Assembly: GCF_026004115.1 (NCBI RefSeq)
Contig: NZ_BPIM01000001.1
Location: 1,178,001-1,242,000 of the forward strand
Origin: Meiothermus sp.
Lineage (GTDB): Bacteria; Deinococcota; Deinococci; Deinococcales; Thermaceae
Direction of reading: 5' to 3'
DNA: 64,000 nucleotides
A program made the translations under genes and the position numbers. The notes under the pieces were generated by a model. That model did not search any database. It had not been told where the DNA came from and worked only from the letters and a program-made list of their open reading frames with translations. This document shows positions 1-64,000 of the stretch, piece by piece (positions within the stretch are counted from its first letter, which is position 1; the number at the start of each line of letters is the position of its first letter).

Positions 1-446
1 TGGATCAGGCCATAGTGCTTCCCTGGCGCTATGAGCTGCTACTGGGCAACGAAACAACGCCTACCTACGCATTGCGTTCAGCCCTCTATCCGATTGATGT
101 TGGCACAGAGTATTTGGCAGGACAGGTAAACGCATTGAATGGGACATATCTGCCTGCTCGCATAGATGCCGCCGCGCTCGAGGCCCTGGCCGGGCAAATC
201 GAACCCAGGCCGGGCAGCTATACCCCAGCAGCAATTTTTTTGAGTGCTACCGAGGGCCTGGCCGGGCAGATTGAGCCCAAGCCGGGCACCTATGCGCTGG
301 CAGTCATCCGCTACACCGCTACCGAGGCCCTGGCCGGCCAGATCGAGCCCAGGCCAGGCACCTATGCGCTGGCAGTCATCCGCTACACCGCTACCGAGGG
401 CCTAACCGCGCAGATTGAGCCACTTAACGGACGGTATCACCTATGA
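1..446 (+). CDS. Prophage tail-region repeat protein (5' partial)
   Basis: The frame is open to the left edge (codons before the GTG at 15 read D-Q-A-I), so the gene very likely begins outside the window. The visible 143 residues are dominated by a 24-residue tandem unit with the core LAGQIEPRPGSY, present in about five copies of falling similarity; the central copies are almost identical at DNA level (about 181-410). No known domain is recognised. It overlaps the next gene by ATGA (443-446), so translation is probably coupled. Its place before tail-type and endolysin genes suggests a virion tail or fibre component; this is inference. Confidence 0.6.
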   Translation, partial: DQAIVLPWRYELLLGNETTPTYALRSALYPIDVGTEYLAGQVNALNGTYLPARIDAAALEALAGQIEPRPGSYTPAAIFLSATEGLAGQIEPKPGTYALAVIRYTATEALAGQIEPRPGTYALAVIRYTATEGLTAQIEPLNGRYHL

Positions 447-1477
447 AATTGAATCACCTAACGCCCGAAATCACAGCTCGAGTCCCCCTCTCCGTTGGCG
501 TAAGAGCCTGGATAGAAGTAACAAAATATCGCCGTGGCAGCAATAAACCGCATTTTTACCACGCGCAACACAACCTGATTTTGAACAAGGGCCTGGATCA
601 TGGCCTGGCCAACTGGGGTGGAATTATTATCCATCCCGTAGAAATCATAGATTACAGGGGTTTTGAGCAGATGTTCGTATACGTAGCGGTGGGAACAGGA
701 ACAACCGCACCCGCCAACAATCAAACCGGTCTGAGCAACGAAATAGCCCGAACCGCCGCCAATCTGGGCCTGGGGGCAGGCCGCACACGTCAGCGTTTGA
801 GCGATGGGGTGCACCGCATTACATTCACGCGGGCTTTTGATTACAGCCAGGCCAACGGCAACCTCACTGAGTTTGGGGGAAGCCATAGCCCTAACAGCGC
901 CGATGGCACACATACACGAGAGCTATTTCGGGACGGTGGGGGGAACCCCATCGTCATAACTAAAACGAGCAACGAACGATTAGCAATCACCTATCACTTT
1001 GAAGTAACGCTGACCCCAACAACCGAAACCGCGCAGGGATCCATAAACTTATTGGACAACAGCGGGAATGTTGTGCTGACGCGGCTGGTAAAAGGCCTGT
1101 GGATAGGCACAGAAGACAGCCCACATAATGATTACGGTGGATTCATCGGGGACAATAATAAGGCAGATCGAATCGGGCACTGGGTGACCTCTCAGGCCTC
1201 AAATATGACCTACCTGGATACCACAAGCTTCAACGGTGGGCGATATGGTGAGCGACTGGCATACACCAACGGCAACTACTACCGTGATGTAGAAGGGGAG
1301 AGAGGCCCTGAGGCAAATAACCAAAATATATTTGCCTATGGGCTAGCTGGATTTGTTGATTGGTTTGTGTCCTACAAAATCCGCTTTGTGGATGGCTCGG
1401 GGGCAGATAACCCTATTGCCAAAGACAAAGATTACCGGCTAAAACTGGCGCTACGAATGAACGTACAGCGGGTGTGA
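443..1477 (+). CDS. Putative phage tail/receptor-binding protein
   Basis: 344 residues. The N-terminal third holds a motif common in phage tail-end proteins, reading YVAVGTGTTAPANNQTGLSN and followed by an E-I-A-R, typical of proteins annotated as tail fibre or receptor-binding. No signal peptide or membrane segment is seen. The start ATG overlaps the stop of the upstream gene, and its own stop overlaps the next start (GTGA), so the four genes form one coupled late operon. Base composition is lower in GC than the chromosomal genes further right, consistent with phage origin. Function is inferred from the motif and the neighbours. Confidence 0.55.
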   Translation: MKLNHLTPEITARVPLSVGVRAWIEVTKYRRGSNKPHFYHAQHNLILNKGLDHGLANWGGIIIHPVEIIDYRGFEQMFVYVAVGTGTTAPANNQTGLSNEIARTAANLGLGAGRTRQRLSDGVHRITFTRAFDYSQANGNLTEFGGSHSPNSADGTHTRELFRDGGGNPIVITKTSNERLAITYHFEVTLTPTTETAQGSINLLDNSGNVVLTRLVKGLWIGTEDSPHNDYGGFIGDNNKADRIGHWVTSQASNMTYLDTTSFNGGRYGERLAYTNGNYYRDVEGERGPEANNQNIFAYGLAGFVDWFVSYKIRFVDGSGADNPIAKDKDYRLKLALRMNVQRV

Positions 1478-1755
1478 CCATGACAAAACACTTTCAGTTC
1501 TCAGTAAAGGCAAAACTCATGGATCAGGCAGAGATGCTCGATCTGGGCACGCTCACCTTATCGGATCCGGCCTACTCGGTGAACAAAAGCGACCTCACCG
1601 AAAAGGAAGCAGCAAGCGCGGCTTTGAGTGAACTGAAATACATCAAAGCCAGCAACGTATACCAGTGGCGCTCTGCAATCATTCCGGCAGCCAACTTTGG
1701 GGGATTGATTGTGCAGCTGGTCTCGAGCTGGATCGACCTGAACCTTGAATCATGA
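1474..1755 (+). CDS. Hypothetical prophage protein
   Basis: 93 residues, not recognised. The GTG at 1474 overlaps the upstream stop as GTGA; an ATG at 1480 is an alternative start. The sequence is mixed alpha/beta-like with no membrane segment, and its middle is charged (NKSDLTEKEAASAALSELK). It overlaps the next gene by ATGA at 1752-1755. By position between a tail protein and an endolysin it may be a small tail-tip or assembly protein, but nothing in the sequence shows this directly. Confidence 0.5.
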   Translation: MTMTKHFQFSVKAKLMDQAEMLDLGTLTLSDPAYSVNKSDLTEKEAASAALSELKYIKASNVYQWRSAIIPAANFGGLIVQLVSSWIDLNLES

Positions 1756-2018
1756 TTCCCCTTCCGGTTTGGCCTACAGCTCCAACGGTGCCGGCCAGTA
1801 ATGCCATTAGCCAGCTGGTGGTGCGAACCAGGCACAACATCCGCCATATTTACAGCCACGTGCCGGGAGTGAGCAAGGGCAGCGTGGTCTACTTTGACCT
1901 GAACGGCTATGGCTGGTATGACGGAAGCAGCGGGATGATAACGCACAACCGAGGCAGAAAGGGATTGAGGCGGACAGCAAGGGGGATTGAAGATGGCCTG
2001 GGCAAAACTTCTAACTAG
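1752..2018 (+). CDS. Hypothetical prophage protein
   Basis: 88 residues, proline-rich at the N-terminus (MIPLPVWPTAPTVP) and basic at the C-terminus (NRGRKGLRRTARG). It is coupled to the gene before it by an ATGA overlap, and its 3' end overlaps the start of the endolysin-like gene by about 25 bases in another frame. No domain is recognised. Small basic proteins before an endolysin can be holins or spanins, but no membrane segment is visible here, so that role is not supported. Confidence 0.45.
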   Translation: MIPLPVWPTAPTVPASNAISQLVVRTRHNIRHIYSHVPGVSKGSVVYFDLNGYGWYDGSSGMITHNRGRKGLRRTARGIEDGLGKTSN

Positions 2019-2751
2019 CCCCTGGGTTTGGGGGGGAATAGGGCTTTTGGTGTATCAACGAACTCGAAACACCTCGAGCATTGATCCAAACGCCAAACCA
2101 CCAGCAACCCCCACCACCGGTGCAGCCTGCGGCTACCCTGCTTCAGGTTTGCCGCCGGCGCCAGCCAAGACAGTGGCCGAACTGCAAAACCGTGTGTGGC
2201 GGGCCATCCTGGACTACAACGGCAAGGTGAACGACACCGCCAACGGCATGGGATTTGTTCCAGATACCATTGGCAAAACCTACGCTAAATATCTGGCTGA
2301 ATTTTTGGTAGAATCTGCCATCAAAAACAATGTACCCCTGGATCTGCTGGTAGCTTTGGCGCGACGCGAAAGCAGTTTTATCCCCACAGTAACCACCGGG
2401 CGGTATGAAGCCATCGGATGGACAGACGAGGCCATCAAAAAAGCAGTGCAAAATCAGTGGGCAATAGGCCCGCTTCAGGTTAAGCCGGTGGTCTTTACCG
2501 AGGTTGGCCTGGCCAGCCCGGCACGCTGGCCAGGTGACCCGATTCCCTGGCCGCATCCTGCCCGTTTGAGAGATGCTGTGGAAGCCGGAGCCCGCTATCT
2601 GGCCAAGCAGCAAAAACGATTTGGCACCTGGTGCGCTGCCCTTCATGCGTACAACCAAGGCCCAACGGCATATACCAATGGGGCCAGGGCGGATAGGTAC
2701 GTGAACCAGATTATTGCCTGGGCAAATAGCTATACTGAATTGCGGACGTAA
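1993..2751 (+). CDS. Phage lytic transglycosylase / endolysin (SLT-like)
   Basis: About 252 residues. The N-terminus has a hydrophobic stretch (LLTSPWVWGGIGLLVY), likely a membrane anchor or signal-arrest segment, followed by a Pro-rich linker. The C-terminal half is lysozyme-like: LLVALARRESSF with the likely catalytic Glu, an AIGPLQVKP segment matching the usual G-x-x-Q motif, and HAYNQGPTAY matching the AYNxG motif of soluble lytic transglycosylases. It would cleave the MurNAc-GlcNAc linkage of peptidoglycan for host lysis or DNA entry. ATG 1993 is chosen because AAGGGGG lies 7 nt upstream; a TTG at 1987 is possible. It is the last gene before a terminator and the tRNA. Confidence 0.75.
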   Translation: MAWAKLLTSPWVWGGIGLLVYQRTRNTSSIDPNAKPPATPTTGAACGYPASGLPPAPAKTVAELQNRVWRAILDYNGKVNDTANGMGFVPDTIGKTYAKYLAEFLVESAIKNNVPLDLLVALARRESSFIPTVTTGRYEAIGWTDEAIKKAVQNQWAIGPLQVKPVVFTEVGLASPARWPGDPIPWPHPARLRDAVEAGARYLAKQQKRFGTWCAALHAYNQGPTAYTNGARADRYVNQIIAWANSYTELRT

Positions 2752-2777
2752 GGTGTCAATAAGGTGTCATTAAGTGC

Positions 2778-2806
2778 AATAACCGGGTGAACGTACCCGG
2801 TTATTT
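2778..2806 (+). terminator. Rho-independent terminator after the prophage operon
   Basis: Perfect 11-bp stem (AATAACCGGGT with ACCCGGTTATT) around a 6-nt loop, followed by TT; it lies 27 nt after the endolysin stop. Confidence 0.75.
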
Positions 2807-2820
2807 TCGTCCAGAACTGG

Positions 2821-2895
2821 TGCGCCCGGCAGGACTCGAACCTGCGACCTAAGGTTTAGGAAACCTTCGCTCTATCCAAACTGAGCTACGAGCGC
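2821..2895 (-). tRNA. tRNA-Arg (anticodon CCT)
   Basis: The minus strand folds as a complete cloverleaf: acceptor GCGCTCG pairs with CGGGCGC (one G-T), the D arm is GCTC/GAGC, the anticodon stem is AAGGT/ACCTT with loop TTCCTAA, and the T arm contains GGTTCGAGTCC. The anticodon is CCT, which reads AGG (Arg). The discriminator is A at 2821; CCA is not encoded. Its 3' end faces the prophage operon, the usual geometry for a phage integrated in a tRNA gene. Confidence 0.95.
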
Positions 2896-3082
2896 AAAGG
2901 GCTTGCTCGAGCAAGCAACCCAGATTGTAACACCTACCTCGGCAGGCTTCTACCGTGCACGGGGGACATCTGGCCCCATGATGATCGATGTTGCAAGGCC
3001 AAACGCCAAATGGATAAAACCCCTTGTGCCTGGAGTGTCGTGGACAAATTTTTACCGACGGCGCCTTTGGGCCGTCTGGACC

Positions 3083-3088
3083 TATAAT
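3083..3088 (+). promoter_or_regulatory. -10 box of gatB (leaderless type)
   Basis: TATAAT ends 9 nt before the gatB ATG at 3098, so the transcript should begin at or next to the start codon; there is no Shine-Dalgarno sequence. Confidence 0.55.
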
Positions 3089-3097
3089 GGTCAGGGT

Positions 3098-4523
3098 ATG
3101 CCCGAGTTCGAAGCGGTGGTGGGGCTGGAAGTCCACCTGCACCTAAAAACCAAAAGCAAGATGTTTTGTAGCTGCGACGCCAACTATTTTGGCGACCCGC
3201 CCAACACCCATACCTGTCCGGTCTGCCTGGGGCTGCCGGGGGTGCTACCGGTGGTGAATGCCCAGGCGGTGGACTTTGGCATCCTGTTTGGGCTGGCCCT
3301 GAACTGCAGCATCGCCTCCTGGACGCAGTTTCATCGCAAGAGCTACTACTACCCCGACATGCCCAAAAACTACCAGATCTCCCAGTACGACCTGCCCATC
3401 GCCGAGCACGGGTATCTGGAAGTGGAGGGCCAAAAAGTGCGCATCAAGCGGGTGCACCTGGAGGAGGACGCCGCCAAATCTACCCACCCGGACGGCGCCG
3501 CTTACTCGCTGATTGACCTCAACCGGGCCGGCTCGCCCCTCATCGAGATGGTTACCGAGCCGGATATTCGCACCCCCGAGCAGGCCCGGATCTTCCTGTC
3601 CCACATCCGCTCGATAGCCCAGACCCTGGGGGTCTCGGAGGCCAACCCCGAGGAGGGCAAGATGCGGGCCGATGTGAACGTCTCGGTGCGGCCGGTGGGG
3701 GGGCCTATGGGCACCAAGGTGGAGATTAAGAACCTCAACTCTTTCAGGAGCGTGGCCCGGGCCCTCGAGTTCGAGATCAAGCGCCAGCAGGAACTTCTGC
3801 GCAGCGGGCGCCGGGTGGAGCAAGCCACCCTGGGCTGGGACGAAGCCGCCGGCAAAACCTACCTGATGCGCCTCAAGGAGGGCGAGGCCGACTACCGCTA
3901 CTTCCCCGACCCCGACCTGCCCCCCATTGTGGTAGACGAGGCCTGGCTTTCCCGGCTCAAAGCCGCCCTGCCCGAGCTACCTGCGCAAAAGTACGCCCGC
4001 TACGTGGAGCGTGGGGTGCGCCCCTACGACGCCGAGATTCTGGCCTACAACGCTTCGCTGGCCCGCTTCTTCGATGAGGCGCTGGCCCTCGTACCAGGGC
4101 AACCCCCAAACCATCGCCAACCTGCTCAACGCCGATGTGGCCAGCTACCTGAACGAGCGCCAACAGGAGGTACAGCAGACCGCCCTCACCCCCGAACATC
4201 TGGCTCAGTTGGCCGGGTTGTTCGAGCGTCGCGAGATTACCAACCGCGTCCTCGCGCAGCTTCTGCCCGAGGTGATGGCCGGGGCCAGCCCCATCAAGCT
4301 GGTGGAGGAGCGCGGCCTGCGCTCGGTTTCGGATGAAGGCTCGCTCAAGCCCCTGGTGGAGCGTGTGGTGGCCGCCCACCCCAGGGTGGTAGAGCAGGTT
4401 AAGGGCGGTAACCTCAAGGCCGCCAACGCCCTCCTGGGCCCCATCATGAAAGAAACCAGGGGCACCGCCAAGGCCGATGTGGTCAAGAAACTGCTGAGCG
4501 AGATGCTGGGGGTGGAGCTATGA
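3098..4523 (+). pseudogene. gatB: Aspartyl/glutamyl-tRNA amidotransferase subunit B, one-base frameshift
   Basis: GatB is the subunit of GatCAB that binds misacylated Asp-tRNA(Asn) or Glu-tRNA(Gln) for amidation. The N-terminal part is intact from [13 protein letters not shown], with the zinc-binding CSC...CPVC cysteines and the [20 protein letters not shown] core. At about 4085-4091 the frame changes: RFFDEALAL runs out of frame, and [20 protein letters not shown] resumes in the next frame and continues through the tail domain to EMLGVEL. The total is 1426 nt, one base more than a whole number of codons, so a single inserted base explains it; the repaired product would be about 474 aa, the usual GatB size. 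The stop overlaps purM (ATGA). A sequencing error is as likely as a true mutation, because GatCAB is normally essential in this phylum. Confidence 0.85.
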
Positions 4524-5527
4524 ACTACCAGGAGGCGGGCGTAGACATTGACCGCAAGGCCGGGGCCCTGAGAGCAGCCGCCCAAAAAATCAAGGAAACC
4601 TACACCCCCCAGGTGCTGCGGGGCATCGGGGCTTTTGGGGGGATGATGGAGGTCTCCCGGCTCAAGGAGATGGCCGCGCCGGTATTGGTGGCCTCCACCG
4701 ACGGGGTGGGCACCAAGACCCTGCTGGCCGCCCAGACCGGGCGCTACGGGGGGTTGGGCTTCGACCTGGTGCACCACTCGGTCAACGACCTGCTGGTGCA
4801 GGGGGCCAGGCCCCTCTTTTTCATGGACTATATTGCCAGCGCCCGCCTCGAGGCCGAGGTACTCGCAGCGGTACTGGAATCGCTGGCCGAAGCCTGCAAA
4901 GCCATAGGCATGCCCCTGCTGGGCGGCGAGACCGCCGAGATGCCCGGGGTCTACCACGAAGGGGGCCTCGACCTGGTGGGCACCATTGTGGGGGTGGTGG
5001 ATAAGGACAAAATTGTGGACGGCGCCCAGGTGCAGCCGGGCGATGTGCTGCTGGCCCTGCCTTCTTCCGGGCTGCATACCAACGGCTATAGCCTGGCCCG
5101 CAAGGTCTTCGCGGGCTGGAACCTGAAAGAGCCCCGGCCCCAGCTCGGCGGGCAGTCGCTGGCCGAGGCCCTCCTGGTACCCCACCGCTGCTACCTGGAG
5201 GAAGTTGATTTGCTCCAGCGCGAGGGCATCGAAATTCGGGCTATGGCCCATATTACCGGCGGCGGCGTTTACGAAAACCTGCCCCGGGTGCTGCCGCAGG
5301 GGCTGGGGGCTGAAATCCGGCGTGGAACCTTTCCAGTCCCCCCCATTTTTGAGCTAATACAACGGGCTGGAAACGTAGCCGAGCAGGAGATGTTCCGCGT
5401 GTTCAACATGGGGCTTGGTTACATTTTGGTTCTAAGTTCAGATATGGCATCTGGGGCCGGGACACTTTTAACCCAAAGCTACCCGGTAGGCTATATCATG
5501 GAAGGGTCAGGGATTAAGGTCGTCTGA
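4520..5527 (+). CDS. purM: Phosphoribosylformylglycinamidine cyclo-ligase (AIR synthetase)
   Basis: 335 residues, the usual PurM length. It catalyses ATP-dependent ring closure of FGAM to aminoimidazole ribotide, step five of de novo purine synthesis. Family signatures are the N-terminal NYQEAGVDIDRK, the ATP-site loop STDGVGTKTLLA, GFDLVHHSVNDLLVQGARPL, GGETAEMPGVY, and the C-terminal PSSGLHTNGYSLAR and HITGGGVYENLPR. The ATG overlaps the gatB stop (ATGA), so the two are translationally coupled. A histidine phosphatase gene follows 19 nt later. Confidence 0.95.
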   Translation: MNYQEAGVDIDRKAGALRAAAQKIKETYTPQVLRGIGAFGGMMEVSRLKEMAAPVLVASTDGVGTKTLLAAQTGRYGGLGFDLVHHSVNDLLVQGARPLFFMDYIASARLEAEVLAAVLESLAEACKAIGMPLLGGETAEMPGVYHEGGLDLVGTIVGVVDKDKIVDGAQVQPGDVLLALPSSGLHTNGYSLARKVFAGWNLKEPRPQLGGQSLAEALLVPHRCYLEEVDLLQREGIEIRAMAHITGGGVYENLPRVLPQGLGAEIRRGTFPVPPIFELIQRAGNVAEQEMFRVFNMGLGYILVLSSDMASGAGTLLTQSYPVGYIMEGSGIKVV

Positions 5528-5546
5528 AACCCTGCCCCCCTACCGT

Positions 5547-6179
5547 ATGAAAGAACTCTGGCTGCTGCGCCATGGTGAAACGCCTTGGAACGCCGAGGGG
5601 CGCTTTCAAGGACACTACGACATCAACCTTTCGCCCCAGGGCCTGCACCAGGCCTACCGGGTAGCCGAGCGCCTGGCTGCCTGCAGACAGGGGTTTGATG
5701 GCCTTTACAGCTCCGACCTCCAACGGGCCGCGCTCACCGCCAAGCCGGTAGCGGAGGCCCTGCACCTTGTGCCGATCTACGACCCTCGGCTGCGCGAAAT
5801 TTATGCGGGGGAGTTGCAAGGTCTGTTGCGCAGCGAGATGGAGAGGCTCTACCCCGAGTTCCATGCGGCCATCCAGCAGGACCCCTGGAACACCCGGCGC
5901 CCCGGCGGCGAGAGCATGGCCGACCTGGCCCGCCGGGTACAGGCGTTTTTGAACGATCTGCCGGATGGGCGGTTTATCGTGGTGACGCACGGGGGGGTAA
6001 TTCGGGCTGCCCTGAAAATCGTGCTCGAGCTAGAAAACGGCTCCTGGCGCAAGTTCCAGATCCAGAACACCTCTATCACCCGTCTGCTCTACCCTGAAGG
6101 GGTTGCGCTTTCGATTGGGGATGTGGGCCACCTCGAGGCCTGGGCCGAGGGGCTGATGGACGAGGCCACCCTGTCGTAG
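5547..6179 (+). CDS. Histidine phosphatase family protein (phosphoglycerate mutase-like)
   Basis: 210 residues. The N-terminus LLRHGETPWNAEGRFQGH is the RHG motif of the branch-1 histidine phosphatases; the His accepts the phosphate. The second catalytic His lies in VVTHGGVIRAAL. Members include cofactor-dependent mutases, CobC-type alpha-ribazole phosphatases and broad phosphatases, and the substrate cannot be assigned from sequence. The small size and the SPQGLHQA segment fit the CobC/GpmB-like phosphatases better than the glycolytic mutase. It is probably co-transcribed with purM. Confidence 0.8.
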   Translation: MKELWLLRHGETPWNAEGRFQGHYDINLSPQGLHQAYRVAERLAACRQGFDGLYSSDLQRAALTAKPVAEALHLVPIYDPRLREIYAGELQGLLRSEMERLYPEFHAAIQQDPWNTRRPGGESMADLARRVQAFLNDLPDGRFIVVTHGGVIRAALKIVLELENGSWRKFQIQNTSITRLLYPEGVALSIGDVGHLEAWAEGLMDEATLS

Positions 6180-6462
6180 CCCTGGGTACTGCGTGCAGCG
6201 GTAACTTATGCGGCATGTTTTGAAGCATGTTGATTGCCCATAATTGCGATTTGCGGCTCGTTGGGAGGCACTGAATACAGCGTCGAAGAGATGGCTATAC
6301 CAGGGGATTTGTCCTTCCATAGCAACCCCACCCCTGCCCTCCCCTGCTCGGGGAGGGTGGGCAGTGTATGGGGATCTATGCAACGCTGCACTGAAGTGCA
6401 TGCTGAATTCTTGGTTGTCAGACCCCTGAGTTCCGGGCTCGGAAAAAACCCGCCTGTTCAAT
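6180..6462. other. Intergenic region with a GC-rich hairpin
   Basis: 283 bp without a convincing gene; short ORFs here lack coding character. The region around 6334-6366 contains CCCTCCCC facing GGGGAGGG (an imperfect hairpin), similar in style to the palindrome inside the MITE at 18.95-19.1 kb but without detected sequence identity. It separates two convergent genes. Confidence 0.4.
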
Positions 6463-6696
6463 TTATCTGGACCAGCGAACGCTGAGATCTTCTTTGCCCG
6501 CCATGGCTTTTTGTAGCATCTCCAGCAGGGCCGGGTCGGCGCCCTGTTCGTGCCAGGTCTCGAGCAGGTCGGCGTTCAGGTAGTAGTCCTGATCGAGGGC
6601 GTGCTCTTCTTCCATCTGCGAGACCAGGAACTCCAGTTGGGCATCGCTAATCTCGCCGATAAGCGCTCCGGTGTCGGCGTTGAACAGTTGGGCCAT
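6463..6696 (-). CDS. Conserved small acidic protein of unknown function
   Basis: 77 residues: MAQLFNADTGALIGEISDAQ at the start, then an acidic helical region with DYYLNADLLETWHEQGAD. No named family can be assigned with certainty, but the evenly amphipathic sequence, proper start and dedicated promoter argue that it is real. It is transcribed divergently from the transsulfuration gene with only 34 bp between start codons. TAGACT ends 6 nt before its ATG, so it is probably leaderless. Function unknown. Confidence 0.65.
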   Translation of the reverse strand: MAQLFNADTGALIGEISDAQLEFLVSQMEEEHALDQDYYLNADLLETWHEQGADPALLEMLQKAMAGKEDLSVRWSR

Positions 6697-6730
6697 GGGA
6701 AGAGTCTACCAGGGTCGGTATACTCCTGGC
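6697..6730. promoter_or_regulatory. Divergent leaderless promoter pair
   Basis: The 34-bp gap holds TAGACT on the minus strand (6708-6703) and TATACT on the plus strand (6719-6724). Each ends exactly 6 nt before its ATG, so both transcripts would start at the start codon. Confidence 0.6.
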
Positions 6731-7846
6731 ATGAATCCCCCCTTCCGACTCAAGCCGGCCTCCTGGCTAGTGGCCGCAGGCCGCCCGTCCGAGCCCGGCC
6801 AACCCCTCAATACCCCCCTGGTGCCGGCTTCTAACTTCCTTCTGGGAACCGAGCGGGCCTACGCCCGCGACGGCGGAACCCCCACCTGGGAGGCCCTCGA
6901 GACCCTGGTGGGGGGCCTGGAGGCCGGGCGGGCCGTGGCCTTTGCTTCCGGGATGGCCGCCGTGGCAGCGGTCTTCGAGCAGTTGCCGGCAGGGGCAGGG
7001 GTGGTGCTGCCAGACGACTGCTACCAGGGGGTGGTGGGGCTGGCTCTGGCGGGCGCTGAAAAGCAGCGCTGGCGCGTGCAGCGGCTGGCGCTGGAGGACA
7101 CCCAAGGCTGGGTTCAGGCCTGTGCGGTGGCCGACCTGATCTGGCTCGAGTCCCCCTCCAACCCCCTGCTAACGGTGGTGGATCTGGCGACCATCGCTCA
7201 AGCCCCGCGCAAACCCGGCGCAATCCTGGCGGTGGACAACACCTTCGCCACCCCCCTGAACCAGCAGCCCCTCGAGCTCGGGGCCACGGTATCCATCCAG
7301 TCCGTCACCAAGTTCATCGGCGGCCACTCCGACCTGCTGGGCGGGGTAGCCACCACCCGCGACGAAGCCCTCTGGCAGGCCCTCCGGCGGTCCCGCATGC
7401 TGAGCGGCGCTACCCCCGGTACCCTCGAGGCCTTCCTGGCCGTGCGGGGGGCCCGAACGCTCGAGCTGCGCCTGCAAAGAGCACAGCAGACCGCCCAGGT
7501 GCTGGCCGAACGCCTCGAGCAACACCCCCGGGTGGCCCGCGTGCGCTACCCGGGCCTGCCCTCCCACCCCACCCACGCCACAGCCCGACGCGTGCTGAAG
7601 GGCTTTGGCACCATCCTCTCCTTCGAGTTGCACGGCGGGGCAGCCCAGGCCGATGCGGTCTGCCAGCGCGTCCAGCTCATCCGCCACGCCACCAGCCTGG
7701 GGGCGGTGGAGTCCACCATGGAACGCCGGGCGGCCATCCCCGGGCAGGAGCACCTGCCGCCCTCCCTTCTGCGGCTTAGCGTGGGCATCGAGGATGCCGA
7801 AGACCTCTGGGCCGACCTCGACGCGGCCCTGCGGACGGCCTGGTAG
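6731..7846 (+). CDS. Cys/Met metabolism PLP-dependent enzyme (cystathionine gamma-synthase/lyase type)
   Basis: 371 residues, fold-type I PLP enzyme of the transsulfuration family. Family blocks are the N-terminal NTPLVPASNF, YARDGGTPTWEALE, the cofactor-binding ASGMAAV, IWLESPSNPLL, AVDNTFATPLNQQPLELGA, and the Schiff-base lysine K194 in SVTKFIGGHSDLLGG. The C-terminal half keeps RHATSLGAVESTMERRA. Family members make cystathionine from O-acyl-homoserine and cysteine, or split cystathionine or methionine; the exact reaction is not decided here. ATG 6731 is chosen because of the TATACT box at 6719; frames open further upstream run through the promoter of the divergent gene. Confidence 0.85.
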   Translation: MNPPFRLKPASWLVAAGRPSEPGQPLNTPLVPASNFLLGTERAYARDGGTPTWEALETLVGGLEAGRAVAFASGMAAVAAVFEQLPAGAGVVLPDDCYQGVVGLALAGAEKQRWRVQRLALEDTQGWVQACAVADLIWLESPSNPLLTVVDLATIAQAPRKPGAILAVDNTFATPLNQQPLELGATVSIQSVTKFIGGHSDLLGGVATTRDEALWQALRRSRMLSGATPGTLEAFLAVRGARTLELRLQRAQQTAQVLAERLEQHPRVARVRYPGLPSHPTHATARRVLKGFGTILSFELHGGAAQADAVCQRVQLIRHATSLGAVESTMERRAAIPGQEHLPPSLLRLSVGIEDAEDLWADLDAALRTAW

Positions 7847-7870
7847 TTTTGTGGGCTTTTTTCGCGGTGT

Positions 7871-7876
7871 TATACT
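7871..7876 (+). promoter_or_regulatory. -10 box of agmatine deiminase gene
   Basis: TATACT ends 9 nt before the GTG start at 7886, with no Shine-Dalgarno sequence. Confidence 0.5.
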
Positions 7877-7885
7877 CTAGTTTTT

Positions 7886-8935
7886 GTGGAGAAGACCCTC
7901 ACCCCCCGCCATCTGGGCTTTGCGATGCCGGCCGAATGGGCCCCCCACGCGGCTACCTGGACGGCCTGGCCCTACGACGACGAAAAGTGGCTGGGCTACC
8001 TGGAGCCCGTGCGACAGGAGTTCGCGGCTTTTGTGAACACCCTGGCCCGCTTCGAGCCGGTTCACCTGGTAGTGAATGACCAGGAGTCCGAGCAAGACGC
8101 CAGAGCACGCCTCTCGGGCCCCATCCATTTCCACCGCATCTCCCACGACGACTGCTGGCTGCGCGACTCAGGGGCCATTTTTGTCACCCGCTCGAGCCAG
8201 GAAAAAGCAGCCCCTGCAAGCGAACTGGCCGCCGTCAACTGGGAGTTCAACGGCTGGGGAGGGAAGTATCCTGCCCAACAGGACAACCAGATGCCCCTGC
8301 ACATGGCCGGCATTCTGGGCCTGCGGCTGTTCCATGCGGGCATCGTGATGGAGGGCGGGAGCCTCGAGGTCAACGGCGAGGGGATGGGCCTCACCACCCG
8401 GCAGTGCCTGCTCTCGCCAGAGCGCAACCCCGGCCTCGACGAGGAGGCCCTCGAGGGCTACCTGAACGAGTACCTGGGCATCAACCACCTAGTCTGGCTG
8501 GGCCATGGGCTCGAGGGCGACCACACCGACGGGCACATCGACACCCTCACCCGCTTCACCGCGCCCCGCGCCATCGTCACCTCGGTCTCTTCCGACCCCG
8601 ACGACCCCAACCACCGCCCTTTGCAAGAAAACCTGGAAATCCTGCAAAGCCTGGGGGGCTTTCGCGTCGTGGAGCTCCCCCTACCCCAAAACCCCATCTG
8701 GCTGGACGATCAAACCCGCCTGCCCCTGACCTACGCCAACTTCTATATTGCCAACGGAGCCGTGCTGGTACCCATCTACGGCGACCCTAACGACGAAAAG
8801 GCGCTGGCCATTTTACGCCCGCTGTTCCCTGGGCGCGAGGTCATCGGCCTCAAGAGCCGCTATCTCATCACCGGCGGGGGCAGCTTCCACTGCGTCACCC
8901 AGCAGCAACCGGAGGGTAGGCTATGGAATGGGTAA
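7886..8935 (+). CDS. aguA: Agmatine deiminase
   Basis: 349 residues, porphyromonas-type peptidyl-arginine deiminase fold. It hydrolyses agmatine to N-carbamoylputrescine and ammonia. Characteristic blocks are the N-terminal MPAEWAPHAATWTAWP, DDCWLRDSGAIFV, the substrate-binding NWEFNGWGGKY, GGSLEVNGEGMGLTT, GHGLEGDHTDGHIDT with the catalytic His, and the nucleophile C336 in GGGSFHCVTQQ. The GTG start is supported by TATACT 9 nt upstream. The next gene downstream encodes the following pathway enzyme, so the pair converts agmatine to putrescine, feeding the polyamines important in thermophiles. Confidence 0.93.
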   Translation: MEKTLTPRHLGFAMPAEWAPHAATWTAWPYDDEKWLGYLEPVRQEFAAFVNTLARFEPVHLVVNDQESEQDARARLSGPIHFHRISHDDCWLRDSGAIFVTRSSQEKAAPASELAAVNWEFNGWGGKYPAQQDNQMPLHMAGILGLRLFHAGIVMEGGSLEVNGEGMGLTTRQCLLSPERNPGLDEEALEGYLNEYLGINHLVWLGHGLEGDHTDGHIDTLTRFTAPRAIVTSVSSDPDDPNHRPLQENLEILQSLGGFRVVELPLPQNPIWLDDQTRLPLTYANFYIANGAVLVPIYGDPNDEKALAILRPLFPGREVIGLKSRYLITGGGSFHCVTQQQPEGRLWNG

Positions 8936-9106
8936 CTCAGGCACAAGAGGACAACCCTGTAAACAACCCGAGGGCACACTGCCATCCAGTTTCAACCAAC
9001 CAACCCTTCGTCCTGCTCAATGAACGTCCTTTTGCTCACGACCCGCGCTGAGTGCAGCCGAGTTCCTCGAAGTTCGGCCATAGACCATTAACCTTTAGGA
9101 GCCCTC

Positions 9107-9982
9107 ATGACCAAACTTGCCGTTGTGCAAATGTCCATGACAGCAGACCGCGACCACAACGTGGCCAAGGCCACCCGGATGGTGCGCGAAGCCGCCGCAA
9201 AGGGGGCGCAAATTGTGCTGCTGCCGGAGCTATTCGAGAATCTTTACTTTTGCCAGGCCGAGCGGGATAAGTTTTTTGCCCTGGCCAATCCGGTCGAAAA
9301 TCACCCTTTTCTGCCCCACTTCCAGCAGTTGGCCCAGGAACTCGGCGTGGTGCTGCCCATTTCTTTTTTCGAGAAGGCCGGGCAGGCTTACTACAACAGC
9401 CTGGCCCTGATTGACGCCACGGGCGAAATCCTGGGCACTTACCGCAAGTCGCATATCCCCGACGGCCCCGGCTACGAAGAGAAGTACTACTTCAACCCGG
9501 GCGATACCGGCTTCAAGGCCTTCCCCACCTGCTTTGGCCCGGTGGGCGCGGGCATTTGCTGGGATCAGTGGTTCCCCGAGTGTGCCCGCAGCATGGCCCT
9601 GCTGGGCGCGGAAATTCTCCTCTACCCCACCGCCATTGGCTCCGAGCCCGCCGAGGCCGGCGGCATCGATACCAAGGACATGTGGCAGCGCGCCATGATC
9701 GGCCATGCGGTGGCCAACGTCTGCTACCTGGCCGCCGCCAACCGGGTGGGCACCGAGGTGGTGGAGGGCCTCGAGCAGACCTTCTATGGCTCCTCCTTCA
9801 TCGCCGACTACATGGGCAACAAGCTGGCCGAGGCAGGCCGCAGCGAAGAGACCGTTTTGCTGGCCGATTTAAACCTGGAAGAAGCCCGCGCCTTCCGGGC
9901 GAGTTTTGGTTTCTTTCGCGATCGTCGGCCCGACCTGTACGGCCCGCTTCTCACCCTGGACGGCCAAACCCGCCGCCCCTGA
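9107..9982 (+). CDS. aguB: N-carbamoylputrescine amidase
   Basis: 291 residues, nitrilase superfamily. It hydrolyses N-carbamoylputrescine to putrescine, CO2 and ammonia. The catalytic triad is visible: E41 in LLPELFENLYFC, K114 in TYRKSHIPDG, C151 in GAGICWDQWFPE. The full-length match to AguB-type amidases includes EKYYFNPGDTGF and TAIGSEP. AGGAG 6 nt before the ATG is a clear ribosome binding site, unlike many genes nearby. It lies 171 bp downstream of aguA on the same strand and may have its own promoter. Confidence 0.93.
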   Translation: MTKLAVVQMSMTADRDHNVAKATRMVREAAAKGAQIVLLPELFENLYFCQAERDKFFALANPVENHPFLPHFQQLAQELGVVLPISFFEKAGQAYYNSLALIDATGEILGTYRKSHIPDGPGYEEKYYFNPGDTGFKAFPTCFGPVGAGICWDQWFPECARSMALLGAEILLYPTAIGSEPAEAGGIDTKDMWQRAMIGHAVANVCYLAAANRVGTEVVEGLEQTFYGSSFIADYMGNKLAEAGRSEETVLLADLNLEEARAFRASFGFFRDRRPDLYGPLLTLDGQTRRP

Positions 9983-9998
9983 CTGGGCCGCTTTTGGT

Positions 9999-10004
9999 TA
10001 AACT
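9999..10004 (+). promoter_or_regulatory. -10 box of SDR gene
   Basis: TAAACT ends 6 nt before the ATG at 10011; leaderless arrangement. Confidence 0.5.
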
Positions 10005-10010
10005 TTCAGC

Positions 10011-10775
10011 ATGTTTCGTGGCAAGGTGGTGCTGATTACCGGAGCGGCCCGCGGTATTGGACGGGCCATTGCCGAGGCTTTTGCCCATGAGCAGGCCCTC
10101 CTGGTGCTATGTGATGTGCGGCCGGAGGGCCTCGAGGTAGCCAAGCGCCTGGGGGCTCTGTTCGTGTACGCCGACCTGGCCCTGCCCGAGCATCGTGCGC
10201 GCTTCGTGGAGCAGGCCGTCAAACAGTGGGGCAGCATTCACGTGCTGGTTAACAACGCCGCCATCGCCGCCCCCGGCTCGGCGCTCAAGGTGGGGCTGGC
10301 CGATTGGCAGCGAACCCTGGAAGTGAACCTGACCGCACCCATGCACCTTTCGGCCCTGGCAGCCCGCGAAATGGTGCGCTCGGGTGGGGGGGCGATTGTC
10401 AATGTGGCCAGCGTGCAAGGGCTGTTGGCCGAGCAGAACAATGCCGCCTACAACGCCTCCAAGGGGGGCCTGGTGAACCTGACCCGTTCGCTGGCGCTCG
10501 ACCTGGCGCCCCTACACATCCGGGTCAATGCGGTGGCACCGGGGGCCATCGCCACCGAGAGCGTGTTGGAAGCCATCCAGATGTCCGAGCACCCCGAACT
10601 CACCCGCCAGGACTGGGAAGACCTGCACGCCCTGCGCCGCCTGGGCAAGCCCGAGGAGGTGGCCCAGGCTGTGGTGTTTTTGGCTTCCGAACGGGCCAGC
10701 TTCATCACCGGGGCCATTCTGCCGGTAGACGGCGGCATGACAGCCAGTTTTATGATGGCTGGCAGACCGGTATAA
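10011..10775 (+). CDS. SDR family oxidoreductase (classical)
   Basis: 254 residues. Classical short-chain dehydrogenase/reductase: dinucleotide motif [31 protein letters not shown] with the catalytic Ser region, [20 protein letters not shown] with the Tyr-x-x-x-Lys pair, the post-motif [11 protein letters not shown], and the C-terminal [13 protein letters not shown]. The Asp after the second strand (LCDVRPEG) suggests NAD preference. The substrate cannot be told from sequence; many relatives are annotated as glucose or 3-oxoacyl-ACP dehydrogenases. It is monocistronic, with its own -10 box upstream and a hairpin downstream. Confidence 0.85.
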
Positions 10776-10784
10776 AGGAGAAAA

Positions 10785-10810
10785 CCGCCAGGAGCGCCTT
10801 GGCGGCTCTT
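10785..10810 (+). terminator. Terminator hairpin after SDR gene
   Basis: CCGCCA and TGGCGG form a 6-bp stem around a 9-nt loop, followed by CTCTTT; it sits between two convergent genes. Confidence 0.5.
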
Positions 10811-10813
10811 TGG

Positions 10814-11092
10814 CTATTCCTGGTGCAGCAGCAGCTCTCCACTGGGCTTTTCACCCTCGCTGCCCCTGGCGCTGGCCCAGTATTTGAGAAGCTGGTCGCG
10901 GGAATCCAGGATGGCTTGCTGGATGCGGCTCAGTTCGGCACGGGAAAAGCCGTTGTTGGACTGCAAGGCCAGCGGCTGCAGTAAGAACTTGGCGAAGTGC
11001 CCTTCGTGTTTGACGCAAATATAGGGCTGCTCGAGGTTGTAGCCCGAGTTGACGTAAAAGCGGTACTGACCCGACCGATGGAGTGTAATCAT
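10814..11092 (-). CDS. DUF4160 domain protein
   Basis: 92 residues. The pattern HRSGQYRFYVNSGYN...PYICVKHEGHFAKF followed by GFSRAELSRIQQAI matches DUF4160, a small family often encoded next to DUF2442 proteins and sometimes discussed as a toxin-antitoxin component. No DUF2442 partner is seen here, so the gene stands alone. It is convergent with the SDR gene. No clear -10 box of the TANNNT kind lies before the ATG. Biochemical function is unknown. Confidence 0.75.
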   Translation of the reverse strand: MITLHRSGQYRFYVNSGYNLEQPYICVKHEGHFAKFLLQPLALQSNNGFSRAELSRIQQAILDSRDQLLKYWASARGSEGEKPSGELLLHQE

Positions 11093-11203
11093 ACGATGCT
11101 CTTATCTCCCAAATGTGACAAAAAACCATAACTTAATGCAACCACGTAACGTTACTCTACCATAGCTCACGAGGGTGAGGATGAGAGGCGGCAGGGCTGA
11201 ATA

Positions 11204-11695
11204 TCAACGGTTAAATGACCATGCTACCGGCTGGCCGTCCGCGTAAGGCATCACCCCGTGGAAAGGGCGTGGATCGGCATCGAACACCAGGGGCAGAAAG
11301 TGCTTGTCACCTGGCCACATATGGAGTTCTTGGCGCAGTATTTTTTCCATGGGAATCCAGTGGAGTTGGCCCTCTGAATTAGACTCGAGGGGGGTTCCTG
11401 ACCAGTCTGGAATCACAAAAATGAAACCAAACCAGTCCTCGCCGTTTTTGCCGAAACCCGGCCAGGAGAGGGTTCCCCGCAAGACAAGCTGGAGCGCCTC
11501 GAGGCCCGCTTCTTCCCGGATTTCCCGCCGCATGCCGGCGGCCACATCCTCGGTGGGCTCGAGTTTACCTCCCAGCCCGTTGTATTTGCCAAAAGCCGGA
11601 TCGTCGGGGCGGGCGTTGCGGTAAACCAGCAAGACCTGCTGGCCGTCGGGCGAAAGCACAAAACCCAGGGTGGCGAGGATAGGGGTGTAAGGCAT
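11204..11695 (-). CDS. Nudix hydrolase (MutT-like)
   Basis: 163 residues from the ATG at 11695 (MPYTPILATLGFVLS); an in-frame extension upstream would overlap the previous gene. The Nudix box is complete: GGKLEPTEDVAAGMRREIRE followed by E-A-G-L, with the metal-binding R-E-x-x-E-E. KYNGLGGK and the FGFIFVIPDW segment resemble the 8-oxo-dGTP diphosphatase/MTH1-like branch, so a nucleotide-pool sanitising role is plausible but not shown. It starts 11 nt after the stop of the zinc-ribbon gene and is likely in one operon with it. Confidence 0.85.
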   Translation of the reverse strand: MPYTPILATLGFVLSPDGQQVLLVYRNARPDDPAFGKYNGLGGKLEPTEDVAAGMRREIREEAGLEALQLVLRGTLSWPGFGKNGEDWFGFIFVIPDWSGTPLESNSEGQLHWIPMEKILRQELHMWPGDKHFLPLVFDADPRPFHGVMPYADGQPVAWSFNR

Positions 11696-11706
11696 AGCTT
11701 TTGAAC

Positions 11707-12441
11707 CTACTCCCCTTTCCACAAGATGCGCCCACAGGAGGGACAACGCACCACCTTCTGGGCCTGGTGGATTTGCTGGGCCACGTGCATGGGAAGCTGG
11801 ACGTTGCAGGCCGTACAGCGATAGCCGTTGCTGGTTTTGGCCATTTTGGCCAGGCCCGTACCTTTGCGGGCCTTGCGGATGGACTCGTACTCCTTGACGA
11901 TGGGCGCGGGAATGGTGGCAGCCAGTTGGTCGCGGTCGGCTTTTTTGGACTGGTAGGCGGCCTCGAGGTCGTTTACCCGCTGCTGGTTGGCGGCCTCCAG
12001 CGCCTCGAGCCTGGGCCTGGCTTCGTCTAACTGGGTTTTGACCTGGGCCAGTTCTTCTTCCAGCTTGTCCATCTGCTCCATCAGCGGCATCATCTGGCCC
12101 ACCACGTCTTTGCTGCCCTCGAGGTCTTCGATCAGGCCCGAGAGCTGGCGAATCTGCTCGCCGTACTGGGTTTGCTCCTTGGCCCCGGTGGCCTGGGCCT
12201 GGGCCGCTTTGGCTTTTTCACGCTTGCTTTTGAGATCTTGCAGCTCGAGGTCGGCCTTGTGGTAGGCCAGGCGCACTTCGCGCAACTGGTCTTGCAAGCC
12301 AGTAAGTTGATTCTCCAATGCCCTGAAGTGTACACGGGCCTGCGTTAGCTCCTCGGGAATGCGGGATTGATCTTCGCGGATCTGGTCAAGCTCGAGGTCG
12401 CGTTCCTGTAGGCGGTTCAACTCGGCCAGCGGGTCACTCAC
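11707..12441 (-). CDS. Coiled-coil protein with C-terminal zinc ribbon (C4-type)
   Basis: 244 residues. Residues 1-180 are an almost continuous heptad-rich coiled coil (LQERDLELDQIREDQ onward). The C-terminal 45 residues carry two Cys pairs, CTAC and CPSC, forming a zinc ribbon, then RILWKGE. This architecture is the widespread zinc-ribbon domain family once called DUF164, whose members have been linked to nucleic acid or flagellar functions; the role here is unknown. GTG 12441 is chosen because TAGACT ends 6 nt before it. The Nudix gene follows closely. Confidence 0.8.
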   Translation of the reverse strand: MSDPLAELNRLQERDLELDQIREDQSRIPEELTQARVHFRALENQLTGLQDQLREVRLAYHKADLELQDLKSKREKAKAAQAQATGAKEQTQYGEQIRQLSGLIEDLEGSKDVVGQMMPLMEQMDKLEEELAQVKTQLDEARPRLEALEAANQQRVNDLEAAYQSKKADRDQLAATIPAPIVKEYESIRKARKGTGLAKMAKTSNGYRCTACNVQLPMHVAQQIHQAQKVVRCPSCGRILWKGE

Positions 12442-12447
12442 GTGTAT

Positions 12448-12453
12448 AGTCTA
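12448..12453 (-). promoter_or_regulatory. -10 box of zinc-ribbon gene
   Basis: TAGACT on the minus strand ends 6 nt before the GTG start; leaderless arrangement. Confidence 0.5.
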
Positions 12454-12503
12454 ACACCCTCCACTGCGCCTGGCGTCAGGGGCGGTGGATGCGAGGCAGA
12501 AAA

Positions 12504-13118
12504 TTAGCCCACAAGATAGGGATTATGGGCCATTTCCTCGGCCAGGGTCGTGCGGGGGCCATGACCGGGGTAGACCACCGTCTGGGGGGGCAGCCGGGTG
12601 AGTTTTTGCAGCGAGGCAAACAGGGCCTGGGGGTCGCTGCCCGGCAGGTCGTAGCGGCCAATGCCACCCCGAAAGAGCACATCCCCGCTCACCAGGTAGC
12701 CGGGGCTGTAAAAGCCCACATGCCCCGGCGCATGACCGGGCAGGAACAGCACCGAAAGGCCCAGACCAAAATCCAGTTCCTGCCCCTCGGCCAGGGGCAG
12801 GACAGGCTCGGGCGGCTGGGGAATGGACAGGCCCCAGCGGGCCGCGCTCTGCACGGCGTTCTGGTAGAGGGCCAGGTCGCCTGGATGCAGGTAAACCGGC
12901 AGCTCTAAAGCCTCCACCAATGGCGCCACCGCCCCCACATGGTCGAAATGGGCGTGGGTCAGCAGGATGGCCTCCGGGCGCAGGCCCACCCGGTGCACTT
13001 CGGCCAGGATGCGCTCCGGCTCGTCCCCAGGGTCTACAATGACCCCCCGTCCACGCTCGCCCACCAGCAAGTAGGTGTTTTCTTGTAAGGGGCCCACGCT
13101 AAGACCATATACCTTCAT
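12504..13118 (-). CDS. MBL-fold metallohydrolase (glyoxalase II-like)
   Basis: 204 residues from the ATG at 13118 (MKVYGLSVGPLQENTYLL). Metal ligands of the metallo-beta-lactamase fold are clear: THAHFDH (HxHxDH), the His in LPGHAPGHVGFY, the bridging Asp in LVSGDVLFRGGIGRYD, and the final VYPGHGP. The compact size without the C-terminal glutathione-binding domain fits the YcbL/type-II glyoxalase-like hydrolases, thioesterases of uncertain substrate. A longer frame upstream overlaps the rhodanese gene and is not used, because TAGGCT lies 7 nt before this ATG. Confidence 0.85.
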   Translation of the reverse strand: MKVYGLSVGPLQENTYLLVGERGRGVIVDPGDEPERILAEVHRVGLRPEAILLTHAHFDHVGAVAPLVEALELPVYLHPGDLALYQNAVQSAARWGLSIPQPPEPVLPLAEGQELDFGLGLSVLFLPGHAPGHVGFYSPGYLVSGDVLFRGGIGRYDLPGSDPQALFASLQKLTRLPPQTVVYPGHGPRTTLAEEMAHNPYLVG

Positions 13119-13125
13119 GCCCCAT

Positions 13126-13131
13126 AGCCTA
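13126..13131 (-). promoter_or_regulatory. -10 box of MBL-fold gene
   Basis: TAGGCT on the minus strand ends 7 nt before the ATG at 13118. Confidence 0.45.
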
Positions 13132-13149
13132 CAGGCAAAAGCCCCCGTA

Positions 13150-13836
13150 TCAAGGCCGCTCCACCGGTAGGTCGGCCTCGGCTTCCCACTCGAGCATACT
13201 GCCCAGGTAGTTGCGGGCCTGTACCCCCTGCTGCCGCAGCAGCCAGAACGCGCTGGCGCTGCGGGCCCCGCTGCGGCAGTGCACCCCCACCACCTGGCCC
13301 GCATAAAGTCCCAGGGCCTCGGCGTTGTCGAGCCCAAAGACCCCCAGCGGAATGTTTTTCGCGCCGGGAATGTGGGCGATGGCGAACTCTTGCGGTTCGC
13401 GCACGTCGAGCAGAAGCTGATCCGGATGGGTCAGTATTTCGTCGGCTGTCAGGAGAATATCGCGTTTGAGCCTGGCCCAGGGTTCGCCCGCCTGGGGCTG
13501 GGCCGGGGTTTGGCTGGTGGCCCGGGCCTCCCAACCCTGCGGCCACAACTGCACCTCCAGTCCGCCCAGGGCCAGCATGAAAGCGGTCTTGGTGAGGCGG
13601 GTGCTGAAGCCCACATCGTAGACCACCACCGGCCTCTGGGGGCCTGCCCCTAAGCGCCCGTTGAGATCGGCCAGGGCCTGCTCGAGCTGCCGGAGCTCCT
13701 CTTCGCTGCGCAGGCGCCCGCGAAAGCCCGAAAGGTCGAGGTTGATGGCCCCCTCCAGGTGCCCCCGGGCATACTCGGCGGGCGAGCGGCTATCTATGAG
13801 CAAAGCATGGGCGGGTGGGTCGGTGGAAAGAATCAT
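13150..13836 (-). CDS. Two-domain sulfurtransferase (rhodanese)
   Basis: 228 residues from the ATG at 13836 (MILSTDPPAHALLIDSR). Two rhodanese domains: the first (IDSRSPAEYARGHLEGAINL) has VVYDVGFST where the catalytic loop should be, so it lacks the active Cys. The second (LLDVREPQEFAIAHIPGAKN) has the active loop VHCRSGARSAS with the persulfide-forming Cys. Such proteins transfer sulfane sulfur from thiosulfate or 3-mercaptopyruvate. The start is supported by TACAAT 7 nt upstream. The MBL-fold gene lies 31 nt downstream; rhodanese plus MBL neighbours recall persulfide metabolism, though that link is inference. Confidence 0.85.
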   Translation of the reverse strand: MILSTDPPAHALLIDSRSPAEYARGHLEGAINLDLSGFRGRLRSEEELRQLEQALADLNGRLGAGPQRPVVVYDVGFSTRLTKTAFMLALGGLEVQLWPQGWEARATSQTPAQPQAGEPWARLKRDILLTADEILTHPDQLLLDVREPQEFAIAHIPGAKNIPLGVFGLDNAEALGLYAGQVVGVHCRSGARSASAFWLLRQQGVQARNYLGSMLEWEAEADLPVERP

Positions 13837-13843
13837 ATTCCCA

Positions 13844-13849
13844 ATTGTA
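13844..13849 (-). promoter_or_regulatory. -10 box of rhodanese gene
   Basis: TACAAT on the minus strand ends 7 nt before the ATG at 13836. Confidence 0.5.
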
Positions 13850-13935
13850 CCGGTCTGCCCTATGCAGCTTTGCCCAACGCCCCTGACAGAACCCGGTTTG
13901 CCGCTTGTTATGCAGGTTGCGGGCCATCGGGCTGG

Positions 13936-13941
13936 TATCCT
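13936..13941 (+). promoter_or_regulatory. -10 box of GNAT gene
   Basis: TATCCT ends 7 nt before the ATG at 13949; leaderless arrangement. Confidence 0.45.
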
Positions 13942-13948
13942 GAAAGCC

Positions 13949-14536
13949 ATGAGCTTGCTTGTGGACGTACTTTCCGGTGCCGAGGTGGCCCCTTTCATTC
14001 CCGAGCTGGCCCGGCTGCGGATGGCGGTCTTCAGGGCGTGGCCTTATCTGTACGAGGGGAGCCTCGAGTATGAAGAGCACTACCTGGCCAAGTTTCTGGG
14101 CCTTCCAGAAAGCACCCTGGTGGTGGTGCGGGATGGCGAACGGGTGGTGGGGGCCTCTACGGCCTTGCCCCTGGCGCAGGCCGAGGCCGAGTTTCAAGAA
14201 CCCTTCGTGAAGGCGGGGCTCGAGCCAGCCGATTGGTACTACTTTGGGGAGTCGGTGCTGGAACCGGCCTACCGCGGCCAGGGGTTGGGGGTGGCCTTTT
14301 TCCGTCACCGAGAGGCCCGGGCCCTGCAACTCGGCTACCGCCAGGTCACTTTTTGTGCCGTCGAACGCCCGGCGAACCACCCCCTCAAGCCTTCCGACTA
14401 CGTACCCCTGGATGCGTTCTGGCAGCGGCGCGGATATTCCAAGCGCCCAGATCTGGTTTGTCAGTTTGCTTGGCAAGACCTGGGCCAGCCCCAGGAGACC
14501 CCTAAGCCGCTGGTTTTTTGGATCAAGGCGCTCTAA
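13949..14536 (+). CDS. GNAT family N-acetyltransferase
   Basis: 195 residues. GNAT features: an N-terminal helix with LARLRMAVFRAWPYLYEGS, LVVVRDGERVVGAS, and the acetyl-CoA pyrophosphate loop YRGQGLGVAFFRHREARA (R/Q-x-x-G-x-G). The C-terminal part contains DAFWQRRGY, a usual late GNAT motif. The substrate is unknown. It is divergent from the rhodanese gene, with 112 bp between start codons. The longer upstream frame crosses the divergent promoter and is rejected as a start. Confidence 0.8.
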   Translation: MSLLVDVLSGAEVAPFIPELARLRMAVFRAWPYLYEGSLEYEEHYLAKFLGLPESTLVVVRDGERVVGASTALPLAQAEAEFQEPFVKAGLEPADWYYFGESVLEPAYRGQGLGVAFFRHREARALQLGYRQVTFCAVERPANHPLKPSDYVPLDAFWQRRGYSKRPDLVCQFAWQDLGQPQETPKPLVFWIKAL

Positions 14537-14648
14537 TACAAAGCGCATAAACTGACAATCGTTTCACAATTCCGCTCGTGTACAGAACTCCGTTAGAATC
14601 TGTAAAATCCACCGTCTCGCCACGAGAAACACCCCGATACCCACAAGG

Positions 14649-14690
14649 TTATCCACAGACAACAGGGGGTTATCCACAGAGTTATCCACA
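14649..14690 (+). promoter_or_regulatory. Cluster of three perfect DnaA boxes
   Basis: TTATCCACA occurs three times in the same orientation at 14649-14657, 14670-14678 and 14682-14690, inside a 279-bp intergenic region that is more AT-rich than its surroundings. No dnaA, dnaN or parAB genes are near, so a chromosomal origin is not supported; a DnaA-titration or DnaA-regulated promoter site for the next gene is more likely. Confidence 0.75.
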
Positions 14691-14815
14691 GGCTGGACCC
14701 TGGGCTTGTTGAGAAATGTATGAGTCCCACCCTAAAGGGGCTATAAGGCTTATATGAGTACAAATTTCACTTTTTTCTACCGCCTGGTACTAGTATCTTT
14801 GGCCAAAGGATACCT

Positions 14816-15277
14816 ATGCAGCCTACGGATGCTACCCCCGGTGTCAATCTGAAGGGTTTTTTGCGCTATGTGGCAGGTCTCTTGAACCGGTGCCCCTCCT
14901 GGGTGGCCTCGCTAGCCCCCGACCAGAGCTATGCCCTGGCCCAGTCACCTACCGGGGTGCGCTACCTGCTCCACGTGGAAGCCCAGACCCCCACCCACGA
15001 AGACGCCTTGCAAACTGTACTGACTGCCCAGCAAACCCATCGCGCCGAGGGGGTTGTCTTCATTGCCCTAAATGGACAATACAGCCCGCGGTTTCGGGCG
15101 CTGGCTAAAGCCCAGGGGGTTCACCTATGGACGCTGGAGGAAGTAGATTATCTGGTCATGGCCGCCGACCTCGAGTCCAACACCCCGCTGGCCTACCTGG
15201 GCCTGGAGGTCAGGCCGCCCAAAACCACCCTGGTACAAGAACCTGCCCCGGCCCGTCAGGCCACCCAGGGTTTCTAA
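14816..15277 (+). CDS. Protein of unknown function, possible Mrr-like nuclease-fold relative
   Basis: 153 residues. Not recognised with confidence. The order of a GVRYLLHVEA strand, EGVVFIALNGQYSPRFRALA, then GVHLWTLEEVDYLV resembles the end of Mrr-type restriction-endonuclease folds, where a 'G.F...A..LA...G' segment and an 'LI....L' strand follow the catalytic core. However, the catalytic D...ExK residues are not evident, so it may be an inactive relative. AAAGGA 5 nt before the ATG is a good ribosome binding site. The upstream region holds three DnaA boxes, so expression may follow DnaA. Confidence 0.55.
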   Translation: MQPTDATPGVNLKGFLRYVAGLLNRCPSWVASLAPDQSYALAQSPTGVRYLLHVEAQTPTHEDALQTVLTAQQTHRAEGVVFIALNGQYSPRFRALAKAQGVHLWTLEEVDYLVMAADLESNTPLAYLGLEVRPPKTTLVQEPAPARQATQGF

Positions 15278-15315
15278 AACGGAGGCCGGTCTTGGCAGCC
15301 TGTAAACACCTCGAA

Positions 15316-15369
15316 TACCAGATTCGGTTGATTCGTGGCGGAAGGGTGACGAACTAACCGAATCTGGCA
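15316..15369. repeat. Dispersed palindromic repeat, short copy
   Basis: Perfect 12-bp inverted repeat CCAGATTCGGTT (15318-15329) and AACCGAATCTGG (15356-15367). The same GATTC/GAATC-bounded ends and inner GTTGATTCG words recur in the longer elements at 38550 and 53142. Confidence 0.6.
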
Positions 15370-15435
15370 TAACCAATGCTTCCAAGCAAAAGATAAGAAC
15401 CTGGGCTAGCTATTAGCCATCAACCGGGCTTGGTA

Positions 15436-15441
15436 TAAGCT
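15436..15441 (+). promoter_or_regulatory. -10 box of ridA
   Basis: TAAGCT ends 6 nt before the ATG at 15448. Confidence 0.45.
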
Positions 15442-15447
15442 GTTGAT

Positions 15448-15825
15448 ATGAGCCAGAAACAAGTCCAGACCAACCACGCACCCCAGGCCATCGGCCCCTA
15501 CAGCCAAGCTATTGTGGCAAACGGCATGGTGTTTTGCTCGGGTCAGATTCCCCTGACCCCCTCCGGTGATCTGGTTACGGGCGATGTGGAGGCCCAGACC
15601 CATCAGGTGATGAAGAACCTGGGCGCGGTGCTCGAGGCCGCCGGAAGCTCCATGGCCAAAGTAGTACAAACCACCTGCTACCTGGCCGACATGAACGATT
15701 TTCCAGTCTTCAACAAAGTTTATGCCGAGTATGTAAAAGAACCCTTCCCGGCCCGCGCCACCGTGCAGGTAGCCCGCCTGCCGCGCGATGTCAGGGTAGA
15801 AGTAGCCTGCATCGCCCTTCTCTAG
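15448..15825 (+). CDS. ridA: RidA family reactive intermediate/imine deaminase
   Basis: 125 residues, full length for the RidA/YjgF/YER057c family. Family blocks are APQAIGPYSQAIVANGMVFC, SGQIPLTPSGDLV, KVVQTTCYLADMNDF, and the signature FPARATVQVARLPRDVRVEV with the substrate-binding Arg and the terminal Glu. It deaminates 2-aminoacrylate and related enamines or imines released by PLP enzymes, protecting other PLP enzymes. It is monocistronic, with a leaderless-type -10 box. Confidence 0.93.
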   Translation: MSQKQVQTNHAPQAIGPYSQAIVANGMVFCSGQIPLTPSGDLVTGDVEAQTHQVMKNLGAVLEAAGSSMAKVVQTTCYLADMNDFPVFNKVYAEYVKEPFPARATVQVARLPRDVRVEVACIALL

Positions 15826-15852
15826 CCCAATCTTACAGCGCTAGAACCGCGA

Positions 15853-15858
15853 TAGACT
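15853..15858 (+). promoter_or_regulatory. -10 box of meaB
   Basis: TAGACT ends 6 nt before the ATG at 15865. Confidence 0.5.
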
Positions 15859-15864
15859 GAACCC

Positions 15865-16791
15865 ATGAACCTCTACGAGCGTTTTCTGGCCCAGGACATG
15901 CGGGCTCTGGCCCGGGCCATCACCTTAGTGGAGTCAGGCTATGCCGAAGGGCAGGCCCTCTTGCGCCAGTTGCGCGGGCGCGGCCACGCCCGGGTGGTGG
16001 GCCTCACCGGCAGCCCCGGGGCAGGCAAAAGCACCCTCACCGACCGGCTGATCGAGGAGGCCCGCAAGCGGGACGAGCGGGTGGCGGTGCTGGCGGTAGA
16101 CCCCAGCAGCCCCTTCACCGGGGGGGCCATTCTGGGCGACCGCATCCGCATGATGCGCCACCACCAGGATAAAAACGTATATATTCGCTCGCTGGCCAGC
16201 CGGGGGGCGCTAGGAGGGCTGGCGGGTGCCACGGTGGCCAGCCTGGCCCTGCTGGAGGCGTTTGGCTTTGACCGCATCTTCGTGGAGACGGTGGGGGTGG
16301 GGCAGAGCGAGGTGGATATTGCCCGCGTAGCCGATACCACCGTGCTCATTCTGACCCCTGCTGCAGGCGACGCCGTACAGGCCTTCAAGGCCGGGGTGAT
16401 GGAGATTGCCGATGTTTTTGTGGTCAACAAGTTCGACCTACCCGGGGGGGAGCGCATTGTGCAGGAGCTCAAGACCACCCTCGAGCTCGCCGCCCCGCGC
16501 CCCGCCGGCTGGAAGCCGCCCGTCCTGACCGCCGTGGCCCCCAAAGCCGAGGGGATTCCCGAGCTGTTCGAGGCCCTGGAGACCCATTACCAGCACCTGC
16601 AAAAGCACAACCTGCTCGAGGCCGACCGGCTCGAGCGGGCCCGCTTCGAAATCGAGAGTGTGATTCAGGAATGGGGCCGCCGCAAGACCCGTGAAGGCCA
16701 GGAGCTGATTGCCAGGGTAGCCCACGGCGACCTTACCCCCGAGGAAGCCGCCATGCAGCTTTTGGGCGTGCTCGAGGGCACCCGCACCTAG
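15865..16791 (+). CDS. meaB: Methylmalonyl-CoA mutase-associated GTPase MeaB
   Basis: 308 residues, G3E-family P-loop GTPase (MeaB/ArgK). Walker A is GSPGAGKST at residues 49-57; other blocks are AVDPSSPFTGGAILGDRIRM, RSLASRGALGG, ETVGVGQSEVDIA (switch II region) and VVNKFDLPGG (base recognition). It acts as a chaperone that loads and protects B12-dependent methylmalonyl-CoA mutase. The mutase genes are not in this window. Its stop codon overlaps that of the convergent aminotransferase in the shared CTAG at 16788-16791. Confidence 0.92.
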   Translation: MNLYERFLAQDMRALARAITLVESGYAEGQALLRQLRGRGHARVVGLTGSPGAGKSTLTDRLIEEARKRDERVAVLAVDPSSPFTGGAILGDRIRMMRHHQDKNVYIRSLASRGALGGLAGATVASLALLEAFGFDRIFVETVGVGQSEVDIARVADTTVLILTPAAGDAVQAFKAGVMEIADVFVVNKFDLPGGERIVQELKTTLELAAPRPAGWKPPVLTAVAPKAEGIPELFEALETHYQHLQKHNLLEADRLERARFEIESVIQEWGRRKTREGQELIARVAHGDLTPEEAAMQLLGVLEGTRT

Positions 16792-17951
16792 CCCTCTGCG
16801 CTACGAATAAAGGCCCCTATTTTCTGGGCAGCCTGGCGCAGCACCACCTCGGGCTGTACCAGCGCAAAACGCACGTAGCCCACCCCACCCGGCCCAAAAG
16901 CCCGTCCCGGCGAGAGGGCCACACCGGTTTGGGCCAGTAGCGCTTTGGCAAACTGCAAATCGTCCAGGGCCAGCCCTGGGGGCAGCCGGGCCCAGAGGTA
17001 CATCCCGGCCTCCGGTAGCGGAACCTCCCAGCCCTGCTCGGCCAGGGCCGCCGCCATGGCGCTGCGCCGGCCGGCCCAGATCCGGGCATCGGCCTGCAAG
17101 CGCGCCGGGGGGATGGCCAGCGCCGCCATGCCCATGCGCTGGATGCCCAGGTACGGGTTGAAATCAATGGGGGCTTTGAGGGCTTCCAGGCTCTCGATGG
17201 CCCGGGCGTTGCCCAGGGCAAAGCCCAGCCGGAACCCGGCCAGGTGGTAGCTCTTGGAAAAGCTAAAAAGCTCCACCACCCGTTCCCGCCCCCCAGGTAG
17301 GGCCAGGGGTGAGGGGGTGGGCTTTAGGGCCTGGTCGAGGTAGGGGTTGTCGTGGATGAGCAGCAGGTCGTAGTGCTGGCAGAACTTCAGCGCCTCCACA
17401 AAAAATTCCTCGGGGGCCAGGGCCGCGGTGGGGTTGTTGGGGTAGTTGAGCAGCACCGCCTTGGCCCGCCGGGCTACTGCCTCCGGCACGGCCCACAGGT
17501 TGGGCAGCAAATTCTCACCCAGGGGCATCAGGTAGGCCTCGAGGCCCGCCACCCGGGCCGCCCCAAAGTAGGAGGGGTAGGCCACGTCGCACATCAGCAG
17601 TACGTCGCCGGGGTCGGCCACGGCCATGAGCAGGTGGGCCAGTCCCTCCTGCGAACCAATCAGGCAGAGGGCCTCCTGCTGGGGCTCGAGGCGCACCCCA
17701 TAGCGCCGGAAGTACCATTCGGCAGCGGACTCCAGGAAGGGCAAGGTGCCCGACTTGAGGCAGTAGCCATAGGTCGCGGGGTCGTCGATGGCCTGTTTGA
17801 GGGCTTGCAGGGCTTCGGGCGGCGGCGGCAGGTCGGAGGCCCCAATCGAGAGGTCTATCACCTCCAGGCCCCGGGCGCGGGCCTCGGCCTTGGCGGCGTC
17901 CATCTCCAGGAAAACCCCTCCACCCAAGGGGGTACGACGGGAGCGAAACAT
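16788..17951 (-). CDS. Class I/II aminotransferase (LL-diaminopimelate/succinyl-DAP aminotransferase-like)
   Basis: 387 residues from the ATG at 17951 (MFRSRRTPLGGGVFLEMD); an ATG at 17966 adds five residues but lies inside the likely -10 box TATGGT. Fold-type I aminotransferase: GSQEGLAHLLMAVADPGD, YPSYFGAARVAGLEA, LNYPNNPTAALAP (Asn and Pro of the cofactor site), HDNPYLDQAL, and the PLP lysine in FSFSKSYHLAGFRLG. The overall blocks are closest to the diaminopimelate-aminotransferase branch, so a lysine or peptidoglycan precursor role is plausible, but the substrate is not certain. It is convergent with meaB, overlapping by 4 bp. Confidence 0.8.
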   Translation of the reverse strand: MFRSRRTPLGGGVFLEMDAAKAEARARGLEVIDLSIGASDLPPPPEALQALKQAIDDPATYGYCLKSGTLPFLESAAEWYFRRYGVRLEPQQEALCLIGSQEGLAHLLMAVADPGDVLLMCDVAYPSYFGAARVAGLEAYLMPLGENLLPNLWAVPEAVARRAKAVLLNYPNNPTAALAPEEFFVEALKFCQHYDLLLIHDNPYLDQALKPTPSPLALPGGRERVVELFSFSKSYHLAGFRLGFALGNARAIESLEALKAPIDFNPYLGIQRMGMAALAIPPARLQADARIWAGRRSAMAAALAEQGWEVPLPEAGMYLWARLPPGLALDDLQFAKALLAQTGVALSPGRAFGPGGVGYVRFALVQPEVVLRQAAQKIGAFIRSAEG

Positions 17952-17966
17952 ACTGGGCACTACCAT

Positions 17967-18235
17967 ACCGCAAGATGCAAGCCCATACCGCCAGCGCGAG
18001 GTTCATGGCCAATGTTTCGCAGCATCCCATAGCGCACCAGTCAAACCGAGTAGGGAGTTGTCTTTTGCTTGGGTAGCATTTCTTGCAAGCGCTGGCTCAC
18101 CACCCGCAACAACTGGGTCAGGGTTGCCAATAGAGCGCTCTTCACATAAAAAGAGCCTCCCGAGAATTAAAAATCCCAGACAGAACAGCTGCCGCCCGGA
18201 AACTCGAAAACATGCGTCTGGGCTCAGACGCATTC
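17967..18235. other. Intergenic region at left border of phage remnant
   Basis: About 270 bp without a convincing gene. It contains a perfect 9-bp hairpin at 18212-18233 (ATGCGTCTG, GGCT loop, CAGACGCAT) followed by a T-rich tail, which may act as a terminator for plus-strand transcription. The coding trace of the MuF fragment begins right after it. Confidence 0.45.
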
Positions 18236-19206
18236 TCTTTTTCGCGGTCGATAACGACCGTGAAGGTCGCGATAAGGCAGTCGGTTTGACATCGCCGCAT
18301 GGACGGGGTGACGGTGCCTATCGGGGAGCCCTTCGTCACCCCGGCGGGCTCGAGGCTGCGCTACCCCGGCGACCGCAGCCTGGGGGCTCCGGCGGGGGAG
18401 GTGGTGAACTGCCGGTGTACGATTATTGGAGTCATGGTAGAGCAGGAACCGTTGACCGGGCAGCTTGAGTATGAGCGCCCCAAAGCGGGCGTGCATTTCC
18501 GCCAGTGGAGAGCTACCTCAGAAGCCAACCGCAAAACGGTCCTGCGCGGCCTGAGCCGGGCCGGACTACTCGACTGGCTGAAAGACAATCCCCTTGGGGA
18601 AATCCGGGTCGTGCAAAGCCTCTATGACGAGTCCGGTTCGTTCCACGGGGTCTATAACCCGGTCGTCGCGAGCATTCGGCTCAGCCTGGAGCGCCCTGAC
18701 ATTGGCCAGCAACCGGCCTGGGGCGAACTTCACACCGTCTCCGCAATTGCGAATAACCCCAACGCCGCGGCACAGATCTCCCTACTCCACGAGACCGGCC
18801 ACCATATCTTGACCGTGTTGGGGCGGCAGATGGGGTCTGCGCTCGAGGACAAAATCCGGAAGGTTTGGAACCAGGCTAATTATGTGTCGAGGCGGGCGAG
18901 CGTGAACTGGAAGGAATACTTCTGCGAGACGCACTGCGCGTATGTCTATTTGCCAGGGTCGGTGCGTGAACCTTCACAAACCTCAGCCAGGGGTGCTTCA
19001 GACGCCTGGGGTTGCAAAAATGCTCGTAGCAAGGCGAGATGGCTGGGTGTTATGCCCCCACCTAGCCTCCCCCGTTGGGGGAGGAAGGCGTGGCTTTACT
19101 TTATGCACCAGCCCTGGTCTATTTGCGGGATGAACTGCAGGTGAAAGACCCCCTGGGGTATAATCTGATCAGGGAGATCCGCCGGATGATCGGCACGGGA
19201 GACTGA
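18236..19206 (+). pseudogene. Phage MuF-type head protein fragment fused to zincin-like domain, interrupted by a MITE
   Basis: Only the C-terminal part of a MuF/SPP1-gp7-like minor head protein remains. A first trace (VDNDREGRDKAVGLTS) is one frameshift away from MDGVTVPIGEPF...GAPAGEVVNCRC (ATG at 18299). After it comes a separate domain with HETGH (residues 164-168 from 18299), an HExxH zinc site, and a downstream Glu (E210 in CETHC) that could be the third ligand. Phage MuF proteins with exchangeable C-terminal toxin domains are a known class of polymorphic toxins; that role here is inferred. A 163-bp insertion at 18954-19116 breaks the frame after YVYL. Removing it with one copy of the 10-bp duplication rejoins the frame as YVYLRDELQVKDPLGYNLI and on to a stop at 19206. 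Confidence 0.7.
18954..19116. mobile_element. MITE (163 bp) with 10-bp target site duplication
   Basis: The insert starts CAGGGTCGGTGC and ends GCACCAGCCCTG, imperfect terminal inverted repeats matching at 10 of 12 positions. It is flanked by the direct repeat GTCTATTTGC at 18944-18953 and 19117-19126. It has no coding capacity; inside is the hairpin CCTCCCCC-GTT-GGGGGAGG. Precise removal restores the reading frame of the host gene, direct evidence of a real insertion. Confidence 0.85.
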
Positions 19207-19207
19207 C

Positions 19208-19426
19208 ATGGCTGGTACGCTAACAAAAATCGATTGGGTTCGGATGCGCCAGCTTGCCGCAGAGGTCGAGCAGTTGAAGACCTTGGGCCAATGGACGTTA
19301 GCCGAGTACCGTCGGATCAACCGTGAAGCTGTGGCCGCAGGTGGCGACGCTCCCGGCGCTCGTGACTGGCTGCTGCAAGAAGCCGACCCTGCCTGGCACG
19401 ACCAGTTGGTGCAGGCTGTGCTATAG
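19208..19426 (+). CDS. Small helical protein next to zincin gene, candidate immunity or phage accessory protein
   Basis: 72 residues; starts one base after the restored stop of the zincin gene (TGA-C-ATG) and ends before a strong terminator, so it belongs to the same transcript. The sequence is amphipathic and helical (MRQLAAEVEQLKTLGQWTLA, then EYRRINREAVAAGG), with no membrane segment and no recognised domain. Small genes right after MuF-toxin genes are reasonable immunity candidates, but it could equally be a phage accessory protein. The frame is intact, unlike both neighbours. Confidence 0.55.
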   Translation: MAGTLTKIDWVRMRQLAAEVEQLKTLGQWTLAEYRRINREAVAAGGDAPGARDWLLQEADPAWHDQLVQAVL

Positions 19427-19438
19427 TTAACTCAATAC

Positions 19439-19485
19439 ATCCCCCTCGGGGAAGGCCCACCGGGCACCTCGAGGGGGATTTTTCT
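19439..19485 (+). terminator. Strong Rho-independent terminator
   Basis: ATCCCCCTCG (19439-19448) pairs perfectly with CGAGGGGGAT (19470-19479), with a smaller GCCC/GGGC stem in the loop, followed by TTTTTCTTT. Confidence 0.8.
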
Positions 19486-19902
19486 TTGCCCATTCGCTCT
19501 TTCACCCACCGCATCCCGCTCCAACTGCGGCGACTGCGCCAGGGCATCGTGCTGGTGCGGGCCAGCAACGACACGGTGGTGGATGAGTACGGCACCACCA
19601 TCACCGTTGAGGCCCTCATGCGGGACTGGCTGCCCGGCTTCTGGCAGCACCGCACCATCAGCCTGCAGCACAACCTGCCGGAACTCCGGGGCATCCGGGA
19701 CAAGCCGTTTATCGGTCTTGCCCGGCGGGTGGATTTCACTCCCCAGCTCGAGGTGGAGGCGGAGGTGCTCGACCCGGAGACTCGAGCTCTGGTCGAAGCG
19801 GGCCGGATCACCGGGGCTAGCCTGGAGTTCGTGCCGCTCGAGCCGCACCCAACGGGTAGCCGGACGCAACAGCGTGGTCTACTACCGCTCTCGAGCACGT
19901 AG
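19486..19902 (+). pseudogene. Phage prohead protease-like fragment (XkdF/HK97 type)
   Basis: The frame gives 138 residues. ISLQHNLPELRG, followed by PFIGLARRVDFTPQLEVEAE and AGRITGASLEFVPLE, is the core of the phage prohead-protease/XkdF family, with the His and Ser expected in the catalytic centre of S78-like proteases. The protein then degenerates and stops only 8 bp before the degenerate end repeat of the CRISPR array, so the C-terminus is lost. The TTG start sits directly behind a terminator, so the true N-terminus is uncertain. MuF followed by a protease is the normal order of phage head genes. Confidence 0.6.
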
Positions 19903-21253
19903 AGCTGACCACTTCAACCCGTGTGTGCGTGGAATACCGAAGCCGCTGCGCGTTCAAATAGCGTTATAGCAGTTCATCCCCGCGTGTGTGGGGAATACAC
20001 TCGGGGTCGGTCGCTTTCTCGCCTACGGCTCGGTTCATCCCCGCGTGTGTGGGGAATACACCAGGTACGACCCCAGGGCCGCCAAGCCCCCCGGTTCATC
20101 CCCGCGTGTGTGGGGAATACGGCATCCAGGGACGAGAAATCACCGACGTTATCGGTTCATCCCCGCGTGTGTGGGGAATACCGGCAGGTCGTCCCGGTAG
20201 ACGATGAGCCGCTCGGTTCATCCCCGCGTGTGTGGGGAATACGTCGCAATTTGCTCCCTGACCCCGACCGGATCACGGTTCATCCCCGCGTGTGTGGGGA
20301 ATACGGCTGGAGGATTTCTTGCTCAGGAGGTGGTAGCGGTTCATCCCCGCGTGTGTGGGGAATACGAACAGCCAGGAGGTTTTCGGCTGGAATGGTCGGT
20401 TCATCCCCGCGTGTGTGGGGAATACGGGGAGACGAACACTGCCCCCACCGGCAGGGGCGGTTCATCCCCGCGTGTGTGGGGAATACGAGATGGGCCAGGA
20501 AAGGATTGCGCGGGTCCCCTGGTTCATCCCCGCGTGTGTGGGGAATACTCCCTATAGTTCTGCCGCTGGCGGCGTTCGCACGGTTCATCCCCGCGTGTGT
20601 GGGGAATACTAGTTTCGTGGATATTCCTGGCTTTGCAATAACGGTTCATCCCCGCGTGTGTGGGGAATACGCCGCCCCCAGCTTCCCATTGCTGGCCAAA
20701 AAAGGTTCATCCCCGCGTGTGTGGGGAATACGCCAGCAATGTAGCCCCCAGGGTCAGGGGAGCCGGTTCATCCCCGCGTGTGTGGGGAATACTTGAGCTA
20801 TAGCCAATATCATTAGCGCGTCGTCGGTTCATCCCCGCGTGTGTGGGGAATACGGCAGGCCGATGACGTCCACCTTCAAACCAGGCGGTTCATCCCCGCG
20901 TGTGTGGGGAATACGAGGTGCTCCCTCACCTGGTCGGCGGTGAGCTCCGGTTCATCCCCGCGTGTGTGGGGAATACGCTGCTTACGAAGCGTTACAGCAG
21001 GAATATGCGGTTCATCCCCGCGTGTGTGGGGAATACGCCGCGTTCAGCCCATCTCAGTTTGTGCAGGGCGGTTCATCCCCGCGTGTGTGGGGAATACGTT
21101 GTCAAGCCATACCTCGACGTAGCTGCCGTCGGTTCATCCCCGCGTGTGTGGGGAATACATTTGGTACGCCGCGAGGACCTCGAGGCTTTGCGGTTCATCC
21201 CCGCGTGTGTGGGGAATACGATGGGCGGCACCAACAAGCGTACTTTCCCCCGC

Positions 21254-21678
21254 GGTTCATCCCCGCGTGTGTGGGGAATACTTCCAATCCCCCCTGCTTG
21301 AAGGGGGGCTTTCGGTTCATCCCCGCGTGTGTGGGGAATACGACGGTACATTGCACCCCTCCCCAGGGCACCTCGGTTCATCCCCGCGTGTGTGGGGAAT
21401 ACGGGCCTATAGGCCAGCCTAGGGGCTATAGGGGCGGTTCATCCCCGCGTGTGTGGGGAATACTTCCAATCCCCCCTGCTTGAAGGGGGGCTTTCGGTTC
21501 ATCCCCGCGTGTGTGGGGAATACGACGGTACATTGCACCCCTCCCCAGGGCACCTCGGTTCATCCCCGCGTGTGTGGGGAATACGGGCCTATAGGCCAGC
21601 CTAGGGGCTATAGGGGCGGTTCATCCCCGCGTGTGTGGGGAATACTTCCAATCCCCCCTGCTTGAAGGGGGGCTTTCG
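21254..21678. repeat. Duplicated three-spacer block in the array
   Basis: The 182-bp block 21254-21435 (three repeat-spacer units) recurs at 21436-21617, and its first spacer appears a third time at 21646-21677. The first spacer contains the palindrome CCCCCCTGCTTGAAGGGGGG. Confidence 0.92.
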
Positions 21679-21738
21679 GTTCATCCCCGCGTGTGTGGGG
21701 AATACCCATTCAGGCGTAACCAGCACCGGTTCGCCGTC

Positions 21739-22106
21739 GGTTCATCCCCGCGTGTGTGGGGAATACGCCGCCGTGCCGCCGTGCCGTGATGCCGATAACG
21801 GTTCATCCCCGCGTGTGTGGGGAATACGCAGGAACAGGATGATGTACGGCAACAGGGCCTCGGTTCATCCCCGCGTGTGTGGGGAATACGTAGTCGTGCT
21901 CGTTCTCTTGAATGCCCAATACGGTTCATCCCCGCGTGTGTGGGGAATACGTGGAGCGGGCCTTCTTCCGCACCCGGCCCTTCGGTTCATCCCCGCGTGT
22001 GTGGGGAATACGCCGCCGTGCCGCCGTGCCGTGATGCCGATAACGGTTCATCCCCGCGTGTGTGGGGAATACGCAGGAACAGGATGATGTACGGCAACAG
22101 GGCCTC
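21739..22106. repeat. Duplicated two-spacer block in the array
   Basis: Two adjacent units at 21739-21861 recur at 21984-22106, separated by two unrelated spacers; this indicates recombination between repeats. Confidence 0.92.
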
Positions 22107-23848
22107 GGTTCATCCCCGCGTGTGTGGGGAATACTACGGCACGTTACGCAGCGGCACGGAATCCTTCGGTTCATCCCCGCGTGTGTGGGGAATACGGCTG
22201 GATTATCCAGACCATCTACGGCGTCTACGGTTCATCCCCGCGTGTGTGGGGAATACGCCACCTGACCCTATTAGGGTGTCTGTCGTTTCGGTTCATCCCC
22301 GCGTGTGTGGGGAATACGCCGGGAGGGGCTAGAGCGGCTGGCAGACCGCGGTTCATCCCCGCGTGTGTGGGGAATACTGAAACATTACACGACCTACGAA
22401 CGAAAACAACGGTTCATCCCCGCGTGTGTGGGGAATACTACCTGGTCGCCGGGCTGTGGCGGGTTTTCGCGCGGTTCATCCCCGCGTGTGTGGGGAATAC
22501 TCCAGACAGCAGTCTGGCCATTGCGCTTGCCGCGGTTCATCCCCGCGTGTGTGGGGAATACGTCATATCTGCGTGCGATATTTGTATTGCGGCGGTTCAT
22601 CCCCGCGTGTGTGGGGAATACTATACCTGATGATGACCGCTAGCACTTTCCCTCCGGTTCATCCCCGCGTGTGTGGGGAATACCTTGAATTGATTCTGGA
22701 TAAGACAATAAATAACGGTTCATCCCCGCGTGTGTGGGGAATACCCTGGGCGGGATATCGCCCGGGTTGTAGTGGGCGGTTCATCCCCGCGTGTGTGGGG
22801 AATACACTAGACGCCGCAGTGCAGCGCAACTCCGTAGCGGTTCATCCCCGCGTGTGTGGGGAATACTTCAACGCTCAGCGCGTTGGCCCTCAATATTGCG
22901 GTTCATCCCCGCGTGTGTGGGGAATACTTTGGCGCTTGCGCGCCACGCTCTCGAGCATATCGGTTCATCCCCGCGTGTGTGGGGAATACTAAAACGTTTG
23001 CTCGTGGAATTTCCCGTCGCGCGGTTCATCCCCGCGTGTGTGGGGAATACGCTCCGGCGGTAATCCCTCTAGGATACTCTTCCGGTTCATCCCCGCGTGT
23101 GTGGGGAATACATTGTGCAGAAATGCTTGGGGCGGTCGCCCCGCGGTTCATCCCCGCGTGTGTGGGGAATACTTCACGACCCCGCCGAGGGCTACGGCGG
23201 ACAGCGGTTCATCCCCGCGTGTGTGGGGAATACGGCACGGCAACACAGCAACACGGCACGGCTACGGTTCATCCCCGCGTGTGTGGGGAATACGACAACC
23301 CTCTGGACGCCTCGCTGGTCGTCGCCGGTTCATCCCCGCGTGTGTGGGGAATACGATGTGTGGTGCGTGTACGACACCCAGTCATCCGGTTCATCCCCGC
23401 GTGTGTGGGGAATACGCCTGCGGATACGGTGCCCCAGAAATCCACTTCGGTTCATCCCCGCGTGTGTGGGGAATACGCTCATCGCAGCGCCCCAGCCTGC
23501 TTTGAGCGCGGTTCATCCCCGCGTGTGTGGGGAATACTACTACGTCGTCCCAGTAGCGTTGATCCACCCACGGTTCATCCCCGCGTGTGTGGGGAATACC
23601 TGGGCATGGAATACCCAGTCCCGTCCATGCACGGTTCATCCCCGCGTGTGTGGGGAATACCCGCTCGGAAAGCCCGAACGAACGCTGGAGGGCGGTTCAT
23701 CCCCGCGTGTGTGGGGAATACATAATGCCGTACCCCATCATCGAGAAGTATTTCGGTTCATCCCCGCGTGTGTGGGGAATACGTGCGTTACCGCAACGAC
23801 GTGAATCGGCTGGCCGGTTCATCCCCGCGTGTGTGGGGAATACACTTG

Positions 23849-23854
23849 ATTCTA
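23849..23854 (-). promoter_or_regulatory. -10 box of the CRISPR array
   Basis: TAGAAT on the minus strand ends 5 nt before the first repeat, so pre-crRNA would start at or near the repeat itself. No clear -35 is visible at 17-18 bp. The mini-CRISPR between cas3 and cas8e has the same spacing. Confidence 0.45.
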
Positions 23855-23863
23855 ACAGCAAAT

Positions 23864-24256
23864 TCAGCCGCTTACCCCGTCTGAAGTGTCGAAATCCCGA
23901 GCTGATGGGTTGGGATTTTCTTTTTCAAGGTTCTCGGTCGCCTTAGACTTTTTCCGTTTGGCATGCATGCGCTGCCATTCGGCGTTTTGCACAGCGACCA
24001 GCGTGATGCCATCAAAGTCTACCAGGGTGCGGGTGGCGTCGCCATGGGTTCGGATCGTAAAACCTTGCTCGTTGCTGGTACGGTACATCAGGCAACAACG
24101 CCCTACGGTCTTTTTCTCTTTGCACTTCTCCCACAGCAGATCCCGCACCAATGCCGACATGCTGCCCACAAAAACACCGCTGCTCACTTCCAGCATCCAG
24201 CGCGATAGCTCGCCGCGCAGACGCTTGGGTACATTTTCCAGCACAATCACGACCAT
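23864..24256 (-). CDS. cas2: CRISPR-associated endoribonuclease Cas2 (type I-E)
   Basis: 130 residues. Cas2e forms the Cas1-Cas2 integrase that inserts new spacers. The core MVVIVLENVPKRLRGELSRW through GVFVGSMSALVRDLLWE to DFDGITLVAVQN matches the CT1978-type Cas2, normally about 90-100 aa. After residue 90 there is an unusual charged tail of about 40 residues (KRKKSKATENLEKENPNPS and on) ending only 20 bp from the first CRISPR repeat, so the leader lies inside the 3' coding end. It follows cas1 after 3 nt. Confidence 0.93.
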   Translation of the reverse strand: MVVIVLENVPKRLRGELSRWMLEVSSGVFVGSMSALVRDLLWEKCKEKKTVGRCCLMYRTSNEQGFTIRTHGDATRTLVDFDGITLVAVQNAEWQRMHAKRKKSKATENLEKENPNPSARDFDTSDGVSG

Positions 24257-24259
24257 AGT

Positions 24260-25207
24260 TTAGTTGGGGTCGTCTGGCTCGAGTTCGCCATAGGCCACCC
24301 CACCAGGAACCGTACCGTCCACATCCCATAGCTCACCGGGGGCCGAGGCATCTTCGGCATAGGGATCGAGGATTTCCAGGGCATCGAACAAAGAGTGTAA
24401 ATCTGAGACGATGCGCTCCAACAGCTTGACCTCCCGGAGCTGGTCGCGCAGGGCCTGGCGCACCCGCCTCTCTACGCCGAACTCCGATTCGGCTACTACC
24501 TTAAAAGCAGTTGGGATCAGGGTTTCGGCCTTGTAGAGGTCGGCCACATCGTAGACGAAGGAAAGCTGCTTGCCGGTGTGGATGAACCCGAGGGCCGGGC
24601 TGTACCCCGCCGAGACGATGGCGGCGTGGGCAATCCCGTACAGGCAGGCGGCCCCCGCCGAGAGGGCGCGGTTGATGGGGTCGGCGGCAGCCCAGTTCCC
24701 CCGGTTGTAGTTGCGGCCCTTCCACTCCACCCCGGTCTCGCGGCTCCAGCGAGCGTAGCTATCACGCATCCGTACCCCCTCTCGGCCCCGAATTTGTTCC
24801 AGGGTAAGGTCGGGCGGCAGTCCTTCGGGAAAGCGCATCCGGTACATGCGCTTGACCACTTCCAGGTGCGCCTCTGGGTCGGCCCAGGCTTGCGCTTGGC
24901 GCATCAGGTTGGCACTGGAACGGGTTTCACCCATGCCACTGGCATAAAAGCGCACCATCTCCTCACCCACCCAGAACACCGAACAGCCGTTGTTGGCAAG
25001 CTGACGAATGGCGGCATGGGTGATGGAGGTGCCGGGGCCCAGCAGCAGCACCCCCAGCGCGGCAGCCGGTATGGCCACCACCCCTTCTTGGCTGTAGTAG
25101 GCTACGGCCTGGTCTTGCTGCTCGAGGCGGCCATGCTCGAGGTAGATGTACGAAAGCCCGTCGCGGAACTTGGGAAGTTCTTGTAGATTGCGGGTTTCGT
25201 ATTTCAT
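24260..25207 (-). CDS. cas1: CRISPR-associated endonuclease/integrase Cas1 (type I-E)
   Basis: 315 residues, Cas1e length. N-terminal beta domain (FRDGLSYIYLEHGRLEQQDQ, then GVVAIPAAALGVLLLGPGT) and a helical catalytic domain with INRALSAGAACLYGIAHAAI, SPALGFIHTGKQLSFVYD (catalytic His and Asp) and ADLYKAETLIPTAF. It catalyses staggered nicking and integration of protospacers at the leader-proximal repeat. It lies 16 nt after cas6e with a GAGGGGA ribosome binding site, and is followed directly by cas2. Confidence 0.95.
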   Translation of the reverse strand: MKYETRNLQELPKFRDGLSYIYLEHGRLEQQDQAVAYYSQEGVVAIPAAALGVLLLGPGTSITHAAIRQLANNGCSVFWVGEEMVRFYASGMGETRSSANLMRQAQAWADPEAHLEVVKRMYRMRFPEGLPPDLTLEQIRGREGVRMRDSYARWSRETGVEWKGRNYNRGNWAAADPINRALSAGAACLYGIAHAAIVSAGYSPALGFIHTGKQLSFVYDVADLYKAETLIPTAFKVVAESEFGVERRVRQALRDQLREVKLLERIVSDLHSLFDALEILDPYAEDASAPGELWDVDGTVPGGVAYGELEPDDPN

Positions 25208-25223
25208 GTCTTCCCCTCATCTC

Positions 25224-25868
25224 CTAGCGAGAAACCTTTGCGATGGAGAGCAGGCCAAACCCTAGGGCCTTGGCGTGACCGAGGCCGGTAGCAAGCGTGC
25301 GCTTGAACACCTCGAGGTCGGCGATCTTTAGGTAGCCCTCGTACAGCACCGACTGCACCACAATGGGCGGGCCACCCGAGTGCTTGACCATCTTCACGCG
25401 CTCGCTCTGGGCCACCATCGCGCCCAAGACGGCAAAGCCGCCCTTCTCGCCCTGCCGGGAGAGCCACTCGAGTTGCTCCTCGACCCCCTTAAGACCGTGG
25501 CGCTTGCCCTGCTTGGTGACGGTGGGGTTGGCCTTGAGTCGGAAGCGCAGGGTTTGGGCGGGTTGGAGGTGCTCGAGGAGTAGGGGCTTATACTCGGGCA
25601 AGCTTTGAAAGTAGCCAGGAAACCGCTCATTGAGTTTGTCCCAGTTAGGTCGTCCTGCGCTCTGAACCAGCACAATCGGGGTTTTACCCGCTTCCAAGCG
25701 CCAGAGAAACGGCTCGACGGTTCTCCCACGCTCTTCGCTCTCGCCCTCGGCGGGTCGCTCAGCCTTACGGAAGGCCCAGCACAGGGTGGCGTGGAGCTGG
25801 TAGGGGTTGGCGAGGTCGGTGCGGGCTTGCTTGGAGCGGGGATCAAGCTGGAGTCGGCTCAGGTACAC
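25224..25868 (-). CDS. cas6e: CRISPR pre-crRNA endonuclease Cas6e (CasE)
   Basis: 214 residues from the GTG at 25868 (read VYLSRLQLDP), preceded by GGAGGTGG; the frame overlaps the cas5 end by 26 bp. The C-terminal GLGHAKALGFGLLSIAK is the glycine-rich loop of the family; PYQLHATLCWAF near the N-terminus contains the likely catalytic His. It cuts pre-crRNA at the base of the repeat hairpin, leaving an 8-nt 5' handle, and stays bound to the crRNA 3' end in Cascade. Confidence 0.93.
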   Translation of the reverse strand: MYLSRLQLDPRSKQARTDLANPYQLHATLCWAFRKAERPAEGESEERGRTVEPFLWRLEAGKTPIVLVQSAGRPNWDKLNERFPGYFQSLPEYKPLLLEHLQPAQTLRFRLKANPTVTKQGKRHGLKGVEEQLEWLSRQGEKGGFAVLGAMVAQSERVKMVKHSGGPPIVVQSVLYEGYLKIADLEVFKRTLATGLGHAKALGFGLLSIAKVSR

Positions 25869-26538
25869 GCTCCACCTCCACAAAATCCGAAACCACGAAG
25901 CGGGCCCCAAAGCGGCGCTCAGCAAATGAGCCGAGTGGCTGATCCATGCGCAGTGAGCCTTCGCTCGAGTCCCGATTTTCGAGCATCACGGGCAGTCTGG
26001 CCGACTCGAGGTCTTTTCCTTCCTCGTCCTTGGGCCAATCACGCCCGAGGAATTCGTACTTCAAAGCTTCTCGCAAGGGCTCGTCCCGCAAGCCATCGGG
26101 CAGGAATACGCCAGGGCTTGGCACATAGCCTTTTCTTCCGAGGAAAAGCGGCCAAACCGGGTTTTTGAGCGCCTGGTGAGCGCGCTTGAGCAGCCTCCAA
26201 TCCTTTCCTTCCAACCCCACGAGGAAGACGGCATCGGCCAAGTAGTAGCGCCTCGAGATGGTGGTGGGGTGCACCTTGGACTCATCGGCAGCGATCACGT
26301 TCTGGGCGGTCTGGTAGTCGTAGCGCAGCACGCCCGGCTGATCCACCCGTACACCCATAAGTAAATCCGCCAGTTCCAGTACAGGCTCGCGCTTCTCACG
26401 GTCTATGCCCATCGCGGCGCACAGCAGACCGATCACCCCGCTTTTGGAGGGCGAAAGATCGGTGTCCCGCTCGTCGAAGCGGCTCTTGGTGCCCCAGGAC
26501 TGCATGGGGCCTGCCAGGCGTAGCAGTAGGGTGGGCAT
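25843..26538 (-). CDS. cas5e: Cascade subunit Cas5e (CasD)
   Basis: 231 residues. The typical N-terminus MPTLLLRLAGPMQSWGTKSR and DTDLSPSKSGVIGLL match Cas5e, which caps the 5' handle of the crRNA and contacts Cas8e. The central TISRRYYLADAVFLVGLEG is also typical. It begins 1 nt after the cas7 stop and overlaps cas6e, so translation of the operon is coupled. Confidence 0.94.
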   Translation of the reverse strand: MPTLLLRLAGPMQSWGTKSRFDERDTDLSPSKSGVIGLLCAAMGIDREKREPVLELADLLMGVRVDQPGVLRYDYQTAQNVIAADESKVHPTTISRRYYLADAVFLVGLEGKDWRLLKRAHQALKNPVWPLFLGRKGYVPSPGVFLPDGLRDEPLREALKYEFLGRDWPKDEEGKDLESARLPVMLENRDSSEGSLRMDQPLGSFAERRFGARFVVSDFVEVERVPEPTPA

Positions 26539-26539
26539 G

Positions 26540-27702
<1,163 letters not shown>

Positions 27703-27706
<4 letters not shown>

Positions 27707-28302
27707 TCTTCCTCTCCTCCTTCGGTTTCTTTTGCCACAGTGCGGTAAAAAGCCCTGGCCCACTTCTGCTGCACCGGCCTGCGCTCATGGTTCCAGGCCA
27801 AGAGGTCGCGCAAGAGTTCCGACCAGTAGATGGGGATGCCTTCCTCGCTCTTGAGCAGCCGTACCATCTGGCGTATCCGGTACGGGAGCTGTTCCTCGTC
27901 GGCATCGAGCAAGGCGATGAAGCGCTGCTCGATGCTTTTGGACTGGCCGCGCTCGAGGTAAAGCTGGGCGATGGCGTGGCCCAGCGTGCGGCGGTAGCCT
28001 TTACTCACGTCACTCTCTTCGCTCTGGCTCACTTCAGGTTCTTCCTCGGGATTTTTGCGGAACTGCTCCAGCTCCGATGAAGACACCGTATTAGCCCACA
28101 ACCCGGCCACCAGGTAATAGACCATCCGCTCCCAGCGGTCTTCCCGCTCGTCCTGAATGCGGCCCAAGAACCCCTCGACCACAGGGATTACTTCCTGGCC
28201 TGGATCGCCCAGGGCGCGGCGCATCCGCGCCAGGTCGGCGGGTTCGCTGCGACGGCGTAAGTGGAGTACAAAGGCTTGTTCCTTAGTTATTTCCTTTTGC
28301 AC
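27703..28302 (-). CDS. cas11: Cascade small subunit Cas11e (CasB/Cse2)
   Basis: 199 residues, all-helical, with the family pattern [20 protein letters not shown] near the N-terminus and [20 protein letters not shown] in the middle. Two copies stabilise the target DNA strands in the R-loop. It overlaps the cas8e 3' end by 20 bp and the cas7 start by 4 bp. Confidence 0.93.
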
Positions 28303-29830
28303 CTGCTACCTCCCTTCCGTAGATATGGGCCAGCAGGATACCTTCGCTCTTGTGAATGGCCCGCAACGCTCTGGCATCGTCCCCGGCGGCTAAAATTGTG
28401 AGCTTCCATGCCCGCAAGGCTTCCCGCCGGAGGATCTTTAGCCAGTCCTGCTCGAGCCGGGCTTGCTGCTCTTCGAAATCGGGGCCCAGCCGCACGATCC
28501 AGTCGGCGAAATGGCCCTCGAGCGCCGACCAGTAGGCAACTTGGTGGGGAAAGCTCTGCACCAGCTTGTTCACGTCGTCCTTGTGCGGCTGCCGATCTCC
28601 CAGGGTCAGAAGCTCTTTAGCCAGGACTCGAGCCGCCCCATTCAAAGCCCCTCCCATTTCTTCGGCTCGCTCCAGGTTCTGCTCCACAAAGCGCCAGATG
28701 TCCTGATCGCTCAGGATGGCCTCGGGCAGACGGTAGACCTCACCCCGCCATAGCTCAATCTTGGCCTGGTCGTTGGCCTGGCCCGCGACCATTACCGGAA
28801 TGCCCCGTCCTTTAAACCGAGTACCCAGCGCCCTGTAGACGTTGCGGGCGTGATCCACCACGCCTAAGCTCCGTTCAGAGCCGGGTTTAGGCAGCAACGA
28901 GGCGAAGTCCCGCCACAGCGCCCGGCCCTCGCGAAAGCCGAGCGGATACTGCTTGGAGGGGTCTTTGGGGTCGGGGCGGAAGGCCACCATGGGGTCGGGG
29001 CGTACCGCGGCTTCCTCGTAGCGAATCCCCGAGGCGTAGGCGATCCAGCGCACCACGGTCTGGCCGTTTTCTGTTTCGGGCTCGAGGCGCACCGCGCGCG
29101 AGAGCCAGGTGTAGCGGTGGACGATGCCCTTGGGGGTGGCCCTGGCGGCCTCGCAGTTTTGCAGGTTGGACACCCGCAGCGGCTCCTGCTCCCAGGTGGC
29201 AAAATCGCGCTCGTACTCGCTTTTGGGATAGCTGACGAGGTTCAAGCATAGCGTCTCGTGGAGGTTCTCGCCCAGCATGAGGGCCAATGCTGCCGTTGCC
29301 ACGGGCGCGGTAGCGGTGTGGCAAAGCACGCTCTTGCCCGCCGAAAGGGCAAAGGTCTGGTTGGCCACCAGCAATCGGGCAGCCTCGGCGGGGTACAGGG
29401 GGCGGGGCCTCGAGGTGACGGTGTGGTCGAACAAAACCTTGTTGTTGTCGGAGTTGAGCTCGGGGGCCAGCACCGTCCAGGAGCGGCAGGAGCGCTCGAG
29501 GGTGAAGTCGGGCACCTGGAATAAGGGCTTCTTAGGGTGGAACAGGTCGAAACGGTCGTGGTACCTGTCCAGATAAGCCCGGATCTTCCCTGCGTCGAAG
29601 TTGTTCTCGAACCATTCTGCCGCCTCGTAGGAATCCACTGGGCCTTGCAGCGCCCGGTGCAAAATAGCCTCGAGTAAGCGATGTAGCGCTACGGTCACGA
29701 GCGGACTGGGATCTTCGATACGCTCGAACCGACGGGCTTCGAGCAGGGTTTGCTCGAGGCTCACCTCCTTTAGCTGGTTTCCCTCCCTAACGGGAATCCA
29801 GGGCTGGGTTATTAGGTTGAACGTGGGCAA
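28283..29830 (-). CDS. cas8e: Cascade large subunit Cas8e (CasA/Cse1)
   Basis: 515 residues. The N-terminus MPTFNLITQPWIPVREGNQL is diagnostic of Cse1. It recognises the PAM and recruits Cas3. The start is TTG at 29830 with a strong AGGGAGGTGAG ribosome binding site. The gene is the first large cistron of a promoter at about 30133-30161 that also covers a 58-aa ORF. KAKIELWRGEVYRLPEAILS and the C-terminal four-helix bundle (LEQDWLKILRREALRAW) are in the usual positions. Confidence 0.95.
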   Translation of the reverse strand: MPTFNLITQPWIPVREGNQLKEVSLEQTLLEARRFERIEDPSPLVTVALHRLLEAILHRALQGPVDSYEAAEWFENNFDAGKIRAYLDRYHDRFDLFHPKKPLFQVPDFTLERSCRSWTVLAPELNSDNNKVLFDHTVTSRPRPLYPAEAARLLVANQTFALSAGKSVLCHTATAPVATAALALMLGENLHETLCLNLVSYPKSEYERDFATWEQEPLRVSNLQNCEAARATPKGIVHRYTWLSRAVRLEPETENGQTVVRWIAYASGIRYEEAAVRPDPMVAFRPDPKDPSKQYPLGFREGRALWRDFASLLPKPGSERSLGVVDHARNVYRALGTRFKGRGIPVMVAGQANDQAKIELWRGEVYRLPEAILSDQDIWRFVEQNLERAEEMGGALNGAARVLAKELLTLGDRQPHKDDVNKLVQSFPHQVAYWSALEGHFADWIVRLGPDFEEQQARLEQDWLKILRREALRAWKLTILAAGDDARALRAIHKSEGILLAHIYGREVAGAKGNN

Positions 29831-29883
29831 AACTCACCTCCCTTGATTTGGATAGCGATGGCTTAAGACGGGAAACACATCCC

Positions 29884-30060
29884 TCACGAGGTATCGCAGT
29901 CCCACTCATCAAGGGAGCCATATTGCTCCTGCAGCCTGTGCTCGGCCAACCTCAGCTCGAGCTCGGCCCTGAATTTTTCGGTGTTGGAAACGTTTGCAGC
30001 ATGTGCTGCATCCATCACCAAATTTACAAGCTCGTCGTCTGCTAAAATGCCATAGAGCAC
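29884..30060 (-). CDS. 58-aa ORF between cas3 and cas8e
   Basis: GTG at 30060 is preceded at 8 nt by AGGAGG (30074-30069), giving 58 residues: VLYGILADDELVNLVMDAAH, then a charged helix with EKFRAELELRLAEHRLQEQ, ending in an acidic tail (DEWDCDTS). A longer frame upstream would run through the promoter and hairpin and is rejected. Codon use is less GC-rich than the surrounding cas genes. It shares the promoter of the cas8e operon and is the first product after a Cascade-targeted regulatory region. It could be a cas regulator, an anti-CRISPR-type modulator, or a small toxin of the CreT kind; no family is recognised. Confidence 0.6.
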   Translation of the reverse strand: MLYGILADDELVNLVMDAAHAANVSNTEKFRAELELRLAEHRLQEQYGSLDEWDCDTS

Positions 30061-30080
30061 GGAGCACACCTCCTGACTCA

Positions 30081-30123
30081 CCGAGGAACCTCTCTTTGCT
30101 TGGCGGCGGGCGAGGTTCCTCGG
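30081..30123 (-). promoter_or_regulatory. Perfect 12-bp stem-loop at the 5' end of the cas8e operon mRNA
   Basis: CCGAGGAACCTC (30123-30112) pairs with GAGGTTCCTCGG (30092-30081) around a 19-nt loop. The predicted transcript start (about 30126) lies 3 nt before it, and AGGAGG follows 6 nt after it, so it is a 5'-terminal leader structure that may stabilise the mRNA or gate translation. It could also stop plus-strand transcription, as TTTT follows on that strand. Confidence 0.6.
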
Positions 30124-30132
30124 TTTTAGGGC

Positions 30133-30161
30133 ATTAAAGCAGAAAATGGTTTGATTGTCAA
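30133..30161 (-). promoter_or_regulatory. Promoter of the 58-aa ORF-cas8e-cas2 operon
   Basis: TTGACA (30161-30156), 17-bp spacer, TTTAAT (30138-30133): one of the best sigma-A promoters in the window. Unlike most genes here, it drives a long structured leader. Confidence 0.8.
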
Positions 30162-30166
30162 TCTCC

Positions 30167-30189
30167 CTAACCCTCTGTACTACCAACTT
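30167..30189 (-). promoter_or_regulatory. Predicted Cascade target (PAM plus protospacer) on the cas8e promoter
   Basis: On the minus strand AAG (30189-30187) precedes TTGGTAGTACAGAGGGTTA (30186-30168), which matches the mini-CRISPR spacer at 17 of 19 positions (mismatches at 8 and 12). A normal 32-nt protospacer would extend to 30155 and cover the whole -35 hexamer. Confidence 0.75.
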
Positions 30190-30197
30190 ACGTTTTA

Positions 30198-30275
30198 GCA
30201 ATAAGCCCCACGAATGTGGGGATGTTGTAACCCTTTGTCCTACCAACGGTTCATCCCCGCTTGGGCGAGGAACGC
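30198..30275 (-). ncRNA. Mini-CRISPR / CreR-like Cas-regulating RNA
   Basis: The first pseudo-repeat (30275-30247) shares about 22 of 29 bases with the array repeat, including the 14 bases GCGGGGATGAACCG with the full 8-nt 5' handle. It folds as CCTCGC/GCGGGG around CCAA. A 20-nt spacer (30246-30227) follows, then a diverged second pseudo-repeat (about 30226-30198, 16 of 29) that keeps the hairpin CCCCAC-ATTC-GTGGGG needed for Cas6e. The spacer matches the promoter of the cas8e operon 60 bp away on the same strand, next to an AAG PAM. Known CreR/CreA RNAs of other CRISPR subtypes use such short, partly matching guides to repress without cleavage; this assignment is by analogy. Confidence 0.75.
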
Positions 30276-30280
30276 TATCT

Positions 30281-30286
30281 ATCATA
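30281..30286 (-). promoter_or_regulatory. -10 box of the mini-CRISPR, inside the cas3 3' end
   Basis: TATGAT ends 5 nt before the first pseudo-repeat, the same spacing as TAGAAT at the main array; TTGGGG lies 18 bp further upstream as a possible -35. Confidence 0.5.
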
Positions 30287-32999
30287 GCGCACTCCTATAA
30301 ACCACCCCAAGCTCGGGGTGAAGCTCGAGCTCGAGTTCCCCCAGCACGGCCCTTCCCCCCTCGAGCACCACCAGGTGGGCGTGGGCCAGCAGTGGGGTTT
30401 CGCTCCAGACCTTGGCGGCTAGGCCCTGGCTCTTGCGGTGGGCTTCAAGCGCGGCGAAGTCGTCGTTGATAAGCTCATGGCGGCTGAGCTTGACCGAGCG
30501 GGCAAACACACACTTAGCCTCGGCCAGCTCGAGCTTGGCGGCCAGGCTGACCGGTTGCTGCCCGCCTGCATCCAGGCAGAGCCTTCCCCCTACCTTGTGC
30601 AGCAATACCACCGTAACGCTGGGGCGACCCTTGCGGGTTTTGAGCAGGCTGGGGTCGTCGTCGGGGTTGGGGTCGTCGTCGGGGAGCTTGGGGGGGAGCT
30701 TGGGGAAGGTCGGGGGATCGAGCCAGTCGGTCTCACAGGGTTCACCAAACGGGGCGTAGGCTGCCTCGTCCTGGTCTCGCGCATTCCTTTGCTCCATGCG
30801 GGTCTGGGCCTGCTCGAGGGCCGTCTTCCACTCTTCTGAAAGCCCCTGGAGCGGCGGCTCGCTGTACACCTTCTGCACAAGAGGATCTATGTCGCCCGGG
30901 AGGTCAATGTGGGTGCGGCTCCGCAGCGCGAGCCAGCTTCGCAGCAGAACGTAGCGCTCGTAAATTCGTTCGGCAGAACCAAAATCCGGCACGCCCTCCT
31001 CCTCTAAGCCCGCTACCCACAGCACTGGCTTGGTGTGGGCGTGGCGCTCCTTGGGGTCACGCTCGTGACGGTGCAGCCGCCCGGCGCGTTGCAGCACCAG
31101 ATCCACCGGAGCCAAGTCGGTGAACATCACGTCGAAGTCGAGGTCGAGGGATTGCTCGACCACCTGGGTAGCGACCAGGATGGCTTTCTGAGGACGCTGG
31201 CCCTGTTTGCCAAACTTGGCGAGGACGGCCTTCTCGCGCTCTAAGCGCTCCTCGAGGGGGTAGCGGGCATGGAACAGGTGAACCTCTACCCCATCCGCCT
31301 TGCCCACCAACGCCTGGTACAAGTCCTGCGCCCGCTGCACGGCGTTGACGATGCAGGCTACGCAGCCGCCCGACCGGGCCTGCTCGAGCGCTTTCCCGGC
31401 GAGGGCCTCGAGGTCAAGCGGCAAGGCCCTCAGCACCAGCGTGGGCTGTTTCCTCGCCTCAAAGGTTTCCACGGCGGGTTTAGCGTCGCCCTTTACGACG
31501 CGGGTAATGCGCGGGTAGGGTTTGTCTTCCGCTTTGGGTATCTCACCTGCCCCGAACGCCTTGAGCAAAGCCTCCCGCTTGGCCTTGGGCAGCGTCGCGC
31601 TCATCAGCACGACCGATGAACCCAACGCCCAGAGCCAGCGCACCAGGGTCTCAATCAGGCCGCTGGTGTAGGTGTCGTAGGCATGCACCTCGTCCAGCAC
31701 CACCACCCGGTTGCCCAGCCCCCACAGCCGGACGAACTGGTGCTTGGTGGGCAGAATACTCAAGAGCGCCTGATCCACCGTCCCCACCGCATACTCCGAG
31801 AGCAGGCCGCGCTTGCGGTGGGAGAACCAGACCTGGGCCTTTACCCCTTCCTCTCCTCCTTCGGGTGTGTTGGGGCGCACGCGTATCTTCTGGTACGCCT
31901 CTACCAGCTCGCTGGCCCCGTGCAGGAGTTGCAGGTCGAGCCTGCGGGACTTTCCATAGCGGCCCAGGAACGCCTTGGCCCGCTCGAACATCAGGTTGCC
32001 GGTGGCCTGGGTGGGCAAAGCAATGTACATCCCCCGGTGCCCGTTGGCCGCTTGCAATCGCAAATGGGCATAGAGCGCGGCTTCGGTCTTGCCCTCACCC
32101 ATTGGGGCCTCGACCAGGAACAGGGCGGGGGTGTCGATCCCTTCCAATAACCGCTCGAGCACGGCTTGCAACGGGCGAGCCCTGAACGGCTGGTCGGGTT
32201 TGCCCAGGTAGGCAAACACCGCTTCCAGGGTTTGCGGCTCGGGCATCAGGGTTTCCCGCTTGAACCAGCCCACGCTATCGAGCTTTTGTGCGGCCCGCTT
32301 TTTAGCTTCCTGGTAATACTCGGTCAGGTCGTCCCCGAGCGGGTGGAAGTCGAGGCTGGAGCCGATCCAGTCGGCGAAGCTGGTCAGGCCCGCCAGGCGT
32401 TCGAAGGCCGCACCCTTGTAGATAGAGACCTTGGGGGCATTCCCTACCTCGAGCACCTCGAGTACCGCTTCGAACAGTTCCTGGCGTACCTCGTCCCAGA
32501 CCCCTTTGCCTTTTTCCCTGCTGGTCACATCTTTGAGGTCATTCTGTGTGGCCCGAAAACCATGGTGCGCGCCCACCGCAGCAGCGACGTTTTTGGCGGC
32601 CCTGCTTACCCAACCTCGCCCCTCGAGAAGTCCTGGCAGTACTTCCTCACTGATCACGCTGTGGGAAACGTCATTCGGTGGGAGGGTAGGGTCAACATTC
32701 CAGGTCAACCCTGCGGCCCGGACCCGCTCCTTACCCTCGAGCCACTTCTGCTGGAAGGCCGGGCTGGCCTTGCCGATGTCGTGCAACCCCGCCAGGGCGC
32801 AGATCCAGGCTTTGGCTTGCTGGGGCTCGAGATTCAGATCCCGGGCGTACAGCTCGAGGGTCTTTGGGGGCTCACGCTCGAGAATCGCCTCGGCGCTGGC
32901 CGCTACGTCAAGCAAATGAGCAATGAGCGGATGCCAGGAGCCGTCGTTCTTCTCCCTGTCACTTTTCGCCCATAGGGCTTTTGCCTTTTCCAAAAGCAT
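30282..32999 (-). CDS. cas3: CRISPR-associated helicase/nuclease Cas3 (HD + DEAD-like)
   Basis: 905 residues from the ATG at 32999 (MLLEKAKALWAKSD); the open frame further upstream overlaps the WYL gene and is not used. N-terminal HD nuclease: HPLIAHLLDVA and LAGLHDIGKASPAF. SF2 helicase motifs: APMGEGKTEAALYAHLRLQ (Walker A), VVVLDEVHAYD (motif II), LMSATLPKAKR (III), QRAGRLHRHERD (VI). It is recruited by Cascade to unwind and degrade target DNA. It begins 28 nt after the WYL regulator stop, so the two form one unit, and its last bases contain the promoter of the mini-CRISPR. Confidence 0.95.
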   Translation of the reverse strand: MLLEKAKALWAKSDREKNDGSWHPLIAHLLDVAASAEAILEREPPKTLELYARDLNLEPQQAKAWICALAGLHDIGKASPAFQQKWLEGKERVRAAGLTWNVDPTLPPNDVSHSVISEEVLPGLLEGRGWVSRAAKNVAAAVGAHHGFRATQNDLKDVTSREKGKGVWDEVRQELFEAVLEVLEVGNAPKVSIYKGAAFERLAGLTSFADWIGSSLDFHPLGDDLTEYYQEAKKRAAQKLDSVGWFKRETLMPEPQTLEAVFAYLGKPDQPFRARPLQAVLERLLEGIDTPALFLVEAPMGEGKTEAALYAHLRLQAANGHRGMYIALPTQATGNLMFERAKAFLGRYGKSRRLDLQLLHGASELVEAYQKIRVRPNTPEGGEEGVKAQVWFSHRKRGLLSEYAVGTVDQALLSILPTKHQFVRLWGLGNRVVVLDEVHAYDTYTSGLIETLVRWLWALGSSVVLMSATLPKAKREALLKAFGAGEIPKAEDKPYPRITRVVKGDAKPAVETFEARKQPTLVLRALPLDLEALAGKALEQARSGGCVACIVNAVQRAQDLYQALVGKADGVEVHLFHARYPLEERLEREKAVLAKFGKQGQRPQKAILVATQVVEQSLDLDFDVMFTDLAPVDLVLQRAGRLHRHERDPKERHAHTKPVLWVAGLEEEGVPDFGSAERIYERYVLLRSWLALRSRTHIDLPGDIDPLVQKVYSEPPLQGLSEEWKTALEQAQTRMEQRNARDQDEAAYAPFGEPCETDWLDPPTFPKLPPKLPDDDPNPDDDPSLLKTRKGRPSVTVVLLHKVGGRLCLDAGGQQPVSLAAKLELAEAKCVFARSVKLSRHELINDDFAALEAHRKSQGLAAKVWSETPLLAHAHLVVLEGGRAVLGELELELHPELGVVYRSAL

Positions 33000-33027
33000 A
33001 ATCACCTTACCGTATCGCTCCTTCGCG

Positions 33028-34026
33028 TCATTTCCTGTCGCACATCGCCGCCACCTGCCGCGCTTCCTCGAGCCACCTTCTCCTGAGGCCCTCCGGCCCC
33101 AGCACCTCCACCCGCGCCCCCCAGCTCTGCACCCAGGAAAGCAGCTCGAGGGGAAAGTTGTGGTTATCGGTGCCCACGGTAATACAAACCTCGAGGCCCC
33201 CACCCGGAAGCCTCGAGGCAATATGCAGGTTGGGATAGCCGCCTTCCAGGATGCGGTAGGCGGCCTCGGGGCGGAAGCGCAGCCGGACTTCCACCGGCAC
33301 GCCGCCGCTGCTCCCGACCACCCCCCAGGCATTGGAGAGGTAGTGTCGGGGGTCAAAATCGTTGGGGATGGTGTAGGCCCCTGGTTCCCCTACCAGCCGC
33401 ACGCGGCGCATCCGGCTCAGCTTGTAGGTGCGCAGGGCCCGGCGGTTGCGTTCATAGCCGATGACGTACATGCCCAGGTTGGTGCGGGCAATCTCCAGAA
33501 AGTAGACCTCGAGCAGGTTCTGACCCGGCCTGCCTGGGCCGCCGGGCTTCAGGTAGTCGAACGCAATCGGCTGGCGTTTGAACCAGGCCTCGGCCAGCGT
33601 GGCCATGGCAAGCCCCTCGTCCTGGTGTTGCAGGGTGCGGTGCTCGAGGTCTTCGGTGCTTTTGAGGGCCAGCTCTTGGGCCGGCGAGGGCAGCCGCCGG
33701 GCCAGTTTCTTGAGGGCCGAAAGGTAGGTGGGCTCGTAGCCGGGGGTGTGGTGGTAGAGCATCCGCAAGGCGCTGTGGGTAACCAGGGCTTCCACCGGGC
33801 TCAGCTCCTGGCTTTGCAGCAACTGATACTGCGGCGAACGACCCTTTTTGGCCACCTCGATGGCTTGCAGATCCTCGAGCAGACGTAAAGCCGTCCGTTT
33901 ATCCACCCCCAGCGTTTTGGCCAGCTCCTGGGCCGTGTGGGGCCTGGTCGAAAGCAGGTCTCGAGCCTCCATCAAACGCAAAGACTTTTTGTGGTGGGCA
34001 CGCTCCCGGCGAGGTTCATCCCTCAT
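33028..34026 (-). CDS. HTH-WYL domain transcriptional regulator
   Basis: 332 residues. An N-terminal winged helix (LMEARDLLSTRPHTAQELAK, GVDKRTALRLLEDLQAI), then a WYL domain (QPIAFDYLKPGG, MYVIGYERNRRALRTYKLSR) and a C-terminal WCX segment (VPVEVRLRFRPEAAYRILE). WYL regulators often sit beside CRISPR-Cas and other defence loci and sense nucleic-acid ligands. GGAGG lies 4 nt before the ATG, and a direct repeat GGCCATATG spans the start. It is co-directional with cas3 and probably controls the locus. Confidence 0.88.
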   Translation of the reverse strand: MRDEPRRERAHHKKSLRLMEARDLLSTRPHTAQELAKTLGVDKRTALRLLEDLQAIEVAKKGRSPQYQLLQSQELSPVEALVTHSALRMLYHHTPGYEPTYLSALKKLARRLPSPAQELALKSTEDLEHRTLQHQDEGLAMATLAEAWFKRQPIAFDYLKPGGPGRPGQNLLEVYFLEIARTNLGMYVIGYERNRRALRTYKLSRMRRVRLVGEPGAYTIPNDFDPRHYLSNAWGVVGSSGGVPVEVRLRFRPEAAYRILEGGYPNLHIASRLPGGGLEVCITVGTDNHNFPLELLSWVQSWGARVEVLGPEGLRRRWLEEARQVAAMCDRK

Positions 34027-34333
34027 ATGGCCTCCATATGGCCTCGCGTATCAGCGTAGCAGGCAATGCCCAGCGGTCGTCCATTTCAGGTCTTTGCTTT
34101 GTATGCTGCTCAACTCTATTGATGGAAGCATAGTCATATCCGAATACACGCAGCAGGCATCTATGGTTTATCTCCGGGCTTTTTTCAATGCTAGCAATAG
34201 GGCGGGGAAAGCAAGGTTCATTTTCCATACCCCACAGTATCCGGCTCAAGCACGACTATTCTTGACGCGAATAGGCCCAACCCCTCCCTCAAGGCTGGGC
34301 GTCTCACATGGAGCGGTTTCTACCGGCAAGCCC
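34027..34333. other. Intergenic region upstream of the WYL regulator
   Basis: 307 bp, AT-richer than its neighbours; short ORFs here lack coding character. A weak hairpin (GCCCAACC with GGCTGGGC, 34275-34300) lies downstream of the LysM gene and has no T-run. No clear promoter could be fixed for the WYL gene. Confidence 0.35.
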
Positions 34334-35260
34334 TCAAGGCTGCTGGGCCGACAACGCCTCCACCCGCTTAGCCCCCCGGTAGACCCGCTTGTAGTAGGGG
34401 CTGTCCAGGCTTTCAATCACCACCCGGCTGCCGTAGCTGTTGGCATGGGCAAACACGCCCCGGCCCAGGTAGATGCCCACATGGTCGATCTGGCGGCCCC
34501 CAAAGCTGAAAAACACCAGATCGCCCTGGCGCATGGCCCCTTGCACCGTGCTGAAAGCACCCCATTGGTCGCGGCTGGTGCGGGGCACCTTGATGCCCAC
34601 CTCGGCAAAAACCTGCTGCACGAAAGCCGAGCAGTCCACCGCGCGGTCGGAGTTGGCCCCAAACACATAGGGCAGCCCCAGGTATTTGAGCACCACCAGG
34701 ATGAGGGGATGGGTGGGGTCGTAGTCGGTGTCGGCGGGCGGGCTGGGCTGGGGCTGCGGGGCCGGTTCGGGGGCGGGTTGGGGTGGGGTGGGGCTCGGAA
34801 GTGGGCTCGAGCCCACCAGATTGGCCGAGGAGCCTGCGGGAGGGGCAGGATTGGGGTTGGCAGGGGACGGGCTGGATGCAGAGGGATTGGCAGGAGGGTT
34901 GCTGGGGGCCGCTACGCTCACCTGGGGAATCCGAAGCACCTGCCCCAGCGATAAGGCGGTGCCCTCGAGGCTGTTTTCTTGCTGGATGGCCTGCACCGTG
35001 GAGCCATAGCGCCGGGCAATGGAAAACAGCGTATCGCCGCGCTGCACAGTGTGCTGTACCACCCGGGGCGGCAGTTGCAGCACCTGCCCCACGCTCAGGG
35101 TGGCCTCGCTCAGGCCGTTGAGCCGCATCAGAATTTCCACGGTGGTATCGTGGCGTCTGGCAATGGAGAACAGGGTATCGCCGCGCTGCACCGTATAGGT
35201 CGGCACGCTCTGGGCCAGCGCCATCGCAATAAGCCAGGGCAATATAGCAATTGGGCGCAT
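34334..35260 (-). CDS. LysM and NlpC/P60 peptidoglycan endopeptidase
   Basis: 308 residues. Signal peptide (MRPIAILPWLIAMALAQS), two LysM repeats (YTVQRGDTLFSIARRHDTT and HTVQRGDTLFSIARRYGST), a Pro/Ser-rich linker of about 70 residues, and an NlpC/P60 domain: YVFGANSDRAVDCSAFVQQV with the catalytic Cys, RQIDHVGIYLG and VFAHANSYGS with the His residues. It is secreted and binds and cleaves stem peptides in peptidoglycan remodelling. TATACT ends 9 nt before the ATG. Confidence 0.92.
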   Translation of the reverse strand: MRPIAILPWLIAMALAQSVPTYTVQRGDTLFSIARRHDTTVEILMRLNGLSEATLSVGQVLQLPPRVVQHTVQRGDTLFSIARRYGSTVQAIQQENSLEGTALSLGQVLRIPQVSVAAPSNPPANPSASSPSPANPNPAPPAGSSANLVGSSPLPSPTPPQPAPEPAPQPQPSPPADTDYDPTHPLILVVLKYLGLPYVFGANSDRAVDCSAFVQQVFAEVGIKVPRTSRDQWGAFSTVQGAMRQGDLVFFSFGGRQIDHVGIYLGRGVFAHANSYGSRVVIESLDSPYYKRVYRGAKRVEALSAQQP

Positions 35261-35269
35261 ATCAAAGTG

Positions 35270-35275
35270 AGTATA
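35270..35275 (-). promoter_or_regulatory. -10 box of LysM endopeptidase gene
   Basis: TATACT on the minus strand ends 9 nt before the ATG at 35260. Confidence 0.45.
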
Positions 35276-35321
35276 CGCCCGGTTGCCATATTTTCACGTT
35301 CATGTAGCCATTATTCGGCTT

Positions 35322-36488
35322 TCATGGGGAACCCCCGGAAGCCTGAGCGCGTTCGGCCCAGGCAATGGCGGGCCGCAAAAAGAGTGGGGCCAGCAAGGTC
35401 GTGCCCACCACCATGAACAGCACCAGGGCATACTCTTCCTCGTTCACCGCTCCGGCGGCCAGGCCCAGCGCAGCCACAATCAGGCCCACCTCTCCCCGGG
35501 GGGCCATCCCCACCCCCACCACCACCGCCCGGCGAAAGCCCTGGCTCCAGGCCCCCAGAAACCCCCCCAAAAGCTTGCCCACCAGGGCAATCAGCAAAAC
35601 CCCGCTGCCCACCAGCCAGACCTTGGCACTGAGCAAGGCGGTCAGTTCCAGGCGCACCCCCACCATGGCAAAAAAAATGGGGGTCAAAAACTGCCCCACC
35701 ACCCGGACGTGCTCCTCTATGGCCAGCTCTTCGCGCACCTCAGCCAGGAGCATTCCGGCCAGGAAGGCCCCCACAATGGGGGCCAGGCCAATGGTGGCCG
35801 CCAGCGCCGCCAGCCCCACCCCCACCAGCAGGGCAAAGCCGAAGGGATTGCCCAGGGTGAAGCGGGGCAGCGAGACTCGCCGTAGCCAGGGCACCAGCAG
35901 CATGGCCCCGCCCACAAACAACACCGAGAGCAGGGTGATGCGCAGCGCCACCGCCAGCTCGAAGGTGCCGCTCTGGGCCACCCCGTTCACCACCGCCAGC
36001 ACAATCAGGCCCAGCACATCGTCGATTACCGCCGCCCCCAAAATAATGCGGCTGTAGTTGCGCGAAAGCACGCCCAGCTCCAGCAGCACCCGGGCAGTAA
36101 TGCCCACGCTGGTCGCTACCAGGGCCGTACCCAAAAACAGCGCCGGGAGTTGGGCCAAGCCAATGCTAAGGCCAAAGAAATACCCCCCCACAAAGGGAAA
36201 CAACACCCCCAGCACCGCTACCAAAAAGGCCTCCTTGCCCACCGCCAGAATGTCGCGCAGGCGGGTCTCGAGGCCCACCATAAAGAGCAGGAAAATGGCC
36301 CCCAGTTCGGCCAGGAACTCCAGAATTTCACCGTCGTGCACCAGGCCCAGTAAAGCAGGCCCCACCAGCAAACCCGCCAGCACCTCGCCGATCACCACCG
36401 GCTGCTTGAGCCTTGCAAACAACCAGCCCACCAGCTGCGCGGCCAGCAGGAGAAAAAAAACCTCGACCAGATGCCCCATGCCGTGCAT
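35322..36488 (-). CDS. Cation:proton antiporter (CPA2/Kef-type, membrane part)
   Basis: 388 residues with about 11-12 membrane segments: VEVFFLLLAAQLVGWLFARL, PVVIGEVLAGLLVGPALLGL and so on. The conserved GAAVIDDVLGLIVLAVV carries the Asp pair of the ion path, and VVGVGMAPRGEVGLIVAALG is the C-terminal motif of CPA2 transporters. It would exchange Na+ or K+ for protons across the inner membrane. There is no RCK domain. The start ATG overlaps the upstream CBS gene stop by one base (TGATG), so they are translationally coupled. Confidence 0.88.
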   Translation of the reverse strand: MHGMGHLVEVFFLLLAAQLVGWLFARLKQPVVIGEVLAGLLVGPALLGLVHDGEILEFLAELGAIFLLFMVGLETRLRDILAVGKEAFLVAVLGVLFPFVGGYFFGLSIGLAQLPALFLGTALVATSVGITARVLLELGVLSRNYSRIILGAAVIDDVLGLIVLAVVNGVAQSGTFELAVALRITLLSVLFVGGAMLLVPWLRRVSLPRFTLGNPFGFALLVGVGLAALAATIGLAPIVGAFLAGMLLAEVREELAIEEHVRVVGQFLTPIFFAMVGVRLELTALLSAKVWLVGSGVLLIALVGKLLGGFLGAWSQGFRRAVVVGVGMAPRGEVGLIVAALGLAAGAVNEEEYALVLFMVVGTTLLAPLFLRPAIAWAERAQASGGSP

Positions 36489-36943
36489 CAGTGCCCCCGC
36501 ACAAACAAGCGCAAGAAGTCGGAGCGGGTCAGGGTGCCCAGCAGTTGCCGCTGCTCGTCTACCACCAAGACCCGCCGGTACTGCCGGTCTTGCAGCATCA
36601 GGCCCAGGGCTTTCTCAATGGGGTCGTCGGGGCCTACCGCAGCCACCTCGGTTCGCATCAGGCGGTGCACGGGGGTGTTCTTGTAGCGCTCCACCAGCCG
36701 GTCGAAGGAGCCGGGGTCTACCCACTCGTCCAGAAAGCGCAGGGCCTCCACATCAGAAAAGGGCACTTTTTGCGGCTCGGGTAGCATCTGGTCGATCTCG
36801 AGCAGCCCCACCACCGCTCCCCCATCGTCCACCACCGGCAAGCCCCCCAGGCGGTGCTCGAGCATCCGCTCGGCAGCCACATACAGGGTTTCATTTTTGT
36901 GCACCGTATAGGGGCGCGACCCCATCAGATTTTTGACCTGCAT
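36488..36943 (-). CDS. CBS-pair domain protein
   Basis: 151 residues: two CBS motifs (VKNLMGSRPYTVHKNETLYV, GGLPVVDDGGAVVGLLE and VHRLMRTEVAAVGPDDPIEK, YRRVLVVDEQRQLLGTLTRS) forming one Bateman module that binds adenosyl ligands. It is coupled by TGATG to the antiporter gene, so it is probably its regulatory subunit, replacing the missing RCK domain. TACAAT ends 6 nt before the ATG. Confidence 0.88.
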   Translation of the reverse strand: MQVKNLMGSRPYTVHKNETLYVAAERMLEHRLGGLPVVDDGGAVVGLLEIDQMLPEPQKVPFSDVEALRFLDEWVDPGSFDRLVERYKNTPVHRLMRTEVAAVGPDDPIEKALGLMLQDRQYRRVLVVDEQRQLLGTLTRSDFLRLFVRGH

Positions 36944-36949
36944 GGGGGG

Positions 36950-36955
36950 ATTGTA
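36950..36955 (-). promoter_or_regulatory. -10 box of the CBS-antiporter operon
   Basis: TACAAT on the minus strand ends 6 nt before the ATG at 36943. Confidence 0.5.
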
Positions 36956-37107
36956 CCCAATGGGGCCCAGGCGAAAGTCCCAAACATGAAATGGGTGATA
37001 AAGTTCCCAATTCCGCTTATGGGCTGGCTAAGTTGAGCCCTCACTTTGGCTGCGTAGCGTAGGAGACGGAGCCAAGTTTACTTGGCCGTAGCAAAAAGGA
37101 GGTTTGT

Positions 37108-38385
37108 ATGAAAAGCCGATTGGCCATAGCTAGTTTTGTGCTGGCCGCATTCTTCGGTGTGTTTGCCAGCGCCCAGACCCAGTTTCGGGATATCCCGGCG
37201 GGGCACTGGGCCCGCCAGGCGGTGGAATTTGCCGTACAGTGCGGTCTGATTGAGGGTTTCCCGGATGGTACCTTCCGGGGCAACCAGAACCTTACCCGCT
37301 ACCAGGCCGCCCTGATTTTCTTTCGCCTTTACCAGACCAACCGCCTCGAGAACGCCCGGCCCGAGTGCCGCCTGGCCGTTGAGCGGGGGGCCCAGGAGGT
37401 TGGCCCCGAGCTGGAGCAGCTCCGGCAACGCTTTACGGCCCTCGAGAAAACCAGCCAGGATCAGGCCGGTAAGCTGGCCGAGCTCGAGGCCGAGGTCAAG
37501 CGGGCCATCGAGACCAGCCAGCGGGCAGCCGCCCTCGAGCAGCGCTTGGCAGCCCTCGAGCAGCAGGTTCAGCGCCTGAGCCAGGCCCCGCAACCCGCCC
37601 AGCCAGCCCAGCCGGCAGGCCCCACCCCAGCCGAGCTTCAGGCCCGCATCGCCGCCCTCGAGCAGCAAGTCCAGCGCCTGAGCCAGGCCCCGGCGGCGCC
37701 CACTGCGCCCCAGGATGCGGTGGCCCTCGAGCGCCGCATTGCCACACTCGAAGAGCAGATTCGCAACCGCCCCGACACCGCCCGCGTGGCGGCTCTGGAA
37801 GAGCAGGTACGCAGCCTCAGCAACCAGGTCACCACCCTGCAAGGCCAGGTGACCGAGCTGCGCCAGCAGGCCCAGCAACCCGCCCCTGCCCCCCAGCCTC
37901 AGCCGCAACCCCAGCCGCAGCCTCAGCCGCAGCCTGAAGTACGGCCGGTGCCCCCGGTCACGCCCGCCGCTCCCCCGGCCCGCAACCTCTACTTTGGCGC
38001 CGGAGCCGCCCTCGGTATCCTTCCTACCCCTCCTGGCGGTATCTTTGACACCAATAACCTGGCCGTTAGCGGCATGGTTGGCGTGCGCAATGTGTTCCTG
38101 GGCTTCGGCCTGCGGGCCGGCCTGGACTACAACCTGGGCACCCAGGCCCTGGGCATCGAAGCCTACCTGACCCGCCACTTTGGCAGCGGACTCCTGAGCC
38201 CCTACGTGGGGGTGGGGGCTCGCTTCCTGCCCGCCCTGGTCAACCCCATCTATGGCACCGCCGCCGTGGGGCTCGATCTCAACCTGTTTGGCCCGCTGGG
38301 CCTCTTCGTGGAGGGCAACCCCCGCTTCGAGCCCGGAGGCAACTTTGGCCTGGGCGCCCGCGCAGGCTTGAAGTTCAATTTCTAG
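37108..38385 (+). CDS. SLH-domain outer envelope protein with coiled coil and beta-barrel
   Basis: 425 residues. Signal peptide (MKSRLAIASFVLAAFFGVFA, cut near ASAQ), one SLH domain (FRDIPAGHWARQAVEFAV, GLIEGFPDGTFRGNQNLTRY), a long coiled coil with repeated ALEQQVQRLSQAP units, a PQPQPQ linker, then a C-terminal beta-strand-rich domain ending in GLGARAGLKFNF, whose terminal Phe fits an outer-membrane barrel. This SlpA-like architecture links outer membrane to secondary cell-wall polymer in Thermus and Deinococcus. The ribosome binding site AAAGGAGG is strong; the leader before it is structured. Confidence 0.88.
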   Translation: MKSRLAIASFVLAAFFGVFASAQTQFRDIPAGHWARQAVEFAVQCGLIEGFPDGTFRGNQNLTRYQAALIFFRLYQTNRLENARPECRLAVERGAQEVGPELEQLRQRFTALEKTSQDQAGKLAELEAEVKRAIETSQRAAALEQRLAALEQQVQRLSQAPQPAQPAQPAGPTPAELQARIAALEQQVQRLSQAPAAPTAPQDAVALERRIATLEEQIRNRPDTARVAALEEQVRSLSNQVTTLQGQVTELRQQAQQPAPAPQPQPQPQPQPQPQPEVRPVPPVTPAAPPARNLYFGAGAALGILPTPPGGIFDTNNLAVSGMVGVRNVFLGFGLRAGLDYNLGTQALGIEAYLTRHFGSGLLSPYVGVGARFLPALVNPIYGTAAVGLDLNLFGPLGLFVEGNPRFEPGGNFGLGARAGLKFNF

Positions 38386-38493
38386 AGTGGTTCCCACAAA
38401 TACTCGTACGGCGGGGTTTGCTGTGCCGAGTACATTACGCCTCACTGTGTGAGGAGTAATGGTGGGAAACGCGATAAACCGACGTCTACGCAC

Positions 38494-38524
38494 AGAGCCC
38501 TCGTATGAGGGCTCTTTTTTTTTT
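38494..38524 (+). terminator. Strong Rho-independent terminator
   Basis: Perfect 9-bp stem AGAGCCCTC/GAGGGCTCT with a GTAT loop and a run of T, about 110 bp after the SLH gene. Confidence 0.9.
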
Positions 38525-38549
38525 GAACCCATGGGCGCAAAGTCTGTGA

Positions 38550-38779
38550 TACCGGATTCAAAAAGACAGTTTACAAAACCAAAAACACCAGAGGCTGTCT
38601 TTTTGGATCCTAGAGCACCCCCCTCCCGAACGGTCGGCGAAGAAAGCGTCTCCCTTCCAAAGGGGCTTACGCCCTCCGCTACGCGGATAACTTCCAAGGG
38701 ACGGTATCGCCCTCCGCTACGCGGATAACTTCGGCCCTGTTGATCCGTTGCGGTTCGGTAAGGAATCAATCGAATCTGG
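38550..38779. repeat. Dispersed intergenic repeat, long copy
   Basis: Bounded by CCGGATTC (38552-38559) and CGAATCTGG (38771-38779). It shares the words GACAGTTTACAAAACCAAAA and CTCCGCTACGCGGATAACTT with the copy at 53142; the latter word is present twice here (near 38673 and 38710). No coding capacity. Confidence 0.7.
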
Positions 38780-38801
38780 TGTTATTTGTCCTTGCAAAAA
38801 C

Positions 38802-38851
38802 TTGATATTTATATTATGTAATATACATAATCACTGAACGGTTTCAGTGAT
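38802..38851 (+). promoter_or_regulatory. Promoter and palindromic operator of the Y-family polymerase gene
   Basis: TTGATA (38802-38807), 18 bp, CATAAT (38826-38831) fits a promoter. A perfect 8-bp inverted repeat ATCACTGA/TCAGTGAT (38830-38851) overlaps the end of the -10, and a second palindrome (ATTATGT...ACATAAT) precedes it; this layout suits a repressor. Confidence 0.6.
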
Positions 38852-38879
38852 TTGAATTCCCCTTACCCCGGAGGTTTGC

Positions 38880-40106
38880 ATGGGCATCCACTACCTGTTC
38901 CTGGACATGAACGCCTACTTTGCCTCGGTGGAGCAACAGCTCAGGCCCGAGTTACGCGGCAGGCCGGTAGCGGTAGCGCCTATGCTGGCCGAGACCACCT
39001 GCTGCATCGCCGCGAGCTACGAGGCCAAGCGCTACGGTGTTAAAACCGGGACGCTGGTACAGGATGCCCGGCTTTTGTGCCCTGGGCTCGAGGTGGTCGA
39101 GGCCCGCCCCAAGGAGTACATCCGCATCCATCACCAGATTCTGCGGGCGGTAGATACGGTATTGCCCATCGAAGCCGTGCTCTCGATAGACGAGATGGTC
39201 TGCAAACTGATGGGCCGGGAACAGGAGCCCGCTCATGCCCTAAGGCTGGGGGAGCAGGTCAAACAGGCCATCTACCGGCAGGTGGGCCAGGAGCTTCGCT
39301 GCTCGGTGGGGTTGGGGCCCAATCGGTTCTTGGCCAAGGTGGCCGCCGAGATGCACAAACCCGACGGCCTGACCCTTTTGCAGCTCTCCGACCTGCCCCA
39401 CCGGCTGTATTCGCTGGCCCTGCGCGACCTACCCGGGATTGGCCCTGGCATGGAGCAGCGCCTGTTCAAGCACGGCGTGACCACGGTGGAGCAGCTCTAC
39501 CAGCTATCCGTGCTACAGCTTTCGCAGGTCTGGGGCAGCCGGGTACACGGCTTTGCCTGGTGGCACCGCCTGCGGGGGGCCGACCTGCCCGAAACCCCCA
39601 CCAGGCGGCGCAGCCTGAGCCATTCTCACGTGCTGCCGCCGGTGTTTCGCAGCGAGGCCGGGGCCCGGGCCGTGCTCACCCGGCTGGTGCACCGCGCAGC
39701 GGCCCGTCTGCGCCACGAGGGCTACTGGGCCGGTTCGGTGGCCCTGTTCGTGCGCTTTCTGGACGGCAGTGAAAAGCGAAAATGGGATGCTCACCTGCGC
39801 ATCCAGCCCAGCCAGGACACCCTGACCCTACTGCGCGTGATCCTGCGGCTCTGGGCGCAAAAGCCCGAGGGCACCCCCTTCAAGGTAGGCCTGGCCCTGG
39901 GCAGCCTGATTCCCGAGCAGGAGCTGGGCTGGCCGCTCTTTGAGTCCGACCAGAAACTGGTGCGGCTGGCCCAGGCTATGGACAAAGCCAACGGCAAGTA
40001 CGGCCCCCAGGCCCTGTACTTTTTGGGTATGCACCGCACCGAGCAAAGTGCTGTCACCCGGATTGCCTTTAGCCGCATTCCCGACCTCGAGCTACCCGAT
40101 ATTTAG
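38880..40106 (+). CDS. dinB: Y-family DNA polymerase (DinB/Pol IV-like)
   Basis: 408 residues. Translesion polymerase: FLDMNAYFASVEQQLRPELR with metal-binding D9, CIAASYEAKRYGVKTGT, and the second acidic pair D104/E105 in VLSIDEMVCKLMG. The helix-hairpin-helix LRDLPGIGPGMEQRLFKHGV and a C-terminal little-finger domain follow. Both catalytic carboxylates are present, so it is not an inactive ImuB. GGAGG 6 nt before the ATG. The palindromic operator upstream suggests damage-linked control. The dnaX start is 37 bp downstream. Confidence 0.9.
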   Translation: MGIHYLFLDMNAYFASVEQQLRPELRGRPVAVAPMLAETTCCIAASYEAKRYGVKTGTLVQDARLLCPGLEVVEARPKEYIRIHHQILRAVDTVLPIEAVLSIDEMVCKLMGREQEPAHALRLGEQVKQAIYRQVGQELRCSVGLGPNRFLAKVAAEMHKPDGLTLLQLSDLPHRLYSLALRDLPGIGPGMEQRLFKHGVTTVEQLYQLSVLQLSQVWGSRVHGFAWWHRLRGADLPETPTRRRSLSHSHVLPPVFRSEAGARAVLTRLVHRAAARLRHEGYWAGSVALFVRFLDGSEKRKWDAHLRIQPSQDTLTLLRVILRLWAQKPEGTPFKVGLALGSLIPEQELGWPLFESDQKLVRLAQAMDKANGKYGPQALYFLGMHRTEQSAVTRIAFSRIPDLELPDI

Positions 40107-40130
40107 CTTTGCGCTTTGGGCCCTGGGCCT

Positions 40131-40136
40131 TAAGCT
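40131..40136 (+). promoter_or_regulatory. -10 box of dnaX
   Basis: TAAGCT ends 7 nt before the GTG start at 40144. Confidence 0.4.
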
Positions 40137-40143
40137 AGAACCC

Positions 40144-42027
40144 GTGAGCGCCCTCTACCGCCAGGCCCGCCCCACCACCTTCGACGAGATGGTGGGCCAG
40201 GAGCACGTGAAAGAAGTACTGCTGAACGCACTTCGGCAGGGCAAGCTGGCGCAGGCGTATCTGTTCTCGGGGCCGCGGGGGGTGGGCAAAACCAGCAGCG
40301 CCCGCCTGATTGCCCAGGCAGTCAACTGTTCGTCCGACCCCAAGCCCTGTGGGGTCTGCGAGGGTTGCCGTCTGGTGCGGGAGGGGCGGCACCCGGATGT
40401 GCTGGAAATTGACGCCGCTTCGAATAACTCGGTGGAAGACGTACGCGACCTGCGCGAGCGCATTCTGCTGGCCCCCATCCTGGGGCAGCACAAGGTGGTG
40501 ATCCTCGACGAGGCCCACATGATGTCCAAAAGCGCCTTCAATGCGCTTTTGAAGACGCTCGAGGAACCCCCTCCGCATGTGATCTTCATCTTTGCCACCA
40601 CCGAGCCCGAGCGGATGCCCCCCACCATCCTCTCGCGCACCCAGCACTTCCGCTTCCGGCGGCTTTCCGAGGCCGAAATTGTCGAGAAGCTGCAGCGCAT
40701 CCTGGCCAGTTTAGGCCGCGAGGCGGAACCCCCCGCCCTGCAACTCGTCGCCCGGCTGGCCGACGGGGCCATGCGCGATGCCGAGAGCCTGCTGGATAGG
40801 CTTCTGACCCTCGAGGGCCCCCTCACCCTGCAACAGACCGAAGAGGCCCTGGGGCTGCCCCCGCAAGAGGCCCTGTTTGCTGTGGCCGAGGCCCTGGACA
40901 AAGGGCAGATCCGGCAGGCGCTGGAACAAGCCCAGCACCTCTACACCCAGGGGTTCGCAGCGCGTACCCTGGCCCAGGGGCTATTGGAGGCCTTACGGGC
41001 CGGACTGTACGGGCGCATGGGGCTGGGCACTGGCCCCCACCTGAACCAGCCCGAGGAGCGCATAGTGGCCGCCATGACCGCCCTGGACGAAGCCATGGAG
41101 CGCCTCCTCAAGCGCTCCGATGCGCTTTCGCTGGAGCTGGCCATCCTGAGCGCCTACCAGGCCCTCCATGCAGCCCCCGTCGCCTACGCCGTGCCTGCTG
41201 CCAGCCCGGCCATTCCCGATTTCGACCCCAGGCCCAAGAAGGTAGAGGGTCGAGGGCCAAGGGTCGAGGGCCAGGAAAGGAGTTCCATACCCCCCAGCGC
41301 CCTTGCATCGAGCGTGGCCGACCTGGCCTCGGAGTGGCGGCGGGTTATGGGGGCGCTCAAGATAACCATCCGGGGCTTCGTGCGCGAGGCCGAACCCCGC
41401 TTTGAGGAAGACAGGGTGGTGTTGTTGTTTCCGGAGCAAAAAAGCTTCCACCACCAGGGGGCGCAGAAGCACCTGGGTGAAATCCAGAAGGCGGTGCGGG
41501 AAGTGCTGGGCATAGAGCAGGTCGAGCTGCAGCTGGGGAAAAAAAAACTAACGGATGAGCCTCTGGCCCGTGCCTTCTCGCCAGGCAAGCCCATCCCACC
41601 GGCGGCCACCGGCCAAGTAGAGCCCGCTGTACCGCCAGCCGAACCTACCCCTGCTCCAGAACACCCACAACCACTACCCACTGAAAACCTTCCCATACCC
41701 CCGGGGAGCAGCGCTGCCCCTGTCGAGCCTGCCCCTGCCGACACACCCTGGGAAGAACCCAATCCATCGCTGCTGCACCCCCCGGTGGCCGGGCCACCCG
41801 AACCAGCGCCCTGGAACCCCGAAGCCTCGCTGGATCAAACCCCTCCCGAAGAGGCGTCGGATGATACCGAGGCCAAGCCCGCCAACGAGGCCAGTCTGTT
41901 AGAAGACCCGCGTTTTCAAAAACTGGTACAGCTGTTCGGCGGAAGGCTGCGCAAGTTTTACCCCGAGGCCCCGCGCGAAGCCGCCCTCGAGGCCGCTTCA
42001 ACCGACCTCGAGGAAGAGCCCGACTAG
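40144..42027 (+). CDS. dnaX: DNA polymerase III subunits tau/gamma
   Basis: 627 residues from the GTG at 40144 (read VSALYRQARPTTFDEMVGQE); the open frame upstream overlaps the polymerase gene and is not used. AAA+ clamp-loader ATPase: Walker A SGPRGVGKTSSA, the zinc site CGVCEGC with nearby Cys, VILDEAHMMSKSAFNALLKT (Walker B) and the sensor FATTEPERMPPTILSRTQ. A run of nine A residues at 41539-41547 (codons 466-468, KKK) is the transcriptional slippage site known in Thermus dnaX, giving the shorter gamma form. The C-terminal tau part is Pro-rich, then ends in a domain with DPRFQKLVQLFGGRLRKFYP. Confidence 0.95.
   Translation: MSALYRQARPTTFDEMVGQEHVKEVLLNALRQGKLAQAYLFSGPRGVGKTSSARLIAQAVNCSSDPKPCGVCEGCRLVREGRHPDVLEIDAASNNSVEDVRDLRERILLAPILGQHKVVILDEAHMMSKSAFNALLKTLEEPPPHVIFIFATTEPERMPPTILSRTQHFRFRRLSEAEIVEKLQRILASLGREAEPPALQLVARLADGAMRDAESLLDRLLTLEGPLTLQQTEEALGLPPQEALFAVAEALDKGQIRQALEQAQHLYTQGFAARTLAQGLLEALRAGLYGRMGLGTGPHLNQPEERIVAAMTALDEAMERLLKRSDALSLELAILSAYQALHAAPVAYAVPAASPAIPDFDPRPKKVEGRGPRVEGQERSSIPPSALASSVADLASEWRRVMGALKITIRGFVREAEPRFEEDRVVLLFPEQKSFHHQGAQKHLGEIQKAVREVLGIEQVELQLGKKKLTDEPLARAFSPGKPIPPAATGQVEPAVPPAEPTPAPEHPQPLPTENLPIPPGSSAAPVEPAPADTPWEEPNPSLLHPPVAGPPEPAPWNPEASLDQTPPEEASDDTEAKPANEASLLEDPRFQKLVQLFGGRLRKFYPEAPREAALEAASTDLEEEPD
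41539..41547 (+). promoter_or_regulatory. A9 slippery site in dnaX
   Basis: Nine consecutive A after GGGG. Adding one base leads to TGA within four codons, and adding two (or losing one) leads to TAA within two codons, so both slipped frames end at once and would give a gamma protein of about 470 aa. Confidence 0.85.
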
Positions 42028-42085
42028 CGCACCGGTAATACCAAATCCATATGAACCCCTTGCCTTCTCCCCGGAGGAAGAAGGT

Positions 42086-42149
42086 GGCGACACCCCGACC
42101 GCGCTATTTAACAGCGATAGGAACACGATTGACTGCACCTGGTGTCGCC
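42086..42149. repeat. Inverted repeat in the dnaX-csoR intergenic region
   Basis: GGCGACACC (42086-42094) and GGTGTCGCC (42141-42149) are perfect 9-bp inverted arms 46 bp apart; no gene lies inside. Significance unknown. Confidence 0.5.
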
Positions 42150-42249
42150 GGATGAGGGGGCTTGGGATGACCCTCAAAGCTAACTGCCTGGGTAAAGCTT
42201 GGTAGTAGGCCATGCCCGGTACCCATCACCTATAGAAAAAATAGTGGTA

Positions 42250-42255
42250 TAGACT
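42250..42255 (+). promoter_or_regulatory. -10 box of CsoR-type repressor gene
   Basis: TAGACT ends 8 nt before the ATG at 42264. Confidence 0.5.
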
Positions 42256-42263
42256 AAGTTCCT

Positions 42264-42539
42264 ATGAACACCACCGATCTCAACGGGGAAACCGTGGACA
42301 GTATCCTCAAGCGCCTGCGCCGCATCGAAGGGCAGGTGCGGGGTTTGCAGAAAATGGTGGAAGAGGGCCGCCCCTGCGAGGATGTGCTCACCCAGATGAC
42401 CGCTACCAAGAAAGCCATGGAGTCGGCCTCTACCCTGATCCTTCAGGAATTCCTGACCCTGTGCGCCACCGACATTGCCAAAGGCGACAGCCAGAAACCC
42501 GCCCAGATTGCAGCGATGCTGCGCAAGTTTGCCGGGTAA
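42264..42539 (+). CDS. Metal-sensing transcriptional repressor (CsoR/RcnR/FrmR family)
   Basis: 91 residues, the family's usual length. SILKRLRRIEGQVRGLQKMV is the family N-terminal helix; C38 in GRPCEDVLTQ and C67 in LTLCATDIAKG are in the positions of CsoR/FrmR metal or thiol ligands. Such helical tetramers repress copper, nickel or formaldehyde response genes, and no such target gene lies next to it, so the inducer is open (CstR-like sulfide sensing is also possible with two Cys). Probably leaderless. Confidence 0.9.
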   Translation: MNTTDLNGETVDSILKRLRRIEGQVRGLQKMVEEGRPCEDVLTQMTATKKAMESASTLILQEFLTLCATDIAKGDSQKPAQIAAMLRKFAG

Positions 42540-42547
42540 CAAAGAAT

Positions 42548-42809
42548 CTATCGCTTGAACAAAATGGAATTGGCAATTTCCAGACAGGCCTTTTCGACCT
42601 TCTGGGTAAGCGACGCCCGCTCGGCCTGGGAAGCCACCACCCGGTCAATGGCATTTCGCCAGACCTGATCGCGCCAGCTCGCAATAAGGCGCGAAATCAG
42701 CCATTCGTCCAGCGAACCCCACCGCCCGGCGGTCGCCCGCTTCTTCCCACCGGCGAAGGTGGTCTTGCATGCGTTCGATGATAGGTGCGGAGGACATGGG
42801 TTTTCTCAT
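42548..42809 (-). pseudogene. Internally deleted DUF5995-like gene
   Basis: The minus strand begins MRKPMSSAPIIERMQDHLRR then WEEAGDRRA, typical for the start of DUF5995 proteins. At about 42715-42730 it jumps frame directly to GSLDEWLISRLIASWRDQVW, typical of the C-terminal end of that family, and closes with KACLEIANSILFKR. The middle of the protein (probably well over 100 residues) is missing. The family's function is not known. No promoter was fixed. Confidence 0.55.
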
Positions 42810-43013
42810 CTTAGGGCGGGAGCGGCTAAATGCAAGAAGCCAATGCACCAGATACTCCGCGGCAATGCTGGGGCAGAATGCCCATGTGTCTTGCGTCGTT
42901 GGTCAAGGGCCGGTAAACCCGAGGACGCCACACATGCTGGCTTACAATAGGCCAGTAGCGTTTTAGCCCCGGGCCATGCAACATTCGCATTCATAGAGAC
43001 GGCAACGCCTTGT

Positions 43014-43919
43014 TTACCTGGGCAAACCAATCTCACGAATCCTGGCCACCACCCACTGCATAGCATCGCTGTTGCGGGCCGTGACGCCGCTGTGGTCCTC
43101 GCGTGACTGAAAGCGGAAAAGGTTGGCCTGCGAACCATCGAGCCGATAATCGGGGTCGTCGTCGAAGATGAAGTTGAGCGGGGCCAGGTTGGCCGGGCTG
43201 CGGCTGACCACCTCGAGGCCCACCCGCACATTGGGTGGAACCACGTCGTTGAGGTCTTGTTTGGTTGGCTGGCCCGGCACTGCAATCACCCTGCAAGGGT
43301 TGCCGCCTTCGTTATCGTTGAGCGGGAAAGGACGGCGCAAGCCCCGGACATCGTAGTAATCCTGGATGATGCGATTGTTGCGCAGGTTGTCGGCATCCCA
43401 GAAGCTGCAAATGGCATCCAGGTAGATAAAGTAGTCGAAGCGCACCTCGGGGTGGTTCCAGGCCAGCAGGCTGGCCCAGACGGTGCCGTGGGAGTGGGCC
43501 AGCAGCACCACCCGGGTAGGGTTCTCGAATCCCTTGATCCAGTACTCGTAGACCCGCCGCAGGTAGCCTTCGGCCTCGAGGTAACCGTTCTCCTGCTGCC
43601 TCGAGATGCCGCTGGTGTGGGCATACAGAAAAGCCGATACATCAAAATATTCCGTGCTGTAACCCAGACTACGAAAAGCCCCGGCCACCGCTTGGGCGGT
43701 CTGGCGCGGCGTGCTGCTGCGGGGAAATACCTCGTCGTCGAGGTAGCCATAGTTGTCGAACGGCGGGTTGCAGGCATCCCCCACCACCGGCAGCGAAGCA
43801 CAGCGTCCTGCAAATCCGATCACCACCACATCGGGGCTGCCGGCTGGCCGCAGGTTGCGCTCTGGTGGGGCCGGTATACAAGCAGATAGCAGTAACACCA
43901 ACCACAAAAGGTGCTTCAC
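43014..43919 (-). CDS. Lipoprotein, alpha/beta-hydrolase fold
   Basis: 301 residues. Signal peptide with lipobox (LLWLVLLLSACIPAP; Cys at about position 14). The nucleophile elbow is VVLLAHSHGTVWASLLAW (G/A-H-S-H-G), preceded by an extended N-terminal region with VVVIGFAGRCASLP. An Asp-rich region (NFIFDDDPDYRLDG) and the C-terminal REDHSGVTA may supply the acid and the catalytic His. It probably acts as an esterase or lipase at the cell surface; substrate unknown. GTG start with TACGCT 7 nt upstream. Confidence 0.7.
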   Translation of the reverse strand: MKHLLWLVLLLSACIPAPPERNLRPAGSPDVVVIGFAGRCASLPVVGDACNPPFDNYGYLDDEVFPRSSTPRQTAQAVAGAFRSLGYSTEYFDVSAFLYAHTSGISRQQENGYLEAEGYLRRVYEYWIKGFENPTRVVLLAHSHGTVWASLLAWNHPEVRFDYFIYLDAICSFWDADNLRNNRIIQDYYDVRGLRRPFPLNDNEGGNPCRVIAVPGQPTKQDLNDVVPPNVRVGLEVVSRSPANLAPLNFIFDDDPDYRLDGSQANLFRFQSREDHSGVTARNSDAMQWVVARIREIGLPR

Positions 43920-43926
43920 GGTTCAC

Positions 43927-43932
43927 AGCGTA
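43927..43932 (-). promoter_or_regulatory. -10 box of lipoprotein hydrolase gene
   Basis: TACGCT on the minus strand ends 7 nt before the GTG start. Confidence 0.35.
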
Positions 43933-44064
43933 CAACCGAGGATGGGCTTGATGGTCTCGAGCAGGCCCCAAAAACAGCCTTTCAAAAGCTTTTTTTGTGG
44001 CCAGGTGCGCCGTGCGGGGTCAGCGGGGGACTTGCACGAAATGGAGGGCAGTGTTATTTTGTGG

Positions 44065-44085
44065 AAAACGTTTACATAACGTTCT
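44065..44085 (+). promoter_or_regulatory. Putative LacI-family operator
   Basis: Two AACGTT half-sites at 44067-44072 and 44078-44083, 11 bp apart, within AAAACGTTTACATAACGTT; they lie 26-42 bp before the regulator's ATG and fit the central CG of LacI-type operators. Confidence 0.6.
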
Positions 44086-44108
44086 AAAGCAGCATTTATC
44101 GCTCGTTT

Positions 44109-45146
44109 ATGGCTACTCCTCGCACCAATCCCGATATCCGCCGCGTGGCAGCGGAGGCCGGGGTCTCTATTGCCACGGTCTCGAGGGTGCTCAACAACCC
44201 CGACCGCGTCAGCCCCCAAACCCGCGAGCGGGTGCTCGAGATTGCCACCCGCCTGGGGTATCAGCCCAATCCCAACGGCAAGCGCCTGCGCAAAGGACGG
44301 GCCGAGACCATCGGCCTGGTGATTCCCTCCCCCCAGGGCCGCTTTGCCGATTCATTTTTTCTGGAGCTGCTGGCCGGGCTGGGGGAAGGGCTCTTGGGCG
44401 CCGGTCTGGATTTGCTGGTAGCCACCTGCCCGCCGGGTGCGGAGGAGCTGACCGTCTACCGGCGGTTGGTGGAAGGCAAGCGGGTCGACGGTCTGGTTGT
44501 GGCCCGCACCCGCCGCTACGACGAACGCATTGCGTACCTACTCGAGCAAAACATCCCTTTCGTGTCGCACGGACGCAGCGACCTCATCACCACCCCTTAC
44601 CCCTACCTGGATGTGGATGGGCAGCAGGGTTTTTATATGGCCACAGCGCATCTGCTGCACCTGGGCCACCGTGAGATTGCCTTTATCGGGGCACCCCACG
44701 AACTCAACTTTGCCGCTCACCGTCTGGCCGGCTATCGGCAAGCCATGGCCGAGGCCAACCTCCCCCTCCGGCTCGAGTGGCTGCTCGAAGGCGACCTCAG
44801 CGAGAACAGCGGGTATCAGTTGGCCCAAAGTTTGCTGGAACCGCCCAGGCTCCCCACGGCCATCCTTTGCGCCAACGACCTCATGGCCATTGGGGTTCTG
44901 CGGGCTCTGCGCGAACGAGGCCTGCAGGCTGGCCGGGAGGTCTCGGTCATTGGCTACGACGATATCCCCCAGGCCCAGTACACCGACCCGCCGCTTTCAA
45001 CCGTACACCAGCCCTTCCGCGATACCGGCAAGCGGCTGGTGGAGATGTTGCTGGCCCGGCTGGCCGGGGTGCCGGTTGCAGCCTTGCAGGAGGTCTGGGT
45101 TCCCGAGTTGGTGTTGCGGGGGTCGGATGGTCCCCCGCCGACCTAG
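44109..45146 (+). CDS. LacI family transcriptional regulator of the sugar/glycerate locus
   Basis: 345 residues. N-terminal LacI HTH: RRVAAEAGVSIATVSRVLNN, then TRERVLEIATRLGYQPNPNG as hinge. The periplasmic-binding-protein-like domain has ETIGLVIPSP, HGRSDLITTPYPYLDVDG and CANDLMAIGVLRAL, ending with TVHQPFRDTGKRLVEMLLAR. The binding-protein gene starts 12 nt after its stop, so it is the first gene of the operon it likely controls. Two AACGTT half-sites upstream suggest autoregulation. Confidence 0.9.
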   Translation: MATPRTNPDIRRVAAEAGVSIATVSRVLNNPDRVSPQTRERVLEIATRLGYQPNPNGKRLRKGRAETIGLVIPSPQGRFADSFFLELLAGLGEGLLGAGLDLLVATCPPGAEELTVYRRLVEGKRVDGLVVARTRRYDERIAYLLEQNIPFVSHGRSDLITTPYPYLDVDGQQGFYMATAHLLHLGHREIAFIGAPHELNFAAHRLAGYRQAMAEANLPLRLEWLLEGDLSENSGYQLAQSLLEPPRLPTAILCANDLMAIGVLRALRERGLQAGREVSVIGYDDIPQAQYTDPPLSTVHQPFRDTGKRLVEMLLARLAGVPVAALQEVWVPELVLRGSDGPPPT

Positions 45147-45158
45147 AAGGAGGAAGGC

Positions 45159-46448
45159 ATGAAGAAGAGCAGGTGGTTGTGGTTGGGTCTCTTGAGCACC
45201 CTGCTGGTGCTGTCCGGGGTGCTGGCGCAACAGACGGCATCGCTATTGTTTGTCTCGACCCAGTTCACCCCCATCGAGGAAGCCCAGCGCATGCGCCAGG
45301 TGATCCTGAAGGATTTCCAGGGGCGGGTGGAGTTCATCCCCGAGGACAACGCCCCCTTTACCAGCCGCATTCTCTCTGAAGTGCGGGCGGGCCGGGTGAA
45401 TGTGGGCCTGGCCGGGGGCCTGCACGGCGACTTCCCGCCGCTGGTTGCCGCAGGTGCGCTGGATCCTGTGGACGATGTGCTGACCCAGCTCAAGGACCGC
45501 CGGTTCTCGCAATCGTTTGTGAACCTGGGCAAGATGGGCACGGGCAACCAGCTTTACATCCCCTGGATGCAGGCCACCTACATCATGGTGGCCAACCGGC
45601 AGGCCTTGCAGTATTTGCCGGCGGGCGCTAACGTCAACACCCTTACCTACACCCAGCTTAAGGCGTGGGCCGCCAACATCCAGCGGGCTACCGGTCGGCG
45701 CATGCTGGGCTTCCCGGCAGGCCCCAGGGGCCTGATGCACCGCTTCACGCAGGGATATCTGTATCCCTCCTACACCAAGAGCGCGGTCACCAAGTTTAGA
45801 AGCGATGAGGCCGAAAGCATGTGGCTCGAGTTCAAGAGCCTCTGGCAGCACGTAAACCCGCAGTCCACCAGCTACGACTTTATGCAGGAGCCCCTCCTGG
45901 CCGGCGAGGTCTGGATTGCCTGGGATCACATCGCCCGCTTGCGCGATGCGCTCAACCAAAAACCAGGCGACTTTGTGGCCTTCCCGGCCCCCATCGGGCC
46001 TTATGGCCGGGGCTTCATGCCGGTGCTGGCCGGGCTGGCCATCCCCAAGGGCAGCCCCAGCCGGGCCGCGGCGGTGGCGGCCATCGAGTACCTGACCCGC
46101 CCCGAGGTGCAGATCACCACCCTGGTACAAAACGGCTTTTTCCCGGTCATCCAGGTGCGCCTGCCCGACAACCTGCCCCAGGGCATCCGCATGGGGGCCG
46201 ATGCCATCGCGCGGCAGGCCCAGAGCAACGTGGCCCTGCCCAGCCTGTTGCCGGTGGGCCTGGGCGCCAGAGGCGGCGAGTACAACAAGGTCTTCCAGGA
46301 CACCTTTGCCCGTATCGTGCTGCGCAACGAAGATGTTCGCCGGGTGCTCGATAGCGAAGCCGCCAACCTGCGCCGCATCATGAACGAAACCCGGGCGCCC
46401 TGCTGGTCGCCCGACCCAGCCAGCAGCGGGGCCTGCCCGGTGAACTAA
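45159..46448 (+). CDS. ABC transporter substrate-binding protein (carbohydrate type)
   Basis: 429 residues. Signal peptide (MKKSRWLWLGLLSTLLVLSG, then VLAQ). Extracellular solute-binding protein family 1: VEFIPEDNAPFTSRILSEVR, LAGGLHGDFPPLVAAGALDP, LYIPWMQATYIMVANRQAL, AIPKGSPSRAAAVAAIEYLT. No lipobox Cys; it ends in a Cys-containing tail (CWSPDPASSGACPVN) that may form a disulfide. It has a strong AAGGAGGAA ribosome binding site. It would bind the solute imported by the two permeases that follow. Confidence 0.88.
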   Translation: MKKSRWLWLGLLSTLLVLSGVLAQQTASLLFVSTQFTPIEEAQRMRQVILKDFQGRVEFIPEDNAPFTSRILSEVRAGRVNVGLAGGLHGDFPPLVAAGALDPVDDVLTQLKDRRFSQSFVNLGKMGTGNQLYIPWMQATYIMVANRQALQYLPAGANVNTLTYTQLKAWAANIQRATGRRMLGFPAGPRGLMHRFTQGYLYPSYTKSAVTKFRSDEAESMWLEFKSLWQHVNPQSTSYDFMQEPLLAGEVWIAWDHIARLRDALNQKPGDFVAFPAPIGPYGRGFMPVLAGLAIPKGSPSRAAAVAAIEYLTRPEVQITTLVQNGFFPVIQVRLPDNLPQGIRMGADAIARQAQSNVALPSLLPVGLGARGGEYNKVFQDTFARIVLRNEDVRRVLDSEAANLRRIMNETRAPCWSPDPASSGACPVN

Positions 46449-46563
46449 AGCGGTTCTCTAAGCGCCGTAGGTGCCATTTGGGCTAAAGGAGCAGGGGTCG
46501 GTCTAATACACCGGCCCCTTTCCAAAGTGCGCGCCCGGCTCGGGAAGAAAAAGGAAGGGTCAG

Positions 46564-47415
46564 ATGCGTAGTGAACGGTACATACCCTACGTACTCATTT
46601 TGCCGAGCGTGCTGTTTTTGTTGTTCCTGTTCGCTTGGCCGCTCCTGGAGGCCCTGCTCTTGTCGGTGCGGGGCAGCGGGGGGCAGTGGACGCTCGAGAA
46701 CTTCCAGCGCATGGCCGCCGACCTCTACTTCAAGGATGCCGTCAAATACACCTTGCTGCTGACCGTGGTGATTGTGCCCTTGCAGGTGGTGATGGCCCTG
46801 GGGATGGCCATGTTGCTGGGGGGCATCTCCAAAGGCAGGGACCTGTTCTTGTATGTATGGACCATCCCGCTGGGCATTTCCGATCTGGCAGCCGGTATTG
46901 TGTGGCTGGCCATTTTTACCGAGCGGGGTTACCTCAACAGCTTTTTGCAGGGCATCGGGGTAATTCAACAGCCACAGCTCTGGCTTAGCTACGAGACCCC
47001 CTGGATGATTTTCCTGGCGGTGGTGGCGGCCGAAGTCTGGCGGGCGACGGCCATTGTGTTTGTGATTCTGGTGGCGGGCCTGCAACTGATTCCCAAGGAA
47101 TACGGCGAGGCCGCCGAGGTGTTTGGCGCCAGGCCCTGGCAACGCTTCTGGAAAGTCACTCTGCCGCTGCTGATGCCGAGCCTGCAGGTAGCCCTGATTC
47201 TGCGCACCATTCTGGCCCTCGAGGTCTTTGCGGTGGTGGTCGCCCTGGGCGGGCGCAACCTGCCGGTGCTGGCTGGCGAAGCCTACTACTGGTACAACGC
47301 CTATCAAAATCCGGGGGTGGCGGCGGCCTATGCGGTCATAATTCTGGGGATCTCGGTGGTCGCCACCATACTTTATTTGCGACTGATGCGCTCCAAGCAG
47401 GAGGGGGCCGCATGA
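46564..47415 (+). CDS. ABC sugar transporter permease (first)
   Basis: 283 residues, six membrane segments, MalF/UgpA type. The N-terminal YIPYVLILPSVLFLLFLFAW and the cytoplasmic EAA loop (EYGEAAEVFGARPWQRFWKV, then TLPLL) that contacts the ATPase are clear. Ribosome binding site GGAAGG. Its stop overlaps the next permease start (ATGA). Confidence 0.9.
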   Translation: MRSERYIPYVLILPSVLFLLFLFAWPLLEALLLSVRGSGGQWTLENFQRMAADLYFKDAVKYTLLLTVVIVPLQVVMALGMAMLLGGISKGRDLFLYVWTIPLGISDLAAGIVWLAIFTERGYLNSFLQGIGVIQQPQLWLSYETPWMIFLAVVAAEVWRATAIVFVILVAGLQLIPKEYGEAAEVFGARPWQRFWKVTLPLLMPSLQVALILRTILALEVFAVVVALGGRNLPVLAGEAYYWYNAYQNPGVAAAYAVIILGISVVATILYLRLMRSKQEGAA

Positions 47416-48212
47416 ACCTGCGTTGGCTCTATCTGTTTTTGGCGATCGTGCTGGTATTGTGGGTACTGATTCCCATCTTTCTGATCGCCACCCTGGCTTT
47501 TAGCGACCGCCCTTCGGTCTTTGCCTGGCCCAAGGGCCTCTTGCCGCTGCAGTTTTCCCTGGAGACCATCTCCTTCTTTTTTGGGGTGGAGGGGGTCTGG
47601 AAAGCCATCCGCAACAGCCTGACCGTGGCCGCCATGACCCTGGTTTTCTCGGTGCTGCTGGGGGCCCCGGCGGGCTATGCCCTGGCCCGCTACCGTTTTG
47701 CAGGCGCCGACGCCTACCGCCTGCTGATTCTGATGACGCGGGCTTTTCCCCTGGCCATTCTGGCCATCCCGCTGGCAGTGCAGTTCATCCAGGTGGGCAT
47801 CTACGACACCGCCTTTGGGGTGGCGCTGGTGCACACCGCGCTGGCCCTGCCCTTTGCGGTGCTGGTGACCAGCAGCCTGTTTCTGGGCATCCCCAAGGAA
47901 CTGGAAGAGGCGGCCTGGACCCTGGGCTGTAACCGCATCCAGGCCTTCCTTCGGGTGGTGCTGCCGCTGGCCCTGCCCGGACTGGCAGCCACCGCCATTT
48001 TTGCCTTTGTGATCTCGTGGAATGAGGTCTTTGCCGCTACCCTGCTCACCCTGCGCGAGCGCACCCTACCGGCTTTCTTGCTGACCTCGCTCAACGACTC
48101 TCCCCTGCCCTTCCGCTTTGCCGGGGGCTTCTTCCTGATTGTGCCGGCCTTGATCTTCATCTTCATCATCCGGCGCTACCTGTTTACCCTGTGGGGCATC
48201 GCCAACCGGTGA
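47412..48212 (+). CDS. ABC sugar transporter permease (second)
   Basis: 266 residues, MalG/UgpE type with six membrane segments. EAA loop ELEEAAWTLGCNRIQAFLRV, then VLPLALPG. ATGA overlap with the upstream permease indicates coupled translation and equal stoichiometry. The C-terminus is TLWGIANR. Confidence 0.9.
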   Translation: MNLRWLYLFLAIVLVLWVLIPIFLIATLAFSDRPSVFAWPKGLLPLQFSLETISFFFGVEGVWKAIRNSLTVAAMTLVFSVLLGAPAGYALARYRFAGADAYRLLILMTRAFPLAILAIPLAVQFIQVGIYDTAFGVALVHTALALPFAVLVTSSLFLGIPKELEEAAWTLGCNRIQAFLRVVLPLALPGLAATAIFAFVISWNEVFAATLLTLRERTLPAFLLTSLNDSPLPFRFAGGFFLIVPALIFIFIIRRYLFTLWGIANR

Positions 48213-48287
48213 GGGCGGCAAGGGACAAAAAAGAATCTTTGGGAGTTGCACCCCCAGCTTTTCAGCTTTCGACCCTCCAGGAGGTTT

Positions 48288-49349
48288 ATGGCTTCGATCC
48301 GAGTGGAAAACATCGAGAAAACCTTTGGCAAGTTCAAGGCTCTGAACGGGGTTTCGCTCGAGGTGCGCGACCAGGAATTTGTGGTGTTGCTGGGGCCCTC
48401 GGGCTGTGGCAAGACCACCCTGCTGCGCATTATTGCGGGCCTCGAGCAGGCCGAAAAGGGGCAGGTCTGGATTGGCGACCGCGATGTGAGCCAGCTGCCC
48501 CCCCGCGCGCGCAAGATTGCCATGGTTTTCCAGAACTACGCGGTTTTTCCCCACCTCACGGTATTTGAGAACATCGCCTTTGGCCTGCGCATGCAGAAGG
48601 CCGCGCCGGAGAAACTCAAGGCCAACGTGGAGCGAGCCGCCAACCTGATGCATATCGAGAACCTGCTCGAGCGCTACCCGGCCCAGCTCTCGGGCGGGCA
48701 GCGCCAGCGGGTGGCGGTGGCCCGGGCCCTGGCGGTCGAACCCGAGGTGCTCTTGATGGACGAGCCCCTCTCCAACCTGGACGCCCTCTTGCGCCTGGAG
48801 ATGCGGGCCGAACTCAAGCGTCTTTTGGCCGAGAGCCGCACCACCACCCTGTACGTCACCCACGACCAGGTAGAGGCCATGAGCCTGGCCGACCGCATCG
48901 CGGTGATGAACACCGGCTACGTGGTGCAGTACGACGAACCCATGAAGGTCTATCAGGAGCCGGCCAATACCTTTGTGGGCGGCTTTATCGGCAGTCCGCC
49001 CATGAACTTCTTGAAACTTCCGGTGGAGGGCCGGCAGGCCCGGATCGACTCGCTCAGCCTGGACTTGCCCATGGCGGCCCCCGGCCTGGAGGTTTTGCTG
49101 GGGGTACGGCCCGAGGATCTGGAAGCCTTTACCGTTCAGCAGCCGCAAAGCTTCCCCGCCGAGGTGCTGGTGGTGGAGCCCCTGGGGCCCCACCTCCTGC
49201 TAACCCTGCGCTTTGGCCCGCAGCACCTCAAAGCCACCGTACCCCCCGACTTTGCAGTCAGGGCGGGGCAAACCATCTGGCTTAAGCCCCAGCCGGATCG
49301 CCTGCGCTGGCTGGACCCCAGCAGTGGACAGGCCCTCGAGGCGAGGTAA
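48288..49349 (+). CDS. ABC transporter ATP-binding protein (MsmK/UgpC type)
   Basis: 353 residues from the ATG at 48288, chosen for the AGGAGG 4 nt upstream; the open frame before it has no ribosome binding site. Walker A LGPSGCGKTTLLRIIAG, Q-loop FQNYAVFPHLTV, signature LSGGQRQRVAVARALAV, Walker B VLLMDEPLSNLDALL, H-loop YVTHDQVEAMS. The extra C-terminal regulatory (TOBE/OB) domain is that of carbohydrate importers. It energises the two permeases before it. Confidence 0.93.
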   Translation: MASIRVENIEKTFGKFKALNGVSLEVRDQEFVVLLGPSGCGKTTLLRIIAGLEQAEKGQVWIGDRDVSQLPPRARKIAMVFQNYAVFPHLTVFENIAFGLRMQKAAPEKLKANVERAANLMHIENLLERYPAQLSGGQRQRVAVARALAVEPEVLLMDEPLSNLDALLRLEMRAELKRLLAESRTTTLYVTHDQVEAMSLADRIAVMNTGYVVQYDEPMKVYQEPANTFVGGFIGSPPMNFLKLPVEGRQARIDSLSLDLPMAAPGLEVLLGVRPEDLEAFTVQQPQSFPAEVLVVEPLGPHLLLTLRFGPQHLKATVPPDFAVRAGQTIWLKPQPDRLRWLDPSSGQALEAR

Positions 49350-49351
49350 AG

Positions 49352-50638
49352 ATGCCGGTTCAGGAATCGCTTACCGAGGAAGCCCGGCGCATCCTGCGGG
49401 CCAACGACCGGGGGGGCTTCACCATCCCCACCGCCGGGCTATATCCCTTTCAATGGCTGTGGGATGCGGGCTTTACCGCCCTGGGCTGGATGCAGTTTGA
49501 TGAAGGGCGGGCCTGGCAGGAGCTCGAGACCCTTTTCCTGGGGCAGTGGCCGAACGGGATGCTGCCTCACATCGTCTTCCACCGGCCCGAGCCCACCTAC
49601 TTTCCCGGCCCCGAGCGCTGGGGGGTGGCCCGCACCCCGCCCACCTCGGCCATCACCCAGCCGCCGGTTATCGCGACCTTTGTGCGCTGGATGCTCGAGC
49701 AGGCCCAGGATCAGGCCCTGGCCGAGGCCAAAGCCTGCAGCCTGTATCCCAGGATGCTGGCCTACCACCGCTGGTTCAAGCGCGAGCGTGACCCGGAGAA
49801 TACCGGCCTCATCAGCGTGCTGCACCCCTGGGAGACCGGGGCCGACAACAGCCCGGCCTGGGACGAAGCCCTGGCCCGGGTCGAGGTAGACCCGGCCCTG
49901 CCGCCCTATACCCGCCGCGATACCGCCCATGTGGACCCCAGCCAGCGCCCCCACCAGAGCGAGTACGACCGTTTTTTGACCCTGCTCGAGGTCTACAAGC
50001 GGGCCGGCTTCGACCAGCTTCGCCTGCTCCGCGAATGTCCTTTCCGGGTAGCGAGCCTCTTGATTGACTGCGTGCTGCACCGGGCCAACCGCGATCTGCT
50101 GTGGCTTTCGCGCCGGTTGGGCTTCGCCGACGAGGCCGAAATTGAGGGGTGGCTCGAGGCCAGCCAGCGGGGCATCGAAAGCCTGTGGGACGAGGAAGCT
50201 GGGCTTTATTTCAACCGCGACCTCCGTAGCGGTGCGGCCATCCGGGTTGGGGTTTCGGCCTCTTTCCTGCCCCTCTACGCCGGAACGGCCAGCCCACAAA
50301 GGGCCCTGCGCCTGCTGCACACCCTGGAGGGGTGGGCCCGGCAGGTGCGCTACCTTGTTCCCAGCACCGACCCCTATAGCCCCCGCTTCGAGCCCCAGCG
50401 CTACTGGCGCGGCCCGGTCTGGGCAGTGGTGAACTATCTGATTGCCCTGGGTTTTGCCGAGTACGGCTACCCCGAGATGGCCCTTCGCATCCGCCAGGAC
50501 ACCCTGAAGTTGTGCGAGATGACCGGTTTCAGCGAGTACTTTCACCCGCTCACCGGGCAAGGCTTGGGGGGGAGTGCCTTCTCCTGGACAGCGGCCATCT
50601 ACCTGGCCTGGGGTCAGGCCGAAGGCCCCGTGCGCTGA
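49352..50638 (+). CDS. GH63-type glycoside hydrolase (mannosylglycerate/glucosylglycerate hydrolase-like)
   Basis: 428 residues, (alpha/alpha)6 barrel. YPFQWLWDAGFTALGWMQFD, GMLPHIVFHR, PTSAITQPPVIATFVRWMLE, SVLHPWETGADNSP and RYWRGPVWAVVNYLI follow the pattern of the short GH63 enzymes from thermophiles that hydrolyse alpha-D-mannosyl- or glucosyl-D-glycerate. Starts 2 nt after the ATPase stop, so it is in the same operon. The hydrolase would release the hexose and glycerate from the imported solute. Exact substrate is not determinable from sequence. Confidence 0.75.
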   Translation: MPVQESLTEEARRILRANDRGGFTIPTAGLYPFQWLWDAGFTALGWMQFDEGRAWQELETLFLGQWPNGMLPHIVFHRPEPTYFPGPERWGVARTPPTSAITQPPVIATFVRWMLEQAQDQALAEAKACSLYPRMLAYHRWFKRERDPENTGLISVLHPWETGADNSPAWDEALARVEVDPALPPYTRRDTAHVDPSQRPHQSEYDRFLTLLEVYKRAGFDQLRLLRECPFRVASLLIDCVLHRANRDLLWLSRRLGFADEAEIEGWLEASQRGIESLWDEEAGLYFNRDLRSGAAIRVGVSASFLPLYAGTASPQRALRLLHTLEGWARQVRYLVPSTDPYSPRFEPQRYWRGPVWAVVNYLIALGFAEYGYPEMALRIRQDTLKLCEMTGFSEYFHPLTGQGLGGSAFSWTAAIYLAWGQAEGPVR

Positions 50639-50811
50639 GTGGGTGGCTGGCGGTCTTGCCGAAAATCGTATGCTAACTGTCAAGCAGCCTGCCGAGCCCC
50701 TTGCCCAAGAGCGAAAACCGCGGCCCTACCGGGCTTGTACGCCCGTTCTTGCGCCCACACCGTAGGATAGGAACTGCGATTCAACACCCTGCCCTTCCTC
50801 CTCATACCGCC

Positions 50812-52482
50812 ATGACCATCACGACCGACCTACAACAGAAAATGCAGGCCCACCTCGAGTTCCTCTACCCGGGCCGGGGTGAGGAAGTACTGGAACAGCT
50901 CCAGGCTCTGCTAAAGCGCTACCCTGCCCTTGCTCGAGCCACCCCAGCGCCTCACTGGAGCGAAAAAGACGCCGTCCTGATCACCTACGCCGACCAGATT
51001 ACCCAGGCCGGCGAGGCCCCCCTGCAAACCCTGCAGCGCTTTTTGCGGCAGTACCTGCATGGGGTGTTCTCCGGGGTGCACATCCTGCCCTTCTACCCCT
51101 ACACCTCCGACGACGGCTTCAGCGTGGTGGACTTCAAGCAGGTCAAACCCGAGTGGGGCTCCTGGGAACACATCCAGGCCATTGCCCAGGACTTCCGCCT
51201 GATGGCCGACCTGGTCTGCAACCACGTCTCGGCCTGGTCGCCGTGGTTCCAGGCTTTCTTGCGCGACGACCCCAGGTATCAAAACTATTTCATTGTGGTA
51301 AAGCCCGGCACCGACCTCTCCAAAGTCTTCCGGCCTCGAGCCCTGCCTTTGCTGACCCCCTTCCAAACCAGGAGCGGCGAGAAGCTGGTCTGGACCACCT
51401 TCTCCCCCGACCAGGTTGACCTCAACTTTGCCAACCCCGCGGTGCTTTTGGAGGTACTGGATGCGCTCTTGTTCTACGTCAAAAACGGCGCCCAGCTGAT
51501 CCGGCTGGATGCGGTGGGGTTTATCTGGAAAGAGCCGGGCACCTCCTGTATGCACCTGGAGGGGGCCCACCGCATCGTCAAGCTGATGCGGCTGGTGCTG
51601 GACGCGGTGGCGCCGCAGGTGGTTCTGATCACCGAGACCAACGTACCGCACCGTGACAACATCGCTTATTTTGGCAACGGGCGCGACGAGGCCCAGATGG
51701 TTTACCAGTTCCCCCTACCCCCACTGGTGCTGCACACCTTCCGCACCGGCGACGCCAGCAAGCTGGCCGCCTGGGCAGCGGGCCTGGAATCCCCCAGCGA
51801 ACAAACCACCTTCTTCAACTTTCTGGCCTCCCACGACGGGCTGGGGGTGGTGCCCGCCCAGGGCCTTTTAGAGCCCGAAGAAATTGCCGCCCTGGTGCAA
51901 CAAGCCCTGGATCATGGGGGCCGTGTCAACTACAAAGACACCCCTGAGGGCCCGGTGCCCTACGAGCTCTGCCTGACGTTGTTCGATGCCCTCAATCCCC
52001 CCTACAGCGAGGAGCCCGAAGACCTCCAGATTGACCGCTTCCTGGCTGCTCAGGCCATTCTCCTCAGCCTGCAGGGCGTACCGGGGGTATACATCCACAG
52101 CCTCTTCGGCTCTCCCTCCGACCATGCAGGTCTGGAGGAAAGCGGTATTAACCGCCGCCTCAACCGGCACAAGTTCACCGGCCCGGAGCTCGAAGGATTG
52201 CTGGGCAACCCCCATACCCGCGCGTACAAAATCCTTCAGCGCATGACCCACCTGATCAAGGTGCGGGCCTCCCACCCGGCCTTTCACCCAGGCGCCCCCC
52301 AGGTGGTGATGGAGTCCAGGGAAGTGCTGCGCATCATCCGGGGCTACCGCGACCGGCAGGTGGGCTGCTATATCAATGTGACCCCAAAACCCCAGCTCAT
52401 CAACCGCGTGGGGCGCGACCTGATCAGCGGGAAATACTTTTCCGGGCAGATTCCGCCCTATGGCGTGTTGTGGCTGGTTTGA
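50812..52482 (+). CDS. GH13 phosphorylase, probable glucosylglycerate phosphorylase (sucrose phosphorylase family)
   Basis: 556 residues from the ATG at 50812. GH13_18-like: HILPFYPYTSDDGFSVVDF, MADLVCNHVSAWSPWF, nucleophile D233 in LIRLDAVGFIWKEPGT, acid/base E275 in VLITETNVPHRDNIAYFG, and FNFLASHDGLGV. The subgroup with such sequences includes the glucosylglycerate phosphorylase described from Meiothermus silvanus, so phosphorolysis of glucosylglycerate to glucose-1-phosphate and glycerate is the best guess. It is separated from the hydrolase by 173 bp and may have its own promoter. Confidence 0.82.
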   Translation: MTITTDLQQKMQAHLEFLYPGRGEEVLEQLQALLKRYPALARATPAPHWSEKDAVLITYADQITQAGEAPLQTLQRFLRQYLHGVFSGVHILPFYPYTSDDGFSVVDFKQVKPEWGSWEHIQAIAQDFRLMADLVCNHVSAWSPWFQAFLRDDPRYQNYFIVVKPGTDLSKVFRPRALPLLTPFQTRSGEKLVWTTFSPDQVDLNFANPAVLLEVLDALLFYVKNGAQLIRLDAVGFIWKEPGTSCMHLEGAHRIVKLMRLVLDAVAPQVVLITETNVPHRDNIAYFGNGRDEAQMVYQFPLPPLVLHTFRTGDASKLAAWAAGLESPSEQTTFFNFLASHDGLGVVPAQGLLEPEEIAALVQQALDHGGRVNYKDTPEGPVPYELCLTLFDALNPPYSEEPEDLQIDRFLAAQAILLSLQGVPGVYIHSLFGSPSDHAGLEESGINRRLNRHKFTGPELEGLLGNPHTRAYKILQRMTHLIKVRASHPAFHPGAPQVVMESREVLRIIRGYRDRQVGCYINVTPKPQLINRVGRDLISGKYFSGQIPPYGVLWLV

Positions 52483-52498
52483 GGCAACGGAAGGTTTT

Positions 52499-53110
52499 TT
52501 ACCGCACCGCCCCGGCCAGCAAATACTGGGCCACGTAGTACAGCGGTAGCCCCAGCAAGGGGTTCAGGGGTTCTTGCACCACAAAGCGCTCCCGGGCCAC
52601 AAACAGGTCGGACAGGTAAAAAAGCAGCGCCCCCAGCCAGACCTGGGGCTTTGGCACCCCCAGGCCCACCCAGAGCATCAGGCTGATGACCAGGCCGTAG
52701 GCCAGCACCGGCCCCCGCCAGCCCGCCAGATGCGGCCACAGCCAGCGCAGCCAGAAATACCCCCCCAACAAGACCAGCAGCAAGCCCCCCAGGCCCGGTG
52801 AACCCACCTGCACAAAGGCCCCCACATAGGCCAGATGGGCCAGCAAAAAAGCCACCAGACCGGCCAGAAAGACCCGGTTCGACCTGAAGAGCAGAAGCAT
52901 GTCTCCGACCGCCGAAAGCAGCAATCCTGCAAAAACAAGCTGTGCGAACAAACTTGCCAGGCCCAGGCTGAGAGCGAAGAACAAGAACCCCAGCGAGCAG
53001 AGCACCTTGAAGGAAGCCCGCAAAGCAGGCCACCGCTGCCACTCCGCCCAGAGCAGGCCCAGCAGACTGAAACCGCCCCATCCCAGCCAGAGCCCACTCC
53101 ATTCATTCAT
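52499..53110 (-). CDS. YhhN/TMEM86 family membrane protein (lysoplasmalogenase-like)
   Basis: 203 residues from the ATG at 53110 (MNEWSGLWLGWGG); a GTG at 53122 is an alternative start. About eight hydrophobic segments; AGLLLSAVGDMLLLFRS and GALLFYLSDLFVARERFV carry the conserved Asp residues of the YhhN family, whose members cleave the vinyl ether of lysoplasmalogen. Activity in this organism is not known. Convergent with the GH13 gene. Confidence 0.8.
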   Translation of the reverse strand: MNEWSGLWLGWGGFSLLGLLWAEWQRWPALRASFKVLCSLGFLFFALSLGLASLFAQLVFAGLLLSAVGDMLLLFRSNRVFLAGLVAFLLAHLAYVGAFVQVGSPGLGGLLLVLLGGYFWLRWLWPHLAGWRGPVLAYGLVISLMLWVGLGVPKPQVWLGALLFYLSDLFVARERFVVQEPLNPLLGLPLYYVAQYLLAGAVR

Positions 53111-53141
53111 GGCTTTCCACACCCACCTGAGTTAGTCTTTA

Positions 53142-53262
53142 TACCGGATTCACAAAGACAGTTTACAAAACCAAAACCCAGGGGCGGTATCGCCCTCCGC
53201 TACGCGGATAACTTCGCTCAGGTTGATTCGCCACCTAACGGTAACGAGTCAACCGAATCTGC
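53142..53262. repeat. Dispersed intergenic repeat, middle-length copy
   Basis: Begins CCGGATTC (53144-53151) and ends CAACCGAATCT. It shares GACAGTTTACAAAACCAAAA and CTCCGCTACGCGGATAACTT with the copy at 38550, and GTTGATTCG and AACCGAATCTG with the copy at 15316. Confidence 0.7.
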
Positions 53263-53285
53263 CCCCAGCTTACCTTAGATCGCGC

Positions 53286-53291
53286 TACAAT
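53286..53291 (+). promoter_or_regulatory. -10 box of DUF1175 gene
   Basis: TACAAT ends 10 nt before the ATG at 53302. Confidence 0.45.
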
Positions 53292-53301
53292 CGAAACGAG
53301 T

Positions 53302-54057
53302 ATGCAAGCGGCCAACATGTGGTGGGTGGGGCGACGCCTGGGGTGGGTGGCTTTGGGGCTTTGTGGCTTGGCGCTGGCCGCGCCCCTCGGCCCAGCCTGG
53401 CCCAACCTGGCCGACCTCGACCAGGACGGCTATCCCGACATTGCCGAGTTCCACGGTGCCGCCGAGCGCGAGGCGTTTTTGGAGTGGTTTGCCGCCATTG
53501 CCGAGGCCCAGTTCACCGCCCCCTCGCCCGCCTGGCTACCCCAGGAGCAGGACTGCGCCGGCCTGCTTCGCTTTGCCTTTTTCGAGGCCCTGAAGCCCAA
53601 GACGACGGCCTGGTTCCAGAAGTTTCCCTACCTGCCCAGGGTACAGACCCCGCCCCTGAGCGCCTACCCCTTGCCGCAGATTGGCCGGGCGGTCTTCCGC
53701 ATCGAACCGGGGGCCTACCGCCCCGACGATGTGCAGGCAGGCCGCCTGGTTAGCTGGGCCAGCGCCGTGTACCTGATGCGGTACTCGAGCGTCCTGCTGG
53801 GCCGCACCCCGGACAAGGCCCGGCGCGGCGACCTCTTGTTTTTCGTGCGCCCGCTGGCCAAGGGCTCGGCTTACCACAGCATGGTCTACCTGGGGAACGG
53901 CCTGGTGGTCTACCACACCGGCTATGCCCCCTCCCAGGGCGGAGAAGTGCGGCTGGTGAGCCTGCAAACCCTGAACCTGCACCCCCAGAAATACTGGCAT
54001 CCCAGGCCCGAGAACCCCTATTTTCTGGGGTTTTATCGTTGGAAAATCGTGCATTAG
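53302..54057 (+). CDS. DUF1175 family protein (YfaT-like)
   Basis: 251 residues. Signal peptide (VALGLCGLALAAPLG). DQDGYPDIAEF, QDCAGLLRFAFFEALKPK, GDLLFFVRPLAKGSAYHSMV with a Cys/His pair as in NlpC/P60-like folds, and YHTGYAPSQGGEVRLV match DUF1175, the family of E. coli YfaT. It is encoded directly before an alpha-2-macroglobulin gene, the same pairing as yfaT-yfaS, so the proteins probably work together at the cell surface. Confidence 0.82.
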   Translation: MQAANMWWVGRRLGWVALGLCGLALAAPLGPAWPNLADLDQDGYPDIAEFHGAAEREAFLEWFAAIAEAQFTAPSPAWLPQEQDCAGLLRFAFFEALKPKTTAWFQKFPYLPRVQTPPLSAYPLPQIGRAVFRIEPGAYRPDDVQAGRLVSWASAVYLMRYSSVLLGRTPDKARRGDLLFFVRPLAKGSAYHSMVYLGNGLVVYHTGYAPSQGGEVRLVSLQTLNLHPQKYWHPRPENPYFLGFYRWKIVH

Positions 54058-54185
54058 CCCACCCCATCCGGAGGCCCCATGAGACCTCATCCCCAGTCCG
54101 CACTTCCTCAGCTTGCCGAACCACCGCCCGAGGAACTGCAGCAATGGTAGGCAAAAATCCACAAATCGCATCCAGGTGAGGTGTT

Positions 54186-57100
54186 ATGCGCAAATATTCG
54201 CAGGATTGGAAACGTTTTTGGCAGGCAGGAATGGGGTTGCTGGGGCTGGTATTGATCGGCTTGATACCGGGCTCGGCCCAGCGCCAGGAGCCGCAGCTAT
54301 ATGGGGGCGGCACCTTTAGTCCCACTCAGCAGGTGCGGGTGGAGTATTACCTGCCGGGGGGCGGCAGCAGCCAGGTTCGCGTCCTGCGGATTGGGAACCC
54401 CGAAAAGGTGGTGGAGCTGGGGGGGCCGCGCGGTTTTGAGCGTACCCGTGAACTGGACTTGACGCCGGTGCAGAGCGTGCCGGTATTTCGCACCGCAAAC
54501 CGGCCCTATGGTGAGGTGAACCTGGGGCGCTTGCCCGAGGGGTTGTACCTGGTCCAGATTGGCACCCCACGCCCTAGCTCGGCTACGCTGGTGCTGGTCA
54601 CCAACCTGGGGCTCCTGGTGAAGTCTGACCCGCAGAGAATGCTGGTCTACACCGCCAGCCTGAGCAATGGACAGCCCCGCACAGCGCAGATTTTTGTCTC
54701 CAGGGACAAGCGCCTCGTCCAGCAGGTGCGGGCCGAGGGTGGGCTGGCCTATTTCCAGAGCGACCTGAAGAGCACCGAAAACCTTTTTGTGGCCGCCCGC
54801 TCGGGCACTTCCTGGGCTTTCAGCAGCGCCTACTGGCAAAGCTGGAACCAGGAGCAAAACCGGGTTTATCTCATTACCGACCGCCCGGTCTACCGCCCCG
54901 GCCACACGGTGTTTTTCAAAGGGACGGCCCGCAGCACGAGCGGTCTCAGGCCGATGGCAGGCCAGCCGGTAGAGGTGGAAGTGCGCGACTACGACGATAA
55001 CGAAGTGTTCTCAGGCCGCTTCACCACCGACGCCTACGGCAGCTTTAGCGGGCAGTTTCGCATCGGGCTGGACGCCCGACTGGGCGGATATACGCTGGTG
55101 GCCCGGCTGGAGGACGAAGAGCATGCGGGCGAGTTCGAGGTGCAGGAGTTTGTCAAGCCCGAGTACAGGGTAACGGTCGAAGCGGCCCAAAAGGTAGCGG
55201 TACAGGGGGAGAAAGCCCGCTTTGTGGTGAAAGGGGAGTACCTGTTCGGGGGGCCGGTCTCGGGTGGCAGGGTGAGCTACTCCATCCTTCAGCGACCCTA
55301 CTATCGCTTTGCGTATGTCTCGAGCTACGGCTTCTACCAGAACGAGGGCTACGAAGATACCTACGAGGGCAAGATCATCGAGCGGGGTGAGGGCCGGCTC
55401 AATGCCCAGGGCGAGCTGGTGGTGGAGGTACCCCTCAAGCCGGGAGAGGAAGACTACCGCCTGACCCTCGAGGCCGGCGTGACCGACGAGGCCGGGCGGG
55501 AGATCGGCGGAACCGGCTTCCTGACCGCCTACCGCGCGGGGGTTGTGCTGGACATCCGCACCGACCAGTACGCCTACCAGACCAACGACACCCTGACCGC
55601 CACCGTGCGGGCCGAAGACCTAGAGGGCAACCCTGTCTCGGTGCCCTTTACCGTGACCGCCAGCCGCGCCTTCTGGGTGCGGGGCCAGGGCGAAGAGCGC
55701 GAGCGAACCCTGCGCCTGCAAGGCCGCACAGACGCCAGGGGCCAGGCCACGGTGCGCCTCAAACTGCCTAAACAAGGCTCCTATGCCCTTACGGTGGAGG
55801 CCCGCGACGGGGCCGGGCGGGCCACCCAGGCCCTGGACTGGGTCTGGGTCTCGGATGGTTCGTACTGGTTCTGGGACTATAAGAGCCTGAGGATTACCGT
55901 GGACAAGCCCGAGTACAGGGTGGGCGAGACGGCCCGCTTCGTGGTGCAGTCGCCGGTTTCGGACGGCTGGGCGCTGGTGAACCTGGAGGGCGAGCGCATC
56001 TCCAGGCCGGAAATTGTGCGGTTTCAGGGCTCCACTTTCACCTACGAACTCAAACTCACCCCAGAGATGGCCCCCAACGGCTACCTATCGGTTACGGTGC
56101 TGGGGAAAGACGCGTACTACACCGAAGTGGCGGGCTTCTTGCTCCCGCCCAGCGAAAAATTCCTGAACGTTGCCATCGCTGCCGACAAAGCCACCTACAA
56201 GCCCGGTGAGACCGCGACCTACCGGCTCAAGGTAGCCGACCCCCAGGGCCGCCCGGTGAAAAGCCAGGTGACGGTGGGGCTGGTAGACGAGGCCATCTAC
56301 CTAGTGCGTCCCGAGAAAGCCCCGGACATACGCGGCTTCTTCTGGGGCTTGAAAAGCAATGTGGTGGGCACCCAGACCGCAGGGGGCTACTACTTTGGCA
56401 ACGTGGCGCCTGCTTACAGCACGGCAGCCCGGGCTCCCATGGACAAGGCTGTCTTCGGGCAGTCCAAAGAGTCCCTGGCCCAGCCCAGGGTACGCGAAGA
56501 CTTCCGCGATACCATCCTGTGGCTGCCCAGTGTGGAGACCAACGAACAGGGCGAGGCCACCGTGGAAGCTCGCTTTCCCGACAACCTGACCCAGTGGCGC
56601 CTGACCGCCAGGGCCATCTCGCTCTCGGATACCGTGGGGCAGGCCACCCAGACCGTCACCACCACCCTGCCGGTGATTGCCCGCCTCAGCACCCCGCGCT
56701 TCCTGGTTCGGGGCGACGAGGCCACCTTGCGGGTGATTGGACAGAACAACCTGGCAGAAAACCAGGCGGGCCAGCTGCGCCTCGAGGCCACCAACATCAG
56801 TCTGCTCACCCCCCCCACCACCCTGGCCCAGCTTCCCGCCGGAGGCCGGGCGGCTACCGGCTACCGGGTGCGGGCCGACCAGAGCGGTACCGTCACCCTG
56901 CAGGCCTCGGCCCTCACTCCCGCCGCTTCAGACGCCCTGCGCACCCGGCTCTCCATCTTCCCCAAAGGGCTCAAGGAAGAGCTGGGCTGGGCCTCTCAGT
57001 CGGGCGAGCGCTGGAAGTTTACCCTGCCGCCCAGCACCGACCTCAGCCAGACCCAGGGCAAACTCTATCTGCACCCCTCGCTGGCGGCTGCCGTCACCCC

Positions 57101-58652
57101 GGCCCTGGGGTATCTGGCCGGTTACCCCTACGGCTGCTCCGAGCAAACCATGAGCCGATTCCTGCCCAGCGTGCTGGCCAAGCAGGCAGGCGACTTCGCC
57201 CAGTTGCCTGAAAACCTGGCCGCGAACCTCGACGACTTTGTGGCCGCCGGGCTCAAGCGCCTCTACGACTTCCAGCACGAGGACGGCGGCTGGGGCTTCT
57301 GGCAAAACGACGCCTCCTCGGTCTATATCTCTTCGTATGTACTTTCGGGGCTGTTGCAGGCCCAGCAGGCCGGTTATCGGGTACGTGAAGACGCGCTCAG
57401 GAGGGGTGTACAGTACCTGCTCAAAACCCTGAACCGGCCCGACGCCAGCACCTACGCCGCCGACGCAGTGGCCTACGCCGCCTATGCCTTTGCCCTGGCC
57501 GGGCCCCGCTACATGCCCCAGGGCTGGCAACCGGGCGTATTACAAGCGGGTCGTCCCCTGCTCAATCGCACCGCTTTCCAGTCAGTCCAGCCTTTGGATT
57601 TGGGCTACCTGCAAGACTACCTGACCCGACGCGACCTCACCCCCTATGGCCATGCGCTAATCGTGCTGGCCTACCAGCAGAACGGCAATCGAACCCAGGC
57701 CGAGCGGGCCCTGGATGGTCTGCTGACCAAGCTGACCGAACGCGAGCGCAGCGCCTACTGGGAGGTGCGGGCCCCGCGCTTTGCCTGGAACGACGACCGC
57801 CTCGAGGCCACCGCCCGGGGTCTGGAAGCCCTGGCCAAACTGCGCCCAAACCATCCGGCCATCGCAAAAATTGTGAACTGGCTCATGCAAGAACGCAAAG
57901 GCGCCCGCTGGATCTCTACCAAGGACACCGCCGCCGTGGTGGTGGCTGCGCTGGCCCTGGCCAAAGCCTCCGGTGAGCAACCCGGCGAGCAGGAGGTGCA
58001 GGTCTTGGTCAACGGGCAAACCCAGACCCTGCGGGTTCCGGCCAAAGGCGCCGAGCTGGCCCTGGAAGGCTTGCGGGTGGGCGCAAACGAAGTAGAGGTT
58101 ATTAGCAATAACCGGCTGTACCTGAGCGGCAGTGTGGGCTACTTCGAGGAGCGGGCCTACCTGCAACCCGAGGCCAAAGGCCTGCGGGTGGCCCGCACCT
58201 ACGAGAAGCTCACCCCCCGCTACGACACCAAGGCCGAGCGCTTTGTCTACGACCGCAGCCCGCTCAGTGGCCCGCTCAAGGTGGGCGAGCTGGTGGTCGT
58301 GACCCTGACGGTGCGCCCCGAGCAAGGCGCGGTGCGCTACGTGGTGGTGGAGGAGCCTACCCCGGCAGGCCTGGCTGTGGTGGAAAACGACGACTCCTTC
58401 CGCATTGCCGGGGTGCGCTCGCGCTTTGGCGACGATTACTACGGCTGGAACTACTGGTTCGACGGGCGGGAGATCCGCGACCGGCAGGTGGAGTTCTTCT
58501 TTAGCTACTTGAGTGGCCCCGTGACCTTTACCTACGTCCTGCGGGCCGAGACCCCCGGCCGTTTCACTGCGCTACCGACCCTGGCCTGGATGATGTACGA
58601 GCCGGAGGTGCGGGGGGTGGGTACGGTGCGACAGGTGCAGGTAAGGGAGTAA
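54186..58652 (+). CDS. Bacterial alpha-2-macroglobulin (YfaS-like) with thioester motif
   Basis: 1488 residues. Signal peptide (WQAGMGLLGLVLIGLIPGSA). A series of macroglobulin beta domains: MG2 with LITDRPVYRPGHTVFFKGTA, later VTVGLVDEAIYLV and AGFLLPPSEKFLNVAIAADK, the A2M core RFLVRGDEATLRVIGQNNL, then the thioester domain GYPYGCSEQTMSRFLP. C984 and Q987 of the CxEQ motif would form the internal thioester that binds trapped proteases. A C-terminal receptor-like beta domain follows. It probably protects the envelope from foreign proteases; partners are DUF1175 upstream and a gluzincin downstream. Confidence 0.92.
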   Translation: MRKYSQDWKRFWQAGMGLLGLVLIGLIPGSAQRQEPQLYGGGTFSPTQQVRVEYYLPGGGSSQVRVLRIGNPEKVVELGGPRGFERTRELDLTPVQSVPVFRTANRPYGEVNLGRLPEGLYLVQIGTPRPSSATLVLVTNLGLLVKSDPQRMLVYTASLSNGQPRTAQIFVSRDKRLVQQVRAEGGLAYFQSDLKSTENLFVAARSGTSWAFSSAYWQSWNQEQNRVYLITDRPVYRPGHTVFFKGTARSTSGLRPMAGQPVEVEVRDYDDNEVFSGRFTTDAYGSFSGQFRIGLDARLGGYTLVARLEDEEHAGEFEVQEFVKPEYRVTVEAAQKVAVQGEKARFVVKGEYLFGGPVSGGRVSYSILQRPYYRFAYVSSYGFYQNEGYEDTYEGKIIERGEGRLNAQGELVVEVPLKPGEEDYRLTLEAGVTDEAGREIGGTGFLTAYRAGVVLDIRTDQYAYQTNDTLTATVRAEDLEGNPVSVPFTVTASRAFWVRGQGEERERTLRLQGRTDARGQATVRLKLPKQGSYALTVEARDGAGRATQALDWVWVSDGSYWFWDYKSLRITVDKPEYRVGETARFVVQSPVSDGWALVNLEGERISRPEIVRFQGSTFTYELKLTPEMAPNGYLSVTVLGKDAYYTEVAGFLLPPSEKFLNVAIAADKATYKPGETATYRLKVADPQGRPVKSQVTVGLVDEAIYLVRPEKAPDIRGFFWGLKSNVVGTQTAGGYYFGNVAPAYSTAARAPMDKAVFGQSKESLAQPRVREDFRDTILWLPSVETNEQGEATVEARFPDNLTQWRLTARAISLSDTVGQATQTVTTTLPVIARLSTPRFLVRGDEATLRVIGQNNLAENQAGQLRLEATNISLLTPPTTLAQLPAGGRAATGYRVRADQSGTVTLQASALTPAASDALRTRLSIFPKGLKEELGWASQSGERWKFTLPPSTDLSQTQGKLYLHPSLAAAVTPALGYLAGYPYGCSEQTMSRFLPSVLAKQAGDFAQLPENLAANLDDFVAAGLKRLYDFQHEDGGWGFWQNDASSVYISSYVLSGLLQAQQAGYRVREDALRRGVQYLLKTLNRPDASTYAADAVAYAAYAFALAGPRYMPQGWQPGVLQAGRPLLNRTAFQSVQPLDLGYLQDYLTRRDLTPYGHALIVLAYQQNGNRTQAERALDGLLTKLTERERSAYWEVRAPRFAWNDDRLEATARGLEALAKLRPNHPAIAKIVNWLMQERKGARWISTKDTAAVVVAALALAKASGEQPGEQEVQVLVNGQTQTLRVPAKGAELALEGLRVGANEVEVISNNRLYLSGSVGYFEERAYLQPEAKGLRVARTYEKLTPRYDTKAERFVYDRSPLSGPLKVGELVVVTLTVRPEQGAVRYVVVEEPTPAGLAVVENDDSFRIAGVRSRFGDDYYGWNYWFDGREIRDRQVEFFFSYLSGPVTFTYVLRAETPGRFTALPTLAWMMYEPEVRGVGTVRQVQVRE

Positions 58653-58674
58653 TGGAGTGGGGAGAAAAAGGCTT

Positions 58675-59274
58675 ATGCACCCTCGCTTCTCCCAGACGCT
58701 CTTTTTTTCCCCTTACCTGTTGGTGCTGGCGCTGGCCTTCATCTCCCCCGCCGGGGCGCAGGCCTGGAAGAGCGCACAGGCCCCGGGTTTTGTGGTGCGG
58801 TGGGCCCAAAACGCCGACACCCAGCACCTGAGCGAGGTCTTCCGGGTTTTGCAAAAGGCCCACCGGGATTTACAGACTGCCGGTTATTCCTTGCCGCCGC
58901 AGGTTCGGGTGGTCATCCACCCCAGCCTGGCGTCCTACACCGCCTCGACACGGCTGCCGTGGTTTGTGCTGGCCGCCGCCAATCGCAGTACGCACCAGAT
59001 TGACACCCAGCGCCTGCGGATTCTTTTGGAGCGGGGAACCCTGGAAGGCACCCTGCGCCACGAGCTCTTTCACCTGGCCCAGCCCGCGGGCTGGCCGCGC
59101 TGGAAAGCCGAGGGAATGGCCTTGCGTTTTGCCGGAGAAGAGCCTACCGCCAGACCGCTCGAGCCCATTACCGAGGCCGAGCTCGAGCGCCTCCTGGCAG
59201 CCCCACCCGACCGGGAAACCCTTCGCCGGGCGATGGCCACCGCCTACCGCTGGACCAGCCGACTCCAGCGGTAA
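58675..59274 (+). CDS. Secreted gluzincin-like peptidase (MA clan)
   Basis: 199 residues from the ATG at 58675; a GTG at 58657 is possible. Signal peptide (FFSPYLLVLALAFISPAGAQ). The zinc site is LRHELFHLAQ (H129, E130, H133), with the third ligand likely the Glu of WPRWKAEGMALRF. The pattern matches small peptidase-MA-like proteins. Located 22 nt after the alpha-2-macroglobulin stop, so it is likely in its operon; whether it is an inhibitor target or partner is unknown. Confidence 0.75.
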   Translation: MHPRFSQTLFFSPYLLVLALAFISPAGAQAWKSAQAPGFVVRWAQNADTQHLSEVFRVLQKAHRDLQTAGYSLPPQVRVVIHPSLASYTASTRLPWFVLAAANRSTHQIDTQRLRILLERGTLEGTLRHELFHLAQPAGWPRWKAEGMALRFAGEEPTARPLEPITEAELERLLAAPPDRETLRRAMATAYRWTSRLQR

Positions 59275-59331
59275 AGGCCCTTCAATACCCCATCGGCTTC
59301 GGTCAAATAGCCGGCCATCGGCTATGGGCTT

Positions 59332-60693
<1,362 letters not shown>

Positions 60694-60843
60694 TCCTAAC
60701 ATCCTCCGGCCTGCTTGTAGAATACGGTGGCGGGTCGGCCCCGCACAGACAGCGCAAATCATATCCCATGAGCGGCATGACCGGAGGGATGGGTGTACCT
60801 GAACAAAAACCCCCGTACTACCCGCCATCCCCCTCCCGCTTCT

Positions 60844-61199
60844 TCAGGCCCGTTCACCCAAGGTTACCTCCAGGTCATGCAGTTGACCATTCCGCCAAAC
60901 TTTGAGGCTCACGCGGGCTCCGGCCCCCAGTTCCCCCGGGGCCGCCAGCAAATCTTCACATGTGGTACAGGGTCTTGCCGTGAATGGCGAGCAGGCTATC
61001 CCCCCGCATCAAACCACCCTGGGCAGCAGGGGCTATCGGGCTGTAGCAAGACTGCCATTTACCCCACCTTTTGTTCAGCCCCGGCTGGGCGCCCAGGCCT
61101 AGATGGCCACGCAGGACACTTCTACGTTCCATGGGTTTGCAGGTGTTCTACCACCCGCCGCAGGGTGGGTAGTGGGGGCGTGAACGCCCTCACCTCAAA
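60844..61199 (-). pseudogene. HtrA/DegP-type S1C protease remnant (C-terminal part)
   Basis: Pieces in three frames on the minus strand fit the end of an HtrA protein: PLPTLRRVVEHLQTHG (the linker helix before the PDZ domain), RGHLGLGAQPGLNKRW, then PAAQGGLMRGDSLLAIHGKT of the PDZ domain, and after another shift LGAGARVSLKVWRNGQLHDL to a stop at 60844. The protease domain is absent; the fragment lies between nrdR and the reductase gene. No promoter is seen. Confidence 0.6.
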
Positions 61200-61250
61200 G
61201 ACAGCGCCAACCCCTTTGACCTACAGTAAGCTTGTTATCCCGGCTTTTCT

Positions 61251-61775
61251 TCAAACCGTTCCCAGCTTGGCCTCGTCGGCCAGATTGAGTTCGTCTTCTT
61301 CTTCCATCTTTTGCGCTTTCTTACCCTTGCCGGGCTTACGGTCCAGCTTGCGCACTTCCTCGATAAAGTTTTCCAGGCTATCAAACTCGCGGTAGACCGA
61401 GGCGAAGCGTATGTAGGCCACCGGGTCTAACTCTTTCAAAAAAGCCAGGGAGCGCAGCCCGATTTCCTCGGAGGTAATCTCCATTTCCTTGACCGTGTCC
61501 TCGAAGCCAAAGGCAAACTCCTGCAAGACCTCGGGGTCAATGGGGCGCTTCTGGGCGGCCAGGCTCAGCCCCCGCAGCAGTTTATTGGGATCGAAGGTCT
61601 CCTTGCGTCCCGAGCGCTTAATAACCAGCAAAGGCTCCACCTGGGCCCGCTCGTAGGTGGTAAAGCGGCGTTTGCAGGCGGGGCACTCCCGGCGGCGGCG
61701 AATGACCGAACCCTCGTCGGAAGGACGGGAATCCAGCACGCGGCTATCGGGGTTTCCACAAAATGGGCAGTTCAT
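61251..61775 (-). CDS. nrdR: Transcriptional repressor NrdR
   Basis: 174 residues. Zinc ribbon MNCPFCGNPDSRVLDSRPS and RRRRECPACKRRFTTYERA, then an ATP-cone domain (LLVIKRSGRKETFDPNKLLR). NrdR represses ribonucleotide reductase genes in response to ATP/dATP. A charged C-terminal tail (KKAQKMEEEDELNLADE) is longer than in most homologues. TAGACT lies 12 nt before the ATG, leaving a leader of only a few bases. Confidence 0.95.
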   Translation of the reverse strand: MNCPFCGNPDSRVLDSRPSDEGSVIRRRRECPACKRRFTTYERAQVEPLLVIKRSGRKETFDPNKLLRGLSLAAQKRPIDPEVLQEFAFGFEDTVKEMEITSEEIGLRSLAFLKELDPVAYIRFASVYREFDSLENFIEEVRKLDRKPGKGKKAQKMEEEDELNLADEAKLGTV

Positions 61776-61848
61776 AAAACGGTCAAGAGTCTAAGGACGA
61801 AGGTCGAAAGCCAAATAATTATCACCTGCCAGACCTTTGAAATTCCTT

Positions 61849-62568
61849 TCACGGTAGTTCCCTCAGCAGGTCATAGATTTCCGGCTGGTGCGGCGGTTCG
61901 GGGAGCAAAACCTCCAAAAGCTGCCCCCTTACCCCCTCCGAGACCATCGAGCCCAGGGCCACCGCCACCCGCACCAGGGATCGGTCGTGCTCCTCGCCTA
62001 CAGGATCGCGGCTGGGGATGACGCCATTGACCCGCACGTTGGTGGGGAAAATGCGGGTGGCCCCTTCAATCAAACCGGCCACCGCCCCGCGAATCGCTGC
62101 CACATGGGGCTGCTCCCGTTGCAAGGGGGGCAGTACCAGGGTTACGAAGCCCCCGCCGCTCAGGTAGCGAAGGCCCTGCTGCAATACGTACAGGCTGGAT
62201 TTCACGTCGGCGTTGAGCAGATCGTACCACTCCCCCTCCAGGAGCTCCACAAACGGGGTTTTGCTCTCGGCGCTGGTGACGTGCACAATCCCGTCGAGCA
62301 TCCCAAACAGCTCTTCGATTTTCTCGAAGGTGTTCATCACATCGAGCACCAGCGACATATCCCCCCGGATGGGAATGGCCGTAGCCCCCAACTGCTCGAC
62401 CTCGGAGGCAATCGCGGTGGCCATTTCCACATCGGGGTCTACGGTGATGACCGTGGCCCCATTGCGGGCATAGGAGCGGGCCACCGAACGCCCAAACCCC
62501 CGCCCGGCCCCCGTCACCATTACGATGCGCTGCTCCAGACCCAACAAATCTCGTGAAAATTCGACCAT
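61849..62568 (-). CDS. Atypical SDR-fold protein lacking catalytic residues
   Basis: 239 residues. Rossmann motif VTGAGRGFGRSVARSYA with TVDPDVEMA after strand 2, and DGIVHVTSAESKTPFVELLE. The place of the SDR Tyr-x-x-x-Lys is occupied by QPHVAAIRGAVAGL, with no Tyr and Arg instead of Lys, so normal dehydrogenase activity is unlikely. It may bind a nucleotide as a sensor or act in a complex. TATGAT ends 8 nt before the ATG. Confidence 0.75.
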   Translation of the reverse strand: MVEFSRDLLGLEQRIVMVTGAGRGFGRSVARSYARNGATVITVDPDVEMATAIASEVEQLGATAIPIRGDMSLVLDVMNTFEKIEELFGMLDGIVHVTSAESKTPFVELLEGEWYDLLNADVKSSLYVLQQGLRYLSGGGFVTLVLPPLQREQPHVAAIRGAVAGLIEGATRIFPTNVRVNGVIPSRDPVGEEHDRSLVRVAVALGSMVSEGVRGQLLEVLLPEPPHQPEIYDLLRELP

Positions 62569-62576
62569 TGAACTCC

Positions 62577-62582
62577 ATCATA
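62577..62582 (-). promoter_or_regulatory. -10 box of atypical SDR gene
   Basis: TATGAT on the minus strand ends 8 nt before the ATG at 62568. Confidence 0.45.
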
Positions 62583-62649
62583 GCGCAAAAAGCCGTGTGG
62601 AGCGTAATGTTGATAACGCTGGGGCTTTCCCCTGGGCAACCCACCCCCA

Positions 62650-64000
62650 TCAGTCGGCAGCCTGGGAGACCCGCATGGCGTCTTCCAACCCCTGGATTTT
62701 GAGGAAAACTTCCACCAGATGGCGATCCAGATGGCCGTGGTGGACGCTGCGCCATAGCTCCTGGGCCGCCATTTCGGGCGGCATGGCGGCTTTGTAAGGC
62801 CGCTCGGAGCAAAGCGCATCGAACACATCGCAGATGGCAAAAATGCGGGCCGATAGCGGAATGTGTTCGGCGGCCAGACCATCCGGGTAGCCGCGCCCAT
62901 CCCAGCGCTCGTGGTGGTGGCGTACCACCTGACGGGCTGCCAGGGGCACAAAAGGTAGGTTGCGTACCAGGTCGTCACCTAAAGGGGCATGGGTTTTCAT
63001 GGTACTGAACTCTTCCGGGGTGAGCTTGCCTGGTTTGAGCAGGATGGCATCGGGGATGGTGAGCTTGCCCACATCGTGCAGATAGGCCCCCCAGCGCAAA
63101 TCGCGCAACTCGGTCTCGCTCATACCTAAGGCACGGCCCAACTGCTCGGCCATGGCCGCCACCCGGTCGGTGTGGCCGGCGGTTTCGCGGTCGCGGGCCT
63201 CCAAGGCCAGACCGATGGCCCGCAAGGCCCCGTCGTAGGCGGCCTCGAGCTGCCGGGTGCGCTCCAGACGCAAGAGCAAAGCCCCAAGAATCTGAGCGGC
63301 TCCCTTGAGCAAGCGATTTTCCGAGGTATTCCAGCCCTGGCTGGGCTCGAGGCGAAAAATAGCCAGCCCGGCCTGGAGCTCTGGATCGCGCACCACCTCA
63401 ATCAGGTAAAGGCCCCTTATGCCCACCTTGGCATAGACCTTCAGCAACGGGTGGCTGAGCGTATCGCCGACCTGAAACACCTCCTGTTGCTGCACCAGGC
63501 GTGCTAAGTGCTCACGCGGAATGGGATTCTGCAGAAGATGCATCGCTTCCGACCGAAGGTGCCCGGCCACCGAGCGAACGTGAAAGGCATCTCCCTCCAG
63601 GATGCCCAGGGCTACGGCATCGGCCTGGGCCATGCTGCGAATTTTGTCCAACGCCAGCGGCAGGAGTGAGGCGTCGTTGCCGCCCAGCATCTGCGATAGC
63701 TCCAGCAGGGCTGTTTTTTCAGCAATCTCGGCCTCGAGGCTCTCGTTGGCCCGTACCCGCTCCAAGGTGTTGGCGGCGATGTTGGCAATAACCTGCATCA
63801 AGCGCATATCCCGATCCAGGTAGGCGTATGCACCGTTGCGAGCGGAAATCAGCACCCCCAGGGGATGTCCTTTGGAGCTGAACAATGGCATCACGATTTC
63901 CGAGTAGGGCGGACGGGGTGTTTTGAATGGACCAAAGGCCCGCTTGTCGAGATGGGCTTGCTGGCTCCAGACAGGCGCTCGGCTTTCCACCGCAGCCCAG
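62650..64000 (-). CDS. GAF and HD-GYP domain signalling protein (5' partial at window edge)
   Basis: The frame is open past the right edge (codons before the GTG at 63990 read W-A-A), so the N-terminus lies outside. Visible: the end of one GAF domain (PVWSQQAHLDKRAFGPFKTP, SEIVMPLFSSKGHPLGVLIS), a helical linker, a second GAF-like domain (MAQADAVALGILEGDAFHVR), and a C-terminal HD-GYP domain: LRWGAYLHDVGKLTIPDAIL, VRHHHERWDGRGYPDGLAAE, ICDVFDALCSERPYK. HD-GYP domains hydrolyse cyclic di-GMP. The likely input is sensed by the GAF domains. Confidence 0.88.
   Translation of the reverse strand, partial: WAAVESRAPVWSQQAHLDKRAFGPFKTPRPPYSEIVMPLFSSKGHPLGVLISARNGAYAYLDRDMRLMQVIANIAANTLERVRANESLEAEIAEKTALLELSQMLGGNDASLLPLALDKIRSMAQADAVALGILEGDAFHVRSVAGHLRSEAMHLLQNPIPREHLARLVQQQEVFQVGDTLSHPLLKVYAKVGIRGLYLIEVVRDPELQAGLAIFRLEPSQGWNTSENRLLKGAAQILGALLLRLERTRQLEAAYDGALRAIGLALEARDRETAGHTDRVAAMAEQLGRALGMSETELRDLRWGAYLHDVGKLTIPDAILLKPGKLTPEEFSTMKTHAPLGDDLVRNLPFVPLAARQVVRHHHERWDGRGYPDGLAAEHIPLSARIFAICDVFDALCSERPYKAAMPPEMAAQELWRSVHHGHLDRHLVEVFLKIQGLEDAMRVSQAAD

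Follow-up and report, generated by a model that had tools for sequence, protein, structure and literature searches.

In the gap between cas3 and cas8e of a Meiothermus-lineage type I-E locus, we identified a stand-alone mini-CRISPR whose guide matches a PAM-flanked site beside the promoter of the effector operon. We interpret this element as a CreR-type, Cascade-guided autorepressor of that operon, and assign this reading, in which repression is deduced from sequence, a probability of about 0.87. It rests on a crRNA handle, a guide, a PAM, a target ranking first in each of 11 loci, covariation between guide and target, a constrained promoter geometry, and a target that is also the best in the whole genome, and the complete Cascade and Cas6e genes at the locus count in its favor. 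A sequence-only reading of the same DNA had proposed such a regulator, and conservation and covariation now lend support to that proposal.

A repeat-spacer unit in the cas3-cas8e gap

The window, i.e., the whole 64,000-nt stretch of DNA analyzed (G000:C1:1178001-1242000), belongs to a 3.35 Mb genome and holds a full type I-E gene set, from cas3 to cas2, along with an array with an I-E-type repeat (Table 1). Genes are ordered on the minus strand as WYL regulator, cas3, mini-CRISPR and target, a 58-aa open reading frame (ORF), cas8e, cse2, cas7, cas5, cas6e, cas1, cas2, and array. The WYL/WCX regulator may exert a separate control of cas3. Internal duplications in the array at 21252-21615 and 21734-22134 (a 182-nt tandem block with 100% identity and a 156-nt block with 99%) leave several spacers present twice.

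Table 1. Features of the type I-E locus and of the mini-CRISPR, in window positions
Feature	Position	Strand	Basis or remark
WYL/WCX-domain regulator gene adjoining cas3	33028-34026	-	domain matches
cas3, HD and helicase domains	30282-32990 (start approximate)	-	domain matches
Putative mini-CRISPR promoter, TTGGGG-N18-TATGAT	30281-30310	-	-10 ends 5 nt ahead of pseudo-repeat
Degenerate repeat psi-R1, hairpin CCTCGC-CCAA-GCGGGG	30247-30275	-	comparison with array repeat
Handle ATGAACCG	30254-30247	-	also conserved in related loci
Guide, 20 nt, TTGGTAGGACAAAGGGTTAC	30227-30246	-	covaries with target
Second degenerate repeat psi-R2, hairpin CCCCAC-ATTC-GTGGGG (30221-30206), also terminator-like, without handle	30206-30226	-	hairpin search
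PAM AAG	30187-30189	-	directly 5' of target
Target, 5' part of protospacer, 17/19 identities with guide	30168-30186	-	guide-target alignment
Predicted promoter of 58-aa ORF and cas8e operon, TTGACA (30161-30156)-N17-TTTAAT (30138-30133)	30133-30161	-	hexamers, conserved spacing
133-codon open frame overlapping cas3 stop (ATGA), spanning the element; weak coding signal	29884-30285	-	pN/pS 0.63, N-terminal part
58-aa ORF, GTG start, first gene past targeted promoter	29884-30060	-	ORF list, pN/pS 0.28
cas8e (Cse1), first Cascade gene of putatively autorepressed operon	28283-29830	-	domain matches
cse2, cas7, cas5, cas6e, cas1, cas2	23864-28302	-	gene calls and domain matches
CRISPR array, about 65 repeats, spacers 31-33 nt	19918-23840 (ends approximate)	-	repeat analysis

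The element pairs psi-R1 with psi-R2 inside the cas locus and outside the array. Its parts are where the sequence-only reading had placed them: psi-R1 shares its final 14 nt, handle included, with the array repeat GTATTCCCCACACACGCGGGGATGAACCG and is followed by the 20-nt spacer and then by the psi-R2 hairpin, which we recovered in 11 of 11 element-bearing loci (see below). The -10 of the putative mini-CRISPR promoter (TATGAT or TAAGAT) occupies the same location in all five loci of the type that includes the window (type A, below). A search of the element against Rfam returned one spurious sub-threshold match only, and therefore no curated RNA family covers it.

The target lies 60 nt from the guide on the same strand, and both the 17 identities and the adjacent AAG of the earlier alignment were recovered, i.e., a limited, PAM-flanked complementarity to the locus' own cas promoter. 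One mismatch falls, as had been noted, on a flipped-out base (position 12), and the other on position 8, inside the seed. The promoter of the effector operon is called from its hexamers and from the conservation of their fixed spacing across five loci; a consensus promoter scan listed nothing at this site, because that scan requires an A at the second position of the -10. The protospacer had further been predicted to cover the -35 hexamer, which is true of a 32-nt protospacer, whereas the 20-nt spacer stops 5 nt short of it.

Among the 108 PAM sites found on both strands of a 700-nt region, the target ranked first, and none of 5000 shuffled guides equaled its match. In a pattern search of the whole genome, no other site came within one mismatch of the PAM-plus-guide pattern AAGTTGGTNGGACANAGGG. 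Two other sets of candidates were rejected: handle-like sites in cas3 (9-12 of 15 matches), for which the best targets mostly lacked a canonical PAM and had no adjoining promoter, and a few 9-10/10 matches elsewhere, which corresponded to array repeats or coding matches.

Distribution and guide-target pairing across Deinococcota

Across 39 cas8e upstream regions from Deinococcota, the element was detected in 11 and absent from 28, and is therefore dispensable. A family-wide DNA search recovered the same cas3-cas8e insert in G023 (97%), G016 (72%), and G004 (73%, on a contig that stops short of cas8e), while cas3 abuts cas8e at six other junctions from the genus and family. Elements were divided into a Meiothermus/Truepera type with the target on the strand of the guide (type A: G000, the genome of the window, with G023, G016, G004, and G042) and a Thermus type whose target sits on the other strand (type B: G019, G021, G035, G069, G037, and G099). 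The PAM was AAG in 10 of the 11 loci and ATG in one. An alignment of related loci had been set beforehand as a test able to refute the proposed regulator; it showed the match conserved in 10 further Deinococcota loci and on a Thermus thermophilus plasmid.

With all positions weighted equally, every one of the 11 targets ranked first among PAM sites, each at the cas8e-side promoter region. Our first target scan had skipped positions 6 and 12, with a possible bias towards mismatches there, and the equal-weight scan left the targets unchanged. For G021, G035, and G069, the 17-position score alone was not significant (p-value 0.16-0.37), and these targets were assigned on the 11-nt seed (p-value at most 0.002) and the common geometry.

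Every sixth base of a guide (6, 12, 18) is flipped out by Cascade. The 11 guide-target pairs matched 11, 11, 9, 11, 11, 2, 11, 8, 10, 11, 11, 1, 8, 8, 6, 6, 5, 1, 2, and 2 times at positions 1 to 20, and near chance beyond, with pairing ending at 11-19 nt. Mismatches thus affect position 6 in 9 loci, position 12 in 10, and position 18 in 10. Position 6 differed from the other positions of 1-11 across the 11 loci (Fisher test, 2e-8) and within type B only (5/6 vs. 1/60, 4e-6), both p-values being indicative only given the shared ancestry of the loci. G000, G023, and G016 carry a mismatch at seed position 8, which counts against the autorepressor reading, as do the open frame over the type A element (see below) and the 28 loci devoid of an element.

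Guides and targets also changed together, a covariation of spacer and promoter site that the sequence-only reading had proposed to look for. Compensated double changes distinguish G000 from G016 at five positions (3, 9, 10, 11, and 16) and from G004 at two (1 and 9), with one to four such changes among Thermus-type loci, and in all 11 loci a guide's own target was its best or joint-best fit. Together with the 6-nt mismatch pattern, this covariation indicates that the pairing is under selection. Promoter geometry was similarly constrained: the -35 begins exactly 25 nt past the first target base in 5/5 type A loci, and 2 nt from it in 5/6 type B loci, where the CTT of CTTGACA (CTTGAAA in G099) supplies the PAM AAG as its complement, with a different promoter-target arrangement in G037. 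That one promoter edge is occupied in two distinct ways speaks for selection on blocking of the promoter.

A pair of similar sites some 60 nt from each other near a promoter is also a common operator layout, and a WYL/WCX regulator gene adjoins cas3, so that a DNA-binding protein such as this regulator could use the guide and target as a direct-repeat operator. We consider this highly improbable, since one copy always follows the repeat handle and the other always follows a PAM, and the sites vary freely between species yet covary within a locus. Neither the reversed orientation in type B nor mismatches at every sixth base is predicted by a protein operator.

Nine loci have inferred spacers of 19-20 nt, and the other two of 31-32 nt. 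As 20 nt equals 32 nt minus two 6-nt Cas7 steps, this suggests a shorter Cascade. More divergent elements were seen in L087 (G037) and L075 (G099), one with the PAM ATG and no small ORF, and the other with a spacer of 31 nt; these elements may have arisen independently or represent a full-length ancestral state.

A Cas8e scan of genome contigs yielded three Meiothermus loci and one from a spirochaete; in the three Meiothermus loci (G009, G010, and G012), cas3 and cas8e abut and the element is absent. The T. thermophilus SNM7-6 plasmid pTthSNM7-6b carries the element, with handle, guide, PAM-flanked target, and promoter. Each of two plasmids of this strain carries a type I-E locus (L121 and L128), one with the element in a gap of about 430 nt ahead of casA, the other with a gap of just 50 nt. 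The scan for the element that had been applied to the Deinococcota cas8e loci found none in loci from Streptomyces, Ideonella, Acaryochloris, and a Deinococcus plasmid. In the Cas8e tree, G035, which has the element, and G065 (L074), which does not, are nearly identical; in the latter, element and small ORF are gone together and a tail of the ORF remains. T. thermophilus HB8 pTT27 (L116) likewise has, right behind cas3 and upstream of casA, a stretch resembling the tail of the small ORF. Both junctions look like deletion scars, and such a scar may explain why the element is absent from the well-studied HB8.

Reading frames across and beside the element

Type A loci have a frame of 133-141 codons that starts in an ATGA overlap with the cas3 stop, crosses the guide, the target, and the promoter, and enters the 58-aa ORF, an addition to what the sequence-only reading had described. 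This frame is free of stops in all five loci, whereas every other forward frame has 4-8 of them, and its pN/pS is 0.63 vs. 1.0-1.2 in the other frames; the chance of escaping stops is around 0.1 for each lineage taken alone. In G000, the encoded peptides are LVGQRV at the guide and LVVQRV at the target. The region could thus be mainly coding, with a cas3-coupled protein of 133-141 aa carrying the peptide LVxQRV/LVAHRV twice, guide-target identity reflecting this peptide repeat and mismatches being synonymous third-base changes. Positions 6, 12, and 18 are indeed third codon positions, and all type A mismatches at position 12 are transitions. Yet third positions 3, 9, and 15 match in 10 of 12 cases, while positions 6, 12, and 18 mismatch in 10 of 12 (Fisher test, 0.003), and type B shows the same mismatch pattern with no open frame across the element and the target on the other strand. 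A repeated peptide would also leave the handle, hairpins, and PAM unexplained, and we regard a mainly coding origin of the match as improbable.

Protein and guide functions may instead coexist. We tentatively consider, as a possibility we would not favor, that in type A a translated gene is overprinted with the guide and its target, the frame being protein-coding, regulatory crRNA, and DNA target at once. Translation of cas3 read-through mRNA and processing by Cas6e would then compete on one RNA, providing a second layer of control.

The 58-aa ORF is clearly coding and under purifying selection. Direct searches matched it to type A loci only, and domain and profile searches returned no family match above cut-off. 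In G019, G035, and G099, ORFs in the equivalent location have a similar C-terminal motif (GSLDE/GDLDQ). As it heads the targeted transcription unit, the ORF could encode a toxin released upon Cascade failure, in an addiction module similar to CreTA or CrePA. Its weak, sub-threshold similarity to TIGR02574 ("putative addiction module component", E 0.026) and its joint loss with the element in G065 would fit such a module. Nevertheless, no terminator-like site separates the ORF from cas8e, and close relatives devoid of both ORF and element still keep their cas genes. The ORF is also absent in G037, which has the element, and cut to 26 codons in G021, and therefore the mini-CRISPR does not need it. 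Overall, a toxin role for this ORF seems unlikely to us.

Proposed mechanism and relation to known systems

Under the autorepressor reading, the stand-alone mini-CRISPR would be transcribed into a short crRNA, which Cas6e would trim at the degenerate repeat, leaving the ATGAACCG handle, and which Cascade would load. The guide, through the PAM and about 17 paired positions, would bring Cascade to a site immediately 5' of the -35 hexamer in the promoter that serves the 58-aa ORF and cas8e-cse2-cas7-cas5-cas6e-cas1-cas2, where Cascade on DNA would block access of RNA polymerase. Pairing far short of 32 nt would not trigger Cas3 cutting. Plentiful Cascade would hence switch its own operon off by negative feedback, and Cascade occupied by many array crRNAs or inhibited by anti-CRISPRs would let the operon on again. 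Transcription and processing are predicted from promoter-like hexamers and hairpins, and the loading and binding of Cascade, the repression, and the signal for release are likewise predictions.

Previous work makes several of these steps plausible. Partial PAM-proximal pairing allows Cascade binding without cutting; in E. coli, a PAM-proximal match of at most 18 bp suffices for maximal affinity, and PAM-distal mismatches abolish interference (PMC5904413). Counting against the mechanism, off-target binding of E. coli Cascade with short pairing left transcription unaltered, and PAM-distal mismatches weakened repression (PMC5904413). In type I-B, spacers of 20-24 nt repress without priming, and with a 24-nt spacer repression stays while interference and priming are lost (PMC10989794). 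The same paper cites Cascades whose stoichiometry is altered when the spacer is short (PMC10989794).

These natural guide-target pairs provide evolutionary evidence for self-control guided by type I-E Cascade. They mismatch exactly at the bases that Cascade flips out, their pairing ends below cleavage length, and the element has been kept and re-aimed across a phylum, a pattern which fits the mechanism closely. T. thermophilus SNM7-6 offers a named test bed. Our literature search found no paper joining Meiothermus, CRISPR, and type I-E.

In type II-A systems, Cas9 represses itself via a long-form tracrRNA. As in the Deinococcota loci, a short natural guide steers the effector to its own promoter, but that system is of type II, relies on a single-guide form of the tracrRNA, and is built from unrelated parts (see also PMC11417352). 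CreTA and CrePA share with the Deinococcota element a degenerate psi-R1 and psi-R2, a crRNA-like guide, and a partial promoter match (PMC9458426, PMC12737573), which for I-B CreA is an 11-bp seed match (PMC10989794). They differ in being Cascade-repressed toxin modules, whereas the promoter targeted here leads to cas effector genes.

The closest counterpart is CreR. The sequence-only reading noted that CreR and CreA RNAs use partial guides, but was too narrow in placing them in other subtypes, as a review states that autorepression by CreR also occurs in type I-E (PMC13131331). CreR mini-CRISPRs are described for types I-B, I-E, and V-A (PMC13131331, PMC12948488, PMC12737573). CreR likewise is a short ectopic repeat-spacer unit in a cas locus, subtype I-E included, with a guide of limited complementarity to its own cas operon promoter. 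The Deinococcota elements are distinguished by spacers mostly of 19-20 nt, by the small ORF that follows, by the open frame over the type A (Meiothermus/Truepera) element, and by being predicted from sequence. The principle of CreR-type autorepression in type I-E is thus already published, and the Deinococcota element would be a further case of it.
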